NCBI RefSeq assembly: GCF_003597675.1
Contig: NZ_CP030828.1
Span: 384,001 to 448,000, forward strand
Direction of reading: 5' to 3'
Length of the DNA: 64,000 bases
DNA from: Neorhizobium sp. NCHU2750
GTDB taxonomy: Bacteria; Pseudomonadota; Alphaproteobacteria; Rhizobiales; Rhizobiaceae
Below are positions 1 to 64,000 of this stretch, in pieces (position 1 is the stretch's first letter; the number at the start of each line of letters is the position of its first letter). The notes under the pieces are model-generated. The model did not search any database. It was not told the DNA's origin and was given only the letters and a program-made list of their open reading frames with translations. The translations under genes were made by a program, and so were the position numbers.

Positions 1-44
1 TCCCCTTTCGCCATAGCGATTATCGCCCGCGTCAAATTTGCCGC

Positions 45-72
45 TTGACTTGCATGTTATCGATATCATACT
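45..72 (+). promoter_or_regulatory. Putative sigma70 promoter of the sugar ABC operon
   Basis: TTGACT at 45-50 matches the -35 consensus in five of six bases. A 16-base spacer separates it from CATACT at 67-72, a weak -10. Transcription would start near 79, upstream of the ribosome binding site at 88-94 and the GTG at 99. This placement is also why the TTG at 45 is not taken as the start of the first gene. Confidence 0.45.
54..69. promoter_or_regulatory. LacI-family operator-like dyad
   Basis: ATGTTATC/GATATCAT is a 16-bp near-perfect dyad (one mismatched pair) with a central CG, the hallmark of LacI-family operators. It lies in the spacer and -10 of the promoter at 45-72, so binding would block RNA polymerase. 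The obvious candidate repressor is the LacI-family gene at 4835-5845, at the end of the same gene run. Inference from position and symmetry. Confidence 0.5.
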
Positions 73-98
73 CGCGGAAGCAGCTTTGGGAGGAGCAT

Positions 99-1595
99 GT
101 GGGAGAGGATAGATTTCTGGAATTTCGTGCCGTCTCCAAGGAGTTTGGGGGCACGAAAGCGCTAACGGATGTCTCGCTGGAACTTCGGCGCGGGGAAATC
201 CTGGCATTGCTGGGGGAAAACGGTGCCGGCAAGTCGACGCTCATCAAAACCCTTGCTGGTATTTACAAGCCAGATGGCGGCGAAATCCTGTTTCGCGGTG
301 AGCCCTATCACCATCGGCCGCCCAAGCCCAATGAACGGCAACCTGTCGCCTTCATCCATCAGGATCTCGGTCTCATCGAATGGATGACGGTCGCGGAGAA
401 TGTTGGTCTGGCGCAGGGGTTCTCCATGCGCCGCAAACTGATCGACTGGAATGCCACGGCGCGCCGTACCGCCGAAGCGCTAAAGCTCGTCGGCTGTGAT
501 TTCGATCCATCCACACGCGTGCAGAGCCTGACGCGGACGGAAAAATCATTGGTGGCTATTGCTCGTGCGCTGGCGGTCGAGGCAGATGTTCTGGTGCTTG
601 ATGAGCCGACGGCGAGCCTTCCCGCCGACGAAGTAGAGCGGCTCTTCACGGCCATAAGGCCCTTGAGGGACCGCGGTGTGGGCATGATCTATGTCTCCCA
701 TCGCCTGGACGAAATCTTCCGTATCGCGGATCGTGTCGCGGTATTGCGCGATGGCAGGCTTGTCGGTGAAACGCCCGTCGCGGACACCAACCCCGATGAA
801 TTGATCCGCATGATCGTTGGCCGCAAGGCAAATCAGCTGTTTTCAAAGGCTCATTCGGCACTGGGCGAAACATTGGTGTCGGTGAAGGATCTTGCCTGCC
901 GTGGCGCTGGTCCCGTTTCCTTCGATCTGAAGAAAGGCGAGCTTCTCGGCCTCGTTGGGCTGCGCGGTGCAGGGCAGGAATTGATCGGCCGCGCGCTCTT
1001 TGGCGCGGAGCCGGCTTCCGGAGAAGTCAAGATCCGCGGCGCCAAGCCGGATCTGCGGTCACCGGAAACGGCCATCGGATCGGGGATCGGGCTGATTGCC
1101 CGCGACCGTACCGAAGAATCGGTCGCCATGTCGCTTTCCCTGCGCGAGAACACCTACCTCAATCCCGGTGCTTCCGGCCGAGGGCTTTCCTCCTTCCTGT
1201 CTCCGGCGAAAGAAGCCGAGATGGCGCGTTCGATCGGCGAAAAGGTCGGCTTGAGGCCGAACGACCAATCCTTGGCGATCGAAGCCCTGTCCGGTGGCAA
1301 CCAGCAGAAGGTTGTGGTTGGCCGCTGGCTGGCGACAGGCCGAAAGCTCCTGATCGCCGAAGATCCGACGGCCGGCGTCGATGTGGGCGCCAAGGCTGAG
1401 ATCTATCGCCTGATTGCTGCTGCGGTCGAGGAGGGGCTCGCCGTTCTGGTCATTTCCACCGACTTCGAAGAGATCGCCCATATCTGCCATCGGGCGCTGG
1501 TGTTTTCGCGCGGGGTTATCGTGCGTGAACTCGTCGGCGAGGATCTGACGACATCCGCAGTCATCGCCGCCGCGTCCGCCTCCGAAGCGGCCTGA
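99..1595 (+). CDS. Sugar ABC transporter ATP-binding protein (RbsA/CUT2 type)
   Basis: Cytoplasmic ATPase of about 498 residues with two ABC domains in tandem, the arrangement of CUT2 sugar importers (ribose, xylose, galactose). The first domain has a full Walker A (GENGAGKST), a degenerate signature (SLTRTEK) and Walker B (LVLDEP). The second has the shortened P-loop typical of RbsA (LRGAGQE) and a proper LSGGNQQK signature. The start is placed at GTG 99 because GGGAGGA lies 5 bases upstream; an upstream in-frame TTG at 45 falls on the -35 element. First gene of a run with the permease (18 bases downstream), binding protein, SMP-30 lactonase and LacI regulator. The sugar cannot be named from sequence. 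Confidence 0.9.
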   Translation: MGEDRFLEFRAVSKEFGGTKALTDVSLELRRGEILALLGENGAGKSTLIKTLAGIYKPDGGEILFRGEPYHHRPPKPNERQPVAFIHQDLGLIEWMTVAENVGLAQGFSMRRKLIDWNATARRTAEALKLVGCDFDPSTRVQSLTRTEKSLVAIARALAVEADVLVLDEPTASLPADEVERLFTAIRPLRDRGVGMIYVSHRLDEIFRIADRVAVLRDGRLVGETPVADTNPDELIRMIVGRKANQLFSKAHSALGETLVSVKDLACRGAGPVSFDLKKGELLGLVGLRGAGQELIGRALFGAEPASGEVKIRGAKPDLRSPETAIGSGIGLIARDRTEESVAMSLSLRENTYLNPGASGRGLSSFLSPAKEAEMARSIGEKVGLRPNDQSLAIEALSGGNQQKVVVGRWLATGRKLLIAEDPTAGVDVGAKAEIYRLIAAAVEEGLAVLVISTDFEEIAHICHRALVFSRGVIVRELVGEDLTTSAVIAAASASEAA

Positions 1596-1613
1596 TCATC
1601 TGGAGTAACGACG

Positions 1614-2681
1614 ATGCAATCCATCCAATCCAATGCGCTCGAGCCGACCAAATCGGAACTGAGAGGCCTATCTCTGGCCGACAAGCTGAAACGCCTATTG
1701 CCCGTCTACGGACTGGTCATCCTGACCGTGCTGTTGATCGTCCTCTTTTCGATCATGCTCCCGGATACGTTCCCGACTGCCCTGAACCTGCGCTCGATCA
1801 TTGCCAACAAGACGATCATCGCCATTCTGTCATTGGCTGCGATGATCCCCATGGCCTGTGGCCGTATCGACCTTACGATCGGCTATGGCATCGTGCTGTG
1901 GCATATCCTTGCGATCAGTCTGCAGACCATGTTCGGCCTTCCATGGCCGGTGGCCGTCGTCATCGTGCTGCTGCTTGGCGCCCTGACCGGCCTGCTCAAT
2001 GGTGTGCTGGTCGAAGTCGCCAAGATCGACAGTTTCATTGCGACGCTCGGCACCGGTACGGTTATTTACGCCATCGCGCTCTGGCACACCGGCGGCCGTC
2101 AGGTTGTCGGCGTCCTGCCTGACGGGTTTCTGGCGCTCAACGGAACGTTCCTGTTCGGCCTGCCGATCACTGGCTACTACGTTCTGGCGCTGGCGCTCGT
2201 CATGTGGATCGTATTCGAATACTCGCCGATCGGCCGTTATGTCTACGCGATCGGCGCCAGCCCGAAGGCGGCCGCGCTGAACGGGATTCCGGTTCGCCGG
2301 TTCGTGGTCGGCGCCTTCATCGTATCCGGTACGCTCTCGGCCGTTGCCGGGGTATTGCTGGCGTCGCGCCTTCGCATCGGCCAGGCGAGCGTCGGCCTCG
2401 AATACCTGCTGCCGGCGCTCGTCGGCGCATTCCTGGGCTCGACGACGATCAAGCCCGGCAGGGTCAACGTCTGGGGCACCATGATCGGCGTCATCATTCT
2501 CGCGGTCGGCATCGCGGGCATCCAGCAGATCGGCGGCTCATTCTTCGTCGAACCGCTCTTCAACGGCGTCACTCTTCTCGTTGCGATCGGTATTGCCGGC
2601 TATGCCCAGCGCCGGCGCGGCGGCGCGAGTGTCGTCAAACCGAAGGAGCTGGCGGAAAAGACTGCCGAGAAGTCATCCTGA
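1614..2681 (+). CDS. Sugar ABC transporter permease (RbsC type)
   Basis: Inner-membrane permease of 355 residues, with hydrophobic helices starting near residue 32 and continuing almost to the basic C-terminus. It has the family features of RbsC/XylH-type CUT2 permeases, including the A-x-GG-R-I/L-D-like motif (AMIPMACGRIDLTIG, about residues 78-92) and the late segment GSTTIKPGRVNVWGT that contacts the ATPase. It lies 18 bases after the ATPase gene, preceded by a GGAG ribosome binding site, and is followed by the binding protein. It should form the channel as a homodimer. Substrate unknown. Confidence 0.9.
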   Translation: MQSIQSNALEPTKSELRGLSLADKLKRLLPVYGLVILTVLLIVLFSIMLPDTFPTALNLRSIIANKTIIAILSLAAMIPMACGRIDLTIGYGIVLWHILAISLQTMFGLPWPVAVVIVLLLGALTGLLNGVLVEVAKIDSFIATLGTGTVIYAIALWHTGGRQVVGVLPDGFLALNGTFLFGLPITGYYVLALALVMWIVFEYSPIGRYVYAIGASPKAAALNGIPVRRFVVGAFIVSGTLSAVAGVLLASRLRIGQASVGLEYLLPALVGAFLGSTTIKPGRVNVWGTMIGVIILAVGIAGIQQIGGSFFVEPLFNGVTLLVAIGIAGYAQRRRGGASVVKPKELAEKTAEKSS

Positions 2682-2724
2682 GTTTTTCATCGTCAAAGTC
2701 TCACGTCCATAGGGAGGATATATC

Positions 2725-3825
2725 GTGAAACGCAGACAATTTCTGGCAACCGTCGCACCGGCCGCAATCGCCGTGATGATAGCAGGACCCGCATTTGCCG
2801 ACGCCATTGCCGATGCCAAGGCCGTGGTGGCCAAGTATGCAAGCAAGGTCGACAAGTGGGACGGTCCGACAAGCGGTCCCAAGGCCGCCGCGGGCAAGTC
2901 GGTGGTGATCGTTGCCGCCGATATGAAGAACGGCGGCATTCTCGGCGTCGTCAACGGTATCGAGGAGGCTGCCAAGGCAATCGGCTGGAAGGTGAACGTA
3001 CTTGATAGCGCCGGATCGGTTGAAGGACGCACTGCCGCCTTCGGTCAGGCGCTGACATTGAAGCCGAACGGCATCATCATTACCGGTTTCGATGCCATCG
3101 AGCAGAAACCGGCAATGGCGGAAGCCAAGAAGGCGGGCATTCCGATGGTTGCCTGGCATGCGGCGCCCGCCGTCGGTCCTGTCGATGAGGTGGGCGTTTT
3201 CGCCAATGTCACGACTGACGCGATGCAGGTGTCGAAGGCCGCTGCCGACTACGCCTTTGTCGATGCCGGCGGCAAGCCGGGCGTCATCATCTTCACCGAC
3301 TCCACCTACGCGATTGCGATTGCCAAGGCCGACAAGATGAAGGCCGAGATCGAGGCGCTGGGCGGTACCGTGCTCGAATATGTCGATACGCCGATTGCCG
3401 AGACCTCCCAGCGCATGCCGCAACTGACTACCACGCTGCTGCAGAAATACGGAGCCAAATGGACGCATTCGCTGGCGATCAATGACATATACTTCGACTT
3501 CATGGGGCCGTCGCTTTCGGCTGCAGGCATTGCCGGAGACGGTGCGCCGAAGAGTGTTGCCGCAGGCGACGGGTCTGAAAGCGCTTACCAGCGCATCCGC
3601 GCCAAGCAATATCAGTCTGTGACGGTTGCCGAGCCGCTCAATCTACAGGGCTGGCAGCTTGTGGACGAACTCAACCGGGCCTTTGCAGGTGAGAAGTGGT
3701 CCGGTTACGTTTCCCCGCTGCATGTCGTGACGGCAGACAATGTCGAGTTCGATGGCGGGCCTAAAAACACGTTCGACCCCGATAACGGCTATCGCAGCGA
3801 ATACAGGAAGATCTGGGGCAAATAA
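2725..3825 (+). CDS. Sugar ABC transporter substrate-binding protein, Tat-type signal
   Basis: Periplasmic binding protein of 366 residues related to the RbsB/LacI-like fold (Peripla_BP_4). It starts at GTG 2725 with AGGGAGGA about 6 bases upstream. The leader KRRQFLAT followed by a hydrophobic stretch and A-x-A cleavage near AFA-DA fits a twin-arginine signal, unusual for simple sugar-binding proteins and suggestive of folding before export. The core shows two Rossmann-like lobes (VIVAADMKNGGILGVVNGI near residue 58; IIITGFDAIEQK near 113). It follows ATPase and permease genes, and a stem-loop follows at 3841-3865. Ligand not assignable. Confidence 0.88.
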   Translation: MKRRQFLATVAPAAIAVMIAGPAFADAIADAKAVVAKYASKVDKWDGPTSGPKAAAGKSVVIVAADMKNGGILGVVNGIEEAAKAIGWKVNVLDSAGSVEGRTAAFGQALTLKPNGIIITGFDAIEQKPAMAEAKKAGIPMVAWHAAPAVGPVDEVGVFANVTTDAMQVSKAAADYAFVDAGGKPGVIIFTDSTYAIAIAKADKMKAEIEALGGTVLEYVDTPIAETSQRMPQLTTTLLQKYGAKWTHSLAINDIYFDFMGPSLSAAGIAGDGAPKSVAAGDGSESAYQRIRAKQYQSVTVAEPLNLQGWQLVDELNRAFAGEKWSGYVSPLHVVTADNVEFDGGPKNTFDPDNGYRSEYRKIWGK

Positions 3826-3840
3826 GATTTAAGCCAGCGA

Positions 3841-3865
3841 CGGCGTGTGGTCTTGCCGCACGCCG
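3841..3865 (+). other. Stem-loop between binding protein and lactonase genes
   Basis: CGGCGTGTGG and CCGCACGCCG pair over 10 bp (one G-U) around a TCTTG loop. No T-run follows, so this looks like an mRNA-stabilising or partial-termination hairpin at the 3' end of the binding-protein message, not a full terminator. Confidence 0.5.
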
Positions 3866-3914
3866 CGCGATCGGTATGTTCCGCAGCCATTGTCCCGAGA
3901 ATGAGGTGGACCGA

Positions 3915-4817
3915 ATGTCGTTTTTCGAAGCTGAAGATCCGGTGTTTGCCACCTTCGTTCTCGGCAATGCGCCGCTGAAGAAACTCGCCGGAGGGTTTGA
4001 TTGGGTCGAAGGGCCTGTCTGGTTCGGCGATCACGACTGTCTGCTGTTTTCCGACATTCCCAACAATCGCATCCTGCGCTGGAGCCCCGTTTCGGGTATC
4101 AGCACTTTCCGAGAGCCGTCGAACTTCTCAAACGGCCACACCCGCGACCGAGAGGGCCGGCTGGTCAGTTGCGAACATGGTGCTCGGCGCGTCTCGCGTA
4201 CTGAGCATGACGGCTCGATCACGGTCATTGCCGCTGCCTATGAAGGCAAGCGGCTGAACTCGCCTAATGACGTGATCGTCGCCTCGGATGGGGCAATCTG
4301 GTTTACCGATCCGCATTACGGCATCTCGACCGATTATGAAGGCACGCGCGCCGAACAGGAGCTGCCCTGCAACGTCTACCGCGTCGATGCGGTTTCAGGC
4401 GAAATCCGTGCCGTACTCACCGATTTTCAATGTCCGAACGGTCTTGCTTTCAGCCCGGACGAAACGCGGCTTTATGTCGCCGACACAGGACGCATGTTTT
4501 CCAGCGATCCACAGCATATCCGCGTCTTTGATGTTGGCGCAGAGTGGAAGCTCAGTGGCGGCGACATTTTTCACTCTATCGCACCAGGCTGTGCCGATGG
4601 CATGCGTGTCGATGCGACCGGGAACCTTTGGTCCTCTGCCGGAGACGGCGTTCATTGTATCGCGCCCGATGGCCATCGCCTCGGAAAGATACTTGTTCCG
4701 GAAACCGTATCGAATATCTGCTTCGGTGGACGAAAAGGGCATAGGTTGTTCATTACGGCCAGCACTTCGATCTATTCGGTATCGCTCGCCATTCGCGGCC
4801 ATATCGGTTGGAATTGA
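3915..4817 (+). CDS. SMP-30/gluconolactonase/LRE family lactonase
   Basis: About 300 residues of the six-bladed beta-propeller SMP-30 family, metal-dependent sugar lactonases. Typical elements are the N-terminal E-G-P-V-W (FDWVEGPVWF), the metal-ligand region RLNSPNDVIV, the following WFTDPHYG, and PNGLAFSPDETRLYVADT. The family hydrolyses aldonolactones made by sugar dehydrogenases, so the imported sugar is probably oxidised to a lactone. The start at 3915 is chosen over an in-frame ATG at 3876 because GAGGTGG lies just upstream and the homologous part begins there. The gene overlaps nothing and ends 17 bases before the LacI start. Confidence 0.87.
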   Translation: MSFFEAEDPVFATFVLGNAPLKKLAGGFDWVEGPVWFGDHDCLLFSDIPNNRILRWSPVSGISTFREPSNFSNGHTRDREGRLVSCEHGARRVSRTEHDGSITVIAAAYEGKRLNSPNDVIVASDGAIWFTDPHYGISTDYEGTRAEQELPCNVYRVDAVSGEIRAVLTDFQCPNGLAFSPDETRLYVADTGRMFSSDPQHIRVFDVGAEWKLSGGDIFHSIAPGCADGMRVDATGNLWSSAGDGVHCIAPDGHRLGKILVPETVSNICFGGRKGHRLFITASTSIYSVSLAIRGHIGWN

Positions 4818-4834
4818 AGGGAAGACACTTCAGG

Positions 4835-5845
4835 ATGGGTAACGACAGAATGCCGACTATGGCGGATATCGCGCGAAAGACAGGCGTCTCGCCGATGACC
4901 GTGTCTCGCGCATTCAAGTCGGGCAGCCTGATCAACAAGGATACCCGCGACGCCATTCTCCAGGCGGCGGAAGAACTCGGTTACGTCTTCGATTCCACAG
5001 CGTCGAACCTGCGCTCCAAGAAGACTGATTTCATTGCCGTCACCATACCCTCGATCAACAATGCCAATTTTGCCGACACTGTCGGTGGGTTATCGGAGGT
5101 GCTGAATGCCCGCGGTTTCCAGATCCTGCTCGGTTACACGAATTACGATGTGCAGGAGGAGGAGCGGTTGATCGAGCAGTTTCTGCGGCGTAAGCCACAG
5201 GCAATCGCCGTGACTGGTGGCAAGCATACCCGGCGCGCCCGCAAGCTCCTGGAAAACGCCAATGTGCCGGTGATCGAAACCTGGGACATGCCATCTGAAC
5301 CGATTGATCATTCCGTCGGCTTTTCCAATGCGGAGGCCGTGCGCAGCATGGTCGACCATTTCGTCGCGGTCGGCTACCGCCGTATCGCCTTCATCGGTGG
5401 CGATGCGAGCCGCGATACGCGCGGCAGCGATCGCCGGCTCGGCTTCATCGCGGCCCTGCATGATCACGGGCTTGAGGCGTCGCGCCTGATCGATGCCGGC
5501 ACTCCGCCGATTTCGATGCGGGAAGGCGCTAATGCCATGGCCCGCCTGCTCGTCGAATTCCCTGACACCGAGGCGGTGATCTGTGTTTCCGACCTTTCCG
5601 CATTCGGTGCCTTGACCGAATGTCAGCGGCGCGGCGTGAATGTTCCCGCCGACATGGCGATCGGCGGCTTCGGCGATTACGAGATCGGTGCGATCTCGGT
5701 TCCCTCGCTGACCACCATCAATGCTCATTCCCGCCAGATCGGCGCCCGTACCGGAGCGCTGATCCTCGATCTTCTGGACGGCAAGGAACACTCCCGTCAG
5801 GTGAATATTCTGCCCGAGTTGATTGTGCGCGAGAGCAGCCGTTAA
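4835..5845 (+). CDS. LacI-family transcriptional regulator
   Basis: About 336 residues. The N-terminal HTH (MADIARKTGVSPMTVSRAF, with the hinge ending near NLRSKKTDF) is followed by a periplasmic-binding-protein-like effector domain (FIAVTIPSINNANFADTV onward) ending in the family pattern of IGARTGALILDLLDG. Start at 4835, with GAAGGGA about 12 bases upstream overlapping the stop of the lactonase gene. Most similar in style to GntR-group LacI repressors of sugar acid use. Probably controls this operon through the dyad at 54-69 (inference). Confidence 0.9.
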   Translation: MGNDRMPTMADIARKTGVSPMTVSRAFKSGSLINKDTRDAILQAAEELGYVFDSTASNLRSKKTDFIAVTIPSINNANFADTVGGLSEVLNARGFQILLGYTNYDVQEEERLIEQFLRRKPQAIAVTGGKHTRRARKLLENANVPVIETWDMPSEPIDHSVGFSNAEAVRSMVDHFVAVGYRRIAFIGGDASRDTRGSDRRLGFIAALHDHGLEASRLIDAGTPPISMREGANAMARLLVEFPDTEAVICVSDLSAFGALTECQRRGVNVPADMAIGGFGDYEIGAISVPSLTTINAHSRQIGARTGALILDLLDGKEHSRQVNILPELIVRESSR

Positions 5846-5901
5846 GATGGCCCCGGCGGACAAAACCGCCGCCAAAATTCTGCCTGAACTTCCTGTCGGG
5901 G

Positions 5902-6384
5902 TCAGGCCGCAAGGCCGGCTTTGTCCAACCCGTAGAGCTTGTCTGCCGAACCGGGCACGACCTTGAACGCGATGCTGGCGCGGTTCCAGGCGTTGATCGT
6001 CATGATGGAGAAGGTGAGGTCGGAGATTTCCTTCTCCGAGAGTTGTCCGCGGACACGTTCGTAGAGTTCGTCCGGAACGCCGCCTTGGGGCAGCGTGGTC
6101 AGTGCTTCCGTCCAAGCCAGTGCGGCGCGTTCACGGGAGTTGAAGAGATTGGATTCCCGCCATATCGCTACATGGTAGAGGCGCAGTTCGGTTGCGCCAT
6201 GGATCTTGGCTTCCTTCACATGCATGTCGAGGCAGAAGGCGCACCCGTTGATCTGCGAGGCGCGAATATTGACGAGATCGCGGATCGATTGCTCGATCAC
6301 GCTATCTTTCAGGGACATGCTCAGTTCGGACATTTTCCTGAGGAATTCCGGGGACTGGGCGGCGTAGTTCAGGCGCTGTGTCAT
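5902..6384 (-). CDS. Carboxymuconolactone decarboxylase/AhpD-like peroxidase-fold protein
   Basis: About 160 residues with the CMD/AhpD alpha-helical fold. The redox motif C-x-x-C in NGCAFCLDMHVKEA, followed by His, is the catalytic signature of AhpD-like alkylhydroperoxidases. The start is at 6384, since AAAGGAG lies 6 bases upstream; a longer frame with ATGs at 6390 and 6408 would bury that ribosome binding site. Divergent from the LysR gene at 6514, which may control it. A role in peroxide or electrophile defence is the family expectation, but the substrate is unknown. Confidence 0.85.
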   Translation of the reverse strand: MTQRLNYAAQSPEFLRKMSELSMSLKDSVIEQSIRDLVNIRASQINGCAFCLDMHVKEAKIHGATELRLYHVAIWRESNLFNSRERAALAWTEALTTLPQGGVPDELYERVRGQLSEKEISDLTFSIMTINAWNRASIAFKVVPGSADKLYGLDKAGLAA

Positions 6385-6513
6385 TTGCATCTCCTTTATT
6401 GCGGACATTTATCATCCTTATGGATATAAAATATCCGTAATTCCTGGACAGACAAGAGAAACCCGCCTAACTTTCCCGTATAACGCTTATGCGGCAGAGT
6501 ATGGGGGAGTAGG

Positions 6514-7413
6514 ATGGATATTGTCTCAGCCTTGCGGACTTTCTTGCGGGTCGTGGAAGCAGGCTCGTTTTCGGCTGCAGCGAATGATCTTGGTCTGACC
6601 CAGCCCGCGGTTTCACGACAGGTGGCCGCGCTGGAAGAGCACTACCATACCCGCCTGTTTCATCGCTCCACCAATGCGCTCTCACTGACCGCCGAAGGTG
6701 AGCGGATGATCCCAATGGCGCAGAAAGCCGTCGAAGCGGTGGAGGCAATCGAAGAGGTGGGCTCTGCCGACGGGCTTCTCGTCGCGGGCAAGGTCAGGGT
6801 GAGCCTACCGGCGCCCCTAGGCCTTCATGTGAGTGATCGGCTACCACAATTGGTCAACATGCATCCGCGGCTGACGGTCGATGTGATGTTCCGGGAAGAG
6901 CCATCGGATCTCGTAGCTGAAGGCATAGACCTGGAGGTGCGTCTCGGCGACGTCGCAGACAGTAATCTCATCTGTCGGCGTATCGGCTGGACCACGGCAT
7001 CTCTTGTTGCGGCGCCGGACTATCTGAACGGCAGAACGGCTCCTATAACTCCCGTAGAAATCGTCGATCACGAGTGCATTTGCTACAATCGCGGAGGCGA
7101 AGAGCGCGTCTGGAGTTTTGTCGATGACGACCGCGAGCAAAAGATAAAGATCACGCCACGCATGACGTTCGACAATGCCGTCGCTGTACACCGTGCCGTC
7201 CTTGCAGGCGGCGGGCTGGCGATCCTGTCTCATATTCTAGTCAATGACGATATCGCGGGGGGGCGACTTGTTCAGGTCATGCAATCCCGCCCTCCGACGC
7301 GCCTGCCGATCACCCTGGTTTATGCCTCGCGGCGTAATCTCTCGTTGCGTGTTCGAACCGTGCTGGATTTCCTGGTGCAGCTCGTGGGACAGGATGATCT
7401 GATGAGGGCGTGA
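6514..7413 (+). CDS. LysR-family transcriptional regulator
   Basis: 299 residues with the N-terminal winged HTH (FLRVVEAGSFSAAANDLGL, then TQPAVSRQVAALEE) and a LysR substrate-binding domain. GGGGGAG precedes the ATG. It is divergent from the AhpD-like gene across about 130 bases, the usual arrangement of a LysR regulator and its target. The effector-domain style (SNLICRRIGWTTASLVAAPDYL) resembles the large DsdC/PtxR-like subgroup that often regulates dehydrogenases and quinone reductases. Target and effector are not visible. Confidence 0.88.
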   Translation: MDIVSALRTFLRVVEAGSFSAAANDLGLTQPAVSRQVAALEEHYHTRLFHRSTNALSLTAEGERMIPMAQKAVEAVEAIEEVGSADGLLVAGKVRVSLPAPLGLHVSDRLPQLVNMHPRLTVDVMFREEPSDLVAEGIDLEVRLGDVADSNLICRRIGWTTASLVAAPDYLNGRTAPITPVEIVDHECICYNRGGEERVWSFVDDDREQKIKITPRMTFDNAVAVHRAVLAGGGLAILSHILVNDDIAGGRLVQVMQSRPPTRLPITLVYASRRNLSLRVRTVLDFLVQLVGQDDLMRA

Positions 7414-7813
7414 TCTGTCGTTCAGCCCCTCCCGCTGACTGGATGAGAGATAGGGCAGTGCGAGTTCGATAAAGCGGCTGTCGAGGCTGTTTGTCGTGAT
7501 GCGAATGACGAGTTTGCCGCAAGGGTGCTTCTTATGTCTGCCGGATAAGCGCCGCGGCTCGCTTCGTGTTCCCGACGTCTCTACACTGGGCAACCTGTCG
7601 AGGTTGCTTTCGGCATATCTGCAGCGATTTCGTTCGCGCAGGTCTTCCGTTCGCCCATATGGGCTATCGCAATCGAGCAGCTAAAGCTGGCGGCCAACTC
7701 CCGCTCATTCGGCTACAAGATCACCTGGAACGGCTCCGCGGCCTGCTTTTTGTATTCCGGACGAGATAAAGCGGAAGAACTCCCGGCGTCCGCGCGACGG
7801 GAGCATCCCCGTT
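7414..7813. other. Intergenic stretch with no recognisable gene
   Basis: About 400 bases between two convergent units (LysR ending at 7413 and the ABC operon ending at 7814). Short open frames here have no family signature and no ribosome binding site. Near 7790-7803 there is a short imperfect inverted repeat (CTCCC/GGGAG with an inner GTC/GAC) that might end the leftward operon, but it lacks a T-run. Some of it may be decayed coding sequence. Confidence 0.4.
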
Positions 7814-9457
7814 TCAACTCAAGATGTTTGCCGCTTGGGAGGTCTTGCGCCCGCTTTCGATCAACGCCCTCGTGTAATCCTCACCGGGATTGAGGAAGAT
7901 CTGTTCGGTCTCTCCCTGTTCGACGATCTCGCCGCGCTTCATGACGATCGTGCGGTCGCAAATTTGGCGTATGACGGCCAGGTTGTGCGAGATGAAGACA
8001 TAGGTGAGATTGAGCTCGGATCGCAGTTGCTGCAGGAATTCGAGTACCTGTGCCTGTACGGATATATCCAGCGCAGAAGTCGGCTCGTCGAGTACAAGTA
8101 GCCGCGGATTGAGTGCGATCGCACGGGCAATGCAGACGCGCTGCTTTTGCCCGCCGGAGAGTTCGTGCGGGTAGCGGTATTTGAATGCCTTGGGCAATTT
8201 TACGATGTCGAGCAGGGCTTCCGTACGCGCCGCGATATCTCTTCCGCTCATATTCGTCTGGATGCGCATCGGTTCACCGATGGCATCGCCAATCGTATGG
8301 CGGCCGTTCAATGCCGAATGCGGGTTCTGGAAAACGAACTGCATGTGACGACGCATCTGTCGCAGTGGTTCACCGCTCAGGCCCGAAATATTCTGGCCAT
8401 CGAAGATCACGTCGCCGGACGTAGGCTCGATCAGGCGCAGCAGCATGCGCGCAAGGGTCGACTTGCCCGATCCACTCTCGCCGACAACGCCAAAGATCTC
8501 GCCGGTCTTGACCGACAGGCTGACGCCGTTCACAGCCGTGAAGGCGCCGCCGGATTGGCTGCGATAGACTTTCTTGAGGTCGATTGCTTCCAGCAGATGG
8601 GCGGGCTTGGCTGGTTGTGTCGTTGCTGCTTCTGCGGCAACTTTCGCCGGCACGGCATCGATATCTGGCACTGCCGAGAGCAGGCGCTGCGTATAGTCGT
8701 GCTGCGGTTGGCTCAAAATGTCCTGCGTCAGGCCTTGCTCGACAATTTCCCCCTTGTACATGACGGCACAACGCTTCGCGACAGTGGCGATTGCGCCGAT
8801 GTCGTGACTGATCATGATGACGGTGAGGTTGAGCCTGTCGACCAGCGAATTGATCAGGTCGAGAACCTGGGCCTGCACTGTGACGTCAAGAGCGGTTGTC
8901 GGTTCGTCGGCGATCAGGATATCCGGCTTGCCCGCAAGCGCCATGGCGATCAGCACGCGCTGGCGCATGCCGCCGGAAAGCTGGTGCGGATATTGTGAAA
9001 ACAGCATGATCGGGTTCGGCAAGCCCACCTGATCCAGCAATTCCTCGGTGTGGGCACGCCGCGCGGCCTTGGAGGAAACGCCCTGACCTGCAGCCCTCTC
9101 ATGTGCCGCGATGACGTCCGAAATCTGTCGCCCGATCGAAAACAACGGATTCAGATAGGTCATCGGATCCTGGAAGATCATCGAAATGCGGATGCCGCGG
9201 ATCTTCCTCCAGTCCTTCTCTGACAGGGCGGTGATATCCTGTCCGTCGAAAATGATCGAGCCGTCGATGACTTTGGAATTTCTTGGTCCGATGCCTAGTA
9301 TAGACCGTACCAGCACGGTCTTGCCTGAACCGCTTTCGCCGACGATGCCGAGCGTATCGCCGCGATTGACGGTGAGGTTTATGCCCTTGAGCACATGCAC
9401 CGGCCCGTCGAACGTACCGATGTCGAGCCGATAGTCCTTGATCTCAAGCAGGGTCAT
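7814..9457 (-). CDS. Oligopeptide-type ABC transporter, fused double ATP-binding protein (DppD-DppF/GsiA type)
   Basis: 547 residues with two complete ABC domains of the peptide/nickel/opine importer family. Each half has Walker A (GESGSGKT and GESGSGKS), an ABC signature (LSGGMRQR and LSGGQKQR), Walker B (LIADEPTTALD and LVLDEPTSALD) and H-loop (MISHD and FISHN). In many operons these halves are separate DppD and DppF genes; here they are one polypeptide as in GsiA. The start overlaps the permease stop by 4 bases (ATGA). Last gene of the leftward operon headed by the AroM-family gene at 13139-13819. Substrate unknown; context suggests a cyclic amide or dipeptide-like compound. Confidence 0.9.
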   Translation of the reverse strand: MTLLEIKDYRLDIGTFDGPVHVLKGINLTVNRGDTLGIVGESGSGKTVLVRSILGIGPRNSKVIDGSIIFDGQDITALSEKDWRKIRGIRISMIFQDPMTYLNPLFSIGRQISDVIAAHERAAGQGVSSKAARRAHTEELLDQVGLPNPIMLFSQYPHQLSGGMRQRVLIAMALAGKPDILIADEPTTALDVTVQAQVLDLINSLVDRLNLTVIMISHDIGAIATVAKRCAVMYKGEIVEQGLTQDILSQPQHDYTQRLLSAVPDIDAVPAKVAAEAATTQPAKPAHLLEAIDLKKVYRSQSGGAFTAVNGVSLSVKTGEIFGVVGESGSGKSTLARMLLRLIEPTSGDVIFDGQNISGLSGEPLRQMRRHMQFVFQNPHSALNGRHTIGDAIGEPMRIQTNMSGRDIAARTEALLDIVKLPKAFKYRYPHELSGGQKQRVCIARAIALNPRLLVLDEPTSALDISVQAQVLEFLQQLRSELNLTYVFISHNLAVIRQICDRTIVMKRGEIVEQGETEQIFLNPGEDYTRALIESGRKTSQAANILS

Positions 9458-10392
9458 CGGTCACGGCTCCTTGGATCGAGAATGTCGCGCAGGCCATCAC
9501 CCAAAAGGTTGAAGCCGAGCACGGTAAGAAAGATCGCGGCGCCGGGGAAAAGCGAATACCACCACCAGTCCGGCATATAGGTTCGGGCGACCGAGATCAT
9601 CGCGCCCCATTCCGGTGCCGGCGGCTGCGCGCCGAGGCCGATGAAGCCCAGGCTGGCGGCCGACAGGATCGCCATGCCCATGTCCATGCTCATCTTGACG
9701 ATGATCGGGGACAGGCAGTTGGGCAGGATGTGATGCCACAGGATCCACGGTGTCCTGGCTCCGATCGAGCGCGCCGATTCGATGAACAGCTCTTCCTTGA
9801 TCGATAGCGTCTTGGCTTCCACCAGACGAACATAGCCCGGCCACCAGACGATGGCGAGCGCCAGAACGCAGTTGGTAATGCCGGGACCGAGTGCGGCGAC
9901 GATCGCCAGCGCCAGCGCAAGGCCCGGCACGGCAAGGAAAAGTTCGGTGAAGCGCATGATTGCGGCACGTACCCAGCCACCACGATAGCCGGCAATGATG
10001 CCGAGCGGTACACCGATCAGTGCTGCAAGCCCGGTGATGACGACGCCGATCCAGAGTGAAGTGCGTGCCCCGATAATCACCCGCGAAAAGATGTCGGCCC
10101 CCATCTCGTCGGTTCCGAACCAATAGGTAGCGTCGGGAGGCAGAAGCTTGGCCGACATGTTGATCGCACCGCTTGCCGCATCGGGATACGGCGCGATTAG
10201 CGGTCCGAAGGCGGCAAGCAGCAGGAACAGCACGACCAGTGTCAGGCCGAGCATGGAGGAGAAGCTCTTGCGGAACATGTGGGCGTAAAGTCGCCACTGC
10301 CGGATCTGGCTTTCATGCCGTTCGCGGAACGTGAGCGGCCGCGAAACTTCCGCCGGGGTATCGATCTGTGGGGTCATGGGCGAAGCCGTCAT
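9454..10392 (-). CDS. Oligopeptide-type ABC transporter permease (DppC type)
   Basis: About 312 residues with the DppC/OppC N-terminal cytoplasmic tail, a first membrane helix near residue 45, an extracytoplasmic loop (LLPPDATYWFGTDEMGADIF) characteristic of DppC proteins, and the EAA motif region (ARSIGARTPWILWHHILPN). The start at 10392 forms a TGATG overlap with the stop of the upstream permease gene, so translation is probably coupled. An open frame extends upstream to 10764, but its extra residues overlap the DppB gene and have no membrane character. Confidence 0.9.
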   Translation of the reverse strand: MTASPMTPQIDTPAEVSRPLTFRERHESQIRQWRLYAHMFRKSFSSMLGLTLVVLFLLLAAFGPLIAPYPDAASGAINMSAKLLPPDATYWFGTDEMGADIFSRVIIGARTSLWIGVVITGLAALIGVPLGIIAGYRGGWVRAAIMRFTELFLAVPGLALALAIVAALGPGITNCVLALAIVWWPGYVRLVEAKTLSIKEELFIESARSIGARTPWILWHHILPNCLSPIIVKMSMDMGMAILSAASLGFIGLGAQPPAPEWGAMISVARTYMPDWWWYSLFPGAAIFLTVLGFNLLGDGLRDILDPRSRDR

Positions 10393-11399
10393 CACGCTTT
10401 CCTGAGACGCGGGTCGATCCAGGCATAGGCAAGATCGACGAGGGTGTTGGCGACGATGAAGAAGAAACCGATCATCAGTGTCACGCCAACAACGGGCTTG
10501 AAATCGGACGATAGCGCTGAGGAGACGGCGTAGAGCCCGACGCCCGGCCAGTCGAACACGGTCTCGACCAGCACGGTCGAACCGAGCATCCAGCCGAAGC
10601 GCAGGCCGATCATTGCCAGTGTCGGCAACATGGCGTTCTTCAGTGCATAAAGCGCGACGATGCGGAAAGAGGAAATGCCATGGGCGCGTGCGGCGACGAT
10701 ATAGTCCGACTGCAGGACCTCGATCATTTCCGCACGGTTGACGCGCAAGATCGAGGCGAGGCACGGGAAGGATAGGACGATTGCCGGTAGAATGATATGC
10801 TGCAGCGAGACCCAGAAGGTAGAGAACCGGCCGGAAATCAGGCTGTCGATCAGCAGCATGCCAGTGACGGTATCCGGCGGCCGGGTCACGAGCGGAAGAC
10901 GGCCCGACACCGGCAGCCAGCCGAGATCGACGGAAAACAGCAATTGCAGGACGATGCCGAACCAGAAGGCCGGCAGCGCCACACCAGAGATCGAAAAGAT
11001 ACGTGTCATCTGGTCGAGCGGGCCGTCTTTGTAGACGGCTGACAACATTCCGAGAGGCACGCCGACGATGATGCCAAGCGCCATGGCGACGAAGACGAGT
11101 TCCAGCGTCGCCGGCGCATAACGCATCACCTCCTCCAGGACTGGCTGCGTCGAGACGATCGACGTGCCGAGATCCCCGCGAAAGAGATCGCCCATGTAGT
11201 AGACGAATTGTTCTGGCAGAGACTTGTCGAGGCCGTATTCTGTCCGGATCGTGGCGACCATATCCTCGGTGGCATTGGGGCCGGCAACAAGCCGTGCCGG
11301 ATCGCCCGGTGCGACGTTGGTAATGAGGAACGTCAGCGCTGCGATACCGATCATCGTGCCGATCAGCGTCACCAATTTGCGGAAGGCGAATGTCAGCAT
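10392..11399 (-). CDS. Oligopeptide-type ABC transporter permease (DppB type)
   Basis: 335 residues with six predicted membrane helices and the typical DppB features: an N-terminal helix ending in the NVAPGDPA motif, the GLDKSLPEQFVYYMGDLFRGDLGTS stretch (about residues 52-76), and the EAA loop (ARAHGISSFRIVALYALKN). It follows the binding-protein gene across a 97-base gap that contains an intrinsic terminator-like hairpin. It pairs with the DppC-type permease immediately downstream. Confidence 0.9.
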   Translation of the reverse strand: MLTFAFRKLVTLIGTMIGIAALTFLITNVAPGDPARLVAGPNATEDMVATIRTEYGLDKSLPEQFVYYMGDLFRGDLGTSIVSTQPVLEEVMRYAPATLELVFVAMALGIIVGVPLGMLSAVYKDGPLDQMTRIFSISGVALPAFWFGIVLQLLFSVDLGWLPVSGRLPLVTRPPDTVTGMLLIDSLISGRFSTFWVSLQHIILPAIVLSFPCLASILRVNRAEMIEVLQSDYIVAARAHGISSFRIVALYALKNAMLPTLAMIGLRFGWMLGSTVLVETVFDWPGVGLYAVSSALSSDFKPVVGVTLMIGFFFIVANTLVDLAYAWIDPRLRKA

Positions 11400-11418
11400 C
11401 GTCTTCTCCGTTTGTTAT

Positions 11419-11460
11419 AAAAAAAGGCGCATGGCCCGGAACTGGGGGCGGGCCATGCGC
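11419..11460 (-). terminator. Intrinsic terminator/attenuator between binding protein and permease genes
   Basis: On the minus strand GCGCATGGCCCG and CGGGCCATGCGC form a perfect 12-bp stem with a 10-base loop, followed after one C by seven T residues. It sits after the binding-protein gene and before its permease genes. Partial termination here would give more binding protein than membrane components, a common solution in ABC importers. Confidence 0.8.
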
Positions 11461-11496
11461 ACCATTCTGGCTTACAGAGGGGAGGTCAGCCAGACG

Positions 11497-13089
11497 TTAT
11501 TCAGTCTTTACCCACAGCGGATAGAGATCGACTTCGCCGGTGAAGCGCACGGGGCTGAACTGGAAACCCTGCAAATAGTCACGACGGGCCCAGCGGCGCT
11601 TCTGCAGCATGCCGAACACTTCCGGTTGGTCCGCGACGATCTGCGTCTGGATATCGGCATAGAGCTTGGCGCGTTCATCCCAGTTGGACGAGGAGCGTGC
11701 CTTGTCGATCATCTCCGAGACCTGCGGGTTGTCGTAGAACATCATCGCGAAGTACTGACCCCAGCTGTTCTTGTGATACTGGTAGGCAACGGCATCCGGG
11801 TCGGTCGAAACCGGTGTGGTGTAGACCGAGGTCATGGCCGGAGAAGTATCGACTTTGGAGCCGTTGGCCACCATGTTCGGCCACTGTTCCGGCTTGATCT
11901 CGACATTGATGTTGAGCGGCTTCAGGCTGTCCAGCAGCACGAGACCGATACGGCGGGCTTCTTCGAGGCCGGCGACGTGAACATACGGCAGGGTGATGCC
12001 GCCATTGGGATAGGCGGATTTCGCCAGATATTCCTTCGCCTTGGCCAGATCCTTGCGGGGAATGCCAGGTACGTCGATATGACCCTTCATGGCATCCGGG
12101 ATCGGGCTCGTCTCAAGCGTGGCGGCGCCGTTATAGACCTGGATCAGCGCATCGTAATCCATCGCATAGGCGATCGCCTTGCGCAGGTTGATGTCGGCGG
12201 TCGGGCCCTTCTGCGTGTTGAACTTGATGCCGAAAGTGGTCATGCCCTTGTGATCTTCGATAGCAATGCCGGGCGCGCGCTTGATCTGGACATAATCGTC
12301 CGGCGTCAATCCTTCGACGATATCCGCTTCCCCGCGCTGCAGGGCAGCCTTCTGGGCTGCGGGTTCGCGAATGATCTTGTAGATGACGCCTGCGGGACGG
12401 TTGGCATCGCCCTGAGGCCAGCCCTTCCAGTAGTCCGGCACGGCATCGGCTTCATAAAGAACATTCGGCTCCCAGCGGCCGAGCTTGAACGGGCCCGAAC
12501 CTGCTTCATGGTCGGTCAGCCACTTCTGGCCGTAGTCTCCGTCCGCTTCATGTGCCTTCACCTCGGCCGGGTTGACGATATACCACCACGGCAGGAAAGA
12601 TAGGAAGGGCGTGTAGGGAGCCTTCAGGTTGAACTGCACGGTGTAATCATCGACGACGGTGATACCCTCCGGCGCCAGAAAATCCTTGAGCATCCAGGCG
12701 ACGCCCTTGTTGAGCTTAAGGCCGCGCTCGAAGGAGTAACGGACAGCCTCGGCCGTCACCGGGTCGCCATTGTGGAACTTGGCATTATTGACCAGATGGA
12801 AGGTCCAGGTCTTGCCGTCCTCGCTGGTCTCCCACTTTTCGGCGAGCCACGGCTTGATCTCGGCCGGATCGCCCTCGTACTTGACGAGACCGTCATAGAC
12901 GGCCTGCTGCATCATGCGTGTGGACCAGTCGTAGCGGATATGCGGATCGAGAACCGGGATAGCCTGCCGGCCGCCGAAGACGATGACATTGCCCTTGTCT
13001 GTGCGCTCGAAAGCGCTGGCAGGGGAAGCAAGAATCGACGATGCGAGCAGCCCCGCAATTGCAATATTCCTGATGATTTTGCCGAACAT
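11497..13089 (-). CDS. Oligopeptide-type ABC transporter substrate-binding protein
   Basis: About 530 residues of the SBP_bac_5 (DppA/OppA) family. A Sec signal peptide (KIIRNIAIAGLLASSILASPASA) is followed by the mature start FERTDKGNVIVFGG and the family core (VQFNLKAPYTPFLSFLPWW; TSPIPDAMKG; AKAKEYLAKSAYPNGG). Start at 13089, because GAGAGGGAAC lies just upstream and the signal peptide begins there; a longer frame adds 43 residues with no signal-like character. It lies 49 bases downstream of the AroM-family gene and probably shares its promoter. Confidence 0.9.
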   Translation of the reverse strand: MFGKIIRNIAIAGLLASSILASPASAFERTDKGNVIVFGGRQAIPVLDPHIRYDWSTRMMQQAVYDGLVKYEGDPAEIKPWLAEKWETSEDGKTWTFHLVNNAKFHNGDPVTAEAVRYSFERGLKLNKGVAWMLKDFLAPEGITVVDDYTVQFNLKAPYTPFLSFLPWWYIVNPAEVKAHEADGDYGQKWLTDHEAGSGPFKLGRWEPNVLYEADAVPDYWKGWPQGDANRPAGVIYKIIREPAAQKAALQRGEADIVEGLTPDDYVQIKRAPGIAIEDHKGMTTFGIKFNTQKGPTADINLRKAIAYAMDYDALIQVYNGAATLETSPIPDAMKGHIDVPGIPRKDLAKAKEYLAKSAYPNGGITLPYVHVAGLEEARRIGLVLLDSLKPLNINVEIKPEQWPNMVANGSKVDTSPAMTSVYTTPVSTDPDAVAYQYHKNSWGQYFAMMFYDNPQVSEMIDKARSSSNWDERAKLYADIQTQIVADQPEVFGMLQKRRWARRDYLQGFQFSPVRFTGEVDLYPLWVKTE

Positions 13090-13138
13090 TAAGTTCCCTC
13101 TCTCTTTTATAAACGGCTTGTCGACCAGACGGAAAAAA

Positions 13139-13819
13139 TCACAGCATCTGGCGAACGACCCCGGCGACCATTCGGCGCGACAGAAGCACAGGCGCATCGA
13201 CCGAAGCACGCACCGCATCCAGCATCTCCGCCGAATAGCCCATGCAATGCATGACGATCAGGTCGCAGCCTTCCAGTTGCTTTGCCCGCGCGCCCATATC
13301 GTCGCCCGCATAGGGTGATGCCGAGACAAGGCTCGGCTTTCCAGGCAGAACGTGACGCTCTTCGAAATCCTTGACCTGCCGTTCGAGCGGCAGAATGACG
13401 CCGAGCCGGCGGGCAGATGCGGCCAGCGCCTCGACGGTCGAATCGACGATCCGTTGCGCTTCGACGACCAATGTGTTCTTCAATGGCTCGATCCGGGTGC
13501 CGGTGCAGAGCAGAACCACGATGTCGAAGCCTTCGCCATCAATCGCCTGTAAGAGGACGTTGAGCTTTTCTTCCGTGCGAGCCTTGGAGGTGACGATCTC
13601 GTTGCCGTTTTTAAGCCGGGTCGCAAAGGAATGCTCGCCGTCCCGGGCACGCATCGCATCGAGATCGGCATCATCCATACCGTCGAGAACGCCAAATTCC
13701 TGAAATACGATGCGGCCTTCGGGCTGGCCGACCATGATCTCGGCCATCATTTCGGGAACCAAGTCGACGCGGGGCGTCTGACCGATGGTTACGAAGGCGA
13801 TCTTGGATTTGGAAGGCAT
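13139..13819 (-). CDS. AroM-family protein (possible Asp/Glu/hydantoin-racemase-like fold)
   Basis: 226 residues matching the AroM family, whose biochemical role is not established. The family signature GQTPRVD is at residues 13-19. Two cysteines sit in contexts like the two catalytic cysteines of Asp/Glu/hydantoin racemases: Cys105 in VVLLCTG and Cys192 in DLIVMHCMGYS (resemblance noted by eye, inference). It heads the transporter operon, 49 bases before the binding-protein gene, and lies 63 bases downstream of the 20-bp site at 13883-13902. A paralogous AroM domain forms the sensor part of the regulator at 13993-15006, with serine at both cysteine positions. A racemase or isomerase acting on the imported compound is plausible, not shown. 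Confidence 0.85.
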   Translation of the reverse strand: MPSKSKIAFVTIGQTPRVDLVPEMMAEIMVGQPEGRIVFQEFGVLDGMDDADLDAMRARDGEHSFATRLKNGNEIVTSKARTEEKLNVLLQAIDGEGFDIVVLLCTGTRIEPLKNTLVVEAQRIVDSTVEALAASARRLGVILPLERQVKDFEERHVLPGKPSLVSASPYAGDDMGARAKQLEGCDLIVMHCMGYSAEMLDAVRASVDAPVLLSRRMVAGVVRQML

Positions 13820-13855
13820 GCTCGCTCGTCCCCTGCATAGCTGTTATCGGCAGGG

Positions 13856-13902
13856 AGCCTAACGCTCGGATGCGCGCCTTCACTATAGGGTAATGCCCCT
13901 AG
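13856..13902 (-). promoter_or_regulatory. Operator and activator-dependent promoter of the AroM/transporter operon
   Basis: The 20-base site CTAGGGGCA-TTA-CCCTATAG on the minus strand (13883-13902) is followed 21 bases later by TAGGCT (13856-13861), a weak -10. No -35-like hexamer lies at the proper distance, which suggests an activator. The site matches the one at 15025-15044 in 18 of 20 bases, and the 21-base spacing to TAGGYT is identical. Likely bound by the AroM-LuxR protein (inference). Confidence 0.6.
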
Positions 13903-13992
13903 GGCGCCATAATTTCGAGAGGTTTTAGAGACCAAATTTTAGGCGTATCAGATTTTTCACGCAACTTTATTACGCAGTGGCGGCGATTTTGA

Positions 13993-15006
13993 TTATGGAT
14001 GCCCCGCTGCGACAACCATTCTGATCAGGGCATTGGATGAGGTAACTTCCATCTTTGCCATGACGTTGGAGCGATGGATTTCGACGGTTTTAGGACTGAT
14101 GCCGAGTTGGCGGGCGATGGCCTTATTGGACAAGCCTTCAGCAACCAGCGAGAGCACCTGGCGCTCTCGCGGCGTCAGGCGCTGGAGCTTTTCAGAGAAT
14201 TCGACCGGAACCCCTGGCAGAGCGACCGGGTGCGTACCATGCAGCAGCAGACGAATGGCGCTGGCCACGATGCGGCGTGCCAGTACCACGGGCTTGCCGC
14301 TCGCCTTGGCAACGGTCTGCCGGTCTGCCTCGGTGAAGCTCACCGAATTCAGCACTATGATCTCTGAATCGGCCAGATCCACGAGGGCGCTTGCAAGCAG
14401 CCTCTTGTCACCATCCGAAGCGTAGCTGGCAGTGACATTGTAGGGCGCCAGCGCCGGAATATCGAGCTCTTCGATCTGCTGTTGCAAAGGCTGTATGAGT
14501 CCGACGGACGAGCCGTGGGAGGCAAGTGAGATGACCGTCGATTCCATTGCGCGCTGGGCGTTGACGGTGGGGCAGGTGCTCTCGAAATCACGAAAGAGGC
14601 CGGTCGACAGTATGACGACCAGATCGAATTCGTTCGGCTGAAACGCTGCGGCTATGGCTGCCATACGCTCTGCGATGCGAGGCTTGGAGACGACGATGTC
14701 GCTGCCATCGACAAGCCGGGTGACGATGCTGGTCTCACCTGGGCGAACCTTGAGGTCGTTGATCTGCGCTTCAGAAAGGCCATCGAGTGCGCCGATTTCC
14801 AACGCTTCGATCGGCAGGTCGAGGTTTGTCAGCATGTCGTCGATAATGTCAGCGCGGGGCGACTGGCCGACGCTCAGGAACATCACGCGATGGGGTGGTT
14901 CGGCTGCTTCATCGACTGGCGAAGACGGGCGATGGGGGCTCTTCGGCGCGGGCAGGGGATTCAATCCTTCTGATCGTCTCGGCATGTCCGTTCTAGGCAT
15001 GCTCAT
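13993..15006 (-). CDS. AroM-domain/LuxR-type HTH fusion regulator
   Basis: 337 residues. A Pro/Arg-rich N-terminal tail (1-40) precedes an AroM-like domain (about 41-257, with GQSPRAD at 47-53) and a C-terminal LuxR/GerE HTH (about 275-335, LTPRERQVLSLVAEGLSNK then ISPKTVEIHRSNVMAKM). The AroM part aligns throughout with the stand-alone AroM protein next door, but both candidate catalytic cysteines are serine here (Ser134 in VVILSTG for Cys105; Ser221 in IIVLNSVSF for Cys192). This is what an effector-binding domain derived from an enzyme would look like. It lacks an autoinducer-binding or receiver domain. The start has no clear ribosome binding site, and ATG 15006 is only 18 bases from the shared operator; an internal start is possible. 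Confidence 0.85.
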   Translation of the reverse strand: MSMPRTDMPRRSEGLNPLPAPKSPHRPSSPVDEAAEPPHRVMFLSVGQSPRADIIDDMLTNLDLPIEALEIGALDGLSEAQINDLKVRPGETSIVTRLVDGSDIVVSKPRIAERMAAIAAAFQPNEFDLVVILSTGLFRDFESTCPTVNAQRAMESTVISLASHGSSVGLIQPLQQQIEELDIPALAPYNVTASYASDGDKRLLASALVDLADSEIIVLNSVSFTEADRQTVAKASGKPVVLARRIVASAIRLLLHGTHPVALPGVPVEFSEKLQRLTPRERQVLSLVAEGLSNKAIARQLGISPKTVEIHRSNVMAKMEVTSSNALIRMVVAAGHP

Positions 15007-15024
15007 TTTAAAGGCAAGTTCATT

Positions 15025-15076
15025 CTAGGGGCAGTCCCCTATAGGCATCCTTCGTCTCACATGGCTAGGTTCTAGC
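15025..15076 (+). promoter_or_regulatory. Operator and promoter of the DUF917/hydantoinase operon
   Basis: CTAGGGGCA-GTC-CCCTATAG at 15025-15044 contains the perfect dyad TAGGGG-N4-CCCCTA. TAGGTT at 15066-15071 lies 21 bases after it and is a weak -10, matching the layout at 13856-13902. A second perfect inverted repeat, GCTAG-GTT-CTAGC (15064-15076), overlaps the -10. The operator also lies just upstream of the regulator's own start at 15006, so autoregulation is possible. Confidence 0.6.
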
Positions 15077-15095
15077 ACAATATTCGGAGGCAAAC

Positions 15096-16175
15096 ATGAT
15101 CCGTGATTTCGAAGCAAGCGAGATCGATCCGCTTGCCGTTGGTGCCTGGATTCTCGGGACCGGCGGCGGCGGAAGCCCTTATCTGGCGCAGTTGAACCTG
15201 AGAAAACTCTACAAAGAGGGCAAGCGCGTAAAACTGCTCGACCCGCTGGCACTTGATGATGGCGACGCGGTTGCCGTCGTTTCCAAGATGGGGGCTCCGC
15301 TCGTCGGGCAGGAGCGTCTGGTCGATCCGGCCCATCTCGCTCGCGCCATGCAGTTGATGGAAGAATATACCGGCCGCAAGTTCCGTGCGGTGATGAGTGT
15401 CGAGATCGGCGGCGGCAACGCGCTGTCGCCATTCCTTGCTGCGGCCATGCTCGATATTCCGGTCGTCGACGCCGATGCGATGGGCCGCGCCTATCCGGAA
15501 GCGCAGATGACTAGCTTTGCTATCGGCGACCTGCCGATGTATCCGCTCACCCTGGTCGATTGCCGCGACAACGAGGCAATCGTCGCCAAGGCGGCTTCCT
15601 GGAAGTGGATGGAGCGCATCTCGCGCAAGATCTGCACCGAGGTCGGATCAACCTCGGCTACCTGCAAGGCGCCGCGCACCGGCAAGGAAGTCAAGGAATG
15701 GGGCGTGCTCCACACCGTGACCAAGGCGGTCAGCCTCGGTCGTGCGGTACTCGATGCACGCGCTGCCCATACCGACCCGATCGAAGCCGTGTTGGCCCAT
15801 GAGGGTGGCAAGGTTCTGTTCAAGGGCAAGGTTGCCGATGTCGATCGCACCACGACCGGTGGCTTCCTGCGTGGCGCGGCCCAGATTGAGGGCCTAGACG
15901 ATGATCGCGGCTCCAAGGTCGAACTCGCTTTCCAGAACGAATGGGCGGTTGCTTTCCGCGACGGCCAGCCAATTGCCATGACCCCGGACCTGATCTGCCT
16001 GCTCGACACGGTGTCGGGGGAAGCAATCGGTACGGAGACCGTGCGCTATGGTCAGCGCGTGACCGTCGTTGCTCTGCCGGCGCCGGCGGTGCTGACCAGT
16101 CCGAAGGGCCTGGAGCATGTCGGCCCGCGCGCCTTCGGTTATGACCTGGATTTCAAATCGGTGTTTGCAGCATGA
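15096..16175 (+). CDS. DUF917-family protein (S-methyl-thiohydantoin desulfurase-like)
   Basis: 359 residues with the glycine-rich family signature near the N-terminus (LGTGGGGSPYLAQL) and the conserved V-S-x-M-G-A-P (VVSKMGAPLVGQE) and E-I-G-G-x-N (SVEIGGGNALSPF) blocks. The family was long known as DUF917; to my knowledge current domain databases relate it to thiohydantoin desulfurase chemistry. It is usually encoded beside a hydantoinase/oxoprolinase, as here, where its stop overlaps the next start by 4 bases (ATGA). CGGAGG lies 5 bases upstream of the ATG. It probably works with the next gene on a five-membered cyclic imide or thio-imide; the exact substrate is unknown. Confidence 0.85.
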   Translation: MIRDFEASEIDPLAVGAWILGTGGGGSPYLAQLNLRKLYKEGKRVKLLDPLALDDGDAVAVVSKMGAPLVGQERLVDPAHLARAMQLMEEYTGRKFRAVMSVEIGGGNALSPFLAAAMLDIPVVDADAMGRAYPEAQMTSFAIGDLPMYPLTLVDCRDNEAIVAKAASWKWMERISRKICTEVGSTSATCKAPRTGKEVKEWGVLHTVTKAVSLGRAVLDARAAHTDPIEAVLAHEGGKVLFKGKVADVDRTTTGGFLRGAAQIEGLDDDRGSKVELAFQNEWAVAFRDGQPIAMTPDLICLLDTVSGEAIGTETVRYGQRVTVVALPAPAVLTSPKGLEHVGPRAFGYDLDFKSVFAA

Positions 16176-17734
16176 AGCGGATCGGAATTGACGTCGGCGG
16201 CACCAATACGGATGCCGTACTCATCGATGGCGAGAAAGTCGTCTCGGCCATCAAGTTTCCCACCACCGCGGATGTGATGCAGGGCGTCGTCAACGCCATC
16301 GGCCACGTTGTCGCATCGCAGGCGCCGGGTGCTTCCCCGATCGACGCAGTGATGATCGGCACGACGCATTTCACCAATGCTGTCGTCGAACGGGCCCGCC
16401 TCGAGCGCATCGCTGCGATCCGCATCGCCATGCCCGCCGGCGCCTCGCTGCCGCCAATGATCGACTGGCCGGATGACCTGCGCGAAAGCGTCGATCCCTT
16501 GTCCTTCATGGTCCATGGCGGCCACGAATATGACGGCCGTCCGCTGGTTCCGCTCGCTCGCGACGAGATCCGCGACGCAGCAATGAAGATCCGCGATGCC
16601 GGCATTACTTCGGTCGGTATCACCGCGCTCTTTTCGCCGTTGACTGCCGAATGCGAACTGGAAGCCGCCGAGATCGTCCGTTCGATCATCCCGGATGCAC
16701 GCATTACGCTGTCGCATACGCTCGGGCGCATCGGCCTGTTGGAGCGCGAAAATGTCACGCTGCTGAATGCGGCGCTTCAGGGGCTCGGCCGCAAGACGAT
16801 CGATGCTTTCAAGGACGCCCTCAACCAGGCCGGTGTCAATGCTCCCTTCTATCTGACGCAGAATGATGGCACCGTCGTTCTGGCAGACGTGGCTGCAGCC
16901 AATCCGGTCTACAGCTTCGCCTCCGGTCCGACCAATTCCATGCGCGGTGCGGCCTTCCTGACCGGCCTGAAGGAAGCCATGGTCATCGACGTCGGCGGCA
17001 CCACGTCGGATGTCGGCTGCCTCGTCGGCGGTTTTCCGCGCGAGGCCAATAACGTGGTCGAGGTCGGTGGTGTCCGCACCCTGTTCCGCATGCCCGACCT
17101 TCTGCCCATGGCGCTTGGCGGCGGCACGATCATCGATCCGGAAACTCGCAAGATCGGGCCGCGTTCGGTCGGATATCGCATCACCGAAAAGGCGCTCGTC
17201 TTCGGTGGTGATACGCTGACTACGACCGACGTTGCCGTCGCTGCCGGCCTCGTCGAAATCGGCGACCGTGACCGCGTAAAACATCTCGACAAGGCAATGG
17301 TCGCCGACCTCCTGAAGCGCATCGAGGCCATGGTGGAAGACGGCGTCGACCGGATGAAGACTTCGGCCGAGGGCGTCAGCCTGATAGCCGTCGGCGGCGG
17401 TGCCTTCCTTATTCCGGAAAGGCTCAAGGGTGCGAGCGAAGTGCTGCGCGTCGAACATGCCGGCGTTGCCAACGCGCTCGGTGCTGCGATGGCGCAAGTC
17501 TCCGGCGAAATCGATCAGGTCTTCTCGGGCATGTCGCGAGACAATGCGATTGCCGAGGCGGATCGTCTGGCGCGTCAGCGCGCTGTGGATGCCGGCGCCG
17601 ATCCCAAATCGGTCGTTACGCTGGATACCGAAGACATTCCGATCGCTTATCTGCCGGGTGATGCCCGTCGTGTCCGCGTTCGCGTGGTGGGCGACATCGC
17701 ATTCATGAAGGCCTCGCAAAAGCAGGCCTCGTGA
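16172..17734 (+). CDS. Hydantoinase/oxoprolinase-family protein
   Basis: 520 residues of the HyuA-like ATP-dependent ring-opening family. The N-terminus has the actin-like phosphate-binding segment (IGIDVGGTNTDAVLIDG). A second sits near residue 270 (AMVIDVGGTTSDVGCLVGG), and the adenosine-type glycine loop near 406 (LIAVGGGAFLIPERL). The length fits the short subfamily paired with DUF917, not the roughly 700-residue HyuA or the 1,200-residue 5-oxoprolinase. Translationally coupled to the DUF917 gene (ATGA). Expected to hydrolyse a lactam or imide bond at the cost of ATP. Confidence 0.87.
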   Translation: MKRIGIDVGGTNTDAVLIDGEKVVSAIKFPTTADVMQGVVNAIGHVVASQAPGASPIDAVMIGTTHFTNAVVERARLERIAAIRIAMPAGASLPPMIDWPDDLRESVDPLSFMVHGGHEYDGRPLVPLARDEIRDAAMKIRDAGITSVGITALFSPLTAECELEAAEIVRSIIPDARITLSHTLGRIGLLERENVTLLNAALQGLGRKTIDAFKDALNQAGVNAPFYLTQNDGTVVLADVAAANPVYSFASGPTNSMRGAAFLTGLKEAMVIDVGGTTSDVGCLVGGFPREANNVVEVGGVRTLFRMPDLLPMALGGGTIIDPETRKIGPRSVGYRITEKALVFGGDTLTTTDVAVAAGLVEIGDRDRVKHLDKAMVADLLKRIEAMVEDGVDRMKTSAEGVSLIAVGGGAFLIPERLKGASEVLRVEHAGVANALGAAMAQVSGEIDQVFSGMSRDNAIAEADRLARQRAVDAGADPKSVVTLDTEDIPIAYLPGDARRVRVRVVGDIAFMKASQKQAS

Positions 17735-17849
17735 GGGCTGTCGACGGCACTCATTTGCAAGAATCGAGGTCTCCGGCTTATCTGGCCGGGGGCTTCTAGT
17801 TGCGAGTGTGAGGTGGACAGGGTTGCTACCGCTTGTTCAGCACCAAAAC

Positions 17850-18404
17850 CTATGCGGTCTGCGCCAGCATGGGGGCCAGCTTTGGCCATTCGATGCGCAG
17901 CCATGGCGTGAATGGCGCTGTCGGGTCTGCCAGCGCTTTTTCGAGTTCCACCGGCGTCACCCATTTCACGTCGGCCACCTCGTCGGGATTTGGCTGTGGC
18001 GGTGATGCGAGACGACCGGTGAACACATGGCAAAGCTCGTTTTCGCTGCCGATATCGCTCCAGCGCGCCTGATAGGTGAAGTGGAAGTGCCAGCGCGGCG
18101 CTTCCACCAGCGGTGCGCCCAATTCCTCGGGCACGCGGCGCATGACCGCCTCCTGCAGTTCTTGACCCCAACGGGGATGTGAGCAGCAGCTATTGGCCCA
18201 CCAGCCTGGCCAGAGCGGCTTTTGCGCGCTGCGTTGCTGCAGCAGCAGTCGTCCGGCCGGATCGAACAGGAATATCGAAAAAGCCCGGTGAAGCACTCCG
18301 TTTCCCTCATGGGCAGAGAGCTTTTCTATCGGAGCGATCGCTTTGTCATTCGGAGTGACACTGATCAGCCATGTGGACTGTGTGTTCGCTGGGGACGTAT
18401 TCAT
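17850..18404 (-). CDS. idi: Isopentenyl-diphosphate delta-isomerase, type I
   Basis: 184 residues of the Nudix-fold IPP isomerase, which interconverts isopentenyl and dimethylallyl diphosphate. The catalytic cysteine is in NSCCSHP, the Nudix-like metal region in EAVMRRVPEELG, and the second catalytic acid in SENELCHVF, all at the usual spacing. The length matches E. coli Idi (182). It stands alone between two catabolic loci, facing left, with no terpenoid or carotenoid genes in the window. It is non-essential in organisms using the MEP pathway, so its presence here is accessory. Confidence 0.92.
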   Translation of the reverse strand: MNTSPANTQSTWLISVTPNDKAIAPIEKLSAHEGNGVLHRAFSIFLFDPAGRLLLQQRSAQKPLWPGWWANSCCSHPRWGQELQEAVMRRVPEELGAPLVEAPRWHFHFTYQARWSDIGSENELCHVFTGRLASPPQPNPDEVADVKWVTPVELEKALADPTAPFTPWLRIEWPKLAPMLAQTA

Positions 18405-18584
18405 GCAGCAACGCTAACAGTCGATTGGAGAGCTGCCGATGCGACCGAACGTAGCAAATGTTTATGTAGGCAATTCATAGCCTCTCCGCAAATTATGGAA
18501 ACCGGGATCTGAAAATGTCTGCGGTCGGGAAACATTCTGGCCAATCCCTTTCAAGCCCGCCTGAAGCTGCGGTTCATTTGGACC

Positions 18585-19502
18585 TCACTCGTCCGAGCCT
18601 GCGGGAGGGACGGCGATATCGAGAAAGCGGCTCAAGGCGGGGGTCTCCTTCTGTTCGTTCCATACCAGCCACAGTTCCGTGTTGGCGCCAGGTTCTGCGA
18701 GTGGGCGCATGACGATCCGATGGCTCGTATATGATGCGACTTCCTTGGGTACTATGCCGTAACCGAGGCCGGCTGCTACAAGTCCGAGAATACTGCCGAT
18801 CTCGGTCACCCGCCATTTCACCTCCAGCTTGCAGCCCTTGGCCTCGGCGAGCTTTGAGACGACACTGCCAATGCCGACATTGTCGGTGTCTCGAAATCCT
18901 ATCATTGATTCCGATGCAAGCTTTTCGATCGGAATTTCAGGCCATTCGGCCAAGGGGTGATCCCCCGGCAGGATGACGACAAGCTCCTGGCGAGAATGGA
19001 GCCGATAACGCAGCGGCGGCTGGACCACCACCGGTCCTCGGACCAGGGCCGCATCGAGATCCCCCGCCTGAAGGCCGACGAGCTGTATCGCGATGCCCCC
19101 CTCGCGCAAAACGAACTCAACGCCAGGGGCGCTTTCGCGCATCGCTTTCAATTGGGCCGGAAATTCATGAGTGAACATCGATGAACCCACGTAGCCGAGA
19201 GCGATTCGTCCTGTGTCGCCTCGCGCCGTTCTTCTCACCGAATCGATGGCGCTTTGATGAAAGGCGAGAAGTTTCTCGGCTTCGGCGCGGCAGGCGTGGC
19301 CAGCCGCGGTGAGTTCTATCCCCCGCCCGTAGCGGTGGAAGAGCTTGGCCCCGAGCGCATCCTCAAGAGCTGCAATCTGTTGGCTTAGCGCAGGCTGCGC
19401 CACGCCCAATCGTTCGGCGGCACGCGCCATATGCAGGGTTTCGCACACTGTGAGAAAGACCTGAAGGCGGCGAAGGGAGACGGCTGAAAGTGAATGATCC
19501 AT
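18585..19502 (-). CDS. LysR-family transcriptional regulator of the UbiD/UbiX operon
   Basis: 305 residues with a classic LysR HTH (LQVFLTVCETLHMARAAERL, then VAQPALSQQIAALED) and effector domain. The style (LHMARAAERLGVAQPALSQQ) resembles BenM/CatM-like and AlsR-like regulators of aromatic or carboxylic acid metabolism. It is divergent from the decarboxylase gene at 19629. A dyad at 19501-19516 overlaps its own start codon, consistent with autorepression and activation of the divergent operon. The likely inducer is the decarboxylase substrate, an aromatic or unsaturated acid (inference). Confidence 0.88.
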   Translation of the reverse strand: MDHSLSAVSLRRLQVFLTVCETLHMARAAERLGVAQPALSQQIAALEDALGAKLFHRYGRGIELTAAGHACRAEAEKLLAFHQSAIDSVRRTARGDTGRIALGYVGSSMFTHEFPAQLKAMRESAPGVEFVLREGGIAIQLVGLQAGDLDAALVRGPVVVQPPLRYRLHSRQELVVILPGDHPLAEWPEIPIEKLASESMIGFRDTDNVGIGSVVSKLAEAKGCKLEVKWRVTEIGSILGLVAAGLGYGIVPKEVASYTSHRIVMRPLAEPGANTELWLVWNEQKETPALSRFLDIAVPPAGSDE

Positions 19503-19516
19503 AAGTTAAAACTTAT
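19501..19516. promoter_or_regulatory. LysR-type operator-like dyad
   Basis: ATAAGTT-AA-AACTTAT has perfect 7-bp arms and overlaps the LysR start codon at 19500-19502. A second shorter dyad, TGATT-CT-AATCA (19539-19550), lies further toward the UbiD gene. The pair fits the recognition-site plus activation-site layout of LysR proteins. Confidence 0.5.
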
Positions 19517-19628
19517 CACGATAAAGCTTTTGATAATTTGATTCTAATCAATGCGACAGGCGCTTCACAAGCAGAGTTTCTCTCACGGGCACATTGCCTA
19601 GCGAAATTCCTATCGCGGAGTACATGAA

Positions 19629-21125
19629 ATGAGTTCTAAGAAAGTCCCGGTAGCACCGGTTACCGACTTGCGTTCGGCGATCGCGCTACTTCAGCAGCAC
19701 GAGGGTCACTTCATCGAGATCGATGAGCCTGTCGATCCGACTGCGGAGCTGTCCGGTGTTTATCGTTACATCGGCGCCGGCGGCACGTGCCGTCGTCCGA
19801 CCCGTACCGGTGGCCCGGTTGCCATGTTCAACCATGTCAAAGGATACCCCGAGTTCAAGGTTGTGATCGGTATGCTTGGCTCGCGTGAGCGCACCGGTCT
19901 CTTGCTCGGTCATGAGCCGGAAACGCTTGGTTACCTGCTCAAGGATTCCGTCAAGAACGCAATCCCGCCGGTCGTTGTCAGCGCCGATAAGGCTCTGCAG
20001 GAAATTGTCCATAAGGCCGACGAACCCGGTTTCGATCTTCGCACGCTCCTGCCTGCGCCGACCAACACGCCCGAGGATGCTGGCCCGTATATCACGATGG
20101 GGCTTTGCTACGCTGCCGATCCGGAAACCGGCGAACACGACGTGACGATCCACCGCCTTTGCGTGCAGAGCAAGGATGAGCTTTCCATGTGGCTGACGCC
20201 TGGCCGGCACATCGATGCCTTCCGCCAGAAGGCCGAGGCCGCAGGCAAGCCGCTGCCGATCTCGATCAGTATCGGTGTCGATCCCGCCATCTACGTTGCC
20301 GCATGCTTTGAGCCGCCGACCACGCCGCTTGGTTATGACGAGCTGGCGATTGCCGGTGCATTGCGCGGCCGTGCCGTCGAATTGGCTCCTTGCTTGACCA
20401 TCGACGGTCGGGCTATCGCCAATGCCGAGGTTGTCATCGAAGGCGAGTTACTGCCGAACTATCGCGTTCGCGAAGATCAGAACACGGATACCGGCAGGGC
20501 AATGCCCGAGTTCCCCGGTTATACCGGCGATGCAAAGCCGGAACTTCCGGTGATCAAGGTGAAGGCTGTCCGCTATCGCCCGAACCCGATCCTGCAGACG
20601 ACCGTTGGACCTGGCCAGGAACATGTCAACATGGCGGGCATCCCGACGGAAGCCAGCATTCTCGACATGGTCGATCGCGCCATGCCGGGCAAGCTGCTCA
20701 ACGTCTTCGCTCATACGTCCGGTGGCGGCAAGCTGCTGGCCGTGATGCAGTTCAAGAAGTCCGCTCCGGTGGACGAGGGACGTCAGCGCCAGGCTGCGCT
20801 GTTGGCATTCTCTGCCTTCCCTGAACTGAAGCATGCAATCCTTGTCGACGAGGACGTGGACATCTTCGATACGGATGATGTGTTGTGGGCGATGCAGACA
20901 CGCTTTCAGGGGGATATCGACACACTGACGATACCCGGCGTTCGTTGCCACCCTCTGGATCCCTCGCAGACCCCGGAATACAGCCCGTTCCTTCGGGAAG
21001 TCGGCAGCTCATGCAAGACCATTTTCGATTGCACGGTGCCGTTCAAGCTGAAGAAGCACTTCGAGCGTTCGAACTTCATGGAAGTCGACGTAGAACGCTT
21101 CGTCCCCGGATTTAACGCCAAGTAA
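19629..21125 (+). CDS. UbiD-family prenylated-FMN-dependent decarboxylase
   Basis: 498 residues, the usual UbiD length. Recognisable blocks include [33 protein letters not shown], the cofactor and active-site region [20 protein letters not shown] and following EGE, and [18 protein letters not shown]. These enzymes reversibly decarboxylate aromatic or alpha,beta-unsaturated acids using prenylated FMN made by UbiX. A UbiX-type gene follows 14 bases downstream, so enzyme and cofactor supply are coupled. Ubiquinone synthesis is unlikely: the regulator and partners are catabolic in style and the identity is nearer to phenolic-acid decarboxylases. Substrate unknown. Confidence 0.9.
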
Positions 21126-21139
21126 CAAGGGATAAAGCC

Positions 21140-21730
21140 ATGCAAAAGCCAAGAGTGGTCGTTGGCATTAGCGGCGCGACCGGCTTCCAGTATGGCGTCA
21201 AGGCACTCCAGCTCCTCAAGGAGCTGGGTGTCGAGACCCACCTGGTCATGTCGAAGGCGGCCGAACTGACCCGCGAGCATGAAACCGATTTTAAACGGGA
21301 CGACGTGATCGCGCTGGCCGACGTTTTCTATCCCACGGGCGCTCTGGGCGCATCTATTTCCAGCGGCTCGTTCAGGACCGCAGGCATGATTGTCGCCCCC
21401 TGCTCGATGCATACCCTGGCGGCCATCGCCACGGGGGTCACCGACAACCTGCTTACGCGGGCCGCAGACGTTACCTTGAAGGAGCGCCGGCCGCTGGTCC
21501 TGATGACCAGGGAAACTCCCTTGCATCTGGGCCATATCCGAAACATGGCCAGCGTCACCGAATATGGCGCAACCGTGTTTCCGCCGGTGCCGGCACTCTA
21601 TGCCGGCCCCGGTTCGATCGATCAAATCGTTACTCACAGCGCCGCGCGGGCTATCGGCCTCCTTGGTTTCGAGACCAGCGCTTTGCCGCGGTGGGGAGAA
21701 ACCCTGTCCGCAATCAATGCAGAAAGTTAA
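21140..21730 (+). CDS. UbiX-family flavin prenyltransferase
   Basis: 196 residues of the UbiX/Pad1 flavoprotein family, which prenylates FMN to make the UbiD cofactor. The FMN-binding start is [20 protein letters not shown], with [20 protein letters not shown] and [14 protein letters not shown] further on, all family landmarks. It follows the UbiD gene and ends 5 bases before the DUF554-like gene, so it is part of one operon. The canonical S-G-A-S-G motif reads S-G-A-T-G here, a conservative change. Confidence 0.9.
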
Positions 21731-21735
21731 ACATC

Positions 21736-22455
21736 ATGTTAGTCGGACCATATGTTAATGGCGGCGCCACACTGATTGGCGCTGTCGCTGGTGCCATGCT
21801 CGCCAACCAGCTTCCAGAGCGTTTGCGCACATCCCTGACCCCGTTCTTCGGCATACCGTCCATGGTGATGGCCGTCGTCATGATCATGAAGCTCTCGCAT
21901 CTTCAGGTCGTGGTGCTTTCCGGTATCGTCGGCCTGATCATTGGCGAGTTGATCTATCTTGAGAAGGGTATTGGCAAACTCGCGAGCAGTACCCGTGGTA
22001 TTGTCGATCGCCTCCTTCCCGCGCCAAAGGGCGAACTGACGCAGGAACAGTTCCTCGAAAAGTTCGTCGCCATCACGGTGCTGTTCTGCGCCAGCGGTAC
22101 AGGCATATTCGGGGCGATGCACGAAGGCATGAGCGGCGATTCGTCGATCCTTGTCACCAAGTCGATCCTCGACTTCTTTACCTCGATGATCTTCGCCACT
22201 GCGCTTGGTTATTCGGTTGCCGTGATTTGCATTCCACAGGTTCTGATCCAGTTGGCTTTGGCCTTCAGCGCGGTTCTGATCGTGCCTTTGACGACACCGG
22301 CAATGCAGGCTGACTTTTCGGCAGTCGGCGGGCTGCTGATGCTGGCAACCGGCTTCCGGATTTGCGGCATCAAGCCTTTCCCGGTCGCAAACCTGATCCC
22401 GGCACTCGTGATCGCCATGCCGCTTTCTGCTTTGTGGACGACATACATAGGCTAG
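21736..22455 (+). CDS. DUF554-family membrane protein
   Basis: About 239 residues, almost entirely membrane helices, matching the DUF554 (YqgA-like) family: a glycine-rich N-terminus (GPYVNGGATLIGAVAGAMLA), LSGIVGLIIGELIYLEKGI, and CASGTGIFGAMHEGMSGDSS. Function is unestablished; transport has been suggested for the family. The start at 21736 is chosen because the homologous sequence begins there, 5 bases after the UbiX stop. Location inside a decarboxylase operon suggests import of the acid or export of the product (inference). Confidence 0.8.
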   Translation: MLVGPYVNGGATLIGAVAGAMLANQLPERLRTSLTPFFGIPSMVMAVVMIMKLSHLQVVVLSGIVGLIIGELIYLEKGIGKLASSTRGIVDRLLPAPKGELTQEQFLEKFVAITVLFCASGTGIFGAMHEGMSGDSSILVTKSILDFFTSMIFATALGYSVAVICIPQVLIQLALAFSAVLIVPLTTPAMQADFSAVGGLLMLATGFRICGIKPFPVANLIPALVIAMPLSALWTTYIG

Positions 22456-22490
22456 GGGCACTATCAAAACGGGGACAAGGATAATCCGCC

Positions 22491-22919
22491 ATGAGCACTC
22501 TGCCAGAATCCATTGTCGAGTTCTTCGCGCAGCATCAGGCACTCTCTCTGGCGATCAGCCAGGATGATACACCGTGGAGCGCCAATGCCTTCTTCGCTTG
22601 GGATGGCGAAAGAAACGTGCTGATCATTCTCAGCTCTCCCGAGACCCTGCACGGTCGCATACTCGCAGCTAATCCCAGAGTGGCCGGCACGATAGCCGGC
22701 CAGTTCACCGACATCAGCCAAATCCGCGGATTGCAATATAGCGGGACCTGCCAGTTGCTGGATGAGCCGGCGGAGAGGGATCGTGCCCTGGCTCTCTATT
22801 ATGACAGGCATCCCCAGGCTCGTGGGATGCAGGCCGGTGTCTGGGCGATTGCGGTGAAGCGCCTGAAGCTGACCGATAATCGACTGGGTTTTGGCACGAA
22901 GATCGAATGGGAAGCATAA
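22491..22919 (+). CDS. Pyridoxamine 5'-phosphate oxidase-fold protein (YhbP-like)
   Basis: 142 residues with the split-barrel flavin-binding PPOX fold: QALSLAISQDDTPWSANAFF at the N-terminus, LSSPETLHGRILAANPRVAG and GLQYSGTCQLLDEPAERDRA in the middle. Similar to small YhbP-type proteins of unknown role. It is the last gene of the UbiD operon, 35 bases after the membrane protein gene, and is followed by a strong bidirectional terminator. It may bind FMN or a related flavin and so could support the prenyl-FMN system, but this is a guess. Confidence 0.75.
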   Translation: MSTLPESIVEFFAQHQALSLAISQDDTPWSANAFFAWDGERNVLIILSSPETLHGRILAANPRVAGTIAGQFTDISQIRGLQYSGTCQLLDEPAERDRALALYYDRHPQARGMQAGVWAIAVKRLKLTDNRLGFGTKIEWEA

Positions 22920-22954
22920 CCGGGCCGGGTGCCCGAATCTTGATCAGAAAGGAA

Positions 22955-22995
22955 CGCAACAAGCCGGCGACCGGTAAGGTCTCCGGCTTGTTGCG
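22955..22995. terminator. Bidirectional terminator between convergent genes
   Basis: CGCAACAAGCCGG (22955-22967) and CCGGCTTGTTGCG (22983-22995) form a perfect 13-bp stem with a 15-base loop. It lies between the PPOX-fold gene (ending 22919, rightward) and the GntR gene (ending 23028, leftward). T-runs are weak on both sides. Confidence 0.7.
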
Positions 22996-23027
22996 CGTCC
23001 GGGGTTCCAGGATCAGGCCAGGCGGCG

Positions 23028-23744
23028 TCAGGAAGCCTTCTCGCTGCCTGTCGCATGCATCAGCAAACCCTTGCCACCGTGCTCGATGTCATCGCGAATG
23101 GCGGCCTGCGCTGCATTGGCATCGTTGTTTCTCAGGGCCGTGACGATCCGCAGATGCGGGTGTGGTTCCCAGTCGGGCAGGCCAGCGTCATAAAGGTGAG
23201 ACAGGATCGGGCCGCAACGGATCCAGAGCGTCTCGACGATGTCGTAGACGATCGGCAGGCGCCCCATCCGGCACAGCGTCAGGTGAAATTCGGTATTGAG
23301 GTCGATCGCCTTTTCGAATGCCTTAGAGACATGACATTGCGAGATGCGCAGGTGGATGTCGGCCAGCAGTTCGATCTCGTCCGACGTTGCAGCATTGGCC
23401 GCCGCCGCTGCAGCCCGTCCCTCCAGATCCATGCGGATCGCCCTGATTTCCAGCAGTTGATCCAAGGTGAGGGTTGGAACCATCACAGTACCGCGTGAAT
23501 CGAGCGTCAGGGCCTTCTCGCTGACCAGCCGCAACAGTGCTTCACGCATCGGCGTGGCGCTGATGCCGAAGCGGACGGACATTGGCCGCAGCCGCAGCAT
23601 TTCTCCCGGCTTCAACTGCCCGCGCATCAGCGCCTGGCGCAGTCCGAGATAGGCCCGGTCGCTCAGGTTTTCTTTCACGATTGGTTGAGCCCAGTCGGTT
23701 TCCGGGCTGAAGGTTTCACTATTTTCCACGGCGCTTCTTGACAC
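23028..23744 (-). CDS. GntR-family (FCD/FadR subfamily) transcriptional regulator
   Basis: 238 residues. The winged HTH (DRAYLGLRQALMRGQLKPGE, then SVRFGISATPMREALLRLVS) is followed by an all-helical FCD effector domain with metal-ligand-like residues (EIRAIRMDLEGRAA; DLNTEFHLTLCRM). The start codon is GTG at 23744. Divergent from the long operon beginning at 23876, which it probably represses; FCD regulators usually respond to organic acids or sugar acids. The short palindrome at 23767-23776 is a candidate operator. Confidence 0.88.
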   Translation of the reverse strand: MSRSAVENSETFSPETDWAQPIVKENLSDRAYLGLRQALMRGQLKPGEMLRLRPMSVRFGISATPMREALLRLVSEKALTLDSRGTVMVPTLTLDQLLEIRAIRMDLEGRAAAAAANAATSDEIELLADIHLRISQCHVSKAFEKAIDLNTEFHLTLCRMGRLPIVYDIVETLWIRCGPILSHLYDAGLPDWEPHPHLRIVTALRNNDANAAQAAIRDDIEHGGKGLLMHATGSEKAS

Positions 23745-23766
23745 TCGTCACCCATCATGCAGATAG

Positions 23767-23776
23767 TGTTATAACA
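23767..23776. promoter_or_regulatory. Palindrome in the GntR/dehydrogenase divergent promoter region
   Basis: TGTTATAACA is a perfect 10-bp palindrome 22 bases upstream of the GntR start, with a related AT-rich half copy (ATAACATATA) just after it. Position between two divergent genes makes it a candidate GntR binding site. Confidence 0.4.
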
Positions 23777-23875
23777 AATAACATATAGCAAACTCCGGCT
23801 TGTGCGAAGAGGAATCGTACACCAACGGCAGGCGAGGAGGCCAGCCGTAGTCGGGAATGAACTTGGAGGAAGTTC

Positions 23876-24940
23876 ATGATTGCGCTCCGCAAAACTGCGG
23901 CCGCTTTCGGGCTTGAGCTCGTTTCGCTCGATCAGCCCACGGCGCCGCCGCATGGCCATTTGTTGATCGAAGTGGCTGCTGCCGGGATTTGCGGCAGTGA
24001 TCTTCACGCCTACGAATGGACCCCAGGCTATGAGTTCATGGCAGCCAATCTGCCGGTGACGGTAGGCCATGAGTTTGCTGGCATCGTACGGTCCGCCGGG
24101 CAGGGTGTGGCAGATTTCGAGGCAGGCGATCGCGTTGTCTGCTGGCCGACGAAAACTTGCGGCCAATGCTCCTCCTGCCTTGCCGGCGAACCGCAGAACT
24201 GCAGCCGCCGCAGCATTATCGGGCTCCATTGCGACGGTGGCTTTGCCGACGTGGTAGCCGTGCCTGCTGTCAATTGCCGTCATATTCCGGACGGATTGGA
24301 TCTTTCCCTTGCCGCCCTCAGCGAGCCATTGGCCGTGGCTGTCAATGCCGTGGATGTTGCCGACGTAAAACGCGGCGACAGGGTGGCAGTGCTTGGTCCG
24401 GGACCGATTGGTCTTGCCATCGCCTGGGTCGCAAAGCACCGCGGTGCGGAAGTTTTGATTGCTGGCATGAGAGACTCTCTGCGTCTCGCGCTCGCACTGA
24501 ATATGGGCATCGATCACGCGGTCGACCTCGCCGACAAGAGCTTGGAGCAAGCGGTAAACGACGCATTCGGGCGATCGGTCGACCGGGTCATCGAGGCGAC
24601 GGGTGTTGCCCGTTCGGTATCCGACGGGCTCGCGGTTCTGAAGCCCGGCGGCATCTTTGTGGTGGCCGGTATTCATTCCCGACCGCTCGAACTCGATCTG
24701 ACGCGGTTTGTCCGCGAAAAGAAACAGTTACGCGGTGCGCATGACACGACAGACAGAGCGCTGAGGGAGGCGATCCAGCTTCTGGCAGACAATGCCGATG
24801 TGCTGTCGATGCTTGTCACCCACCGCCGACCCTTATCGGGCGGTATCGAGGCCTTCGAGTTGGCGCGCAGCCGTCAGGCCGTGAAAGTGTTGCTTTTTCC
24901 CAACGAAAACCACGTGGATATTGAAGGAGACTACGCATGA
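23876..24940 (+). CDS. Zinc-dependent alcohol/polyol dehydrogenase (MDR family)
   Basis: 354 residues of the medium-chain zinc dehydrogenases, sorbitol/threonine-dehydrogenase-like. Catalytic zinc ligands are in GICGSDLHAYEW and VGHEFAG. The four structural-zinc cysteines are in CGQCSSCLAGEPQNC. The NAD-binding glycine motif is VAVLGPGPIGLA. It oxidises a secondary alcohol or polyol with NAD(P). First gene of the long operon controlled from the GntR intergenic region; its stop overlaps the next start (ATGA). Substrate unknown. Confidence 0.9.
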   Translation: MIALRKTAAAFGLELVSLDQPTAPPHGHLLIEVAAAGICGSDLHAYEWTPGYEFMAANLPVTVGHEFAGIVRSAGQGVADFEAGDRVVCWPTKTCGQCSSCLAGEPQNCSRRSIIGLHCDGGFADVVAVPAVNCRHIPDGLDLSLAALSEPLAVAVNAVDVADVKRGDRVAVLGPGPIGLAIAWVAKHRGAEVLIAGMRDSLRLALALNMGIDHAVDLADKSLEQAVNDAFGRSVDRVIEATGVARSVSDGLAVLKPGGIFVVAGIHSRPLELDLTRFVREKKQLRGAHDTTDRALREAIQLLADNADVLSMLVTHRRPLSGGIEAFELARSRQAVKVLLFPNENHVDIEGDYA

Positions 24941-25938
24941 GTGGGACGACGCGTGCCGTCATAGCAAAGGGCGCCGGTGGCCCTGACGTGTTGTCGATCA
25001 TCGAGCGCCAGCTGGCGGCACCTGGTCTGGGCGAAATGATCGTGCGGGTGCATGCTGCTGGGATCAACCGGCCGGATGTCATGCAACGACAGGGCAATTA
25101 TCCGCCGCCGCCCGGCGCTTCGGATGTCCTGGGGCTGGAACTTGCCGGTATTGTAGAATCTGTCGGACCCGGTGTCACACGTTTTTCTCCCGGCGATCGG
25201 GTCATGGCGCTCGTCCATAGCGGCGCCTATGCCGAACGCGCTATCGTTCAGGAAGGGGCGGCCCTGCCGATCCCTGCGGGCATGTCGTTTGTCGAGGCTG
25301 GCGCGTTTCCGGAAACCTATTTCACCGTCTGGAGCAATGTCTTCGAGCGCGCGGGCCTGAAGGCCGGCGAGACATTGCTCATTCACGGCGGCACATCCGG
25401 GATCGGCACCACTGCGCTCAAGCTCGCGAAGGCTATTGGCGCCAAGGTCATCGTTACCGCCGGTTCCGATGAAAAATGCCGGGCATGCGTCGAGCTTGGT
25501 GCCGATGCGGCGATCAACTATCGATCCGAGGATTTCGTCGTCCGCTCCAGGGAGCTGACCGGCGGCCGAGGTCCGGACGTCATCCTCGACATGGTCGGCG
25601 GCGATTACATGCAGCGCAACATCGACGCCATCGCCGTTGATGGCCGTATAGCCCAGATCGCTTTCCAGCAGGGATCCAAGGCCGAGCTTGATCTTCTGCC
25701 GCTGTTGATGAAGCGCATCACGTTGACCGGCTCGACGCTCAGGGCTCGTCCGATCGAGATGAAGGCGAAGCTCGCAGCCGCACTCGAGGCAAACGTTCTA
25801 CCGCTTCTGGCAAAGCCGGAAGCTCGGCCGCTGATCGATTCCACTTTCGCATTCGACAGGGTTGCCGATGCCCATGCGCGCATGGATGGCGGCAGTCATA
25901 CAGGCAAGATCGTTCTCGTCATGGAGGAGCGGGGCTGA
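24937..25938 (+). CDS. NAD(P)H-quinone oxidoreductase (PIG3-type MDR protein)
   Basis: 333 residues of the zinc-free quinone oxidoreductase/PIG3 branch: AGINRPDVMQRQGNYPPPPG at the N-terminus, EAGAFPETYFTVWSNVF, and the nucleotide-binding loop IHGGTSGIGTTALKLAK. These enzymes reduce quinones or enones with NADPH. It overlaps the upstream dehydrogenase by 4 bases and is followed after 26 bases by the ThDP enzyme. In this operon it may reduce an unsaturated ketone intermediate (inference). Confidence 0.88.
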   Translation: MSGTTRAVIAKGAGGPDVLSIIERQLAAPGLGEMIVRVHAAGINRPDVMQRQGNYPPPPGASDVLGLELAGIVESVGPGVTRFSPGDRVMALVHSGAYAERAIVQEGAALPIPAGMSFVEAGAFPETYFTVWSNVFERAGLKAGETLLIHGGTSGIGTTALKLAKAIGAKVIVTAGSDEKCRACVELGADAAINYRSEDFVVRSRELTGGRGPDVILDMVGGDYMQRNIDAIAVDGRIAQIAFQQGSKAELDLLPLLMKRITLTGSTLRARPIEMKAKLAAALEANVLPLLAKPEARPLIDSTFAFDRVADAHARMDGGSHTGKIVLVMEERG

Positions 25939-25964
25939 ACCGAAGTCTCGCTTAAGGAGAGGAA

Positions 25965-27716
25965 ATGAGCATGAACGTCATGAGCAAGCCCGACACGCAG
26001 GCATCCGCAAACAACATGACCGGAGCGCATGTTCTGGCTGCGGCACTTGCGCGCCACGGAGTGAAGGAAGTCTTCGGACAGAGCATTCCCTCTGCGCTCT
26101 TTCTTGCAGCCCCGAGCTACGGTATCCGCCAGATTGGCTACCGCACGGAAAATGCCGGTGCCGCGATGGCCGATGCCTTTGCCCGGGTTTCCGGCAAGAT
26201 CGGCGTGGTGACGGCGCAGAACGGCCCGGCGGCAACGCTGCTTGTTCCAGGCCTTGCCGAAGCGCTGAAGGCGTCGATCCCGATCGTCGCGATCGTGCAG
26301 GATGTGGCGCGGCGCTTCACTGACAAGAATGCATTCCAGGAACTTGATCATTTCGCGCTATTCGGCGGCGTGGCCAAATGGGTGCGGCGCGTCGCTGACC
26401 CGGCGCGCATCGATGACTATGTCGACATGGCTTTTGCCACGGCTGCGACCGGGCGCCCCGGGCCGGTGGTGCTGCTTGTGCCGCTCGACGTTCTGGACGA
26501 ACGGCCGGACATCGACCCCAGCGCGCCGCAGCGCGATGCGCATCTGGGCATGTTTCCGCTTGATCGCACGGTCGCCGATCCGGCGCGGATGGCGGAAGCC
26601 GCCAGCGTCATCGCCAAGGCCAGCAGGCCGATCGTGGTTGCCGGCGGTGGTGTCCATGCGTCTCAGGCGACAAGCGAACTTGCAGCCTTGCAGGCACTCG
26701 GGCTTCCGATAGCGACAACCGTGATGGGGAAAGGCGCCGTCGATGAGACAAATCCGCTTTCGCTCGGCGTCGTCGGCTATTTCATGGCGCCACGCGGTCG
26801 CTCGTCGCATCTGCGCGATCTCGTGACCGACGCCGACGTCGTGCTTCTGATCGGCAACCGGACCAACCAGAACGGCACCGACAGCTGGTCGCTTTATCCG
26901 AAGAATGCCACCTATATCCATCTAGACATAGACGGCGGCGAGATCGGCCGAAACTATGAGGCATTGCGCCTTGCCGGCGACGCCAAGCTGACGATCGCCG
27001 CATTGACGGAAGCGCTGAAGAAGGAGGACCTTTCCGCGATTTCGGCTCGCCGCAAGGGCGTCGAAGACAAGATCGCGGCTGGCCGTGCGGCACATGCCGA
27101 CGATATGAGGAAACTCGTCAACATGGATGCCGCGCCGGTTCGCCCGGAACGGCTTATGGCCGATCTCGATACGGTGTTGACACCGGAGAGCATTGTGGTT
27201 GCAGACGCGAGCTATTCCTCGATCTGGATCGCCAACTTCCTGACGGCCCGCAAGGCTGGCCAGCGCTTCATCACGCCACGCGGCATTGCCGGTCTTGGTT
27301 GGGGGCTGCCATATGCGCTCGGTGCCAAGACGGCGAGACCTGAAGCGCCGGTCGTCTGCCTGTCGGGTGATGGTGGTTTCGGGCACGTTTGGTCCGAGAT
27401 GGAGACCGCGCGCCGCATGAAACTTCCCGTGGTCCTGATCGTGCTCAACAACCAGATCCTCGGCTACCAGAAACATGCAGAGCTCAGCCTGTTCGGCGGC
27501 TTTACCGATGTTTGCGATTTCGAGGCTGTCGACCACGCGGCGATTGCCAGGGCTGTCGGCTGCCGCGGCGTGCGTATCGAGAGACCCGAGGATTTCCTGC
27601 CGGCGCTGAAGGAAGCTCTGGCAACCGATACGCTGACCGTCATCGACGTCGTCACCGATGAGCGCGCTCATCCACCGATCACCAGTTTCCAGGGCAAGGA
27701 GGCGCTGGATTACTGA
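25965..27716 (+). CDS. Thiamine diphosphate-dependent enzyme (acetolactate synthase-like)
   Basis: 583 residues with the three-domain POX/AHAS architecture. The catalytic glutamate is in GYRTENAGAAMADAFA. The middle domain holds VVAGGGVHASQATSEL, and the ThDP/Mg site is in the C-terminal domain (CLSGDGGFGHVWSEM through VVLIVLNN). AAGGAGAGGAA precedes the start. Unlikely to be biosynthetic acetolactate synthase, since no small subunit is near. It should act on a 2-keto acid or a cyclic diketone, carboligating or cleaving it. Substrate open. Confidence 0.87.
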   Translation: MSMNVMSKPDTQASANNMTGAHVLAAALARHGVKEVFGQSIPSALFLAAPSYGIRQIGYRTENAGAAMADAFARVSGKIGVVTAQNGPAATLLVPGLAEALKASIPIVAIVQDVARRFTDKNAFQELDHFALFGGVAKWVRRVADPARIDDYVDMAFATAATGRPGPVVLLVPLDVLDERPDIDPSAPQRDAHLGMFPLDRTVADPARMAEAASVIAKASRPIVVAGGGVHASQATSELAALQALGLPIATTVMGKGAVDETNPLSLGVVGYFMAPRGRSSHLRDLVTDADVVLLIGNRTNQNGTDSWSLYPKNATYIHLDIDGGEIGRNYEALRLAGDAKLTIAALTEALKKEDLSAISARRKGVEDKIAAGRAAHADDMRKLVNMDAAPVRPERLMADLDTVLTPESIVVADASYSSIWIANFLTARKAGQRFITPRGIAGLGWGLPYALGAKTARPEAPVVCLSGDGGFGHVWSEMETARRMKLPVVLIVLNNQILGYQKHAELSLFGGFTDVCDFEAVDHAAIARAVGCRGVRIERPEDFLPALKEALATDTLTVIDVVTDERAHPPITSFQGKEALDY

Positions 27717-27762
27717 TCGCATTCCTATTGCAGCAGATCACGGCTTTTCACGGGAGGATAAG

Positions 27763-28965
27763 ATGAAATTGCCGAATATGTTGAAAATGACCGCCGCAGC
27801 CATCGTGCTGTCCGCCACTGCAGCGCATGCCGATGTGAAGTTCGGCGCTCTTTATCCGTTCAGCGGCCAGCTCGCGCTTCTTGGGGAGGAAAGCGCGCGC
27901 GGCCTCGAAATCGCAGTCGATGAAATCAACGCCGAGGGTGGCATACACGGCGAGAAGGTCGTGCTGGTCAAGGGCGATGCGGTGGATAACAACCAGGCGA
28001 TCGGCGAGGCCCGTCGATTGATCTCGCTGGAAAAGGTGGCCGCGATCTTCGGTACCTATTCATCGGCGCGATCCATTGCGGCAAGCCAGGTGGCCGAGCT
28101 CTCGGGCATTCCCTATTTCGAACTCGGTGCGGTGGCGGATGAAGTGACGAGCCGCGGGCTCAAATACATGTTCCGCACCAACCCATACGCCAAGGATATG
28201 GGCAAGATGATCATCGATATGGTCGTCGACAAGATCGCGCCCGGCCTCGGCAAGAAGCCCGGCGATCTCAAGATTGGCATCATCTACGAGGATTCGAGCT
28301 ACGGCACCTCCGTCTCCAAGCATGAGACCGACTATGCGAAGGAGAAGGGGCTGAATATCGTCGCCTCTTCCAGCTATCCGGCCTCGACAGTCGACATGTC
28401 GTCGCTGGTCTTGCAGCTGAAACAGGCGGGCGCCGACGTAGTACTGCAGACATCCTATCAGAACGACTCGGTACTGTTTCTCCAGCAGGCGAACGAGGCC
28501 GGATACAAGCCGGCAGCCGTCATCGGCGGTGGCGGCGGTTATTCCATGCAGCCGACGGCCGATGCCGTGGGCCATGACGTGATCGAGAACGTGCTGGATG
28601 TCGACTTCACCCAGTTCCTCGTCAACACCAAGGCGACGCCCGGTCTTGAGGCCTTTGTCGAGGCCTACAAGAAGAAATACGGATCGGCACCTCGCTCCGG
28701 CCACTCGCTGAACAACTATGTCGGCGCCAAGGCCATTCTTGAGGCAATAGACAAAGGTAAGGGACTTGATCCGGATTCGATCGTCGATGCCGTGAAGTCG
28801 ATAGACATACCCGACGGCAAGACGGCTGCCGGCTACGGCATCAAGTTCGGCGCGGACGGCCAGAACGAGCGCGCCGCGATGATGGGCATGCAATGGCAGG
28901 GCGGCAAGCTGATCGCCGTCTATCCCGATGCTGCCGCCGTCACCAAGCTGAACGTGGCGAAATAG
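27763..28965 (+). CDS. Branched-chain-amino-acid-type ABC transporter substrate-binding protein
   Basis: About 400 residues of the LivJ-like Peripla_BP_6 family, with a Sec signal peptide (LKMTAAAIVLSATAAHA) and the mature start DVKFGALYPFSGQLALLGEE. Start at ATG 27763 with GGGAGG about 6 bases upstream; an in-frame ATG at 27658 overlaps the preceding gene and lacks a signal. The family binds amino acids but also amides, aromatic acids and other organic acids. A hairpin at 29009-29040 separates it from its permease genes. Confidence 0.88.
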   Translation: MKLPNMLKMTAAAIVLSATAAHADVKFGALYPFSGQLALLGEESARGLEIAVDEINAEGGIHGEKVVLVKGDAVDNNQAIGEARRLISLEKVAAIFGTYSSARSIAASQVAELSGIPYFELGAVADEVTSRGLKYMFRTNPYAKDMGKMIIDMVVDKIAPGLGKKPGDLKIGIIYEDSSYGTSVSKHETDYAKEKGLNIVASSSYPASTVDMSSLVLQLKQAGADVVLQTSYQNDSVLFLQQANEAGYKPAAVIGGGGGYSMQPTADAVGHDVIENVLDVDFTQFLVNTKATPGLEAFVEAYKKKYGSAPRSGHSLNNYVGAKAILEAIDKGKGLDPDSIVDAVKSIDIPDGKTAAGYGIKFGADGQNERAAMMGMQWQGGKLIAVYPDAAAVTKLNVAK

Positions 28966-29008
28966 GGCGAGAGGCCAATCGAGAGCGGCCCTCTGCCGCT
29001 TTGAGGAG

Positions 29009-29040
29009 GGCATTGGCCGTGTTGCTTCCCGGCCAATGCC
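29009..29040 (+). other. Stem-loop between binding protein and permease genes
   Basis: GGCATTGGCC and GGCCAATGCC form a perfect 10-bp stem with a 12-base loop. No T-run follows. The position after a binding-protein gene and before the permeases parallels the terminator at 11419-11460 and suggests 3'-end stabilisation of the binding-protein message. Confidence 0.55.
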
Positions 29041-29071
29041 TGCCCGTCCGTTCCGCCGGAGGAGAGGTCTT

Positions 29072-29959
29072 ATGGAAACCTTTTTGCAAGTGCTTGTCAG
29101 CGGCCTGATGCTTGGCGCCCTGTTTGCCATCGTCAGCGTTGGCCTGACGATGATCTTCGGGATCGTCAAGGTTGTGAATTTCGCCCATGGCGAATTCCTG
29201 ATGCTGGGCATGTATCTGGTCTATCTGATTACCACCAAGCTTGGCATCCATCCGTTGTTGACCTCCGTTATCGTGGCGCCGCTGCTGTTTCTGGTGGGGG
29301 TTGCGACCCAGCGGTTCGTCATCCAGCCGCTGATGTCGGCCAAGGACGATCACGTGCAGATCTTCGCAACCGTCGGCCTCTCCACGGCCCTGATCAATCT
29401 AGCGCTGCTGGTCTTCGGCGCCGATATCGCAAACACACCACCGTCCGGTCTGCGTATGCCGATCGCCATCGGGCCGGTGCGTGTTCTGCTCGGCCAACTC
29501 GTCATTCTGGGTGCGTCGATTGTCCTCGTCGTCGGTCTTCAAGCCTTTCTGAAACGAACGCAGACGGGCCGCGCCATCCGCGCTGTCGCGCAGAATCGGG
29601 CCGCCGCTCAGCTCATGGGGATCAATGTCAACCGCATGTACATGCTGACTTTCGGTATTGGAGCCGCCTGTGTCGGCTTCGCCGCCTCGATGGTGGCGCC
29701 GCTTTATCCGACCTCGCCGAATATCGGCACCTATTTCGTGCTCACCGCATTCGTTGTCGTCGTGCTCGGCGGTCTCGGGTCCGTGGGTGGCGCCTTTGCC
29801 GGCGCGATGATCATCGGGCTGATCGACAGCTTCGCCGGCTTCTACATCGGTTCGGATGTGCGGGAAGTCGTCGTTTTCGGCGTATTCCTGCTGATCCTGA
29901 TCCTGAAGCCCTCCGGCCTGTTCAGCGACCGCCTGAACCTTTCGCACGTTTCGCCATGA
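29072..29959 (+). CDS. Branched-chain-type ABC transporter permease (LivH type)
   Basis: About 295 residues, eight hydrophobic segments, with LivH landmarks: SGLMLGALFAIVSVGLTMIF, GIVKVVNFAHGEFLMLGMYL, the EAA-like loop (RAIRAVAQNRAAAQLMGINV) and VVVLGGLGSVGGAFAGAMII. The start at 29072 is set by GGAGGAGAGG just upstream. Pairs with the fused permease-ATPase gene next to it. Confidence 0.9.
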   Translation: METFLQVLVSGLMLGALFAIVSVGLTMIFGIVKVVNFAHGEFLMLGMYLVYLITTKLGIHPLLTSVIVAPLLFLVGVATQRFVIQPLMSAKDDHVQIFATVGLSTALINLALLVFGADIANTPPSGLRMPIAIGPVRVLLGQLVILGASIVLVVGLQAFLKRTQTGRAIRAVAQNRAAAQLMGINVNRMYMLTFGIGAACVGFAASMVAPLYPTSPNIGTYFVLTAFVVVVLGGLGSVGGAFAGAMIIGLIDSFAGFYIGSDVREVVVFGVFLLILILKPSGLFSDRLNLSHVSP

Positions 29960-29967
29960 GGAAGGCC

Positions 29968-31776
29968 ATGACAGACACAACACTCGACACCGCCATGACC
30001 ACCAGCCGTGCGAATGCGCTTCCCTGGAAAAAGTTTGCGATCTTTGCGGCGGTCATGCTCGCCATGCTGGTCGTGCCGATCCTGATCGGCGACCAGTTCG
30101 TCTCGCATATCTTCATCACCATCTTCATCTTTGCGGGGCTCTCGACCGCCTGGAACATTGTCGGCGGATATGCCGGCCAATTGTCGCTCGGGCATGCGAT
30201 CTTCTACGGTATCGGCGCCTATGCGGGCATCATGCTGATGAATGTCGGCATTACGCCCTGGCTTGGCATGTTCGTCGGCGCCGCCGTTTCGGTCGTGGTG
30301 GCGATCGCCATCAGCTATCCATGCTTCAGGCTGCGCGGTCCATTCTTCTCGCTCGCCACAATCGCTTTCCTGGAAGTCTTCCGTGTTCTCGCCCTGCATT
30401 TCCGCGAGTTCACCGGCGGTGCGACCGGGCTGATGATCCCGCTGAAATTCGGTTGGGAGTGGATGGTGTTCCGAGATCGCACTCCGGGGCTTCTGATCGC
30501 CTTCGGCATGCTTCTGGTTACTTTGGCCGTCGCATGGTGGATACGTTCGCACCGCCTGGGCTTCTATCTCGTTGCCACCCGCGAGCGGGAAAGTGCAGCG
30601 CAGGCTGCCGGCGTCAATACGGTGAAGGTGCGCCTCGTGGCCGTCTCCGCTTCCGCGGCGCTGACGGCCATGATCGGCACCTTCCATGCCATGTATCTGA
30701 CCTTCATCGATCCGAGTTCCGTCTTTTCGCTGACCACATCGATCCAGATCGCCATGTTCGCGCTGATCGGTGGCCTCGGCACGATCATCGGACCGCTGGT
30801 CGGCGCGGTATTCCTGGTGCCGTTGTCCGAACTGGCGCGCGGCTGGCTTGGTGCTTCGGCGCTTGGCCTGCACGGCTTCGTCTATGGCGCCGTGCTCGTC
30901 CTCGTCGTTCTGTTCATGCCGAATGGTATTGTCGGGCTTGTCAGCCGATACATGCGCAGTTCAAGCGTGTCGCGCGGGGCGCAATCGGCACCTGTCGCCG
31001 CAATCCCGCGATCTGCGAGCCGCCCGCCGATCGGCAAGGATCTGCTTGTTGCCGACCATCTCGACAAGCATTTTGGCGGCCTTCATGTGACCCGCGATGT
31101 CAGCCTTACCTTGAGGGAGGGGGAGATCCTCGGCTTGATAGGGCCCAACGGTGCCGGCAAGACGACGGTGTTCAACATGCTGTCCGGCTTCCTCAAGCCT
31201 TCCAGCGGATCGGTGAAGGTGCGCTCGGCCGACGGCACGATGATGGCACCGGTAACGCCCGCTGATTTTGCCGCGATCGGCGTTGGGCGGACGTTCCAGA
31301 TCGTCCAGCCCTTCGCAGCGATGACGGTCGAGGAAAACATCATGGTCGGCGCCTTCCACCGCCACTCCGATGTTCGGGAGGCGCGCGAGGTGGCGCAGGA
31401 GACCGCCTATCGCATGGGGCTCGGTCCTCACCTCAACGCTGAGGCACGCGGATTAACCATCGGCGGCCTGAAGCGCCTTGAGGTCGCACGGGTCATGGCG
31501 ATGAAGCCGCGGATACTGCTGCTCGACGAGGTCATGGCGGGTATCAACCAGACCGACGTTCGCCGTGCCATCGACCTCATGCTGTCGATCCGCGACAGCG
31601 GCGTTTCGATCATCGCAATCGAGCATGTCATGCAGGCGGTGATGTCCCTTTCCGACCGGGTCATCGTCCTGAGTTCCGGCCAGATCATCGCCGAAGGCAA
31701 GCCTCAGGACGTGGTTCGCGACAAACAGGTCATCGAAGCCTATCTCGGAAAGGAATTTCTCCATGCTGAGGCTTGA
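29968..31776 (+). CDS. Branched-chain-type ABC transporter LivM-LivG fusion (permease + ATPase)
   Basis: About 602 residues. The first part (to about 330) is a LivM-type permease (GGYAGQLSLGHAIFYGIGAY; AAQAAGVNTVKVRLVAVS). After a linker rich in Ser/Ala/Pro, the rest is a LivG-type ATPase with Walker A GPNGAGKTT and Walker B ILLLDE. The signature region reads LTIGGLKRLE instead of the usual LSGGQ-like or LSYGQQRRLE. Start chosen at 29968 (GAGGAAGG upstream); an in-frame ATG at 29956 overlaps the LivH stop. These two subunits are usually separate genes, as in the second transporter in this window. Confidence 0.88.
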   Translation: MTDTTLDTAMTTSRANALPWKKFAIFAAVMLAMLVVPILIGDQFVSHIFITIFIFAGLSTAWNIVGGYAGQLSLGHAIFYGIGAYAGIMLMNVGITPWLGMFVGAAVSVVVAIAISYPCFRLRGPFFSLATIAFLEVFRVLALHFREFTGGATGLMIPLKFGWEWMVFRDRTPGLLIAFGMLLVTLAVAWWIRSHRLGFYLVATRERESAAQAAGVNTVKVRLVAVSASAALTAMIGTFHAMYLTFIDPSSVFSLTTSIQIAMFALIGGLGTIIGPLVGAVFLVPLSELARGWLGASALGLHGFVYGAVLVLVVLFMPNGIVGLVSRYMRSSSVSRGAQSAPVAAIPRSASRPPIGKDLLVADHLDKHFGGLHVTRDVSLTLREGEILGLIGPNGAGKTTVFNMLSGFLKPSSGSVKVRSADGTMMAPVTPADFAAIGVGRTFQIVQPFAAMTVEENIMVGAFHRHSDVREAREVAQETAYRMGLGPHLNAEARGLTIGGLKRLEVARVMAMKPRILLLDEVMAGINQTDVRRAIDLMLSIRDSGVSIIAIEHVMQAVMSLSDRVIVLSSGQIIAEGKPQDVVRDKQVIEAYLGKEFLHAEA

Positions 31777-32467
31777 GGGCGTTCATGCGGGCTATGGCCC
31801 GACAACAATCCTCCACGATATTTCCCTGGAAGTTCAGCGCGGTGAAGTGGTGACGATCGTTGGCGCGAATGGTGCCGGCAAGACGACGACATTACGCACC
31901 ATTGCCGGGCTTATCCAGCCAACGGAAGGACGGATATTCTTCGAGGATCGCGACATCACGAGGATGCCGGCTCATGAAGTGGTCGATCTCGGCATCACGT
32001 TGATACCCGAAGGCAGGCAGCTATTTGCCGACATGACGGTCGAGGAAAATCTGCTGATGGGCGCCTATCGCAAGGAGGCGCGCAGCCGGCAGGCCGAGAC
32101 GCTGAAACATGTATTGTCGCTGTTTCCGCGGGTGCGCGAGCGGCTTGCACAAAGCGCCGGTTCGCTGTCGGGTGGCGAGCAGCAGATGGTGGCGATCGCC
32201 CGCGGCATGATGGCCATGCCGAAGATACTGATGTTCGACGAGCCGTCATTGGGGCTTGCACCAATCATCGTCCAGCAGGTCTTCGAGGTGATCGATGCGA
32301 TCACCTCGACCGGCACTACGGTTCTGATCGTCGAGCAGAACGTCTTTCACACGCTGAAGGCCGCCGACCGTGGTTACGTGCTGGAGAACGGCGAAATCGT
32401 GCTGTCCGATACGTCGGAGGCACTTCTGACCAACGACCATGTCCGCCAAGCCTATCTGGGAATCTGA
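31763..32467 (+). CDS. Branched-chain-type ABC transporter ATP-binding protein (LivF type)
   Basis: 234 residues with Walker A (GANGAGKTTTLR), signature LSGGEQQM and Walker B (ILMFDEP), and the LivF-typical ITLIPEGRQLFADMTVEENL. It overlaps the end of the LivM-LivG fusion gene by 14 bases and ends 2 bases before the SDR gene, so translation is tightly coupled. Confidence 0.92.
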   Translation: MLRLEGVHAGYGPTTILHDISLEVQRGEVVTIVGANGAGKTTTLRTIAGLIQPTEGRIFFEDRDITRMPAHEVVDLGITLIPEGRQLFADMTVEENLLMGAYRKEARSRQAETLKHVLSLFPRVRERLAQSAGSLSGGEQQMVAIARGMMAMPKILMFDEPSLGLAPIIVQQVFEVIDAITSTGTTVLIVEQNVFHTLKAADRGYVLENGEIVLSDTSEALLTNDHVRQAYLGI

Positions 32468-32469
32468 TC

Positions 32470-33279
32470 ATGCCGAAGAAAGAAGAAAATCCGCAGTCCA
32501 TCGCTTATCGCCCGAGCCATGCCGGGCGACGTGTCCTGGTGACCGGTGCAGGCCGCGGCATAGGCCGGGCGATTGCGCTCGGTTTTGCCGCCCGCGGGGC
32601 GATAGTTGGGGTCGCCGATATGAACGAGGCGGATATCGCCGAGACGGTTGGTCTGATCGAGGCGGAAGGCTATGGCTCCGGACTTCCTCTGATGCTGGAT
32701 GTCGCCGACTATGATGCCGTTTCGTCAACGCTCGAAAAAGCTGCGGTCAAAATGAACGGCGCCTTCGATACGGTCGTCAACAATGCCGGCATTTCGCCCA
32801 AGCATGACGGCGTGGCGCACAAGGTCTGGGAGATGGACCCCGGCGAATGGAACCGGGTCGTGGCGGTCAACCTGAGCGGTGCGTTCAACACCATCCGTGC
32901 GCTGACGCCGGCCATGTGCGAGGCCGAGCGCGGCTGGATCGTCAATCTGTCCTCGGTCGCCGGCAAGACCTATTCGCCGATCGTCGCCTGCCACTATGCG
33001 GCGACCAAATCCGCATTGATCGGCTTTACCAAGCATCTGGCCGCCGAGCTCGGACCATTCGGCATACGCGTCAATGCCTTGGCACCCGGCCGGATCGAGA
33101 CACCGATGGTGCGCGGTGTTGCGCGAGAAATCAATGACGAACAGGTCAAGCTGACACCGATGGCAAGGCTTGGGCAACCGGAAGAGGTTGCCGACCTCGC
33201 AATCTACCTGACCTCGGCTGAATCCAGCTTTGTCACCGGCCAGACGATCGATGTCGCCGGTGGGCTCTATATGACCTGA
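32470..33279 (+). CDS. Short-chain dehydrogenase/reductase (SDR)
   Basis: 269 residues of the classical SDR family. Cofactor motif TGAGRGIGRAIALGFA; NNAG at NNAGISPKH; catalytic Ser in NLSSVAGKTYSP and Y-x-x-x-K in YAATKSA; C-terminal TGQTIDVAGGLYMT. It likely interconverts a secondary alcohol and ketone with NAD(P). Its start is 2 bases after the LivF stop. No substrate can be assigned. Confidence 0.9.
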   Translation: MPKKEENPQSIAYRPSHAGRRVLVTGAGRGIGRAIALGFAARGAIVGVADMNEADIAETVGLIEAEGYGSGLPLMLDVADYDAVSSTLEKAAVKMNGAFDTVVNNAGISPKHDGVAHKVWEMDPGEWNRVVAVNLSGAFNTIRALTPAMCEAERGWIVNLSSVAGKTYSPIVACHYAATKSALIGFTKHLAAELGPFGIRVNALAPGRIETPMVRGVAREINDEQVKLTPMARLGQPEEVADLAIYLTSAESSFVTGQTIDVAGGLYMT

Positions 33280-33325
33280 GCCCCGGCAATTCCCTCAAGC
33301 AGATAAACGGATTCAAGATGTGGCC

Positions 33326-34171
33326 ATGAGTGCGAGAACGGACCACGAGATCACCAGACATGAAATCAGTGGCCATGAGATTACAGGCCGCACGCGGATC
33401 TACGGCATCCTTGCCGACCCGATCTACCATGTGAAGACACCGCAGGTAATGGCCGAAGTATTTCGCCGTCACGGCCTCGATGCAGTGCTCATCCCGTTTC
33501 ATGTGAGGCCGGAAGGGCTCGCCACCATGGTGAAGGGTCTGACGGCAATGGAAAATTTCGGTGGCTTCATCGCAACCGTTCCCCACAAGCCGGCAATGCT
33601 AGACCTCTGCGACGAGATCACCGATGAGGCGAGCCATATCGGCGCCGTCAATTGCGTGCGCCGGGAGACGGATGGTCGCATGATCGGCACGATGCTGGAC
33701 GGGATCGGCTTCGTTGTGGCGCTCAAAGACGTCACCGGCTTCGACCCTGCGGGAAAGGCTGCCTATGTTGCCGGAGCAGGTGGTGCTGCCTGTGCCATCG
33801 CCTTCGCACTTGCTGGCGCCGGCATTCGACGGCTGACGATCGCAAACCGCACCGTCGACAAGGCGGAGGCGCTGGCGAAACGGCTGCGGGCGGTCTATCC
33901 GTCTCTGACGCTCTCCACCGATGCCGGTTCGGTTGCCGAACACGATCTCGTCGTCAATGGCACCTCGCTCGGGATGAAGGCCAGCGATGCCCAGCCCCTC
34001 GATTTTTCGCTCCTGTCTCCCCGTCAGGTCGTCGCGGATGCGATCATGGATCCGGTGATGACGCCGCTTCTCGTCGCGGCGCAGCAAAATGGCTGCCGCA
34101 TCCAGCGCGGATTGCCGATGCTTCAATGCCAGATCGAATTGATGGCGCGGCATATGGGAGCTATCGCATGA
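33326..34171 (+). CDS. Shikimate/quinate dehydrogenase-like protein (AroE family, altered substrate site)
   Basis: About 281 residues of the AroE fold. The catalytic Lys is kept in ATVPHKPAM and the catalytic Asp in MLDGIGF, with a glycine-rich NADP region (AYVAGAGGAACAIAFALA). However, the carboxylate-binding serines of canonical shikimate dehydrogenases (H-S-x-S-P) read H-V-K-T-P here (DPIYHVKTPQV), and N-T-D reads M-L-D. Substrate may therefore be a relative of shikimate or quinate. The N-terminus carries three short HEI[TS]-type repeats. Start at 33326, or GTG 33320. Its stop overlaps the next start (ATGA). Confidence 0.82.
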   Translation: MSARTDHEITRHEISGHEITGRTRIYGILADPIYHVKTPQVMAEVFRRHGLDAVLIPFHVRPEGLATMVKGLTAMENFGGFIATVPHKPAMLDLCDEITDEASHIGAVNCVRRETDGRMIGTMLDGIGFVVALKDVTGFDPAGKAAYVAGAGGAACAIAFALAGAGIRRLTIANRTVDKAEALAKRLRAVYPSLTLSTDAGSVAEHDLVVNGTSLGMKASDAQPLDFSLLSPRQVVADAIMDPVMTPLLVAAQQNGCRIQRGLPMLQCQIELMARHMGAIA

Positions 34172-35577
34172 CGGCTCATGCCCTGCTGCTCGATGAACTC
34201 CGCGACATTTGCGGCGACGCCCAAGTGCTGACGGCGGATCTCGATGTCGAAGCCTATTCAACCGACTGGAAAAATAGCGTCCGCGGGCAACCGCTCTGTG
34301 TCGTGCGTCCCGCCAATACGGCTGAGGTCTCGGCCGTCGTGAAGGCATGCAATCGCCATCGCGTGCCGATCGTGCCGCAAGGGGGCAATACCGGCCTCGC
34401 CGCCGGTGCCACGCCGGGGCCGGATGGTGAAGAGGTGGTATTGTCATTGCTGCGCATGAAGGCGATCCGGGATCTCGATCCGGTCGGCATGACGGTGGAG
34501 GTGGAAGCCGGCGCCATCGTACAGACGGTCAAGGAAGAGGCGGAAAGGCGCGGACGACTGCTGCCCGTCAGCCTTGCCGCCGAGGGGTCGGCGATGGTCG
34601 GCGGTATCGTCTCGACCAATGCCGGCGGCATCAACGTCCTTCGCTACGGCATGACGCGCGCTCTGGTCCTCGGCCTTGAGGTCGTGCTCGCAGACGGCAC
34701 GGTGGTCGATGGGCTCCGGCATCTGCGCAAGGACAATGCCGGATATGACTGGAAGCAGTTGTTCATCGGGGCCGAAGGCACGCTCGGCATCATAACGGCT
34801 GCCGTTCTGCGTCTGGCTCCAATTCCGAGAGAGAGCGTTACGGCACTGCTATCCATCGCCGATGTCGAAACGGCGCTGAAGCTCTTTGCCCTGGCTCAAG
34901 ACCATGTTGGCGAAGCCCTCTCGGCTTTCGAGTTGATTTCGGCCACATCGCTTGGCCTCGTGGAGAAGCACGCAGGTCTCAAGAGCCCGATCGCCAGCGG
35001 CGACTGGTATCTGCTGGTCGAAGCATCTTCCAGCCTTTCCGGACTACAGCCAGCCATGGAGAAGTTACTGGAAGCGGCTTTCGAGCAAGGCCTGGCGCTT
35101 GATGGCGTCGTCGCATCGAGCCGACAACAGACGCAGGCGCTCTGGGCCCTGCGTGAACATGTTACCGAGGCGGAAGCGCGGGAAGGCGGTGGCTTGAAAC
35201 ACGATATCTCGGTGCCGCTCCGCACCATGGCGGACTTCCTTGTCGAAGCCGGTAAGGCGGTAACCGCAATTTGCCCGAGTGCTGCCTTCAATGTATTCGG
35301 GCACCTCGGAGACGGTAACCTGCATTACAATGTGCTTATGAATGGCGCCAAAGAGCAGGCCGCAGTGAACCGTGCCGTTCATGACGCGGTGGTCCGTCAT
35401 AGAGGTTCGATCTCCGCCGAACATGGCATCGGCCAGTATCGCCTTGGCGAGTGGCTGCGTACCAAGCCAGAAAGCGAACAGCTGTTGGCAAGGGCGGTCA
35501 AACAGGCAATCGATCCGGGCGGCATGTTCAATCCCGGCAAGCTCTTTCCGGCGACGCTGAAGGGGGACGCCGCATGA
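34168..35577 (+). CDS. FAD-linked oxidase (GlcD/D-lactate dehydrogenase-like)
   Basis: About 469 residues of the FAD-binding PCMH-type 2-hydroxy-acid oxidoreductases. The FAD pyrophosphate region is PIVPQGGNTGLAAGATPG, with AMVGGIVSTNAGGINVLRYG further on. The C-terminal FAD-oxidase domain shows KHDISVPL, NVFGHLGDGNLHYNV and SAEHGIGQYR, ending NPGKLFP. It oxidises a D-2-hydroxy acid to a keto acid. Coupled to the AroE-like gene by ATGA; a longer upstream frame is an artefact of that overlap. The next gene also starts within its stop (ATGA). Confidence 0.9.
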   Translation: MTAHALLLDELRDICGDAQVLTADLDVEAYSTDWKNSVRGQPLCVVRPANTAEVSAVVKACNRHRVPIVPQGGNTGLAAGATPGPDGEEVVLSLLRMKAIRDLDPVGMTVEVEAGAIVQTVKEEAERRGRLLPVSLAAEGSAMVGGIVSTNAGGINVLRYGMTRALVLGLEVVLADGTVVDGLRHLRKDNAGYDWKQLFIGAEGTLGIITAAVLRLAPIPRESVTALLSIADVETALKLFALAQDHVGEALSAFELISATSLGLVEKHAGLKSPIASGDWYLLVEASSSLSGLQPAMEKLLEAAFEQGLALDGVVASSRQQTQALWALREHVTEAEAREGGGLKHDISVPLRTMADFLVEAGKAVTAICPSAAFNVFGHLGDGNLHYNVLMNGAKEQAAVNRAVHDAVVRHRGSISAEHGIGQYRLGEWLRTKPESEQLLARAVKQAIDPGGMFNPGKLFPATLKGDAA

Positions 35578-37181
35578 GCGCTGAGCCGGAAACCTATGAC
35601 TATATCATCGTCGGTGGAGGTAATGCCGGTTGCGTGCTGGCCAATCGACTGACGGCGTCCGGACGCCACAGGGTGCTGCTGCTCGAAGCGGGTGGGCCGG
35701 GACGAAGCATCTGGATCGGCATTCCTGCCGGCTTTTCCAAGCTGCTCGTCGATCCGGTCTATAACTGGCGGTTCAAGTCCGAGCCTGAGGAGGCGACCAA
35801 CAATCGGGTCATTTCGGTGCCACGGGGCAGGGGGCTCGGCGGGTCGACGTTGATCAACGGGATGATCTATGTACGTGGCCAGCCGCAGGACTATGACGGC
35901 TGGGCGCAAGCCGGCTGCCGCGGCTGGAGTTTCGATGATGTTCTCCCTTTCTTCCGCAAGCTCGAGGATTATGACGGGGCGGCCAGCGCTCTGCGTGCCC
36001 AAGGCGGGCCCCTGTCATTGACGACGGTTGGCCTCAGGCCCTCGATCGGCGAGGCCTTCATCAAGGCGGCAGAAGAGGCAGGCTATAACCGAAATCCCGA
36101 CTACAATGCCGAGAGCCAGGACGGTTTCGGCTATTATCAGGTCAACCAGAAAAACGGTCGACGTGTAACTGCTGCAGACGCCTATCTGAAGCCGGCGATG
36201 AATCGGAGCAACCTGCGGGTGCTGACCAATGCCCATGTCCTGCGTATCGACTTTGAAGGCCAGCGGGCGATCGGTGTTACCGCGCGCGTAAGCGGGATGG
36301 AGCGAAGCTTTCGCGCCCGTGGCGAGGTGATCCTGACCGCTGGTGCTGCGCAGACCCCGCAATTGCTGGAATTGTCCGGGATCGGCAATCCAGATATCCT
36401 CCATCGTATCGGGATCGCGGTCAGGTATGCGCGCCCCGGTGTCGGCGAGAACTATATCGACCATTTCTGCACCCGGATGAACTGGAGGGTAAAGCTGCCC
36501 GTCACATTGAACGAGCAGACACGCGGGCTGCATCTGGCACGTGCGGTGGGCCAATATGCAGCGACCCGACGGGGCATCCTCACGCTCGGGACCGGCCTTG
36601 TGCATGGCTTCGTGCGCACCCGAGACGGTCTGGCCGGGCCTGATGTCCAGTATTTTTTCATGCATGCAAGCTATGCCAACGCCGCCGAGCGCATTCTGGA
36701 CAAGCATCCCGGCATGACGATCGGCGTCACGCAACTGAGACCGCAGTCGCGAGGTTCGATCCATGCGGCATCGTCTGATCCATATGCCGGTCCTATAATT
36801 CGGCCGAATTTTCTCGCAGTCGAGGAAGACCGTATTGCCATGGTCGAGGGCATGAAACTTGCCCGGCATATCGTCGAGCAGCCGGCCATGGACGCTTTCA
36901 GGGAGACGGAGACAAGTCCAGGCCATGAATGTGAAAGCGACGGCGATTGGCTAGCATTCGCGCGCGAAAACGGCCAGACCATCTACCATATCTGCGGTAC
37001 CTGCCGGATGGGTGGCGATCCGGATGCCATTGTCGATCCAAGCCTCAAGGTCAACGGCATCGCCGGGCTGCGGATCGCCGATGCATCGATCATGCCCACC
37101 ATCGTGTCTGGCAATACACAGGCGGCTGTGTTCATGATCGCCGAAAAGGCTGCCGATATGATCCTCGCCGAGGCTCGCTGA
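35574..37181 (+). CDS. GMC-family oxidoreductase (choline dehydrogenase-like)
   Basis: About 535 residues of the glucose-methanol-choline flavoprotein family. The N-terminal FAD motif is [20 protein letters not shown] signatures are RGRGLGGSTLINGMIYVRG and LTAGAAQTPQLLELSGIG. The C-terminal active-site region is IYHICGTCRMG, with [18 protein letters not shown] at the end. The active-site base position has His in IYHICGTC. Coupled to the preceding gene (ATGA) and last in the operon starting at 23876. Its relative at 39283-40878 is in the neighbouring operon. Substrate is an alcohol; choline is not implied. Confidence 0.88.
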   Translation: MSAEPETYDYIIVGGGNAGCVLANRLTASGRHRVLLLEAGGPGRSIWIGIPAGFSKLLVDPVYNWRFKSEPEEATNNRVISVPRGRGLGGSTLINGMIYVRGQPQDYDGWAQAGCRGWSFDDVLPFFRKLEDYDGAASALRAQGGPLSLTTVGLRPSIGEAFIKAAEEAGYNRNPDYNAESQDGFGYYQVNQKNGRRVTAADAYLKPAMNRSNLRVLTNAHVLRIDFEGQRAIGVTARVSGMERSFRARGEVILTAGAAQTPQLLELSGIGNPDILHRIGIAVRYARPGVGENYIDHFCTRMNWRVKLPVTLNEQTRGLHLARAVGQYAATRRGILTLGTGLVHGFVRTRDGLAGPDVQYFFMHASYANAAERILDKHPGMTIGVTQLRPQSRGSIHAASSDPYAGPIIRPNFLAVEEDRIAMVEGMKLARHIVEQPAMDAFRETETSPGHECESDGDWLAFARENGQTIYHICGTCRMGGDPDAIVDPSLKVNGIAGLRIADASIMPTIVSGNTQAAVFMIAEKAADMILAEAR

Positions 37182-37213
37182 TTTTTGATGTAGCCTCCCG
37201 GATATGCCGTTCC

Positions 37214-37249
37214 CAATTCTGTGATCGGAATTGAAATACCGTTCGGTAT
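37214..37249. promoter_or_regulatory. Operator-like palindromes upstream of the aldo/keto reductase gene
   Basis: ATACCG-TT-CGGTAT (37236-37249) is a perfect 14-bp palindrome of the kind recognised by TetR-family repressors. CAATTC-N8-GAATTG (37214-37233) lies just before it. Both are 115-150 bases upstream of the reductase start. No TetR gene is in the window, so the controlling protein must be encoded elsewhere. Confidence 0.5.
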
Positions 37250-37364
37250 GCGACATCTATGTCTCAACCCCACGCGAAATAATGTTGACGTGGTAGGGTG
37301 GACAATTTGCCGGCCGGTGACATGCGTTGCCAGTGGCCGATCACGCATGAGAAAGGACCGGCCC

Positions 37365-38195
37365 ATGCCGAACACAGCCCCCAGTGTCAAACTCCTCAAC
37401 GGCATAGAAATGCCCCAGCTTGGTCTGGGAACCTGGCCGATGGATGATGCCGAAGCGACCCATGCTGTGGCCGGGGCGATCCGTGGCGGTTATCGCCTTA
37501 TAGATACCGCCGAGAACTATCAGAACGAAACCGGTGTCGGGGCAGGCATTCGAGCCAGTGGCGTCGCTCGTTCCGAGATTTTTCTGACCACCAAGTTCAA
37601 CAGGGAATGGCACAGCGTCAGCGGCGTTCGTGCCGCTTGCGAGGCCAGTCTCGGACGGCTGAGGCTCGACTACATCGATCTGCTGCTGATCCACTGGCCC
37701 AATCCTGATCAGGGTCGTTATGTCGAAGCCTTCGAAGGACTGACGAAAGTTCTTGAAGCCGGCCTCGTCCGTTCGATCGGTGTGTCGAATTTCAAGCCAG
37801 CCCATCTGCAGAAGCTTTTCGATGCTGGCTATACGCCGCATGTGAACCAGATCCAGATGGACCCATACCATGCGCGCGCCGATATCGTGGCGGTAAGCGC
37901 GTCCAAGGGGATTATCACCGAAGCATGGAGCCCTTTGGGACGCGGAAACGAGATGCTGAGTGACCCGGCAATCGTGGCGATCGCCAAGGCTCATGGTCGC
38001 ACGCCGGCCCAGGTCGTGCTGAGATGGCATACCCAGCTTGGTCATGTCGCTACGCCGAAGTCATCCGATCCGAAGCGTCAGGCGGAAAACCTGGACATTT
38101 TCGATTTTCATCTTTCGGCGGATGAACTGGCGAGCTTGAACTCTCTTGATCGACCTCAAGATGAAATTACCGATGCCGATGTTTTCGGTCATTAA
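37365..38195 (+). CDS. Aldo/keto reductase (2,5-diketogluconate reductase-like)
   Basis: About 276 residues of the AKR family. The catalytic tetrad is visible: Asp in YRLIDTAENYQNE, Tyr in the same segment, Lys in FLTTKFN and His in LLLIHWPNP. C-terminal NADPH-binding residues are near TPKSSDPKRQAENL. Start 37365 has GAGAAAGGA just upstream; a longer frame to 37221 would swallow the operator-like palindromes. It appears to have its own promoter, 183 bases after the GMC gene. Reduces an aldehyde or ketone, substrate unknown. Confidence 0.9.
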   Translation: MPNTAPSVKLLNGIEMPQLGLGTWPMDDAEATHAVAGAIRGGYRLIDTAENYQNETGVGAGIRASGVARSEIFLTTKFNREWHSVSGVRAACEASLGRLRLDYIDLLLIHWPNPDQGRYVEAFEGLTKVLEAGLVRSIGVSNFKPAHLQKLFDAGYTPHVNQIQMDPYHARADIVAVSASKGIITEAWSPLGRGNEMLSDPAIVAIAKAHGRTPAQVVLRWHTQLGHVATPKSSDPKRQAENLDIFDFHLSADELASLNSLDRPQDEITDADVFGH

Positions 38196-38205
38196 GCACA
38201 GTCGT

Positions 38206-38236
38206 CAGCGTCTGCTCGCTGACTGAGCGGACGCTG
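38206..38236. terminator. Stem-loop after the aldo/keto reductase gene
   Basis: CAGCGTCTGCTC and GAGCGGACGCTG pair over 12 bp (one G-U) with a 7-base loop, starting 10 bases after the reductase stop and between convergent genes. No clear T-run, so termination strength is uncertain. Confidence 0.55.
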
Positions 38237-38365
38237 GCCGGCGCTGATGGGGTGATCGTCAGCAGATGAGCACTGACGGGTAAACTGAGGCAGAGCTTAC
38301 AGGCATCTCTGAGGTCGATGACACACCGTGCCGTAGGACCATAGACCTGATAAAAATTAGGCCGA

Positions 38366-39244
38366 TCAGCTTTCCCGCAGCATCCGGATGATGGCGGAAA
38401 AATCTTCCGCGCCATGTCCCCCCTTCTCGAAGGCTGCATAAACCTCGGCGGCATGTGCGCCGAGCGGTGTGGCGGCTCCCGATTGCCGCGATGCCTCCTG
38501 CGACAGAAGCAGGTCCTTCAGCATCAATGCGGCAGCAAATCCGGGCTTGTAGTCGTTGTTGGCCGGTGATGTCGGCACCGGGCCGGGTACGGGGCAATAG
38601 GTCGTGAGCGACCAGCACTGACCGGACGAGGTGGATGCGACATCGAAAAGGGCTTGATGCGAGAGGCCGAGTTTTTCCGCCAGAACGAAGGCCTCGCTGA
38701 CGCCGATCATCGAGATCCCGAGGATCATGTTGTTGCAGATCTTGGCCGCCTGGCCAGCGCCGTCGCGGCCGCAGTGAACAATCTTGCGCCCCATAGCCTC
38801 GAGGATTGACTTGCCGGCGGCAAAGGCTTCACTGGTGCCTCCTACCATAAAGGTCAGCGTGCCGGCGGTGGCTCCACTCGTCCCGCCCGACACGGGCGCA
38901 TCGAGCGAAAGGCAGTTCATGACACCCGCCAGCTTGTGCGCATGCCGTGCACTTTCGACATCGACGGTCGAGCAGTCGATGATCAGCGTTCCTTCAGCCA
39001 CAAGTGTCGCGAGGTCGGTCCAGACTGAGACGACGTGCTGGCCCTTGGGTAGCATGGTGATGACGCATTGCGCTTCCCTGACGGCCTTTGCCAGCGAGGC
39101 TGCGGGGACCACACCGAGCTCTTCGGCCGCCTTCATCGAGGGTTCCGAAAGGTCAAAGCCGAGGACCGAATGTCCTGCCTTTACCAGATTGGCGGCCATA
39201 GGACCGCCCATGTTTCCGAGCCCGATGAATGCGATCCTGGTCAT
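38366..39244 (-). CDS. 3-hydroxyisobutyrate dehydrogenase-like NAD(P)-dependent enzyme
   Basis: About 292 residues of the beta-hydroxyacid dehydrogenase family. The NAD motif is IAFIGLGNMGGPMAANLVKA; the substrate-binding signature is DAPVSGGTSGATAGTLTFMV; the catalytic Lys region is GQAAKICNNMILG. Start at 39244 because GAGGGAAAA is just upstream. Last gene of the leftward operon headed by the binding protein at 44289. Acts on a 3-hydroxy acid such as 3-hydroxyisobutyrate, tartronate semialdehyde or a relative; which one is not determinable. Confidence 0.88.
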   Translation of the reverse strand: MTRIAFIGLGNMGGPMAANLVKAGHSVLGFDLSEPSMKAAEELGVVPAASLAKAVREAQCVITMLPKGQHVVSVWTDLATLVAEGTLIIDCSTVDVESARHAHKLAGVMNCLSLDAPVSGGTSGATAGTLTFMVGGTSEAFAAGKSILEAMGRKIVHCGRDGAGQAAKICNNMILGISMIGVSEAFVLAEKLGLSHQALFDVASTSSGQCWSLTTYCPVPGPVPTSPANNDYKPGFAAALMLKDLLLSQEASRQSGAATPLGAHAAEVYAAFEKGGHGAEDFSAIIRMLRES

Positions 39245-39282
39245 GTTTTTCCCTCCTCTATCATCCGCAAGCAACCGATTGG

Positions 39283-40878
39283 TCAGCGATTGTCCGCAAG
39301 GATCATGTCCGCCGCCTTTTCGGCGATCATGATTGTCGGTGAATTGGTGTTGCCGGAGGTGATGGACGGCATGATCGATGCATCGGCGATGCGCAACCGC
39401 CCGAGCGCGCGTAACTTCAACCGTGGATCGACAACGCTGTCCGGATCTGCCCCCATCCGCGCGGTTCCGACCGGGTGAAAGATCGTCGTGCCGATCTCTC
39501 CGGCGGCCCTTTCCAGATCGGCATCGCTCTCGTAGCTCGGGCCGGGCTTGTATTCCTCGGGCCGATAGCGCGCGAAGGCCGGTCGACTGACGATGTCCCG
39601 CGTCAGGCGGATCGAGCGCACGGCTGTCTCGCGGTCGGCCGTCGTTGACAGGTAGTTCGGCCGGATTGCGGGGGCGAGAGCGAAATCAGGCCCCTTCAGA
39701 TGCACCGAGCCCCGGCTTTCGGGCCGGAGATTGCATACGCTTGCGGTCATGGCCGGGAAGGTGTGCACAGGCTCGCCGAACCGGTCGAGCGAGACCGGCT
39801 GGACATGATATTCGAGGTCGGCGGTCTCCTTGTCCGGGCCGGATCTGGTGAACATGCCGAGCTGGCTCGGCGCCATGGACATCGGCCCGGAGCGCTTCAA
39901 CGCATATTCCAGCCCGATCGCCATCTTGCCGAGAAGGCGGGAAGCCTGCTCGTTGAGTGTCGGTACGCCTGTGACCTTGTAGACGAGACGAAGCTGGAGA
40001 TGGTCCTGCAGGTTCTCGCCGACCGCCTTGACCTCCTTTTCAATCTTGATGCCGGCAGCCGTGAGCGCATCTGCGCGCCCTATGCCGGAGAGTTCAAGGA
40101 TATGCGGTGTGCCGATTGCGCCGGCCGATAGAATCGTCTCGCACCGGGCATGAGCCGTTTTGGTGATGCCCTCATGCTGGAACTCGACGCCCTTCACCTC
40201 TCCGTTCTCGACGATCAATCTGCGGACATGCGCCTTTGTCAGCACGCGAAGGTTCTGCCTCTTCAGTGCCGGCCGCAGAAAGGCTTTCGATGTGTTCCAG
40301 CGGATGCCGGACCGCTGGTTGACGTCGAAATAGCTGGAGCCTTCATTGTCGCCGCGATTGAAATCGTCGATGGGCGGGATGCCGGCCTCTTCCGCCGCTT
40401 GCTGAAAGGCATCGAGCACCGCCCAACGGACGCGTGCCTTTTCCACCCGCCACTCGCCACCGGTGCCGTGCAGGCCATCCTCGCCTTTGTAAAAATCCTC
40501 GCTTTTTCTGAAAAAAGGCAGCACATCGTCCCAGCCCCACCCTGCGCAGCCGGTCTGACGCCAGAGATCGTAATCGCGTGCCTGACCGCGCATATAGATC
40601 ATGCCGTTGATCGACGAGCAGCCACCCAGCAGCTTGCCGCGGGGATAGGAAAGCGAACGGCCGTTCAACCTCTCTTCCTTTTCGGTGGTGAAACACCAAT
40701 CCGTGCGCGGGTTGTTGATGCAATAGAGATAGCCGACCGGGATATGGACCCAGTGGTAGTTGTCATTGCCTCCGGCTTCAAGCAGCAGGACACGATTTCG
40801 GCTGTCGGCTGACAGCCTGTTGGCAAGCACACAGCCAGCGCTTCCCGCACCGATGATAATGTAATCGTAGATTTCCAT
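39283..40878 (-). CDS. GMC-family oxidoreductase (choline dehydrogenase-like)
   Basis: 531 residues. FAD motif [23 protein letters not shown] signatures [20 protein letters not shown] and [19 protein letters not shown]-terminal [20 protein letters not shown] with the active-site His. It resembles alcohol/polyethylene-glycol/choline dehydrogenases used by proteobacteria to oxidise primary alcohols to aldehydes. It lies 12 bases after the LivM-type permease gene, so it belongs to the transporter operon and probably oxidises the imported compound. Confidence 0.9.
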
Positions 40879-40890
40879 GATCTTCGCCAG

Positions 40891-41895
40891 TTAACGCCGG
40901 TGCTCGAAGCCGAGCCTGCGACCGAGCCGCGATGCGTAGAATTCTCCGATGATGCCGCGCCGGAAGAGGAGCACGCAGACCATGAAGACGATCCCGGTGA
41001 TGATGGTGACCGGGAATTGCGACGTTGCCAGGTAGTTCTGCAGGGCAACAACGAGGCCGGCACCGAAGATCGGGCCGATCAGCGTGCCGATCCCGCCGAG
41101 CAGTGTCATCAGGATCACTTCGCCGGATGTCTGCCAGCTGACATCGGTCAGGGTGGCAAACTGGAAGACAAGCGCCTTGGTCGCACCTGCCGCGCCTGCC
41201 AGGGCGGCAGACATGACGAAGGCGCCGAGCTTGTAGCGCGCTACCGAATAACCGAGCGAAATGGCGCGCTGCTCATTTTCGCGGATCGACTTCAGGATCA
41301 TGCCGAAGGGCGAATTGATGAACCGCCACATGATGAGCATGCCGATCAGGAACACCGCCAGTACGAAGTAATACATGTTGGTGGTGTCTGCGAGATCGAT
41401 GACGCCGAACAGGTGACCGCGCGGCACCGATTGGATGCCATCCTCACCATGGGTGAATGAGGCCTGCAGGCAGAAGAAGAAGAACATCTGCGACAGCGCC
41501 AGCGTGATCATCGCAAAATAGATGCCCTGGCGGCGAATGGCGAAAAAGCCCATGACGAGCCCCAGCAAGGCAGCACCGAGCGCGCCTGTGAGGATGCCAA
41601 GTTCAGGGGAAAAGCCCCATTCCTTCACCGCATGCGCAGTGAAATAGGCGGCTCCGCCGAAGAACGCTGCATGCCCGAAGGACAGGAGCCCGGTATAGCC
41701 GAGCAGAAGGTTGAAGGCGCAGGCGAAAAGAGCAAAACACAGAAGCTTCATCAGGAAGATCGGGTAGAGGGCCAGCGGCGCGACGACCAGCAGGATCAGG
41801 CCGATGACAAGGAAGGCAGCATAGGCTCTGGACGCAGTGGTGGAGCGCTCGATGCGGGCGGGTGAAACCGCACTCGACTGGGTGACGTGGCTCAT
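40891..41895 (-). CDS. Branched-chain-type ABC transporter permease (LivM type)
   Basis: About 334 residues with eight or more membrane segments and LivM motifs (LGYTGLLSFGHAAFFGGAAY; RAISLGYSVARYKLGAFVMS; LLGGIGTLIGPIFGAG). The start at 41895 has GGAGGAAG 8 bases upstream; a longer frame overlaps the LivH stop. Partner of the LivH-type gene 13 bases upstream. Confidence 0.92.
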   Translation of the reverse strand: MSHVTQSSAVSPARIERSTTASRAYAAFLVIGLILLVVAPLALYPIFLMKLLCFALFACAFNLLLGYTGLLSFGHAAFFGGAAYFTAHAVKEWGFSPELGILTGALGAALLGLVMGFFAIRRQGIYFAMITLALSQMFFFFCLQASFTHGEDGIQSVPRGHLFGVIDLADTTNMYYFVLAVFLIGMLIMWRFINSPFGMILKSIRENEQRAISLGYSVARYKLGAFVMSAALAGAAGATKALVFQFATLTDVSWQTSGEVILMTLLGGIGTLIGPIFGAGLVVALQNYLATSQFPVTIITGIVFMVCVLLFRRGIIGEFYASRLGRRLGFEHRR

Positions 41896-41908
41896 ATCCG
41901 GCTTCCTC

Positions 41909-42796
41909 CTATACGTCGCGGCCAAACAGGCCGGCCGGCCGGATCAGCAGGACGATGGCCATGATCACGAAGATCACGATGTTCGACGCCTCCGGGTAGA
42001 AGACCTTGGTGAGGCCCTCTGCAATTCCGAGCATGTATCCCGTGACGATCGCTCCCATGATCGACCCCATGCCGCCAACCACGACAACGGCGAAAACGAC
42101 GATGATGATGTTGGAACCCATCAGCGGAGAGACCTGATAGACCGGTGCCGCGAGCACGCCGGCGAAGGCGGCGAGGCCGGCTCCGAGTGCGTAGGTGAGG
42201 GTCAGCAGCATCGGCACATTGACGCCGAAGGCCTGCACCAGCGTCGGGTTTTCGGTGGCGGCCCGCAGATAGGCGCCGAGCTTCGTTTTCTCGATCAGGA
42301 GCCAGGTGCCGATACAGGCAATGAGCGACACGATCACCACCCAGCCGCGATAATTCGGCAGGAACATGAAGCCCAGATTGGTGGCGCCCGTCAGTTGCGG
42401 CGGCGGTGCATAGGGCTGGCCGGAAGAACCATAGAGATAGCGGAATGTGCCTTCGATCGTCAGCGCCAGACCGAAGGTGAAGAGCAGGCCATAGAGGGGA
42501 TCGAGCTTGTAGAGGCGAGAGAGCATGAAACGTTCGACGACCGCGCCGAAAAGCCCGACGACGATCGGCGCGAGAAACAGCGCGAACCAGTAGTTGATGC
42601 CGAAATAGTGGAGCATCAGCATGGCCACGAAGGCACCGAGCATATATTGCGCGCCATGGGCGAAGTTGATGACGCGAAGCAGGCCGAAGATGACCGCAAG
42701 CCCGAGGCTCAGCAGCGCATAGAACGAGCCGTTGATCAGGCCGATCAGAAGCTGCCCCATGAAGGCCTGCAACGGTATGCCGAAGATCGTCGTCAT
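41909..42796 (-). CDS. Branched-chain-type ABC transporter permease (LivH type)
   Basis: 295 residues with LivH landmarks: LINGSFYALLSLGLAVIFGL, RVINFAHGAQYMLGAFV and VVVGGMGSIMGAIVTGYMLG. GGGAG precedes the start. It lies 4 bases after the LivF-type gene, inside a compact five-gene transporter set. Confidence 0.92.
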   Translation of the reverse strand: MTTIFGIPLQAFMGQLLIGLINGSFYALLSLGLAVIFGLLRVINFAHGAQYMLGAFVAMLMLHYFGINYWFALFLAPIVVGLFGAVVERFMLSRLYKLDPLYGLLFTFGLALTIEGTFRYLYGSSGQPYAPPPQLTGATNLGFMFLPNYRGWVVIVSLIACIGTWLLIEKTKLGAYLRAATENPTLVQAFGVNVPMLLTLTYALGAGLAAFAGVLAAPVYQVSPLMGSNIIIVVFAVVVVGGMGSIMGAIVTGYMLGIAEGLTKVFYPEASNIVIFVIMAIVLLIRPAGLFGRDV

Positions 42797-42800
42797 GGCA

Positions 42801-43502
42801 TCAGACTCCCAGAACCTTGTGCAGCGTCTGCATTTTTTGCGGCAGTTCCCCGACGGGGAAATCGGCGACCATCCTGCCGTGATCCATCAGGTAGAAGCGA
42901 TCGGCGACGCGGCTGGCGAAACGAAAGTTCTGTTCCACCATCAGCACAGTCATGCCGCGCGCTTTCAGCGTCTTCAGTACCTCGCCGATGCGCTGGACGA
43001 TGACAGGTGCCAGTCCCTCGGTCGGCTCATCGAGAATGAGAAGCTTGACGCCGGTGCGCAGGATACGGGCGATTGCCAGCATCTGCTGCTCTCCGCCGGA
43101 GAGTTTCGTACCGGGGCTGGCGCGTCTCTCGTGAAGATTGGGGAAAAGCGTGTAGATCTCGTCGAGGGGCATCCCTCCCTCGGCCACGACGGGTGGCAAC
43201 ATCAGATTTTCCTCGACTGTAAGGGTCGAGAAAATGCCGCGCTCCTCCGGCACGAAGCCGAGGCCGGCATGCGCCGTGCGATGCAATGGTACGGACAGCA
43301 TGTCCTTTCCAGCAAAGCGGATATCGCCCCGGCGTTCGCGGATGATGCCCATGATCGTCCGCAGCGTGGTGGTCTTGCCGACGCCGTTGCGGCCGAGAAT
43401 GGTGATCGTCTCGCCTTCTCGAACCGTCATGTCGACGCCGTGCAGGACATGGCTTTCGCCATACCATGCGTTGAGATTGGAGACCTGAAGCAATGGCGTC
43501 AT
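42801..43502 (-). CDS. Branched-chain-type ABC transporter ATP-binding protein (LivF type)
   Basis: About 233 residues. Walker A GRNGVGKTTTLRT, signature LSGGEQQML, Walker B LLILDEPTEG, and the LivF stretch AGLGFVPEERGIFSTLTVEE. Start at 43502 with GGAGGAGAG 6 bases upstream; it nearly abuts the LivG stop. Confidence 0.92.
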   Translation of the reverse strand: MTPLLQVSNLNAWYGESHVLHGVDMTVREGETITILGRNGVGKTTTLRTIMGIIRERRGDIRFAGKDMLSVPLHRTAHAGLGFVPEERGIFSTLTVEENLMLPPVVAEGGMPLDEIYTLFPNLHERRASPGTKLSGGEQQMLAIARILRTGVKLLILDEPTEGLAPVIVQRIGEVLKTLKARGMTVLMVEQNFRFASRVADRFYLMDHGRMVADFPVGELPQKMQTLHKVLGV

Positions 43503-43503
43503 G

Positions 43504-44292
43504 TCAGCTCTCCTCCGTGCCCATATAGGCAAGTCGCACGCGTTCGTCCTGGCTGACCGCCGCGTAATTGCCCTCCGCCAGGATCTCGCCCCGCTGCAGC
43601 ACGGTGACCTGATGACAGATGTCGGAGACGACCGAGAGATTGTGCTCGACCATCAGCACGGCGCGGCTACGGGCCACTTCGCGAATGATGTTCGATACGG
43701 TGCCGATATCCTCCTGGCCCATGCCTGCCATGGGTTCGTCCAGCAGCAGCACTCTTGGATCGAGCGCCAGCGTTGTGGCAATCTCCAGGACGCGTTTGCG
43801 GCCATAGGAGAGATCGGCAGCAATGGCATTGCGTTCACGCTTCAGGCCCACCGTCTCGATCAGTTCGTCGGCGCGGTCGTTCAGCCGGTCCAGGGATGAC
43901 ATGGGTAGCCAGAACTGCGTGGAAAGCCCGTTCGGGCGTTGAAGTGCGACGCGCACATTGTCGAGAACCGACAGATGCGGAAACACCGCCGAGATCTGGA
44001 ACGATCGCACAAGGCCCATGCGCGCCACCCTGTCGGGCGGTGTCTTTGTGATATCGGTACCCATCAGCGTGATCGATCCCGCCGACGGCTGCAGGAACTT
44101 GGTGAGCAGGTTGAACACCGTGGTCTTGCCGGCACCGTTCGGGCCGATCAGCGCATGGACGCGGGCATGGTGGATGTCCAGGTCGACATTTCGAACGGCA
44201 GAGAAGGCTCCGAAGTTCTTCGAGAGGCCGCGGGCGGAGAGGACCACCTGCGGCATCTGTTCCTGCTGTGCTGTTGCGACAGCTGCCATCAT
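43504..44292 (-). CDS. Branched-chain-type ABC transporter ATP-binding protein (LivG type)
   Basis: About 262 residues. Walker A GPNGAGKTTVFNLLTKF, signature LSYGRKRVLEIA, Walker B VLLLDEPMAG and H-loop MVEHNLSVV. The start at 44292 overlaps the stop of the binding-protein gene (ATGATG with TGA inside), so translation is coupled. Unlike the transporter at 27763-32467, LivG is a separate polypeptide here. Confidence 0.91.
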   Translation of the reverse strand: MMAAVATAQQEQMPQVVLSARGLSKNFGAFSAVRNVDLDIHHARVHALIGPNGAGKTTVFNLLTKFLQPSAGSITLMGTDITKTPPDRVARMGLVRSFQISAVFPHLSVLDNVRVALQRPNGLSTQFWLPMSSLDRLNDRADELIETVGLKRERNAIAADLSYGRKRVLEIATTLALDPRVLLLDEPMAGMGQEDIGTVSNIIREVARSRAVLMVEHNLSVVSDICHQVTVLQRGEILAEGNYAAVSQDERVRLAYMGTEES

Positions 44293-45503
44293 TTCACCAG
44301 AGGGCAACCGGATTTCGCCGGATCGAGATAGGCCTCCTTGCCGGGAATGGTTGCAAGGACGTTGTAATAGTCCCAGGGTTCCTTGCTTTCCGATGGCTTC
44401 TTCACCTGCAGCAGGTACATGTCGTGGATCATCCGGCCGTTGGCCCCGACCGTGCCGCCGCGCCCGAAGAAGTCGTCGACCGGCATTTCGTGCAACGCCT
44501 TCGCCACTGCGTCGCTGTCGTCGGTGCCGGCTTTCTGAATGGCCTTCAGATATTGCGTTACCGCTGAATAGGTGCCGGCATGGATCATGTTCGGCATCTT
44601 GTTGGTGCGGGCAAAGAACTTCTTGCCGAACGCGCGGCTCTTGTCGTCGAGGTTCCAGTAATAGCCTTCGGTGAGCGTCAGGCCTTGTGCCGCCTCCAGC
44701 CCAAGACCGTTGACCTCTGCAAGCGTGAACAGCAGGGCCGCCAGTTTCTGGCCGTTCTGAACGATGCCGAATTCGGCGGCCTGCTTGATCGAGTTGGCAG
44801 TATCGAGACCGGCATTGGCGAGGCCGATCACCTTGGCGCCCGAAGACTGCGCCTGTAGCAGGAAGGAGGAGAAATCCTGGCTGGAAAGCGGATGGCGCAC
44901 CGAGCCCAGAACCTTGCCGCCGTTGGCCTTCACGTAGTCGCTGGTCTGCTGCTCCAGCGAGTAGCCGAAGGCATAGTCGGCGGTGAGAAAGAACCAGCTG
45001 TCGCCGCCCTGCTTGACCATCGCGCCACCAGTGCCGACGGCGAGGGCATGCGTGTCATAGGCCCAATGGAAACCATAGGGCGTGCAAGCCTTGCCGGTAA
45101 GGTCGGTCGTCGCCGCACCGGTATTGATGGTGATCTTCTTCTTCTCGTTCGAGAGCGCCTGCACGGCGAGGCCGACCGACGATGTCGTCAGGTCCATGAT
45201 CGCATCGACCTGCTGCGTGTCATACCATTGGCGCGCAATGTTGGAGGCGATGTCGGGCTTGTTCTGGTGGTCGGCATCGACGATTTCGATTGGCGCACCC
45301 AGCACCTTGCCGCCAAAATCCTCGACGGCCATCTTGGCTGCTTCCACCGACGACTTGCCGCCGAAGTCGGCATAGACACCGGACTGATCGTTCAGGATGC
45401 CGATCTTGACCTTGCCGTCGGAGATCGCACCGGATGCGGTTTGTGCAAATGCGGTGCCGCTCGCCAGCAACAGGGCCAGCGACGTCAGAAACGTCTTTCG
45501 CAT
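44289..45503 (-). CDS. Branched-chain-type ABC transporter substrate-binding protein
   Basis: 404 residues of the Peripla_BP_6 family with a Sec signal (TSLALLLASGTAFA) and mature domain starting near SDGKVKIGILNDQSGVYADF. Features shared with the subgroup found beside alcohol and aromatic acid catabolism genes include HWAYDTHALAVGTGGAMV and FLTADYAFGYSLEQQ. A C-terminal Cys (KSGCPLVK) could pair with Cys in the middle of the protein (GKACTPYG). First gene of the leftward operon, divergent from the LysR gene; ligand unknown. Confidence 0.9.
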   Translation of the reverse strand: MRKTFLTSLALLLASGTAFAQTASGAISDGKVKIGILNDQSGVYADFGGKSSVEAAKMAVEDFGGKVLGAPIEIVDADHQNKPDIASNIARQWYDTQQVDAIMDLTTSSVGLAVQALSNEKKKITINTGAATTDLTGKACTPYGFHWAYDTHALAVGTGGAMVKQGGDSWFFLTADYAFGYSLEQQTSDYVKANGGKVLGSVRHPLSSQDFSSFLLQAQSSGAKVIGLANAGLDTANSIKQAAEFGIVQNGQKLAALLFTLAEVNGLGLEAAQGLTLTEGYYWNLDDKSRAFGKKFFARTNKMPNMIHAGTYSAVTQYLKAIQKAGTDDSDAVAKALHEMPVDDFFGRGGTVGANGRMIHDMYLLQVKKPSESKEPWDYYNVLATIPGKEAYLDPAKSGCPLVK

Positions 45504-45534
45504 GAGGTCTCCTCCCAGAGATTACAGAGCGCGA

Positions 45535-45667
45535 ATCTGTTCAAAACTGGCGTATCACCCTCCTCAAAGCGATGCGCCGAGGCCGTATGGTTCAGGAAAA
45601 CGGTCGTTGACGCAAGAAGCCAGCGACTATTAAATGCGGACAGTATCTGTGCGTTTTTGAACAGATA
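45535..45667. promoter_or_regulatory. Paired inverted motif in the LysR/binding-protein divergent region
   Basis: ATCTGTTCAAAA (45535-45546) and its exact reverse complement TTTTGAACAGAT (45655-45666) lie at the two ends of the divergent promoter region, one toward each gene. The right copy also forms TATCTGT-N10-ACAGATA (45644-45667), overlapping the LysR ribosome binding site. These are good candidate LysR sites, one for autorepression and one for the operon (inference). Confidence 0.5.
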
Positions 45668-45677
45668 GAGAGGTGTG

Positions 45678-46601
45678 ATGAGCGGTAATCCCAATTCCAC
45701 CTGGCCCAATTTTACCTGGGACGATCTGCAATATTTCCTCGCCGTGGCCCGTACGGGGCAGTTGTCGACGGCCGCCCGCCACTTGCGCACCAGCCATGCC
45801 ACCGTTTCCAGGCGCATCGACAGGCTTGAATTTGCCCTGAAGACCAAGCTCTTCGAGCGCAATCCGCGCGGTTACGTGCTGACGGCGATCGGTCAGCGGT
45901 TTGTCGAAGCTGCCGAGCGAATGGAAGCCGAGGCAGACCGCCTACAGACCGAGATGATGTCCGGCTATGCCGCACACCAGGGTGTGGTGCGGTTGAGTGC
46001 GCCGGAGGGGATTGCGAATTTCTTCCTCGCCCATCAGATCGGTGATTTTACCGCGCAGCATCCGAACCTCTCGCTGGAACTCGTCACCATCCAGCAGATC
46101 ATGTCCCTGTCGCGCAAAGAGGCCGATATCGCGATCTCGCTCGATCCACCGAAGGGTGGCCCCTACGAAATCGAAAAGATCACCGACTATCGTCTCAATA
46201 TCTATGGAGCCGCGGGCTATCTGGCCGGCAAGCCCGAAATCAGGAAGAGAGAGGAACTGCTCCTTCATCCCTTCATTGGATACATACAGGACATGATCTT
46301 TGCGCCGGGGCTGGACTATCTCGGCGATGTCCATCCAGGCATCAAGCCGCGCTTTCAAAGCTCCAGCATTTCCGCGCAACTGACGGCGACGCTGCAGCGG
46401 CAGGGGCTTTGCATCCTTCCGCATTTCATTGCCTCCCGCCAGCCGGAATTGCGGGTGGTGTTGCCAGGCGAAGTGCAGCTGACACGCCATTACTATCTGG
46501 TGCGTCACCGCGACATGAGCCGTATCCCGCGCGTGCGCGCCGTGGCGGACTACATCAGCACCGTCGTGGACGAAAATCGCAAGGTGTTCATGGGCGGCTG
46601 A
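45678..46601 (+). CDS. LysR-family transcriptional regulator
   Basis: About 307 residues. HTH (LQYFLAVARTGQLSTAARHL, then TSHATVSRRIDRLE) and effector domain (VVRLSAPEGIANFFLAHQIG). Start at ATG 45678; a GTG three bases earlier is also open. AGAGAGG precedes it closely. Divergent from the binding-protein gene at 44289-45503, with the repeated 12-bp motif between them, so it most likely regulates the leftward transport/oxidation operon. Confidence 0.88.
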   Translation: MSGNPNSTWPNFTWDDLQYFLAVARTGQLSTAARHLRTSHATVSRRIDRLEFALKTKLFERNPRGYVLTAIGQRFVEAAERMEAEADRLQTEMMSGYAAHQGVVRLSAPEGIANFFLAHQIGDFTAQHPNLSLELVTIQQIMSLSRKEADIAISLDPPKGGPYEIEKITDYRLNIYGAAGYLAGKPEIRKREELLLHPFIGYIQDMIFAPGLDYLGDVHPGIKPRFQSSSISAQLTATLQRQGLCILPHFIASRQPELRVVLPGEVQLTRHYYLVRHRDMSRIPRVRAVADYISTVVDENRKVFMGG

Positions 46602-46671
46602 CATGTCCCTGTGAATGTGGATGGCGTCCTGCCCGTCTCCGCGATGACGCAGGACTGCCGATCTCGAAACT

Positions 46672-48138
46672 TTAGCTCGCCCTTGGCTTGGTCTTTCTGG
46701 CGCGGGAAACGGCATCTCCTGCGTTGGCAGCCAGCCGGAAACTGTCGATCAGGCCGAGGCTCGATATGGCAGCGACGATAAGGAACGCGATGCGGAATGG
46801 CATGGCGGGGTCGGCCGCACTGGGAAATTGATCCCCGATACGCCATCCGACGGCTCCGAGTGCGATCCCGAGACCGATGGCAAGTTGAAACACCGTGGAA
46901 AACAGCGTGTTGGCGCTGGACATGCCTTTGGCTGGGACATCCGCAAACGCGATTGTGTTCAACGCGGTGAACTGCATGGAACGCGTCATTCCCCCGAGGA
47001 AAAGCAGGAGCAGAATAAGCCAAAGCGGCATTGTTGGACCGAACAATGCACAAGCGGCGATGAGAAGTGCGTTCAGCGCGCCGTTGACGAGCAGGACCCT
47101 CCTGAAACCGAAATTCCGCATGATAGGGGTGGTCATCGGCTTTGCCAGAAAATTTCCGGCGAAAACCGCCATCAGCATCGAGCCCGCCTCGAACGAACCA
47201 TAGCCGAAACCGATCTGAAACATGGCCGGCAGGAGAAAGGGTACCGCGCTGACGCCCATCCTGAAGAGAGAGCCGCCATATATGGCGGTCGAAAACGTGG
47301 GTAGCCGCAGCGCCGAGAGTTCCAGCATTGCGTTCGGGGTATGGTTGAGGTGACGCACGGCAAAAAACACGAGCATGAGGCCAGCAAGCAGCGGCCCGAT
47401 TGCCACGATCATGCTTGCCTCCGGTCTACTCAGGACGTCCGCGACAAACATGAGGCAGAATACGCCGGCTCCGCTCAGAAGAAATCCTATCCAGTCGAAG
47501 TCGCGGGCTCTCGCTTCATTGTCCTGCGGCACAAGCCGCAAGGCGGTTATGATGGCGATAATCCCGAGCGGGAGGTTCAGCCAGAAGATCCATCGCCAGT
47601 CGCCGTAATCGACGAGCAGGCCGCCAAGCGGGGGGCCGAGAACGGGGGCGACGAGCGCCGGCCAGGTCAATACCGCGATGGCCCGCACCAGCATGTTCTT
47701 CGGTGTCTGCCTCAGGACAACAAGGCGACCGACCGGCACCATCATTGCCCCGCCTATGCCCTGGGCCACTCTGGCCGCGATGAAAAAGGGCAGGTTGGAG
47801 GAAAGGCCGCAGAGTAGCGACGCCAGCGTGAAGATCAGGATCGCCGAGGTGAACACGCGCCTTGCGCCGAAACGCTCGACCATCCAGCCACTGACCGGAA
47901 TGAAAACGCCAAGCGTCAGCATATAGGCGGAGATGCCACTGGAAAGATCGACCGGCTTTACATCGAAACTTCGCGCCATGGCCGGGATCGCGGGTGTGAT
48001 CACGGTGGCATCGAGGTTTTCCATGAAGAAAGTACCAGCGACCAGCAGCGATAGAGCGACGCCGGGTCTTCTGTAGGCTTCCTTTGCGCCGGCCGATGAC
48101 GCGTCTGGCCTGGGCGCATCTTGCGACGGGCTGGTCAA
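46672..48138 (-). CDS. MFS drug/solute exporter (DHA2/EmrB type)
   Basis: 488 residues with about 14 hydrophobic segments. Motif A-like region GWMVERFGARRVFTSAILIF, motif C-like LVAPVLGPPLGGLLVDYGDW and the EmrB/QacA-type start LLVAGTFFMENLDATVITPA are all present. Drug:H+ antiporter-2 family; natural substrate unknown. No partner membrane-fusion protein gene is adjacent, so it acts alone or with a partner encoded elsewhere. It follows the DsbA-like gene in the same direction after 56 bases. Confidence 0.88.
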   Translation of the reverse strand: MTSPSQDAPRPDASSAGAKEAYRRPGVALSLLVAGTFFMENLDATVITPAIPAMARSFDVKPVDLSSGISAYMLTLGVFIPVSGWMVERFGARRVFTSAILIFTLASLLCGLSSNLPFFIAARVAQGIGGAMMVPVGRLVVLRQTPKNMLVRAIAVLTWPALVAPVLGPPLGGLLVDYGDWRWIFWLNLPLGIIAIITALRLVPQDNEARARDFDWIGFLLSGAGVFCLMFVADVLSRPEASMIVAIGPLLAGLMLVFFAVRHLNHTPNAMLELSALRLPTFSTAIYGGSLFRMGVSAVPFLLPAMFQIGFGYGSFEAGSMLMAVFAGNFLAKPMTTPIMRNFGFRRVLLVNGALNALLIAACALFGPTMPLWLILLLLFLGGMTRSMQFTALNTIAFADVPAKGMSSANTLFSTVFQLAIGLGIALGAVGWRIGDQFPSAADPAMPFRIAFLIVAAISSLGLIDSFRLAANAGDAVSRARKTKPRAS

Positions 48139-48194
48139 TTATGTGATCTCTCTTCGATCGCTAATCGTGAGCAATGCGTATAACTCGCCCGAGC

Positions 48195-48752
48195 TCAGCC
48201 GAGCAGGCGCTTGATCCAGACATCAACCGGGTCGCCACTGCCGAGATCCGCCTGAACCAGTCCGTCGACCATGAAGGTCGGCGACACATGGATGCCGTTT
48301 TGCCTTGCATATTTCGCGTGCCGCTTGATTTCCGCTTCCAGTTCTGGGAACTCGAAGGCCTCCTGCAGCGCCAGTCCGGTATAGGCTTCGATGCGCTGGA
48401 TGATCTGTCTCGGGGTCGCGTCCATGTTGGCCCCCTTGCAGTGCTTCTCGAATTCGAACTCTTCGCGTCTTGCTCCGACTTCGGCCAGCACCCGCTTCGC
48501 ATTTTCCTTGCCGCCATCCAGCATGGACGCAGCAAGCACGCAACGCGTGACGACACCGGTGAACATGTGCCAGGGCTGCGGCTGCATGCGCAGCTTCACC
48601 GTGATTTTGTCTTCGCCGGCCTGTTCCAGCAGAGCATCCATCTTGTTGAAGGCGCGCACGGAAAACGGGCAGGTCGGCTCAAGGAACATCTCGAACAGGT
48701 GAGGGCCGTGGCCCCAGGTCAACGGATCGGCGCGGTGTTCTGGGCTGGACAT
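48195..48752 (-). CDS. DsbA-like thioredoxin-fold protein with a C-x-x-S motif
   Basis: About 185 residues of the DsbA/2-hydroxychromene isomerase-like fold: thioredoxin-like active site in EPTCPFSVRAF, a helical insertion, and the cis-Pro region HVSPTFMVDGLV. The active site is C-P-F-S, lacking the second cysteine of true oxidoreductases. There is no signal peptide, so it should be cytoplasmic. GAGGAAC lies just before ATG 48752; an ATG at 48764 is less likely. Role unknown. Confidence 0.8.
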   Translation of the reverse strand: MSSPEHRADPLTWGHGPHLFEMFLEPTCPFSVRAFNKMDALLEQAGEDKITVKLRMQPQPWHMFTGVVTRCVLAASMLDGGKENAKRVLAEVGARREEFEFEKHCKGANMDATPRQIIQRIEAYTGLALQEAFEFPELEAEIKRHAKYARQNGIHVSPTFMVDGLVQADLGSGDPVDVWIKRLLG

Positions 48753-49100
48753 GCAGTTCCTCACGGTTTCGTGCGTCGGAGCAGGAGCTTCGGGGATTGA
48801 GGCATTGTTACTGCTTAATCCGTTTTCGATGCGGGATAATCCTGCGAAATTGAGACTCAGCGTCTTTATTCAGAGAATAATGGACCGGCCTCCGTGCTTC
48901 GCCTTTTTCGTCCCGATTGCCGGGCAACGCAACCTTTCAGTGGTTGTGCCGGCGTGCGGCATCTCGCCCTCTGTCGCGACCACGGTATTGAAGCCGCTTG
49001 AGTAGCGAATTTGCGCGGTCTCGGAAGCTAAGTGTTAACGTCGTCCGCGCTGGCCGCCGAAATATCAGTCGCCAAGTGCTCGTTCTGTTCTTATGGGCCA
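48753..49100. other. Intergenic stretch without a recognisable gene
   Basis: About 350 bases between the start of the DsbA-like gene (leftward) and the hairpin at the end of the AraC gene. No frame here has family features or a convincing ribosome binding site. It probably holds the promoter of the DsbA-like/MFS unit; no strong hexamers stand out. Confidence 0.4.
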
Positions 49101-49151
49101 GGACGACGATCCCCGAATGAGCCGCAATAGCTCATTCGGCGATCGTTGTCC
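49101..49151 (-). terminator. Long hairpin overlapping the end of the AraC-type regulator gene
   Basis: Positions 49101-49122 and 49130-49151 pair over 22 bp with one mismatch and one G-T, closing on a 7-base loop. The stop codon of the regulator gene (49132-49134) lies inside the right arm. There is no T-run on the minus strand beyond it, so it may act as a 3' stabiliser or Rho-type stop signal. Confidence 0.55.
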
Positions 49152-50100
49152 GTTTCAGCCGCCGGCGGGTATCGCTCGGGCTTTCGCCATAGCTTGTTCG
49201 ATAGCCTCGGGAAAACGCCGAGGCCGAGTTGAAGCCGGTTTCGGCGGCGATATCGGCGAAGCTTCCTTTCGTCTCGATCACCTTGCGTCGCGCGGCGTTG
49301 AGGCGAAGAGCAAGGTAATGGGCGTGCGGGGTAATCCCCATCGTCTCGCGAAACAGATCCTGCAGATGGCGAGCGCTGATGCCGCAGCGTCTTGCCAGCC
49401 TTGCCAGCGACAACGGCGCCTCGACGCTTTCCTCCATCAGCTTCACCGCAGTCTGTACGCGTGCGTCGACGATGCGCATGTTGCCGATCGCCGGCATCTG
49501 CAGGAGATCGCCTCGGGTCCGGTCCTGCTCGTAGATGAAGAGCCGCGACACTTCGAGGGCGAGCGAATAGCCATGCCGCCGGCGGATCAGTTCCAGCATC
49601 AGATCGAGCGTCGGCAGCGATCCGCCGGTGGTGATCCTCTTTCCGTCGATGACGAAGCGCTCGCGGATCATCGTTACCTGCGGATAGGCACGGGAAAAAT
49701 CGTCGAAATCCTCCCAATGGGTGGTGGCGGAAAAGCCATTAAGCAGGCTTGTATCGGCAAGGATGAATGAACCTGCTTCGATGCCTGCCATCAGATTGCG
49801 ATGCCTAGCGGTTTTCGACAGCAGGAATTTCAGTTCGCGGGTAGCTCCGTTCTTCCAATTGTAGCTGGACAACACGAAAAGCGGGTCCGTTTCGCGGGCA
49901 GGGCTGAAGATGCCGGCGACCGGTATCGGGATTCCCGATCGGGTCTCGATGCTGTGCCCATCCGGTGAATGAAGCGTCCAGCGATAGAGATCCTTGCCGG
50001 CAATTCGGTTGGCGGCGCGTAGCGGTTCGATCACCGAGGCGACCAGGATGAGATTGGTCTCCGGCAAAACAAGGATATCGATGTGCTCCGCGATGCTCAT
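49132..50100 (-). CDS. GlxA-family AraC-type regulator (CdhR-like)
   Basis: About 322 residues with an N-terminal DJ-1/PfpI-like domain (IDILVLPETNLILVASVIEP; FVLSSYNWKNGA) and a C-terminal AraC double HTH (SLARLARRCGISARHLQDLF; GSFADIAAETGFNSASAFSR). This architecture is that of GbdR, SouR and CdhR, which control glycine betaine, sarcosine and carnitine use in pseudomonads. It is divergent from the carnitine genes at 50207, so a CdhR-like role is the best guess. The start at 50100 is set by homology; a longer frame to 50277 runs through the divergent promoter and the next gene's leader. Confidence 0.88.
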   Translation of the reverse strand: MSIAEHIDILVLPETNLILVASVIEPLRAANRIAGKDLYRWTLHSPDGHSIETRSGIPIPVAGIFSPARETDPLFVLSSYNWKNGATRELKFLLSKTARHRNLMAGIEAGSFILADTSLLNGFSATTHWEDFDDFSRAYPQVTMIRERFVIDGKRITTGGSLPTLDLMLELIRRRHGYSLALEVSRLFIYEQDRTRGDLLQMPAIGNMRIVDARVQTAVKLMEESVEAPLSLARLARRCGISARHLQDLFRETMGITPHAHYLALRLNAARRKVIETKGSFADIAAETGFNSASAFSRGYRTSYGESPSDTRRRLKRTTIAE

Positions 50101-50206
50101 GAAATTGCGCCCGATGTGGTGCTGAAAATGTATGAAATGATGCCGAAAATGGAAAGCATTTCCTTTGTCGCTGCCTCGTAATGGCGGCAACGAAAAGGAG
50201 GGAACC

Positions 50207-51109
50207 ATGCCGCTCGAGATGAATCGCGAGGTCTTCATCACCTGTGCCATCACCGGTGCCGGGGACACTGTGGGCAAGTCCAGTCACGTGCCAATCACGC
50301 CGAAGCAGATCGCGGAATCCGCGATCGATGCGGCAAAGGCGGGCGCCGCAGTCGTTCACTGTCACGTTCGCAATCCCGAAACGGGGGCAGCCGCCCGCGG
50401 CAAGGAGCTTTATAAAGAGGTCACCGACCGCATCCGTTCGGCGGACATAGACGTCGTGCTGAACCTGACGGCCGGGATGGGCGGTGATCTCGTATTCGGC
50501 AATGTCGAGGCACCGTTTCCTTATAATCCGGCGGGCACCGACATGGCGGGCGCCACCGAGCGTGTCGCGCATGTGGCCGAATGCCTGCCGGAAATCTGCA
50601 CGCTCGATTGCGGCACGATGAACTTTTCGCTCGGCGATTATGTAATGACCAACACGCCATCCATGTTGCGTGAAATGGCGCGGCAGATGACGGCACTCGG
50701 CGTGCGTCCCGAGATCGAGGCTTTCGACACCGGCCATCTCTGGTTTGCCAAGCAATTGGTTGAGGAGGGGCTGATCGAGGATCCGGTGCTGATCCAGCTC
50801 TGCATGGGCATCCCGTGGGGCGCGCCCGACGACCTCAACACCTTTATGGCGATGGTCAACAATGTGCCGAAGAGCTGGACGTTCTCCGCCTTCTCGATCG
50901 GCCGCAACGCGCTTGCCTATCCGGCCGCTGCAGTCCTTGCGGGTGGCAATGTCCGGGTGGGGCTGGAGGACAATCTCTATGTCGGCAAGGGCCAGCTCGC
51001 CACCAACGCACAACTCGTCGAGAAGGCCGTGGGCGTGATCGAGGGCATGGGCGCGAGGATCATCGGGCCGCAACAGGTTCGCGAAAAACTCAAGCTGACA
51101 AAGCGGTGA
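50207..51109 (+). CDS. Beta-keto acid cleavage enzyme (dehydrocarnitine cleavage, DUF849 family)
   Basis: About 300 residues of the BKACE family, which transfers acetyl from acetyl-CoA onto a beta-keto acid to give acetoacetate and a new CoA ester. Zn-ligand histidines are visible in AAVVHCHVRNPETG, with FDTGHLWFAKQLVEEG and the C-terminal VGLEDNLYVGKGQLATN signature. Preceded by AAGGAGGG. With the next gene, an L-carnitine dehydrogenase fused to a thioesterase, the substrate should be 3-dehydrocarnitine, giving betainyl-CoA and acetoacetate. GGAAA-GCA-TTTCC (50151-50163) upstream could be a regulator site. Confidence 0.88.
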   Translation: MPLEMNREVFITCAITGAGDTVGKSSHVPITPKQIAESAIDAAKAGAAVVHCHVRNPETGAAARGKELYKEVTDRIRSADIDVVLNLTAGMGGDLVFGNVEAPFPYNPAGTDMAGATERVAHVAECLPEICTLDCGTMNFSLGDYVMTNTPSMLREMARQMTALGVRPEIEAFDTGHLWFAKQLVEEGLIEDPVLIQLCMGIPWGAPDDLNTFMAMVNNVPKSWTFSAFSIGRNALAYPAAAVLAGGNVRVGLEDNLYVGKGQLATNAQLVEKAVGVIEGMGARIIGPQQVREKLKLTKR

Positions 51110-51114
51110 TCGAC

Positions 51115-52605
51115 ATGACGAGTATCAGACAGGCAGCCTGCATCGGCGGTGGCGTGATCGGCGGGGCATGGGCTGCCCGCTTCCTCCTCGGCGGGATCAA
51201 CGTTTCCATGTACGATCCACATCCGGAGGCGGAGCGCATCGTCGGCGAAGTGCTTGCCAATGCCGAGCGCGCCTATGCCATGCTGACCATGGCGCCGCTT
51301 CCGCCAAGGGGCAGACTCACCTTCTTCAAGACAATCGAGGAAGCCGTTGCCGGCGCCGACTGGATACAGGAAAGCGTGCCGGAACGCGTCGATCTGAAAC
51401 GCAATGTGATCACCCAGATCGATGCGGCGGCGGATCCGAAGGCGCTGATCGGCTCTTCCACATCCGGCATCATGCCGACCGACCTGCAGCGCGACATGAA
51501 GCATCCGGAGCGCATGTTCGTTGCCCATCCGTATAATCCGGTCTACTTGCTGCCGCTTGCGGAACTGGTTGGCGGGCAGAAGACCTCTGCCGAGACGCTG
51601 GAGCTTGCCAAGGCCAAGCTCGCGCCGATCGGCATGAAGGGGGTTATCCTCAAGAAGGAGATCGAAGCCTTCGTCGGCGACCGCTTGCTCGAAGCGGTCT
51701 GGCGTGAAGGCTTGTGGCTGATCCAGGACGATATTTGCGACACCGAAACGCTGGATGACGTGATCCGCTATTCCTTCGGCATGCGCTGGGCGCAGATGGG
51801 TATGTTCGAGACCTACCGCATTGCAGGTGGCGAGGCGGGCATGCGCCATTTCATCGCCCAGTTCGGCCCATGCCTCTCCTGGCCCTGGACAAAGCTGATG
51901 GACGTTGTCGATCTGACCGATGATCTGGTCGACAAGATCGCCAGCCAGTCCGATGCCCAGTCAGGTGCCTATGGTTTCCGCGAACTTGAGCGCATCCGCG
52001 ACGAAAACCTCGTCGGCATCATGCAGACGCTCAAGGGATCGAACGGCGGCAAGGGCTGGGGCTCGGGCAAGATCCTCGCCGATTTCGAAAAACATCTATG
52101 GGCACAGGCTGGCGGAAAGAGCGAGGCGCCGGATCTTTCCGCACCGCTCCGGCTGATCGATACCAAGGTGAGCCCCGCCTGGGTCGACTATAACGGTCAC
52201 ATGACCGAGCATCGCTACCTGCAGGTTTTCGGTGACACGTCTGACGCGCTGCTGCGGCTGATCGGGGTCGATTTCGCCTATGTCGAGGCCGGCCACAGCT
52301 ACTACACCGTCGAGACCCATATCCGCCATCTCGGAGAGGCCAAGCTTGGCACGAAGCTTTACGCCACGCTGCAAGTGCTTTCGACCGACGAGAAGCGCAT
52401 CCAGTATTTCACCACCATCTTCAATGCAGACACCAACGAGGCCCTGGCAACCGCCGAGCAGCTGATGCTGCATGTGGACAGCAAGGCCGGCAAGGCAGCG
52501 AGCGCCCCGGCCGAGGTGCTGGCCAAGCTGAAGCCGATTGCCGACGCCCATGCCAAGCTGCCGGCGCCGGATGGCGTTGGTCGGTCGGTCGGGCAGAAGA
52601 AGTAA
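51115..52605 (+). CDS. lcdH: L-carnitine dehydrogenase / betainyl-CoA thioesterase fusion
   Basis: About 496 residues. The N-terminal 3-hydroxyacyl-CoA-dehydrogenase-like part has the NAD motif CIGGGVIGGAWAARFLLGG, ESVPERVDLKRNVI, and RMFVAHPYNPVYLLPLAELV, and ends near residue 330. The C-terminal 150 residues form a hotdog-fold thioesterase (AWVDYNGHMTEHRYLQVFGD). In rhizobia, carnitine dehydrogenase is known in this fused form; in Pseudomonas the two functions are separate genes. It oxidises L-carnitine to 3-dehydrocarnitine and hydrolyses betainyl-CoA to glycine betaine. Start at 51115; GTG 51106 is also possible. Six bases after the BKACE stop. Confidence 0.87.
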   Translation: MTSIRQAACIGGGVIGGAWAARFLLGGINVSMYDPHPEAERIVGEVLANAERAYAMLTMAPLPPRGRLTFFKTIEEAVAGADWIQESVPERVDLKRNVITQIDAAADPKALIGSSTSGIMPTDLQRDMKHPERMFVAHPYNPVYLLPLAELVGGQKTSAETLELAKAKLAPIGMKGVILKKEIEAFVGDRLLEAVWREGLWLIQDDICDTETLDDVIRYSFGMRWAQMGMFETYRIAGGEAGMRHFIAQFGPCLSWPWTKLMDVVDLTDDLVDKIASQSDAQSGAYGFRELERIRDENLVGIMQTLKGSNGGKGWGSGKILADFEKHLWAQAGGKSEAPDLSAPLRLIDTKVSPAWVDYNGHMTEHRYLQVFGDTSDALLRLIGVDFAYVEAGHSYYTVETHIRHLGEAKLGTKLYATLQVLSTDEKRIQYFTTIFNADTNEALATAEQLMLHVDSKAGKAASAPAEVLAKLKPIADAHAKLPAPDGVGRSVGQKK

Positions 52606-52610
52606 GTTGC

Positions 52611-52745
52611 CTCTTACCCTAACCCTCTGCCCGCAAGCGGGGAGAGGGGACGTGCCCCGCGCATGGTAAATGGAGAGGAAAACAGGGTGGCATATACCTT
52701 CTCCCCGCCTGCGGGGAGAAGGTGGCGGCAGCCGGATGAGGGGCG
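52611..52745. repeat. RIME-like rhizobial intergenic mosaic element
   Basis: Two GC-rich palindromes sit about 50 bases apart: 52623-52648 (12-bp arms, one mismatch, loop AA) and 52696-52723 (perfect 13-bp arms, loop CT). They are embedded in the CCCTCTGCCCGC and CTTCTCCCCGCC sequences typical of Rhizobium-specific intergenic mosaic elements. It lies between the carnitine dehydrogenase and the acyl-CoA dehydrogenase genes and may separate their transcripts. Confidence 0.75.
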
Positions 52746-52770
52746 GTTACGCCCAGAAGAGGGGATGACC

Positions 52771-53931
52771 ATGAATTTCGGACTGACCGACGAACAGGAA
52801 ATGATCGTCTCCACCGTGCGCAGCTTCGTCGAGACGGAAATCTATCCGCTGGAGGACGAGGTCGAGCGCCTTGGCTACGTGCCGAAAGAAATCGGGCAGG
52901 AGATCGCGCGGAAGACCAGGGAACTTGGCTTTTTCGGCTGCAACATGCCCGAAGACGTCGGCGGCGCGGGTCTCGACCACCTGACCTTCGCACTGGTCGA
53001 ACGTGAACTCGGTCGCGGATCGATGGCGCTCACCGTATTCTTCGGCCGCCCCTCCGGCATCCTGATGGGCTGCAATGCCGAACAGCGCGAAAAATATCTG
53101 ATACCCGCTACGACGGGTGAAAAATTCGATGCGCTTGCGATGACCGAGCCGGGCGCCGGGTCGGATGTGCGTGGAATGAAGACGTTTGCCAGGCAGGATG
53201 GGGACGACTGGATCGTCAACGGCACGAAACACTTCATCTCTCATGCCAATATTGCCGACTTCGTCATCGTCTTCATCGCAACCGGCGAGGAGCAGACGCC
53301 GCGGGGGCCGAAGAAGCTTATCACCTGTTTCCTTGTCGATCGCGGCACGCCCGGCTTCGAAATCCGCGAGGGCTACAATTCCGTCTCGCATCGCGGCTAC
53401 AAGAACACGATCCTCACCTTCGACGACTGCCGCCTGCCTTCGTCGCAGATCCTCGGAGAGCCGCATAAGGGGTTCGATCTTGCCAATGACTGGCTCTACG
53501 GCACGCGCCTGACGGTTGCCGCAAACTGCGTTGGCCGGGCCCGTCGCGTGTTCGACTATGCGCTCAACTATGCCGCCGAGCGCAAGCAGTTCGGCAAGCC
53601 GATCGGCGCCAATCAGGGCGTTTCCTTCAAGCTGGCCGATATGATCACCGAAATCGACGCGGCCGATTTTCTCACCCTGCACGGCGCCTGGCTGCTCGAC
53701 CAGAATAAGCCGTCGAACCGTGAGATCGCTTCCGCCAAGCTTTATGCTTCCGAGATGCTGGCCAGAGTGACGGATGAGGCGATCCAGATCTATGGCGGCA
53801 TGGGGCTGATGGACGATCTGCCATTGGCAAGGTTTTGGCGGGATGCCCGCGTCGAGCGCATCTGGGATGGAACATCGGAGATCCAACGGCACATCATCAG
53901 CCGCGACCTCCTCCGGCCCTTGGGAGCATGA
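52771..53931 (+). CDS. Acyl-CoA dehydrogenase (candidate gamma-butyrobetainyl-CoA/crotonobetainyl-CoA reductase family)
   Basis: About 386 residues with the standard acyl-CoA dehydrogenase fold: MNFGLTDEQEMIVSTVRSFV, TEPGAGSDVRGMKTFARQDG, IVNGTKHFISHANIADF, AERKQFGKPIGANQGVSFK, and the C-terminal IQIYGGMGLMDDLPLARFWR. FAD-dependent desaturation of an acyl-CoA. Start at 52771 because GAGGGG lies just upstream; an ATG at 52765 is too close to it. With the CoA ligase and CaiD-like hydratase that follow, the natural substrate may be gamma-butyrobetainyl-CoA. Confidence 0.88.
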   Translation: MNFGLTDEQEMIVSTVRSFVETEIYPLEDEVERLGYVPKEIGQEIARKTRELGFFGCNMPEDVGGAGLDHLTFALVERELGRGSMALTVFFGRPSGILMGCNAEQREKYLIPATTGEKFDALAMTEPGAGSDVRGMKTFARQDGDDWIVNGTKHFISHANIADFVIVFIATGEEQTPRGPKKLITCFLVDRGTPGFEIREGYNSVSHRGYKNTILTFDDCRLPSSQILGEPHKGFDLANDWLYGTRLTVAANCVGRARRVFDYALNYAAERKQFGKPIGANQGVSFKLADMITEIDAADFLTLHGAWLLDQNKPSNREIASAKLYASEMLARVTDEAIQIYGGMGLMDDLPLARFWRDARVERIWDGTSEIQRHIISRDLLRPLGA

Positions 53932-53935
53932 TCCG

Positions 53936-55993
53936 ATGCCCCGGCCGCTCGACCGACTGACGCGTCCCGAAACTATCGCCGTGTTTGGCGGCAAGGAGGC
54001 TGGCCGCGTCGTCGAACAATGTCGCAAGATGGGGTACGAAGGTCAGATCTGGCCGGTGCACCCAACCAAGGACGAGGTCCATGGCTACAAATGCTTTCGC
54101 TCAGTTGCTGATCTTCCCGGTGTGCCGGACGCTTCGTTCGTTGGTGTCAACCGGCAACTGACCATAGAGATCATCCGCGAGCTTTCAGCCTTGGGCGCCG
54201 GCGGCGCGGTATGTTACGCGTCAGGTTTTCGCGAGGCGGTAAACGAGCTTGCCGATGGCGATGCGTTGCAGACGCAACTGGTGGCGGCAGCAGGCGACAT
54301 GCCGATCCTTGGCCCAAACTGCTACGGCTTCATCAATATGCTGGACGGTGCGCTGATGTGGCCCGACCAACATGGCATGCTGCGGATTGATCGCGGCGTC
54401 GCAGTCCTGACGCAATCCTCCAACATCGCCTGCAATATCTCGATGCAGCAACGTGGCCTGCCGCTCGCCTATCTGATGACCGCCGGAAACCAGGCTCAAA
54501 CAGGACTGGCGGACCTTGCCTGCACCGTCATCAAGGACCCGAGGGTGACGGCGGTCGGTCTGCATGTCGAAGGGTTCGACAGCCTTGCCTCGCTGGAGGG
54601 GCTGGCGACGCTTTCAAGGACGCTCGGCAAGCCGGTTGTGATGCTGAAGGTCGGAAAATCCGAAGCGGCGCAATTGGCCACCGTCTCCCACACGGCATCG
54701 CTTGCCGGCAATGACAGGATCTCCTCCGCCATCCTGGCGAGGCTTGGTATAGCCCGGGTCGATACGCTGCCCGAACTTCTGGAAACGCTGAAGCTGCTGC
54801 ACCTCTATGGGCCGCTGCCGGGCAATGAGATCTCCTCGATGAGCTGTTCGGGCGGCGAAGCGTCGCTGATGGCCGATGCGGGCGTTCGAAGACGAATTTC
54901 CTATCGTGCGCTGCGCGATGAACAGAGCGCGCCGCTTCGCGAGACGCTTGGGCAGATGGTGACACTCGCTAACCCGCTCGACTATCACACCTTCGTCTGG
55001 GGCAACGGTGAGAAGCAGACGGCGGCTTTTTCGGCGATGATGCAGGGCGGCTATGCGCTCAATCTCGTCGTGCTCGATTTCCCTCGGCTCGATCGCTGCG
55101 ACGCCTCGGACTGGCTGACGACTGTCAACGCCGTCGTCGCGGCGCATCGGACGACGGGTGCCAATGCGGGGATTGTGACGACCATGGCAGAGAACCTGCC
55201 GGAGAGTGTCGCGATAGGCTTGATGCAGGATGGCGTGGTTCCCTTCTACGGTATCGAGGAAGCGCTGGCCGCCGCGGATGCCGCAGCCTTTATCGGCGCA
55301 GCCTGGGCCGCGCCGATGCCCGAACCGTTGTTGAAACCGGCAGCCGCTTCGGCCGATGTGATCACTCTCAGCGAGGACGAGGCCAAGCGCGAGCTTTCAG
55401 CCTATGGCCTGCCGGTGCCGGAAGGCCTCGTCGAGACATCGCCGGAGGCGGCGGGCACTGCGGCCGAAAGGCTGGGCTTTCCCATCGCCCTGAAAGGGCG
55501 CGGCGTTGCTCACAAGACGGAGGCGGGCGCTGTCAGGCTGAACCTGAAAAGCAGCGATGAGGTGATTTCTGCGGCAAAGGCCATGGCGGGTGTGGCCCAG
55601 GGCTATCTCGTGGAGAAAATGGCGGCAAAACCAGTGGCGGAAATCATCATCGGCGCGATGCGCGATCCCGTGGCCGGTCTCGTCATGACCGTTGGTGCCG
55701 GTGGCATATTCGTTGAATTGCTGGACGATACGGCGCTGATTACTCTTCCTGCTTCCGATGCCGCCATTTCCGAGGCCGTCGGCGGGTTGAAGATCATGAA
55801 ATTGCTGGAGGGCTATCGTGGCGGCCCGAGAGGCGATATCGCTGCCTTGGAGAAAGCGATAGCTTCGGTCGCCGCCTATCTCATGGCCAACGCCACCGAT
55901 ATCGAGGAGCTCGACATCAATCCGGTGATGGTCTTGCCGGAGGGCGAGGGTGTCGTGGCGGTGGATGCATTGATCAGACGGAGGATTGCATGA
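53936..55993 (+). CDS. NDP-forming acyl-CoA ligase (acetate-CoA ligase family, fused alpha-beta)
   Basis: About 685 residues. CoA-binding domain at the N-terminus (RPETIAVFGGKEAGRVVEQC), succinyl-CoA-ligase-like domain with the phospho-His segment (LATVSHTASLAGND, about residue 250), and an ATP-grasp half at the C-terminus (GLPVPEGLVETSPEAAGTAA; LKGRGVAHKTEAGAVRLNLK). This type makes a CoA ester with ATP to ADP. Start at 53936, 4 bases after the acyl-CoA dehydrogenase stop. Carnitine systems usually use AMP-forming CaiC or a CoA transferase, so an NDP-forming enzyme here is unusual. Coupled to the next gene (ATGA). Confidence 0.87.
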   Translation: MPRPLDRLTRPETIAVFGGKEAGRVVEQCRKMGYEGQIWPVHPTKDEVHGYKCFRSVADLPGVPDASFVGVNRQLTIEIIRELSALGAGGAVCYASGFREAVNELADGDALQTQLVAAAGDMPILGPNCYGFINMLDGALMWPDQHGMLRIDRGVAVLTQSSNIACNISMQQRGLPLAYLMTAGNQAQTGLADLACTVIKDPRVTAVGLHVEGFDSLASLEGLATLSRTLGKPVVMLKVGKSEAAQLATVSHTASLAGNDRISSAILARLGIARVDTLPELLETLKLLHLYGPLPGNEISSMSCSGGEASLMADAGVRRRISYRALRDEQSAPLRETLGQMVTLANPLDYHTFVWGNGEKQTAAFSAMMQGGYALNLVVLDFPRLDRCDASDWLTTVNAVVAAHRTTGANAGIVTTMAENLPESVAIGLMQDGVVPFYGIEEALAAADAAAFIGAAWAAPMPEPLLKPAAASADVITLSEDEAKRELSAYGLPVPEGLVETSPEAAGTAAERLGFPIALKGRGVAHKTEAGAVRLNLKSSDEVISAAKAMAGVAQGYLVEKMAAKPVAEIIIGAMRDPVAGLVMTVGAGGIFVELLDDTALITLPASDAAISEAVGGLKIMKLLEGYRGGPRGDIAALEKAIASVAAYLMANATDIEELDINPVMVLPEGEGVVAVDALIRRRIA

Positions 55994-56775
55994 GCGACGA
56001 ACCGATCAGGACCCGCCGCGAAGGGGGCATTCTGGAAATCACCATCGACCGGCCGAAGGCGAATGCGATCGACCTCGTCACCTCGCGGATCATGGGTCGG
56101 ATCTTTGCGGATTTCCGCGACGACGAGACGTTGCGCGTGGCGATCGTGACGGGTGCTGGTCCAAAGTTTTTCTGTCCCGGCTGGGATCTGAAGGCGGCTG
56201 CCGCAGGGGATGCCGTCGATGGTGATTACGGCATTGGTGGCTTTGGCGGCATGCAGGAGTTGCGTGATCTCAACAAGCCGATCATCGCGGCCGTGAATGG
56301 TATTTGCTGCGGTGGCGGACTTGAGATCGCGCTGTCGACGGATCTCATTCTTGCTGTCGAACATGCCACGTTCGCCTTGCCGGAGATCCGTTCCGGCACG
56401 GTGGCGGATGCGGCCTCGATCAAGCTGCCCAAGCGTATTCCCTATCATATCGCCATGGACATGCTGTTGACCGGTCGGTGGCTCGACGTTCACGAGGCGC
56501 ATCGCTGGGGCTTCGTCAACGAGGTGTTGCCGGCCGACAAATTGATGGATCGTGCCTGGGAACTCGCACGCCTGCTCGAGAGCGGCCCTCCGCTGGTCTA
56601 TGCCGCGATCAAGGAAGTGGTACGTTCAGCGGAAGGCGAGGCGTTCCAGACCACGATGAACAGGATAACAAGGCGGCAGTTCAAGACCGTGGACATTCTC
56701 TATTCCAGTGAAGACCAGCTGGAGGGTGCTCGTGCCTTTGCCGAAAAGCGCGATCCGGTCTGGAAAGGGAAATAG
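55990..56775 (+). CDS. Enoyl-CoA hydratase, CaiD-like (crotonobetainyl-CoA hydratase)
   Basis: 261 residues of the crotonase family with marked similarity to E. coli CaiD in memory: GGILEITIDRPKANAIDLVT near the N-terminus, WDLKAAAAGDAVDGDYG, ICCGGGLEIALSTDLILAVE, FALPEIRSGTVAD, and a C-terminus AFAEKRDPVWKGK that matches CaiD closely. It hydrates crotonobetainyl-CoA to carnitinyl-CoA in CaiD-type chemistry. Overlaps the CoA ligase gene by 4 bases (ATGA). Together with the neighbours it suggests gamma-butyrobetaine conversion to carnitine. Confidence 0.87.
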   Translation: MSDEPIRTRREGGILEITIDRPKANAIDLVTSRIMGRIFADFRDDETLRVAIVTGAGPKFFCPGWDLKAAAAGDAVDGDYGIGGFGGMQELRDLNKPIIAAVNGICCGGGLEIALSTDLILAVEHATFALPEIRSGTVADAASIKLPKRIPYHIAMDMLLTGRWLDVHEAHRWGFVNEVLPADKLMDRAWELARLLESGPPLVYAAIKEVVRSAEGEAFQTTMNRITRRQFKTVDILYSSEDQLEGARAFAEKRDPVWKGK

Positions 56776-56844
56776 GCAAGGGTCGGAAACACGGAACAAA
56801 AGGCATAGGTCTTCGGTTGCCTCTGGTGAGAGAGAGGATTGGCC

Positions 56845-57141
56845 ATGACCTATTCACTGATCACGTCCGATAGACACGGGACAACACGCCGGAGGCTCGC
56901 GACCGCCGAGGACGCAGTCGAAAATATCGACAGACTTCGCGGCAGGGGCATACAGGTAACCGTGACGATCGAAAGCGAAGCAGGCTGCCCCGAAGACCTG
57001 ACGGGATCCGAGCGGCGTATCATCGTCAAGGAAGGCCTGAGGGCTGCCATGGTCCATCGAGACAGGGGATGCTGCCCTTATGGTTGCGATGATAAGCGGC
57101 GGTCTCTCTGGTTGGCGGGATACGATTCCATAGAGCGTTGA
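56845..57141 (+). CDS. Small hypothetical protein
   Basis: 98 residues preceded by GAGAGAGGA at 56829-56837. No family recognised. The sequence is rich in Arg and Glu (TSDRHGTTRRRLATAEDAVE; VKEGLRAAMVHRDRGCCPYG), and the C-terminus has four cysteines in a short span if the last part is real. Lies between the CaiD-like and GNAT genes in the same direction. Could be a small DNA- or metal-binding protein, or a short frame without function. Confidence 0.4.
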   Translation: MTYSLITSDRHGTTRRRLATAEDAVENIDRLRGRGIQVTVTIESEAGCPEDLTGSERRIIVKEGLRAAMVHRDRGCCPYGCDDKRRSLWLAGYDSIER

Positions 57142-57193
57142 CTTTGGGCCAGAGGGCTGGATTATCGGCTCGATATTCAATCGAGTTCTTTTC

Positions 57194-57676
57194 ATGATCG
57201 TTGATTTCTTCCAGCCTGATGATGCCGAAGCGCTGGCGCCGCTTCTTGAAGAGATGCAGTCCTATTACAGCGTCTTCTGTCCACAAAGAGACAGCATCGT
57301 TGCCACGCTTCGAGCGCTTCCGGCGGGTGTCGAAATTCTGGTTGCCAGGCTGGACGATCGCATCGTGGCATTTGCAGGTTTCGGCGCAAACTATGCTGGT
57401 CCGGGGCTGAAGCCGGGCTTTTTCCTCAAGGATCTCTATGTCACGGCGTCAGTACGTGGTCGCAACATCGGCAAGACTCTGATGGCGAAGATTGCCGCCA
57501 TCGCTGTCGAGCGCGGTCATACCCGTATCGACTGGACTGCCTCGAAGGACGACGAAAAGCTGCTCCGCTTCTACGACAGGCTGGGCGGCAGCCGGAAGGA
57601 AGATCGCGTGTTCTTCCGGCTGGATGGCGCGGGGCTTAGGGCGCTTGCCAAAGAGGGGGCGCCTACGCTCGGCTGA
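57194..57676 (+). CDS. GNAT-family N-acetyltransferase
   Basis: 160 residues of the GNAT fold. Acetyl-CoA binding motif A is visible in LKDLYVTASVRGRNIGKTLM, followed by DWTASKDDEKLLRFYDRLGG. It transfers an acetyl group to an amine; substrate not recognisable. Its 3' end overlaps the end of the Rieske oxygenase gene on the opposite strand by 14 bases. Confidence 0.87.
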   Translation: MIVDFFQPDDAEALAPLLEEMQSYYSVFCPQRDSIVATLRALPAGVEILVARLDDRIVAFAGFGANYAGPGLKPGFFLKDLYVTASVRGRNIGKTLMAKIAAIAVERGHTRIDWTASKDDEKLLRFYDRLGGSRKEDRVFFRLDGAGLRALAKEGAPTLG

Positions 57677-58892
57677 TCTCGTCCAGATACCAGTCTATGT
57701 AGCGTAATTCGTTTTGCTCCATTGGTGCGATCGGACCGGGGGCGAAGAAGCGGGAAACGACACCGCGGGCGGTATGCTCGATGATGGCCTTGTCCTCATC
57801 CGTCGTCACCTTCCAAAGCCAGGTCAGCTTTTCGAGGTCGTAGTCGCGGCCCTCTTCTGCCTTTTCGTCCACCAGCCAGATCAGTTCCATCGCGCATGTG
57901 TCGACCGTCTTTGGAATGAAGCGGTAGATCATGCCATGGTCGGCATAGCAGACGAGAAAGGTGGTGCCGCCGAGATGGATGGATGTGACGCCGCCGTCGA
58001 AACCGGAGAAGCGGCCCATCAGGGTGCTAAGCGGCTGGCCATCCTCACTGCCGGTTTTCACCCCGTCGTAAAGCGCGTAGCGGAATGCATGGATCGCCTC
58101 GCGGTTTTCGGCAGAATTCTGCCAGTGATTTCCGGAGCCGACCTGGATACCGAGCGCACAGGTGCGCTCTTCCATCTTCGCGTTGAGCTCCTCGATCATG
58201 TGCAGCGGTTGCTCCAGTGCATGGGTCTCGGAATATTCGGGATGCGCCGGACCGCAGTGGTAGCATTCGACATAGTTTTCCACCGCAAGCTTCCAGTTGG
58301 CATTCAGCGGATAGCTCTGGCGGTAGGCAACCTTGGCCGAAGCCCAGCCATACTGTCCGCAAGTAGCGTGCAGCAGGTTCTCGACCTCTGAAAAGTCGAG
58401 CGGCTCTTCGGCGAAGGAGATGAACACGAGCCCCTCAATCACTTTCACATGCAATTTCCGCAGGCCGTGATCTTCACGGCGAAAATCCTTTGGCATCAGG
58501 CGGGCGGCCTTGAGCCGACCGTCATTGGCAAAAGTCCAGGCGTGATAGGGACAAACGAAGGATTTCGCATTGCCTCTATCCTTGGTGCAGACTTCCGCAC
58601 CGCGATGGCGACAGACATTGAGCATCGCATGCACCGTGCCGTCGCCCGCGCGGGTGAGGATCACTTGCTCTGGCCCGAGCCTGAACAGTTCGAAATCGTT
58701 GACATTCGGAATGACGCTTTCATGCGCCAGGCAGTGCCAATGGCGGAAGAAGACCCGTTGCATATCCCGTTCGAAGATTTCGGGGTCGAAATAGAAGGGA
58801 CGGGTGAGGCCATAGCCAGGCCTGTGTGCGGCCACCAACTGGTCGATGCGGTCGCCAGAAATGCCGTCCTCGGTTTTTTCGGATGCAAGCAT
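57663..58892 (-). CDS. Rieske non-heme iron oxygenase alpha subunit (glycine betaine monooxygenase-like)
   Basis: 409 residues. Rieske [2Fe-2S] ligands are Cys94, His96, Cys114 and His117 (CRHRG then CPYHAW). The mononuclear iron ligands lie in NYVECYHCGPAHPEY with a later Asp. Members in this clade demethylate quaternary amines (glycine betaine, stachydrine, carnitine). With two dimethylglycine/sarcosine-dehydrogenase-like genes directly upstream in the same direction, GbcA-like glycine betaine demethylation to dimethylglycine is the best fit. No reductase gene (GbcB type) is in the window. The gap to the flavoprotein genes is 61 bases. Confidence 0.88.
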   Translation of the reverse strand: MLASEKTEDGISGDRIDQLVAAHRPGYGLTRPFYFDPEIFERDMQRVFFRHWHCLAHESVIPNVNDFELFRLGPEQVILTRAGDGTVHAMLNVCRHRGAEVCTKDRGNAKSFVCPYHAWTFANDGRLKAARLMPKDFRREDHGLRKLHVKVIEGLVFISFAEEPLDFSEVENLLHATCGQYGWASAKVAYRQSYPLNANWKLAVENYVECYHCGPAHPEYSETHALEQPLHMIEELNAKMEERTCALGIQVGSGNHWQNSAENREAIHAFRYALYDGVKTGSEDGQPLSTLMGRFSGFDGGVTSIHLGGTTFLVCYADHGMIYRFIPKTVDTCAMELIWLVDEKAEEGRDYDLEKLTWLWKVTTDEDKAIIEHTARGVVSRFFAPGPIAPMEQNELRYIDWYLDEISRA

Positions 58893-58953
58893 GAGGTGGT
58901 CTCCTTATGGCCGTGGTACCGGCCTCTATTTTGGTGAGGGGCAGCTTCTAGTC

Positions 58954-61407
58954 TTACATCCGCACCCGCTCGGCCTTCGGGTCATACATCGGCTGAATCG
59001 ATGCTTCCGCCTTCACCCTCCGGCCGGCGATTTCGATTTCGTAGGTCGATGCCAGAACATCCGCGGCGCTTTCGCCCTTGCACGGCACGTAGCCCAGCCC
59101 GATCGCTCCGCCGAGGAAATGGCCGTAATTTCCCGACGTGATGGTCGAGACGATCTTGCCGTCGCGAACCACTGCCTCGTTATGGAAGAGCAGCGGCTCC
59201 GGATCTGTGAGCTTGAACTGCACAAGGCGGCGCTCCAGCCCTGCCTCTTTCTTGCGTAACACTGCGTCGCGGCCGATGAAGTCAGTTTTCTCCGTCCGCA
59301 CGGCAAAGCCCAGGCCTGCCTCCAGAACATGGTCTTCGTCGGTAATATCGTGGCCGAAATGGCGGAAAGCCTTTTCGATGCGGCAGCTGTCCAGCGTATG
59401 CAGGCCACAGAGTTTGAGGCCGGTGTCCAAGCCCGCGTGCTCGATCGCCTCGAAGACATGCGCCGTCTGGTCGGCCGGAATATAGAGTTCCCAGCCGAGT
59501 TCGCCCACATAGGTGACGCGGTGGGCGCGGGCGAGACCCATGCCGATCTCGAGTTCCTGCATGGTGCCGAAGGGGTTGGCCGCATTGGAAAAATCATTGG
59601 GGCTGACTTTTTCGATCAGCTCCCGCGACTTCGGTCCCATCAGGCAGAGCACGCTTTCCGCAGAGGTGACATCGGTGATGACGACGAATTCGCTCTCCAG
59701 ATTCTTCTTCAGCCAGGCAAGGTCGCGCTGAAGCGTGGCACCCGGTACGACGAGGAAGAAGGCCGTCTCCGAAAGGCGGGTTACGGTGAGATCACATTCG
59801 ATGCCGCCCTTGCGGTTTAGCATCTGCGTATAGACGATGCGGCCGACATGCACGTCGATCTGGTTGGCGCAGATCCGGTTGAGAAATGCGCAGGCATCAC
59901 GGCCTTCCACGCGGATCTTGCCGAACGAGGTCATGTCGAACAGGCCGACACCGGTCCTAACCGCCATATGTTCGTCACGCTGGTTTTCAAACCAGTTCTG
60001 GCGCTGCCAGCTGTAGCGATATTCGCGTTCCTGGCCTTCCGTCGCAAACCAGTTGGCGCGCTCCCAGCCCGCCACTTCGCCGAACACCGCACCGCGGGCC
60101 TTTAGATGCTCGTGGATCGGCGAGCGGCGCAGGCCGCGGGCCGTTGCCATCTGGCGATAGGGAAAATGGTCGTCGTAAAGCAGACCGAGCGTTTCCCTCA
60201 CGCGCTCGCGCAGGTAGGTTCGGTTCTTCTGGAAGGGCTGGGCGCGGCGGATGTCCACTTCCCACAGATCGAAGGGCGGCTCTCCGTCATTCATCCATTG
60301 GGCGAGCGCCATGCCCGCGCCGCCCGACGAAACAATGCCGATCGAGTTGTATCCGGCAGCCACCCAGTAGCCTTTGATCTCGGGCGTTTCGCCAAGATAG
60401 TAGCGATCATCCGGGGTAAAGCTTTCCGGTCCGCAGAAGAAGGTATGGATGCCGGCCGTTTCCAGCATCGGCATGCGGTTGATCGCCATTTCCAGGATTG
60501 GTTGGAAATGATCGAAATCGTCCGGTAGCTGGTCGAAGCAGAAGTCCTCGCGGATAACCTCGCCTTTCGCTGGCCAGGGCTTGGCCTTCAGTTCGAAGGC
60601 GCCGAGCAGCATCTTGCCGGCATCCTCCTTGTAATAGGCCTGTTCGTCCGGCACGCGCAGTACCGGCAATTGTGTCAGCCCGGTGATCGGTTCGGTCACC
60701 ACATAGAAGTGCTCGCAGGCATGCAGCGGAACCGTTACCCCCGACCGGGCGGCAAGATCACGCCCCCACATGCCGGCGCAGTTGACGACATTTTCGGTCT
60801 CGATGACATAGCGCTCGCCATTCTGCTCGCAGGCGACGCCAGTAACACGGCCGTTCCTGGTCATGACCTCGATGACCTTGACGCCTTCGATGATCGTGGC
60901 GCCGTTCTGACGGGCGCCCTTGGCAAGCGCCATGGCGATATTGGCCGGATCGCACTGGCCGTCGAGGGGCAGATGCACTGCGGCCTTGATGTCACCGATA
61001 TTGAGATGCGGATAAAGTGCCTTCGTCTCTTCGGGAGAGATTTCGCGCACATCGACATTGAAGGCGCGTGCGAGTGAGGCCTGACGATAGATCTCTTCCT
61101 TGCGCTCTTCCGTCAAAGCCACGGTCATTGAACCGTTCTGCCTCATGCCGGTGCCGATGCCTGTCTCGGCCTCGAGCCTGACATAGAGGTCGGCGGAGTA
61201 TTTGGCGAGCCGTGTCATGTTCTGGCTGGCGCGCAACTGGCCGATCAGGCCTGCCGCATGCCAGGTGGTGCCGGAGGTCAGTTGCTTGCGCTCGAGGAGC
61301 ACGACATCGGTCCAGCCAAGCTTGGCAAGATGATAGGCGACGGAACAACCGGACACACCGCCGCCGATGATGACTGCACGGGCCTTCTGCGGAATAGGCT
61401 TGCTCAT
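58954..61407 (-). CDS. FAD-dependent dimethylglycine/sarcosine dehydrogenase-like protein (with GcvT domain)
   Basis: About 817 residues. N-terminal DAO-type FAD domain (VIIGGGVSGCSVAYHLAKLG) with the covalent-flavin His in TSGTTWHAAG. C-terminal folate-binding GcvT/T-protein-like domain (GVGLFDMTSFGKIRVEGRDA; YVGELGWELYIPADQ). Oxidises N-methyl groups of dimethylglycine or sarcosine and passes the one-carbon unit to tetrahydrofolate. Start at 61407, overlapping the stop of the paralogous gene by 4 bases; a longer frame to 61638 lies wholly inside that paralogue and is rejected. Sits between its paralogue and the Rieske oxygenase. Confidence 0.9.
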   Translation of the reverse strand: MSKPIPQKARAVIIGGGVSGCSVAYHLAKLGWTDVVLLERKQLTSGTTWHAAGLIGQLRASQNMTRLAKYSADLYVRLEAETGIGTGMRQNGSMTVALTEERKEEIYRQASLARAFNVDVREISPEETKALYPHLNIGDIKAAVHLPLDGQCDPANIAMALAKGARQNGATIIEGVKVIEVMTRNGRVTGVACEQNGERYVIETENVVNCAGMWGRDLAARSGVTVPLHACEHFYVVTEPITGLTQLPVLRVPDEQAYYKEDAGKMLLGAFELKAKPWPAKGEVIREDFCFDQLPDDFDHFQPILEMAINRMPMLETAGIHTFFCGPESFTPDDRYYLGETPEIKGYWVAAGYNSIGIVSSGGAGMALAQWMNDGEPPFDLWEVDIRRAQPFQKNRTYLRERVRETLGLLYDDHFPYRQMATARGLRRSPIHEHLKARGAVFGEVAGWERANWFATEGQEREYRYSWQRQNWFENQRDEHMAVRTGVGLFDMTSFGKIRVEGRDACAFLNRICANQIDVHVGRIVYTQMLNRKGGIECDLTVTRLSETAFFLVVPGATLQRDLAWLKKNLESEFVVITDVTSAESVLCLMGPKSRELIEKVSPNDFSNAANPFGTMQELEIGMGLARAHRVTYVGELGWELYIPADQTAHVFEAIEHAGLDTGLKLCGLHTLDSCRIEKAFRHFGHDITDEDHVLEAGLGFAVRTEKTDFIGRDAVLRKKEAGLERRLVQFKLTDPEPLLFHNEAVVRDGKIVSTITSGNYGHFLGGAIGLGYVPCKGESAADVLASTYEIEIAGRRVKAEASIQPMYDPKAERVRM

Positions 61408-63854
61408 GTGCGGATCCTCTCGTTGGTCGGATCCCAGAGCGGCCCGTCGGGTTGCACCACCGCCTTGAAGCGGTCGCCGAATATTTCGACCTCGAGTTCG
61501 GTTCCGGGCTCGGCGAGATCTGCGCGAAGCATGCCGAGCGCGAGCGAGCGTCCTAACCGATAACCCCAGTTGCCCGAGGTCGTTTCGCCGACCACGCTGC
61601 CGGCATGCCAGAGCGTCGACATATAGGGGGCATCGCAATCGCCGGCCTCGACCGTCAGCGTGACGAAGCGCTTGGAGACGCCCGCCTGTTTTTCCGCAGC
61701 CAGCGCCGCTTTGCCCTTGAAGTCGGGCTTGCTCCAGTCGACAAAGCGCTCCAGCCCGCCCTGCAGAACCGTGTAATCGGTCGACAGGTCGCCCTTCCAG
61801 GCACGGTATCCCTTTTCGATGCGCAGGCTATCCAGCGCTTCCATACCGAAGGGCTTCAGCCCGTGCTTCTGGCCCGCCGCCCAGACGGCGTCGAAGATCG
61901 GCGCGGTATCATCGAGCTTGGTGTGGATCTCCCAGCCGAGTTCGCCGGCAAAGGAGACCCGTACCAACTGGCACCAGCGCCCGGCAATCTGTGCCGACTG
62001 ATGGGTGAGCCATCCCTTGGACAGGTCGCCATCGCTCACCTCGGCCAGGATCTCGCGGCTCTTCGGCCCGGACAGGATCTGGCAGGAAAAGTCGTCAGTG
62101 ACATCGTCGATCGTAAAGGCTGCATCGGTGGGACGATGCTTCTTCAGCCAGTCCAGATCGTGCCACTGGGCCGTCGCCGCAGTGATCAGGAAGAAAAAGT
62201 CATCGGCAAGCATCATCACCGACATTTCCGTGATGATACGGCCCTTGTCATCGGCAAAATAGGCAAGACCTATACGGCCGGGCTTTGGTACCTTGCCGGT
62301 GATCAGCGATGACAGCCATTCGGTGGCGCCTTCACCCTTCACTCGGTAGCGCGAGAAGCCGGGAAGGTCGAGAATGCCGGCGGCGTCCTTTACGGCAAGA
62401 CATTCCTCCTCGATCCGCGCGCTCCAGGGGCCGTTGCGGCTCCAGGTCTGGGTCGCCTCTTCCGATATGTCGTCGCCGGGCTTTGCGTACCACATGGCCC
62501 GTTCCCAGCCGTTGAACGGTTTGAACTGGGCTCCGAGCGCGGCGATCCGGTCATGGATCGGCGAATGTTTCTTTCCGCGTCCAGCCGGCCAGTAATGCTT
62601 GGGAAAATGCATCGCGTATTCGTGGCCATAGATCTCCATGCCCTTGTCGACGCAATATTGCTTGTCGGAGGCGAACGCCGTGTAGCGCCGCGGATCGCAG
62701 CTCCACATGTCCCATTCCGTCTCGCCCTCGGTGACCCACTCGGCCAGAACCTTGCCGGCGCCGCCTGCCTGACAGATGCCGAAGGTGAAGACGCAGGCTT
62801 CGAAGGCGTTCGGCACGCCGGGCATCGGCCCGATCAGCGGATTGCCATCGGGCGCATAGGGGATCGGACCGTTGATCATCTTCGACAGGCCGGCCGTGCC
62901 GAGGATCGGCACTCGCTCGATCGCGTCGCTCAGATACCATTCAAGCCGATCGAGATCGTCGGGGAATAGCTGGAAGGAAAAATCATCCGGCATCGGATCG
63001 TCAGACGTTGCCCAATGGGCGCGGCAGTTCTTCTCGTAAGGGCCGAGATTCATGCCGTATTTTTCCTGGCGCAGATAATAGGAGGAATCCACATCGCGCA
63101 TCAGCGGCAACTTGTGGCCGGCCTCCTTCGACCATGCGGCAAGTTCCGGGATCTCGTCGAAGAGAATGTATTGATGGCTCATCACCATCATCGGCACATC
63201 ACGGCCGAACAATTTGCCCACTTCGCGGGCGTAATAGCCGGCGGCATTGACCACGTATTCGCACGCGATTTCGCCTTTCGGCGTCGTCAATATCCACTCG
63301 TCCTTCTCGCGGCGGGCGGCCGTGACAGGACAGAAGCGGATGACTTTCGCGCCCATGTCACGCGCACCCTTTGCCAGCGCCTGGGTAAGCTGAGCCGGGT
63401 CTATATCGCCATCATAGGGATCGTACAGTGCGCCGGTCAGTTCGTGCGTTTCAAGGAAAGGATATTTCGAGCGCATTTCGTCCGGCGAGAGAATATCCAG
63501 GTCCATGCCTTGGTAACGTCCCATCCCGACGACACACTTGAATTCGCGCAGACGCTCGCCGGTGTGTCCAAGGCGAAGCGAGCCGGTTACGTGGTAGTTC
63601 ATCGGATAATCGACGAGCTTGCCGAGGTCGCGGTAGAGCGTGGCGGAATAGCGCTGCATGTTCATGATCGACCAGGAAGACGAAAAGGTCGGCACATTGC
63701 CGGCCGCATGCCATGTGGAACCGGCGGTCAGCTCGTTTTTCTCCAGTAGAACGCAGTCCGTCCAGCCTGCTTTTGCGAGATGATAGAGCGACGACGCGCC
63801 CACCGCACCGCCACCGATAATCACCACGCGCGCCCGTCCCGGCAATTCCGACAT
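61404..63854 (-). CDS. FAD-dependent dimethylglycine/sarcosine dehydrogenase-like protein, paralogue
   Basis: 816 residues with the same two-part architecture: FAD domain (VVIIGGGAVGASSLYHLAKA), covalent-flavin His in TAGSTWHAAGN, and C-terminal GcvT-like domain (SFAGELGWEIHTKLDD; GKAALAAEKQAGVS). It and its neighbour are tandem paralogues that have diverged clearly, so they probably take different methylamines, one for dimethylglycine and one for sarcosine. First gene of the leftward demethylation operon. No strong promoter seen in the 127 bases upstream. Confidence 0.9.
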   Translation of the reverse strand: MSELPGRARVVIIGGGAVGASSLYHLAKAGWTDCVLLEKNELTAGSTWHAAGNVPTFSSSWSIMNMQRYSATLYRDLGKLVDYPMNYHVTGSLRLGHTGERLREFKCVVGMGRYQGMDLDILSPDEMRSKYPFLETHELTGALYDPYDGDIDPAQLTQALAKGARDMGAKVIRFCPVTAARREKDEWILTTPKGEIACEYVVNAAGYYAREVGKLFGRDVPMMVMSHQYILFDEIPELAAWSKEAGHKLPLMRDVDSSYYLRQEKYGMNLGPYEKNCRAHWATSDDPMPDDFSFQLFPDDLDRLEWYLSDAIERVPILGTAGLSKMINGPIPYAPDGNPLIGPMPGVPNAFEACVFTFGICQAGGAGKVLAEWVTEGETEWDMWSCDPRRYTAFASDKQYCVDKGMEIYGHEYAMHFPKHYWPAGRGKKHSPIHDRIAALGAQFKPFNGWERAMWYAKPGDDISEEATQTWSRNGPWSARIEEECLAVKDAAGILDLPGFSRYRVKGEGATEWLSSLITGKVPKPGRIGLAYFADDKGRIITEMSVMMLADDFFFLITAATAQWHDLDWLKKHRPTDAAFTIDDVTDDFSCQILSGPKSREILAEVSDGDLSKGWLTHQSAQIAGRWCQLVRVSFAGELGWEIHTKLDDTAPIFDAVWAAGQKHGLKPFGMEALDSLRIEKGYRAWKGDLSTDYTVLQGGLERFVDWSKPDFKGKAALAAEKQAGVSKRFVTLTVEAGDCDAPYMSTLWHAGSVVGETTSGNWGYRLGRSLALGMLRADLAEPGTELEVEIFGDRFKAVVQPDGPLWDPTNERIRT

Positions 63855-63981
63855 GCTTCAGATCCCCTTGTTTTGAAGGGAGGTTCGCAGGCGAATTGAC
63901 GTTCATCAAGCAGGCAGAAACTGCTTTATTGATCGAGAATTTCGATTAGCGTGGCACTGGTTGTCTTCTGCGGAGTTGAGT

Positions 63982-64000
63982 ATGCAGATCGAGTTGATCG
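63982..64000 (+). CDS. Possible 5' end of a gene cut by the window edge
   Basis: An ATG at 63982 is preceded by GGAGTTGAG and opens MQIELI before the window ends. It is divergent from the demethylation operon, the place where a local regulator would be expected. Too short to classify. Confidence 0.35.

Follow-up and report, generated by a model that had tools for sequence, protein, structure and literature searches.

A putative LuxR-type regulator built on a racemase-like AroM domain, beside two operons preceded by a common operator-like dyad in Neorhizobium

The stretch of DNA analyzed here (hereafter the window) covers 64,000 nucleotides of Neorhizobium sp. NCHU2750, and the locus considered within it consists of a fusion gene, a stand-alone AroM gene with ABC importer genes on the same strand, and a divergent pair of DUF917 and hydantoinase genes (Table 1). 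In the fusion protein, Pfam places an AroM domain (PF07302) at residues 43-252 (E 2e-40, 139 bits vs. a cut-off of 23.8) and a GerE helix-turn-helix (HTH; PF00196) at residues 276-331 (E 1e-23, 83 bits vs. a cut-off of 23.5), which bears out the AroM-LuxR architecture claimed in the original prediction; the gene runs on the minus strand, a point that the prediction had left out. The lengthwise similarity to the neighboring AroM protein, also claimed there, was recovered by BLASTP (fusion residues 40-255 against AroM residues 6-226, E 9e-34), with 71 of 226 positions (31%) identical, and the correspondence of Cys105 and Cys192 of AroM with Ser134 and Ser221 of the fusion holds both in this alignment and in wider ones. 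Among the 23 Pfam families listed at E ≤ 1 for the fusion, there was neither a receiver domain nor an autoinducer-binding domain, so that its N-terminal region matches no known LuxR effector domain in Pfam. Among solved chains, the HTH is nearest to FixJ (1x3u, E 3e-16; 5xso, E 2e-14). Several close relatives start ~19 residues further in (318 aa), using a start codon for which the window has no conserved equivalent, and the conserved core of the protein runs from about residue 39 onward.

Table 1. Features of the AroM-LuxR locus, in window coordinates.
Feature	Position	Strand	Basis
AroM-LuxR fusion regulator, 337 aa from first ATG, true start uncertain	13993..15006	-	ORF, Pfam
AroM (racemase-fold) domain of fusion, residues 38-258	14233..14895	-	Pfam, BLASTP, structure model, VIA-align
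GerE/LuxR-type HTH of fusion, residues 272-335; nearest solved relative FixJ	14002..14193	-	Pfam, solved-chain search
Ser134 codon of fusion, first catalytic-type Cys position (Cys105 of AroM)	14605..14607	-	
Ser221 codon of fusion, second catalytic-type Cys position (Cys192 of AroM)	14344..14346	-	
Stand-alone AroM, both cysteines (Cys105, Cys192)	13139..13819	-	Pfam, alignment, structure model
ABC solute-binding protein, family 5	11497..13089	-	ORF open to 13218; relatives start ~13089
ABC permease, dipeptide/oligopeptide type	10392..11399	-	
ABC permease with OppC_N domain	9454..10764	-	ORF; actual start is probably more internal
ABC ATPase, single protein with two ABC_tran stretches	7814..9457	-	
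DUF917 / S-Me-THD family protein, divergent from regulator	15096..16175	+	PF06032, PF20906
Hydantoinase/oxoprolinase A-type protein, 520 aa	16172..17734	+	PF05378, PF01968, solved relatives
Operator-like dyad CTAGGGGCATTACCCTATAG, before AroM-transporter operon	13883..13902	-	
-10-like hexamer TAGGCT, 21 bp downstream of dyad	13856..13861	-	
Operator-like dyad CTAGGGGCAGTCCCCTATAG, before DUF917-hydantoinase operon, also upstream of regulator gene	15025..15044	+	
-10-like hexamer TAGGTT, 21 bp downstream of dyad	15066..15071	+	

The AroM part of the fusion, used as a query, retrieved 214 homologues, and GerE was present in 119 of the best 120, the single GerE-less one being 218 aa long. A chance event or mis-assembly behind the fusion is ruled out by these 119 proteins and by their origin in many separately sequenced genomes. 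In a scan of genome contigs, the best 80 of 529 comprised 30 loci (L003-L032) where the fusion matched over its AroM part and 50 (L033-L082) where the listed match lay only in or near the HTH. An AroM match was found in 14 of 398 genomes sampled across the phylum, with the window's own as the only fusion, while 9 of 385 genomes of the class (the window's among them) and 6 of 199 of the family carry a fusion. In the family sample, fusions were recognized as AroM matches in a frame of at least 318 aa, five of the six being confirmed by a reading of the HTH; one further frame of such length (G094) holds an AroM without an HTH. Wherever a class is given, the hosts are Alphaproteobacteria, and many metagenome matches carry no host name. 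Database names of the listed homologues divide into “AroM family protein” or “protein AroM” vs. generic CsgD, NarL/FixJ or luxR labels, and a combined AroM-LuxR class name is given by none of these sources.

Some members of the family depart from the usual form. In Mesorhizobium sediminum (L028:10010-10947) the fusion gene is interrupted into two ORFs, by sequencing error or decay, and two clusters hold two AroM-HTH fusions each, in Sneathiella sedimenti (L030, 2559-3473 and 9986-10897) and in L129 (8387-9364 and 15813-16814), with one of each pair adjoining the DUF917-hydantoinase genes and the other the AroM-importer operon. A 556-aa frame in L112 (1480-3150, minus strand) ends, at the C-terminus, in a partial AroM domain, with nothing else in Pfam reaching E ≤ 0.01.

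Gene order around the fusion was compared across 43 stretches (the window, L003-L032, L122, L123 and L127-L136). DUF917 and hydantoinase A genes adjoin the fusion in 42 of these, the remaining one (L027) ending at a contig edge; 41 of them have the pair divergent from the fusion (L134 across a 2-kb gap), and L136 has it on the same strand. A stand-alone AroM lies within ~5 kb of the fusion in 36 of the 43 stretches and 7-8 kb away in two, where it belongs to another AroM clade; it is absent from the other five. The whole genomes of G014, G733 and G822 contain no AroM match besides the fusion. Since the DUF917-hydantoinase pair adjoins the fusion in 42 of 43 stretches and AroM is absent or distant in some, this pair is the constant partner of the regulator, and the ligand is better tied to it than to AroM. 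A dipeptide-type ABC importer is present in the window and in all 30 related loci (L003-L032). Across these loci the fusion is the only recurring regulator among the window genes, and the window's LysR gene (18585-19502) is found in none of the 30. Beside this LysR gene, and outside the conserved cluster, the window carries UbiD- and UbiX-type genes (19629-21730; 441 bits to the VdcC model, whose cut-off is 650).

Annotation of the DUF917 protein as an S-methyl-thiohydantoin or thiohydantoin desulfurase was not adopted, with NCBIfam scores of 126 and 99 bits vs. cut-offs of 450 and 440; being far below these named models, its substrate class is uncertain, and a literature search for the desulfurase pathway found no paper. 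Two stretches (L127:10717-12859 and L128:10024-12173) hold tandem DUF917 genes followed by the hydantoinase gene, both 61-64% identical to the window's DUF917. A separate type of AroM cluster, lacking an HTH fusion, has AroM directly after a DUF1177 gene, in a haloarchaeon (L124:7084-8663), Paenibacillus (L125:6963-8675) and Sodalis (L126:7051-8672), with various peptidase, Asp/Glu racemase, and OPT or ABC transporter genes around the pair.

The two cysteine positions were then followed through 104 distinct AroM domains (42 fused and 62 stand-alone), leaving out identical copies, the two pieces of the interrupted L028 fusion and one partial match. At the first position, 54 of the 62 stand-alone proteins have Cys and eight, all E. 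coli-like, have Ser; none of the 42 fusions has Cys (38 Ser, 2 Thr, 2 Met). The second position is Cys in every stand-alone protein and in no fusion (40 Ser, 2 Ala). As the E. coli-type AroMs also lack the first cysteine, its loss alone is not special to regulators. These one-cysteine stand-alone proteins (L083:3429-4106, L088-L091, L093-L095) form a branch of their own, which keeps the second Cys and perhaps has a different chemistry. Stand-alone AroMs share 21 conserved positions, of which 14 are equally conserved in the fusions and four are changed there (Ile12, Cys105, Pro169 and Cys192), Pro169 being invariant in 29 of 29 non-redundant AroMs and kept in 3 of 18 fusions.

In a tree computed without the two cysteine columns, and under a long-branch warning from the tree program that covers both fusions and stand-alone proteins, a single branch (support 100/97) separates all fusions from the other AroM domains, and the fusions form one group with 35 stand-alone AroMs (support 96/95). 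All but one of these 35 come from fusion-bearing loci or genomes, the exception (L097) coming from a genome without a fusion. The cluster AroMs of L030 and L109 fall just outside this group on a long branch, and E. coli-type and other AroMs are placed further away. The topology fits an order of events in which the cluster's own AroM would have been duplicated, joined once to an HTH and then stripped of both cysteines. The duplication and double cysteine loss put forward in the original prediction are thus well supported, by one clade and by 42 of 42 fusions; that the domain also lost its chemistry is what we infer from them.

Structure models compared with VIA-align give the AroM domain of the fusion a predicted racemase fold, and the Ser positions of the fusion and the Cys positions of AroM occupy equivalent sites, one or two residues past a strand. 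Neither of the two outcomes that the original prediction had named as refuting it (a known LuxR effector domain at the N-terminus, or models with the Cys/Ser positions far apart and away from any pocket) was thus obtained. The Asp/Glu racemase link to AroM is weak by profile (probability 27, E 7e-4), PF01177 has no match at E ≤ 1 in the fusion and scores 28.4 bits in protein P0002, below 31, and a search of the AroM sequence against solved structures gave nothing usable, with hydantoin racemase 2eq5 only at E 0.68 (an alignment in which AroM Cys105 pairs with one 2eq5 cysteine). In the allantoin racemase KpAllR, the catalytic cysteines are given as Cys79 and Cys184 (PMC12661438).

Both operons flanking the regulator are preceded by a 20-bp dyad, CTAGGGGCAKTMCCCTATAG, and both predicted promoters read dyad, N21, TAGGYT, which would put the dyad centre at about -43 if the hexamers are -10 elements. 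By eye, no -35 element was recognized. The lux box of LuxR-type activation is centred near -42/-43. A second small inverted repeat, GCTAGGTTCTAGC (15064-15076), overlaps the -10-like hexamer on the DUF917 side, and close relatives largely keep it.

Searching the whole 6.35-Mb genome with the dyad consensus at up to three mismatches returned the two window sites only (one match for the reversed control). The perfect match of these two sites is uninformative because the pattern was built from them, so that the information lies only in the absence of sites elsewhere and in conservation. Many bacterial genomes contain few CTAG words, which lowers the number of chance matches. In the family sample of 199 genomes (up to two mismatches; seven matches for the reversed control), four sites were found, two each in the fusion carriers G000 and G171; the other four of the six fusion carriers, and all 193 genomes without a fusion, have none.

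Among the 30 related loci, the dyad keeps 17 or more of its 20 positions ahead of AroM in 22 and ahead of DUF917 in 20, followed by N21 and exactly TAGGCT in 18 and by N21 and exactly TAGGTT in 12; it is unrecognizable or weak in L027, L029 and L031. In the two Methylobacterium loci, regulator and AroM are 3-4 kb apart with other genes in between; the dyad, at 17/20, remains in front of AroM there, N21 ahead of TAGCTT or TAGCCT, and the DUF917 side matches at only 14. The genes that part regulator and AroM in L025, L026 and L031 have nothing in common by eye. Of 13 more distant stretches, two (L132 and L135) have a consensus match above all 200 shuffles, and a free dyad search of the 13 intergenic regions was never clearly above shuffles (26 to 100 of 100 as good). 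The regulatory role that the original prediction gave the fusion is thus supported by an operator-like dyad common to the two flanking operons, with ligand and DNA binding as its proposed part.

Half-sites were also compared with recognition helices in an exploratory survey of 20 stretches (100 shuffles each), for which the ACGT motif was picked after seeing L127 and L128, two close relatives. Where the helix reads SHR instead of SPK or SPR, ATACGT-N6-ACGTAT was found in L127, L128 and L122 (0 of 100 shuffles as good), and the ATAGGG-N6-CCCTAT form was found in the window, L020 and L132 (0 of 100) and in L123 (1 of 100). The AGGG form also appears in L135, with helix SHK (5 of 100), and for 13 of the 20 the outcome is weak or undecided. 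L030 and L129, both with helix SPR, lean weakly to ACGT (6 and 4 of 100), and L134, with helix SHR, has neither form; these exceptions count against a simple helix/half-site rule. The pairing in these few loci gives a hint that the fusion itself may bind the dyad.

We consider it probable that the fusion is a ligand-sensing, LuxR-type local activator of both operons, in which a catalytically dead racemase-like domain serves as the sensor. Architecture, clade, cysteine loss, predicted fold, gene order, and the dyad with its spacing are the computed basis of this reading; its ligand, DNA binding and sign we infer. In this reading the protein is a one-component transcription regulator whose AroM domain has the predicted fold of hydantoin/allantoin racemases and retains most of the conserved family framework, and with both acid/base cysteines gone we propose that this domain could bind a ring-shaped cyclic amide (hydantoin- or diketopiperazine-like), or a breakdown product of one, without turning it over. 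Binding would alter the dimer and set the C-terminal HTH on the 20-bp dyad, centred at about -43, from where the regulator would switch on the DUF917-hydantoinase and AroM-ABC importer operons, which probably serve the import and breakdown of a ring-shaped compound. A broader proposal, which we put forward tentatively and would rate at slightly under an even chance, is that the fusions are a monophyletic set of one-component regulators in which a dead copy of a hydantoin/allantoin-type racemase became the sensor, usually beside its live paralogue and for the same cyclic amide or a related one, and in which recognition helix and operator may have co-diverged across the Alphaproteobacteria (AGGG vs. 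ACGT, in the same 18-bp layout).

The same dyads and operons could instead be served by a repressor, released by its ligand or acting on its own gene: the dyad at 15025-15044 also sits a short way upstream of the start of the regulator gene itself, where self-repression is possible, and polymerase might be obstructed by a site near -43. We regard this as unlikely, however, as the dyad centre, the weak -10 at a spacing of 21 bp and the lack of a -35 recognizable by eye are as for LuxR/NarL-type activation. It is more doubtful still that the dyads belong to another regulator, with the fusion acting elsewhere or through protein contact with the stand-alone AroM. Such an arrangement would accommodate both the distant loci, where the dyad is mostly unrecognizable (two of 13 beat shuffles), and the four family-sample carriers lacking a site at two mismatches, but it sits poorly with the fusion being the only regulator of the window to recur in the 30 related loci, where the LysR gene does not, and with sites in 0 of 193 fusion-less family genomes. 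The half-site type, which may follow the recognition helix, speaks against it as well, though in few loci, some of which lean the opposite way.

A bifunctional protein, whose AroM domain would still be an enzyme using Ser or Thr for Cys in another chemistry, seems very improbable to us. Most of the conserved framework is kept, and an epimerase of another kind becomes a dehydratase when a Cys is exchanged for Thr (PMC8142540), yet both acid-base positions are lost in all 42 fusions and the residues that took their place (S, T or M at the first, S or A at the second) are variable, unlike a preserved catalytic pair, and the proline at 169 (29 of 29 AroMs) survives in only 3 of 18 fusions.

The companions of the activator proposed here recall published clusters, as AroM, DUF917 and hydantoin racemase genes are described as enriched in cyclodipeptide-oxidase clusters without CDPS genes (PMC11055893), where AroM, DUF917 and a dipeptide-type importer occur together as in the window; LuxR does not occur in the main text of that paper on these clusters. 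According to the same 2024 paper, no AroM or DUF917 protein had been characterized by experiment, and AroM has had no assigned function since it was sequenced beside aroL, in a 1986 paper cited there. Among the matches listed in a search of the open-access literature, no paper describing an AroM-LuxR regulator was found, and the family is apparently undescribed so far. With a dedicated regulator and two predicted operators, the substrate question of the AroM-DUF917-hydantoinase-importer module becomes a reporter screen. If the proposal is true, a new sensor fold would be added to the LuxR-type regulators, and a live enzyme and a dead sensor of one ancestor would form a pair for studying the change from enzyme to receptor.

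Compared with known systems, the fusion has a nearly full-length AroM domain (PF07302) at its N-terminus and differs from the AroM family, whose members are single domains of ~225 aa, in its length of 337 aa and its C-terminal GerE, as well as in having Ser221 where all 62 stand-alone proteins have Cys192; even E. coli AroM keeps the second cysteine, while the fusion has neither. With the Asp/Glu/hydantoin racemase superfamily it shares the predicted fold, and the catalytic Cys pair of hydantoin/allantoin racemases (2eq5, 5lfd, 3qvj) has no counterpart at Ser134 and Ser221. With FixJ/NarL/LuxR-type regulators it has the C-terminal GerE HTH in common, and it carries an AroM sensor instead of the N-terminal receiver of FixJ/NarL or the autoinducer-binding domain of LuxR receptors.

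Enzyme-derived sensors and LuxR-type one-component regulators are both known kinds, and regulators on enzyme-like domains include MocR/PdxR, the ROK repressors and BzdR, among which we know of no racemase-fold sensor. Like these, the fusion joins an enzyme-derived effector domain to a DNA-binding domain, and it differs from them in both its enzyme fold and its HTH class.
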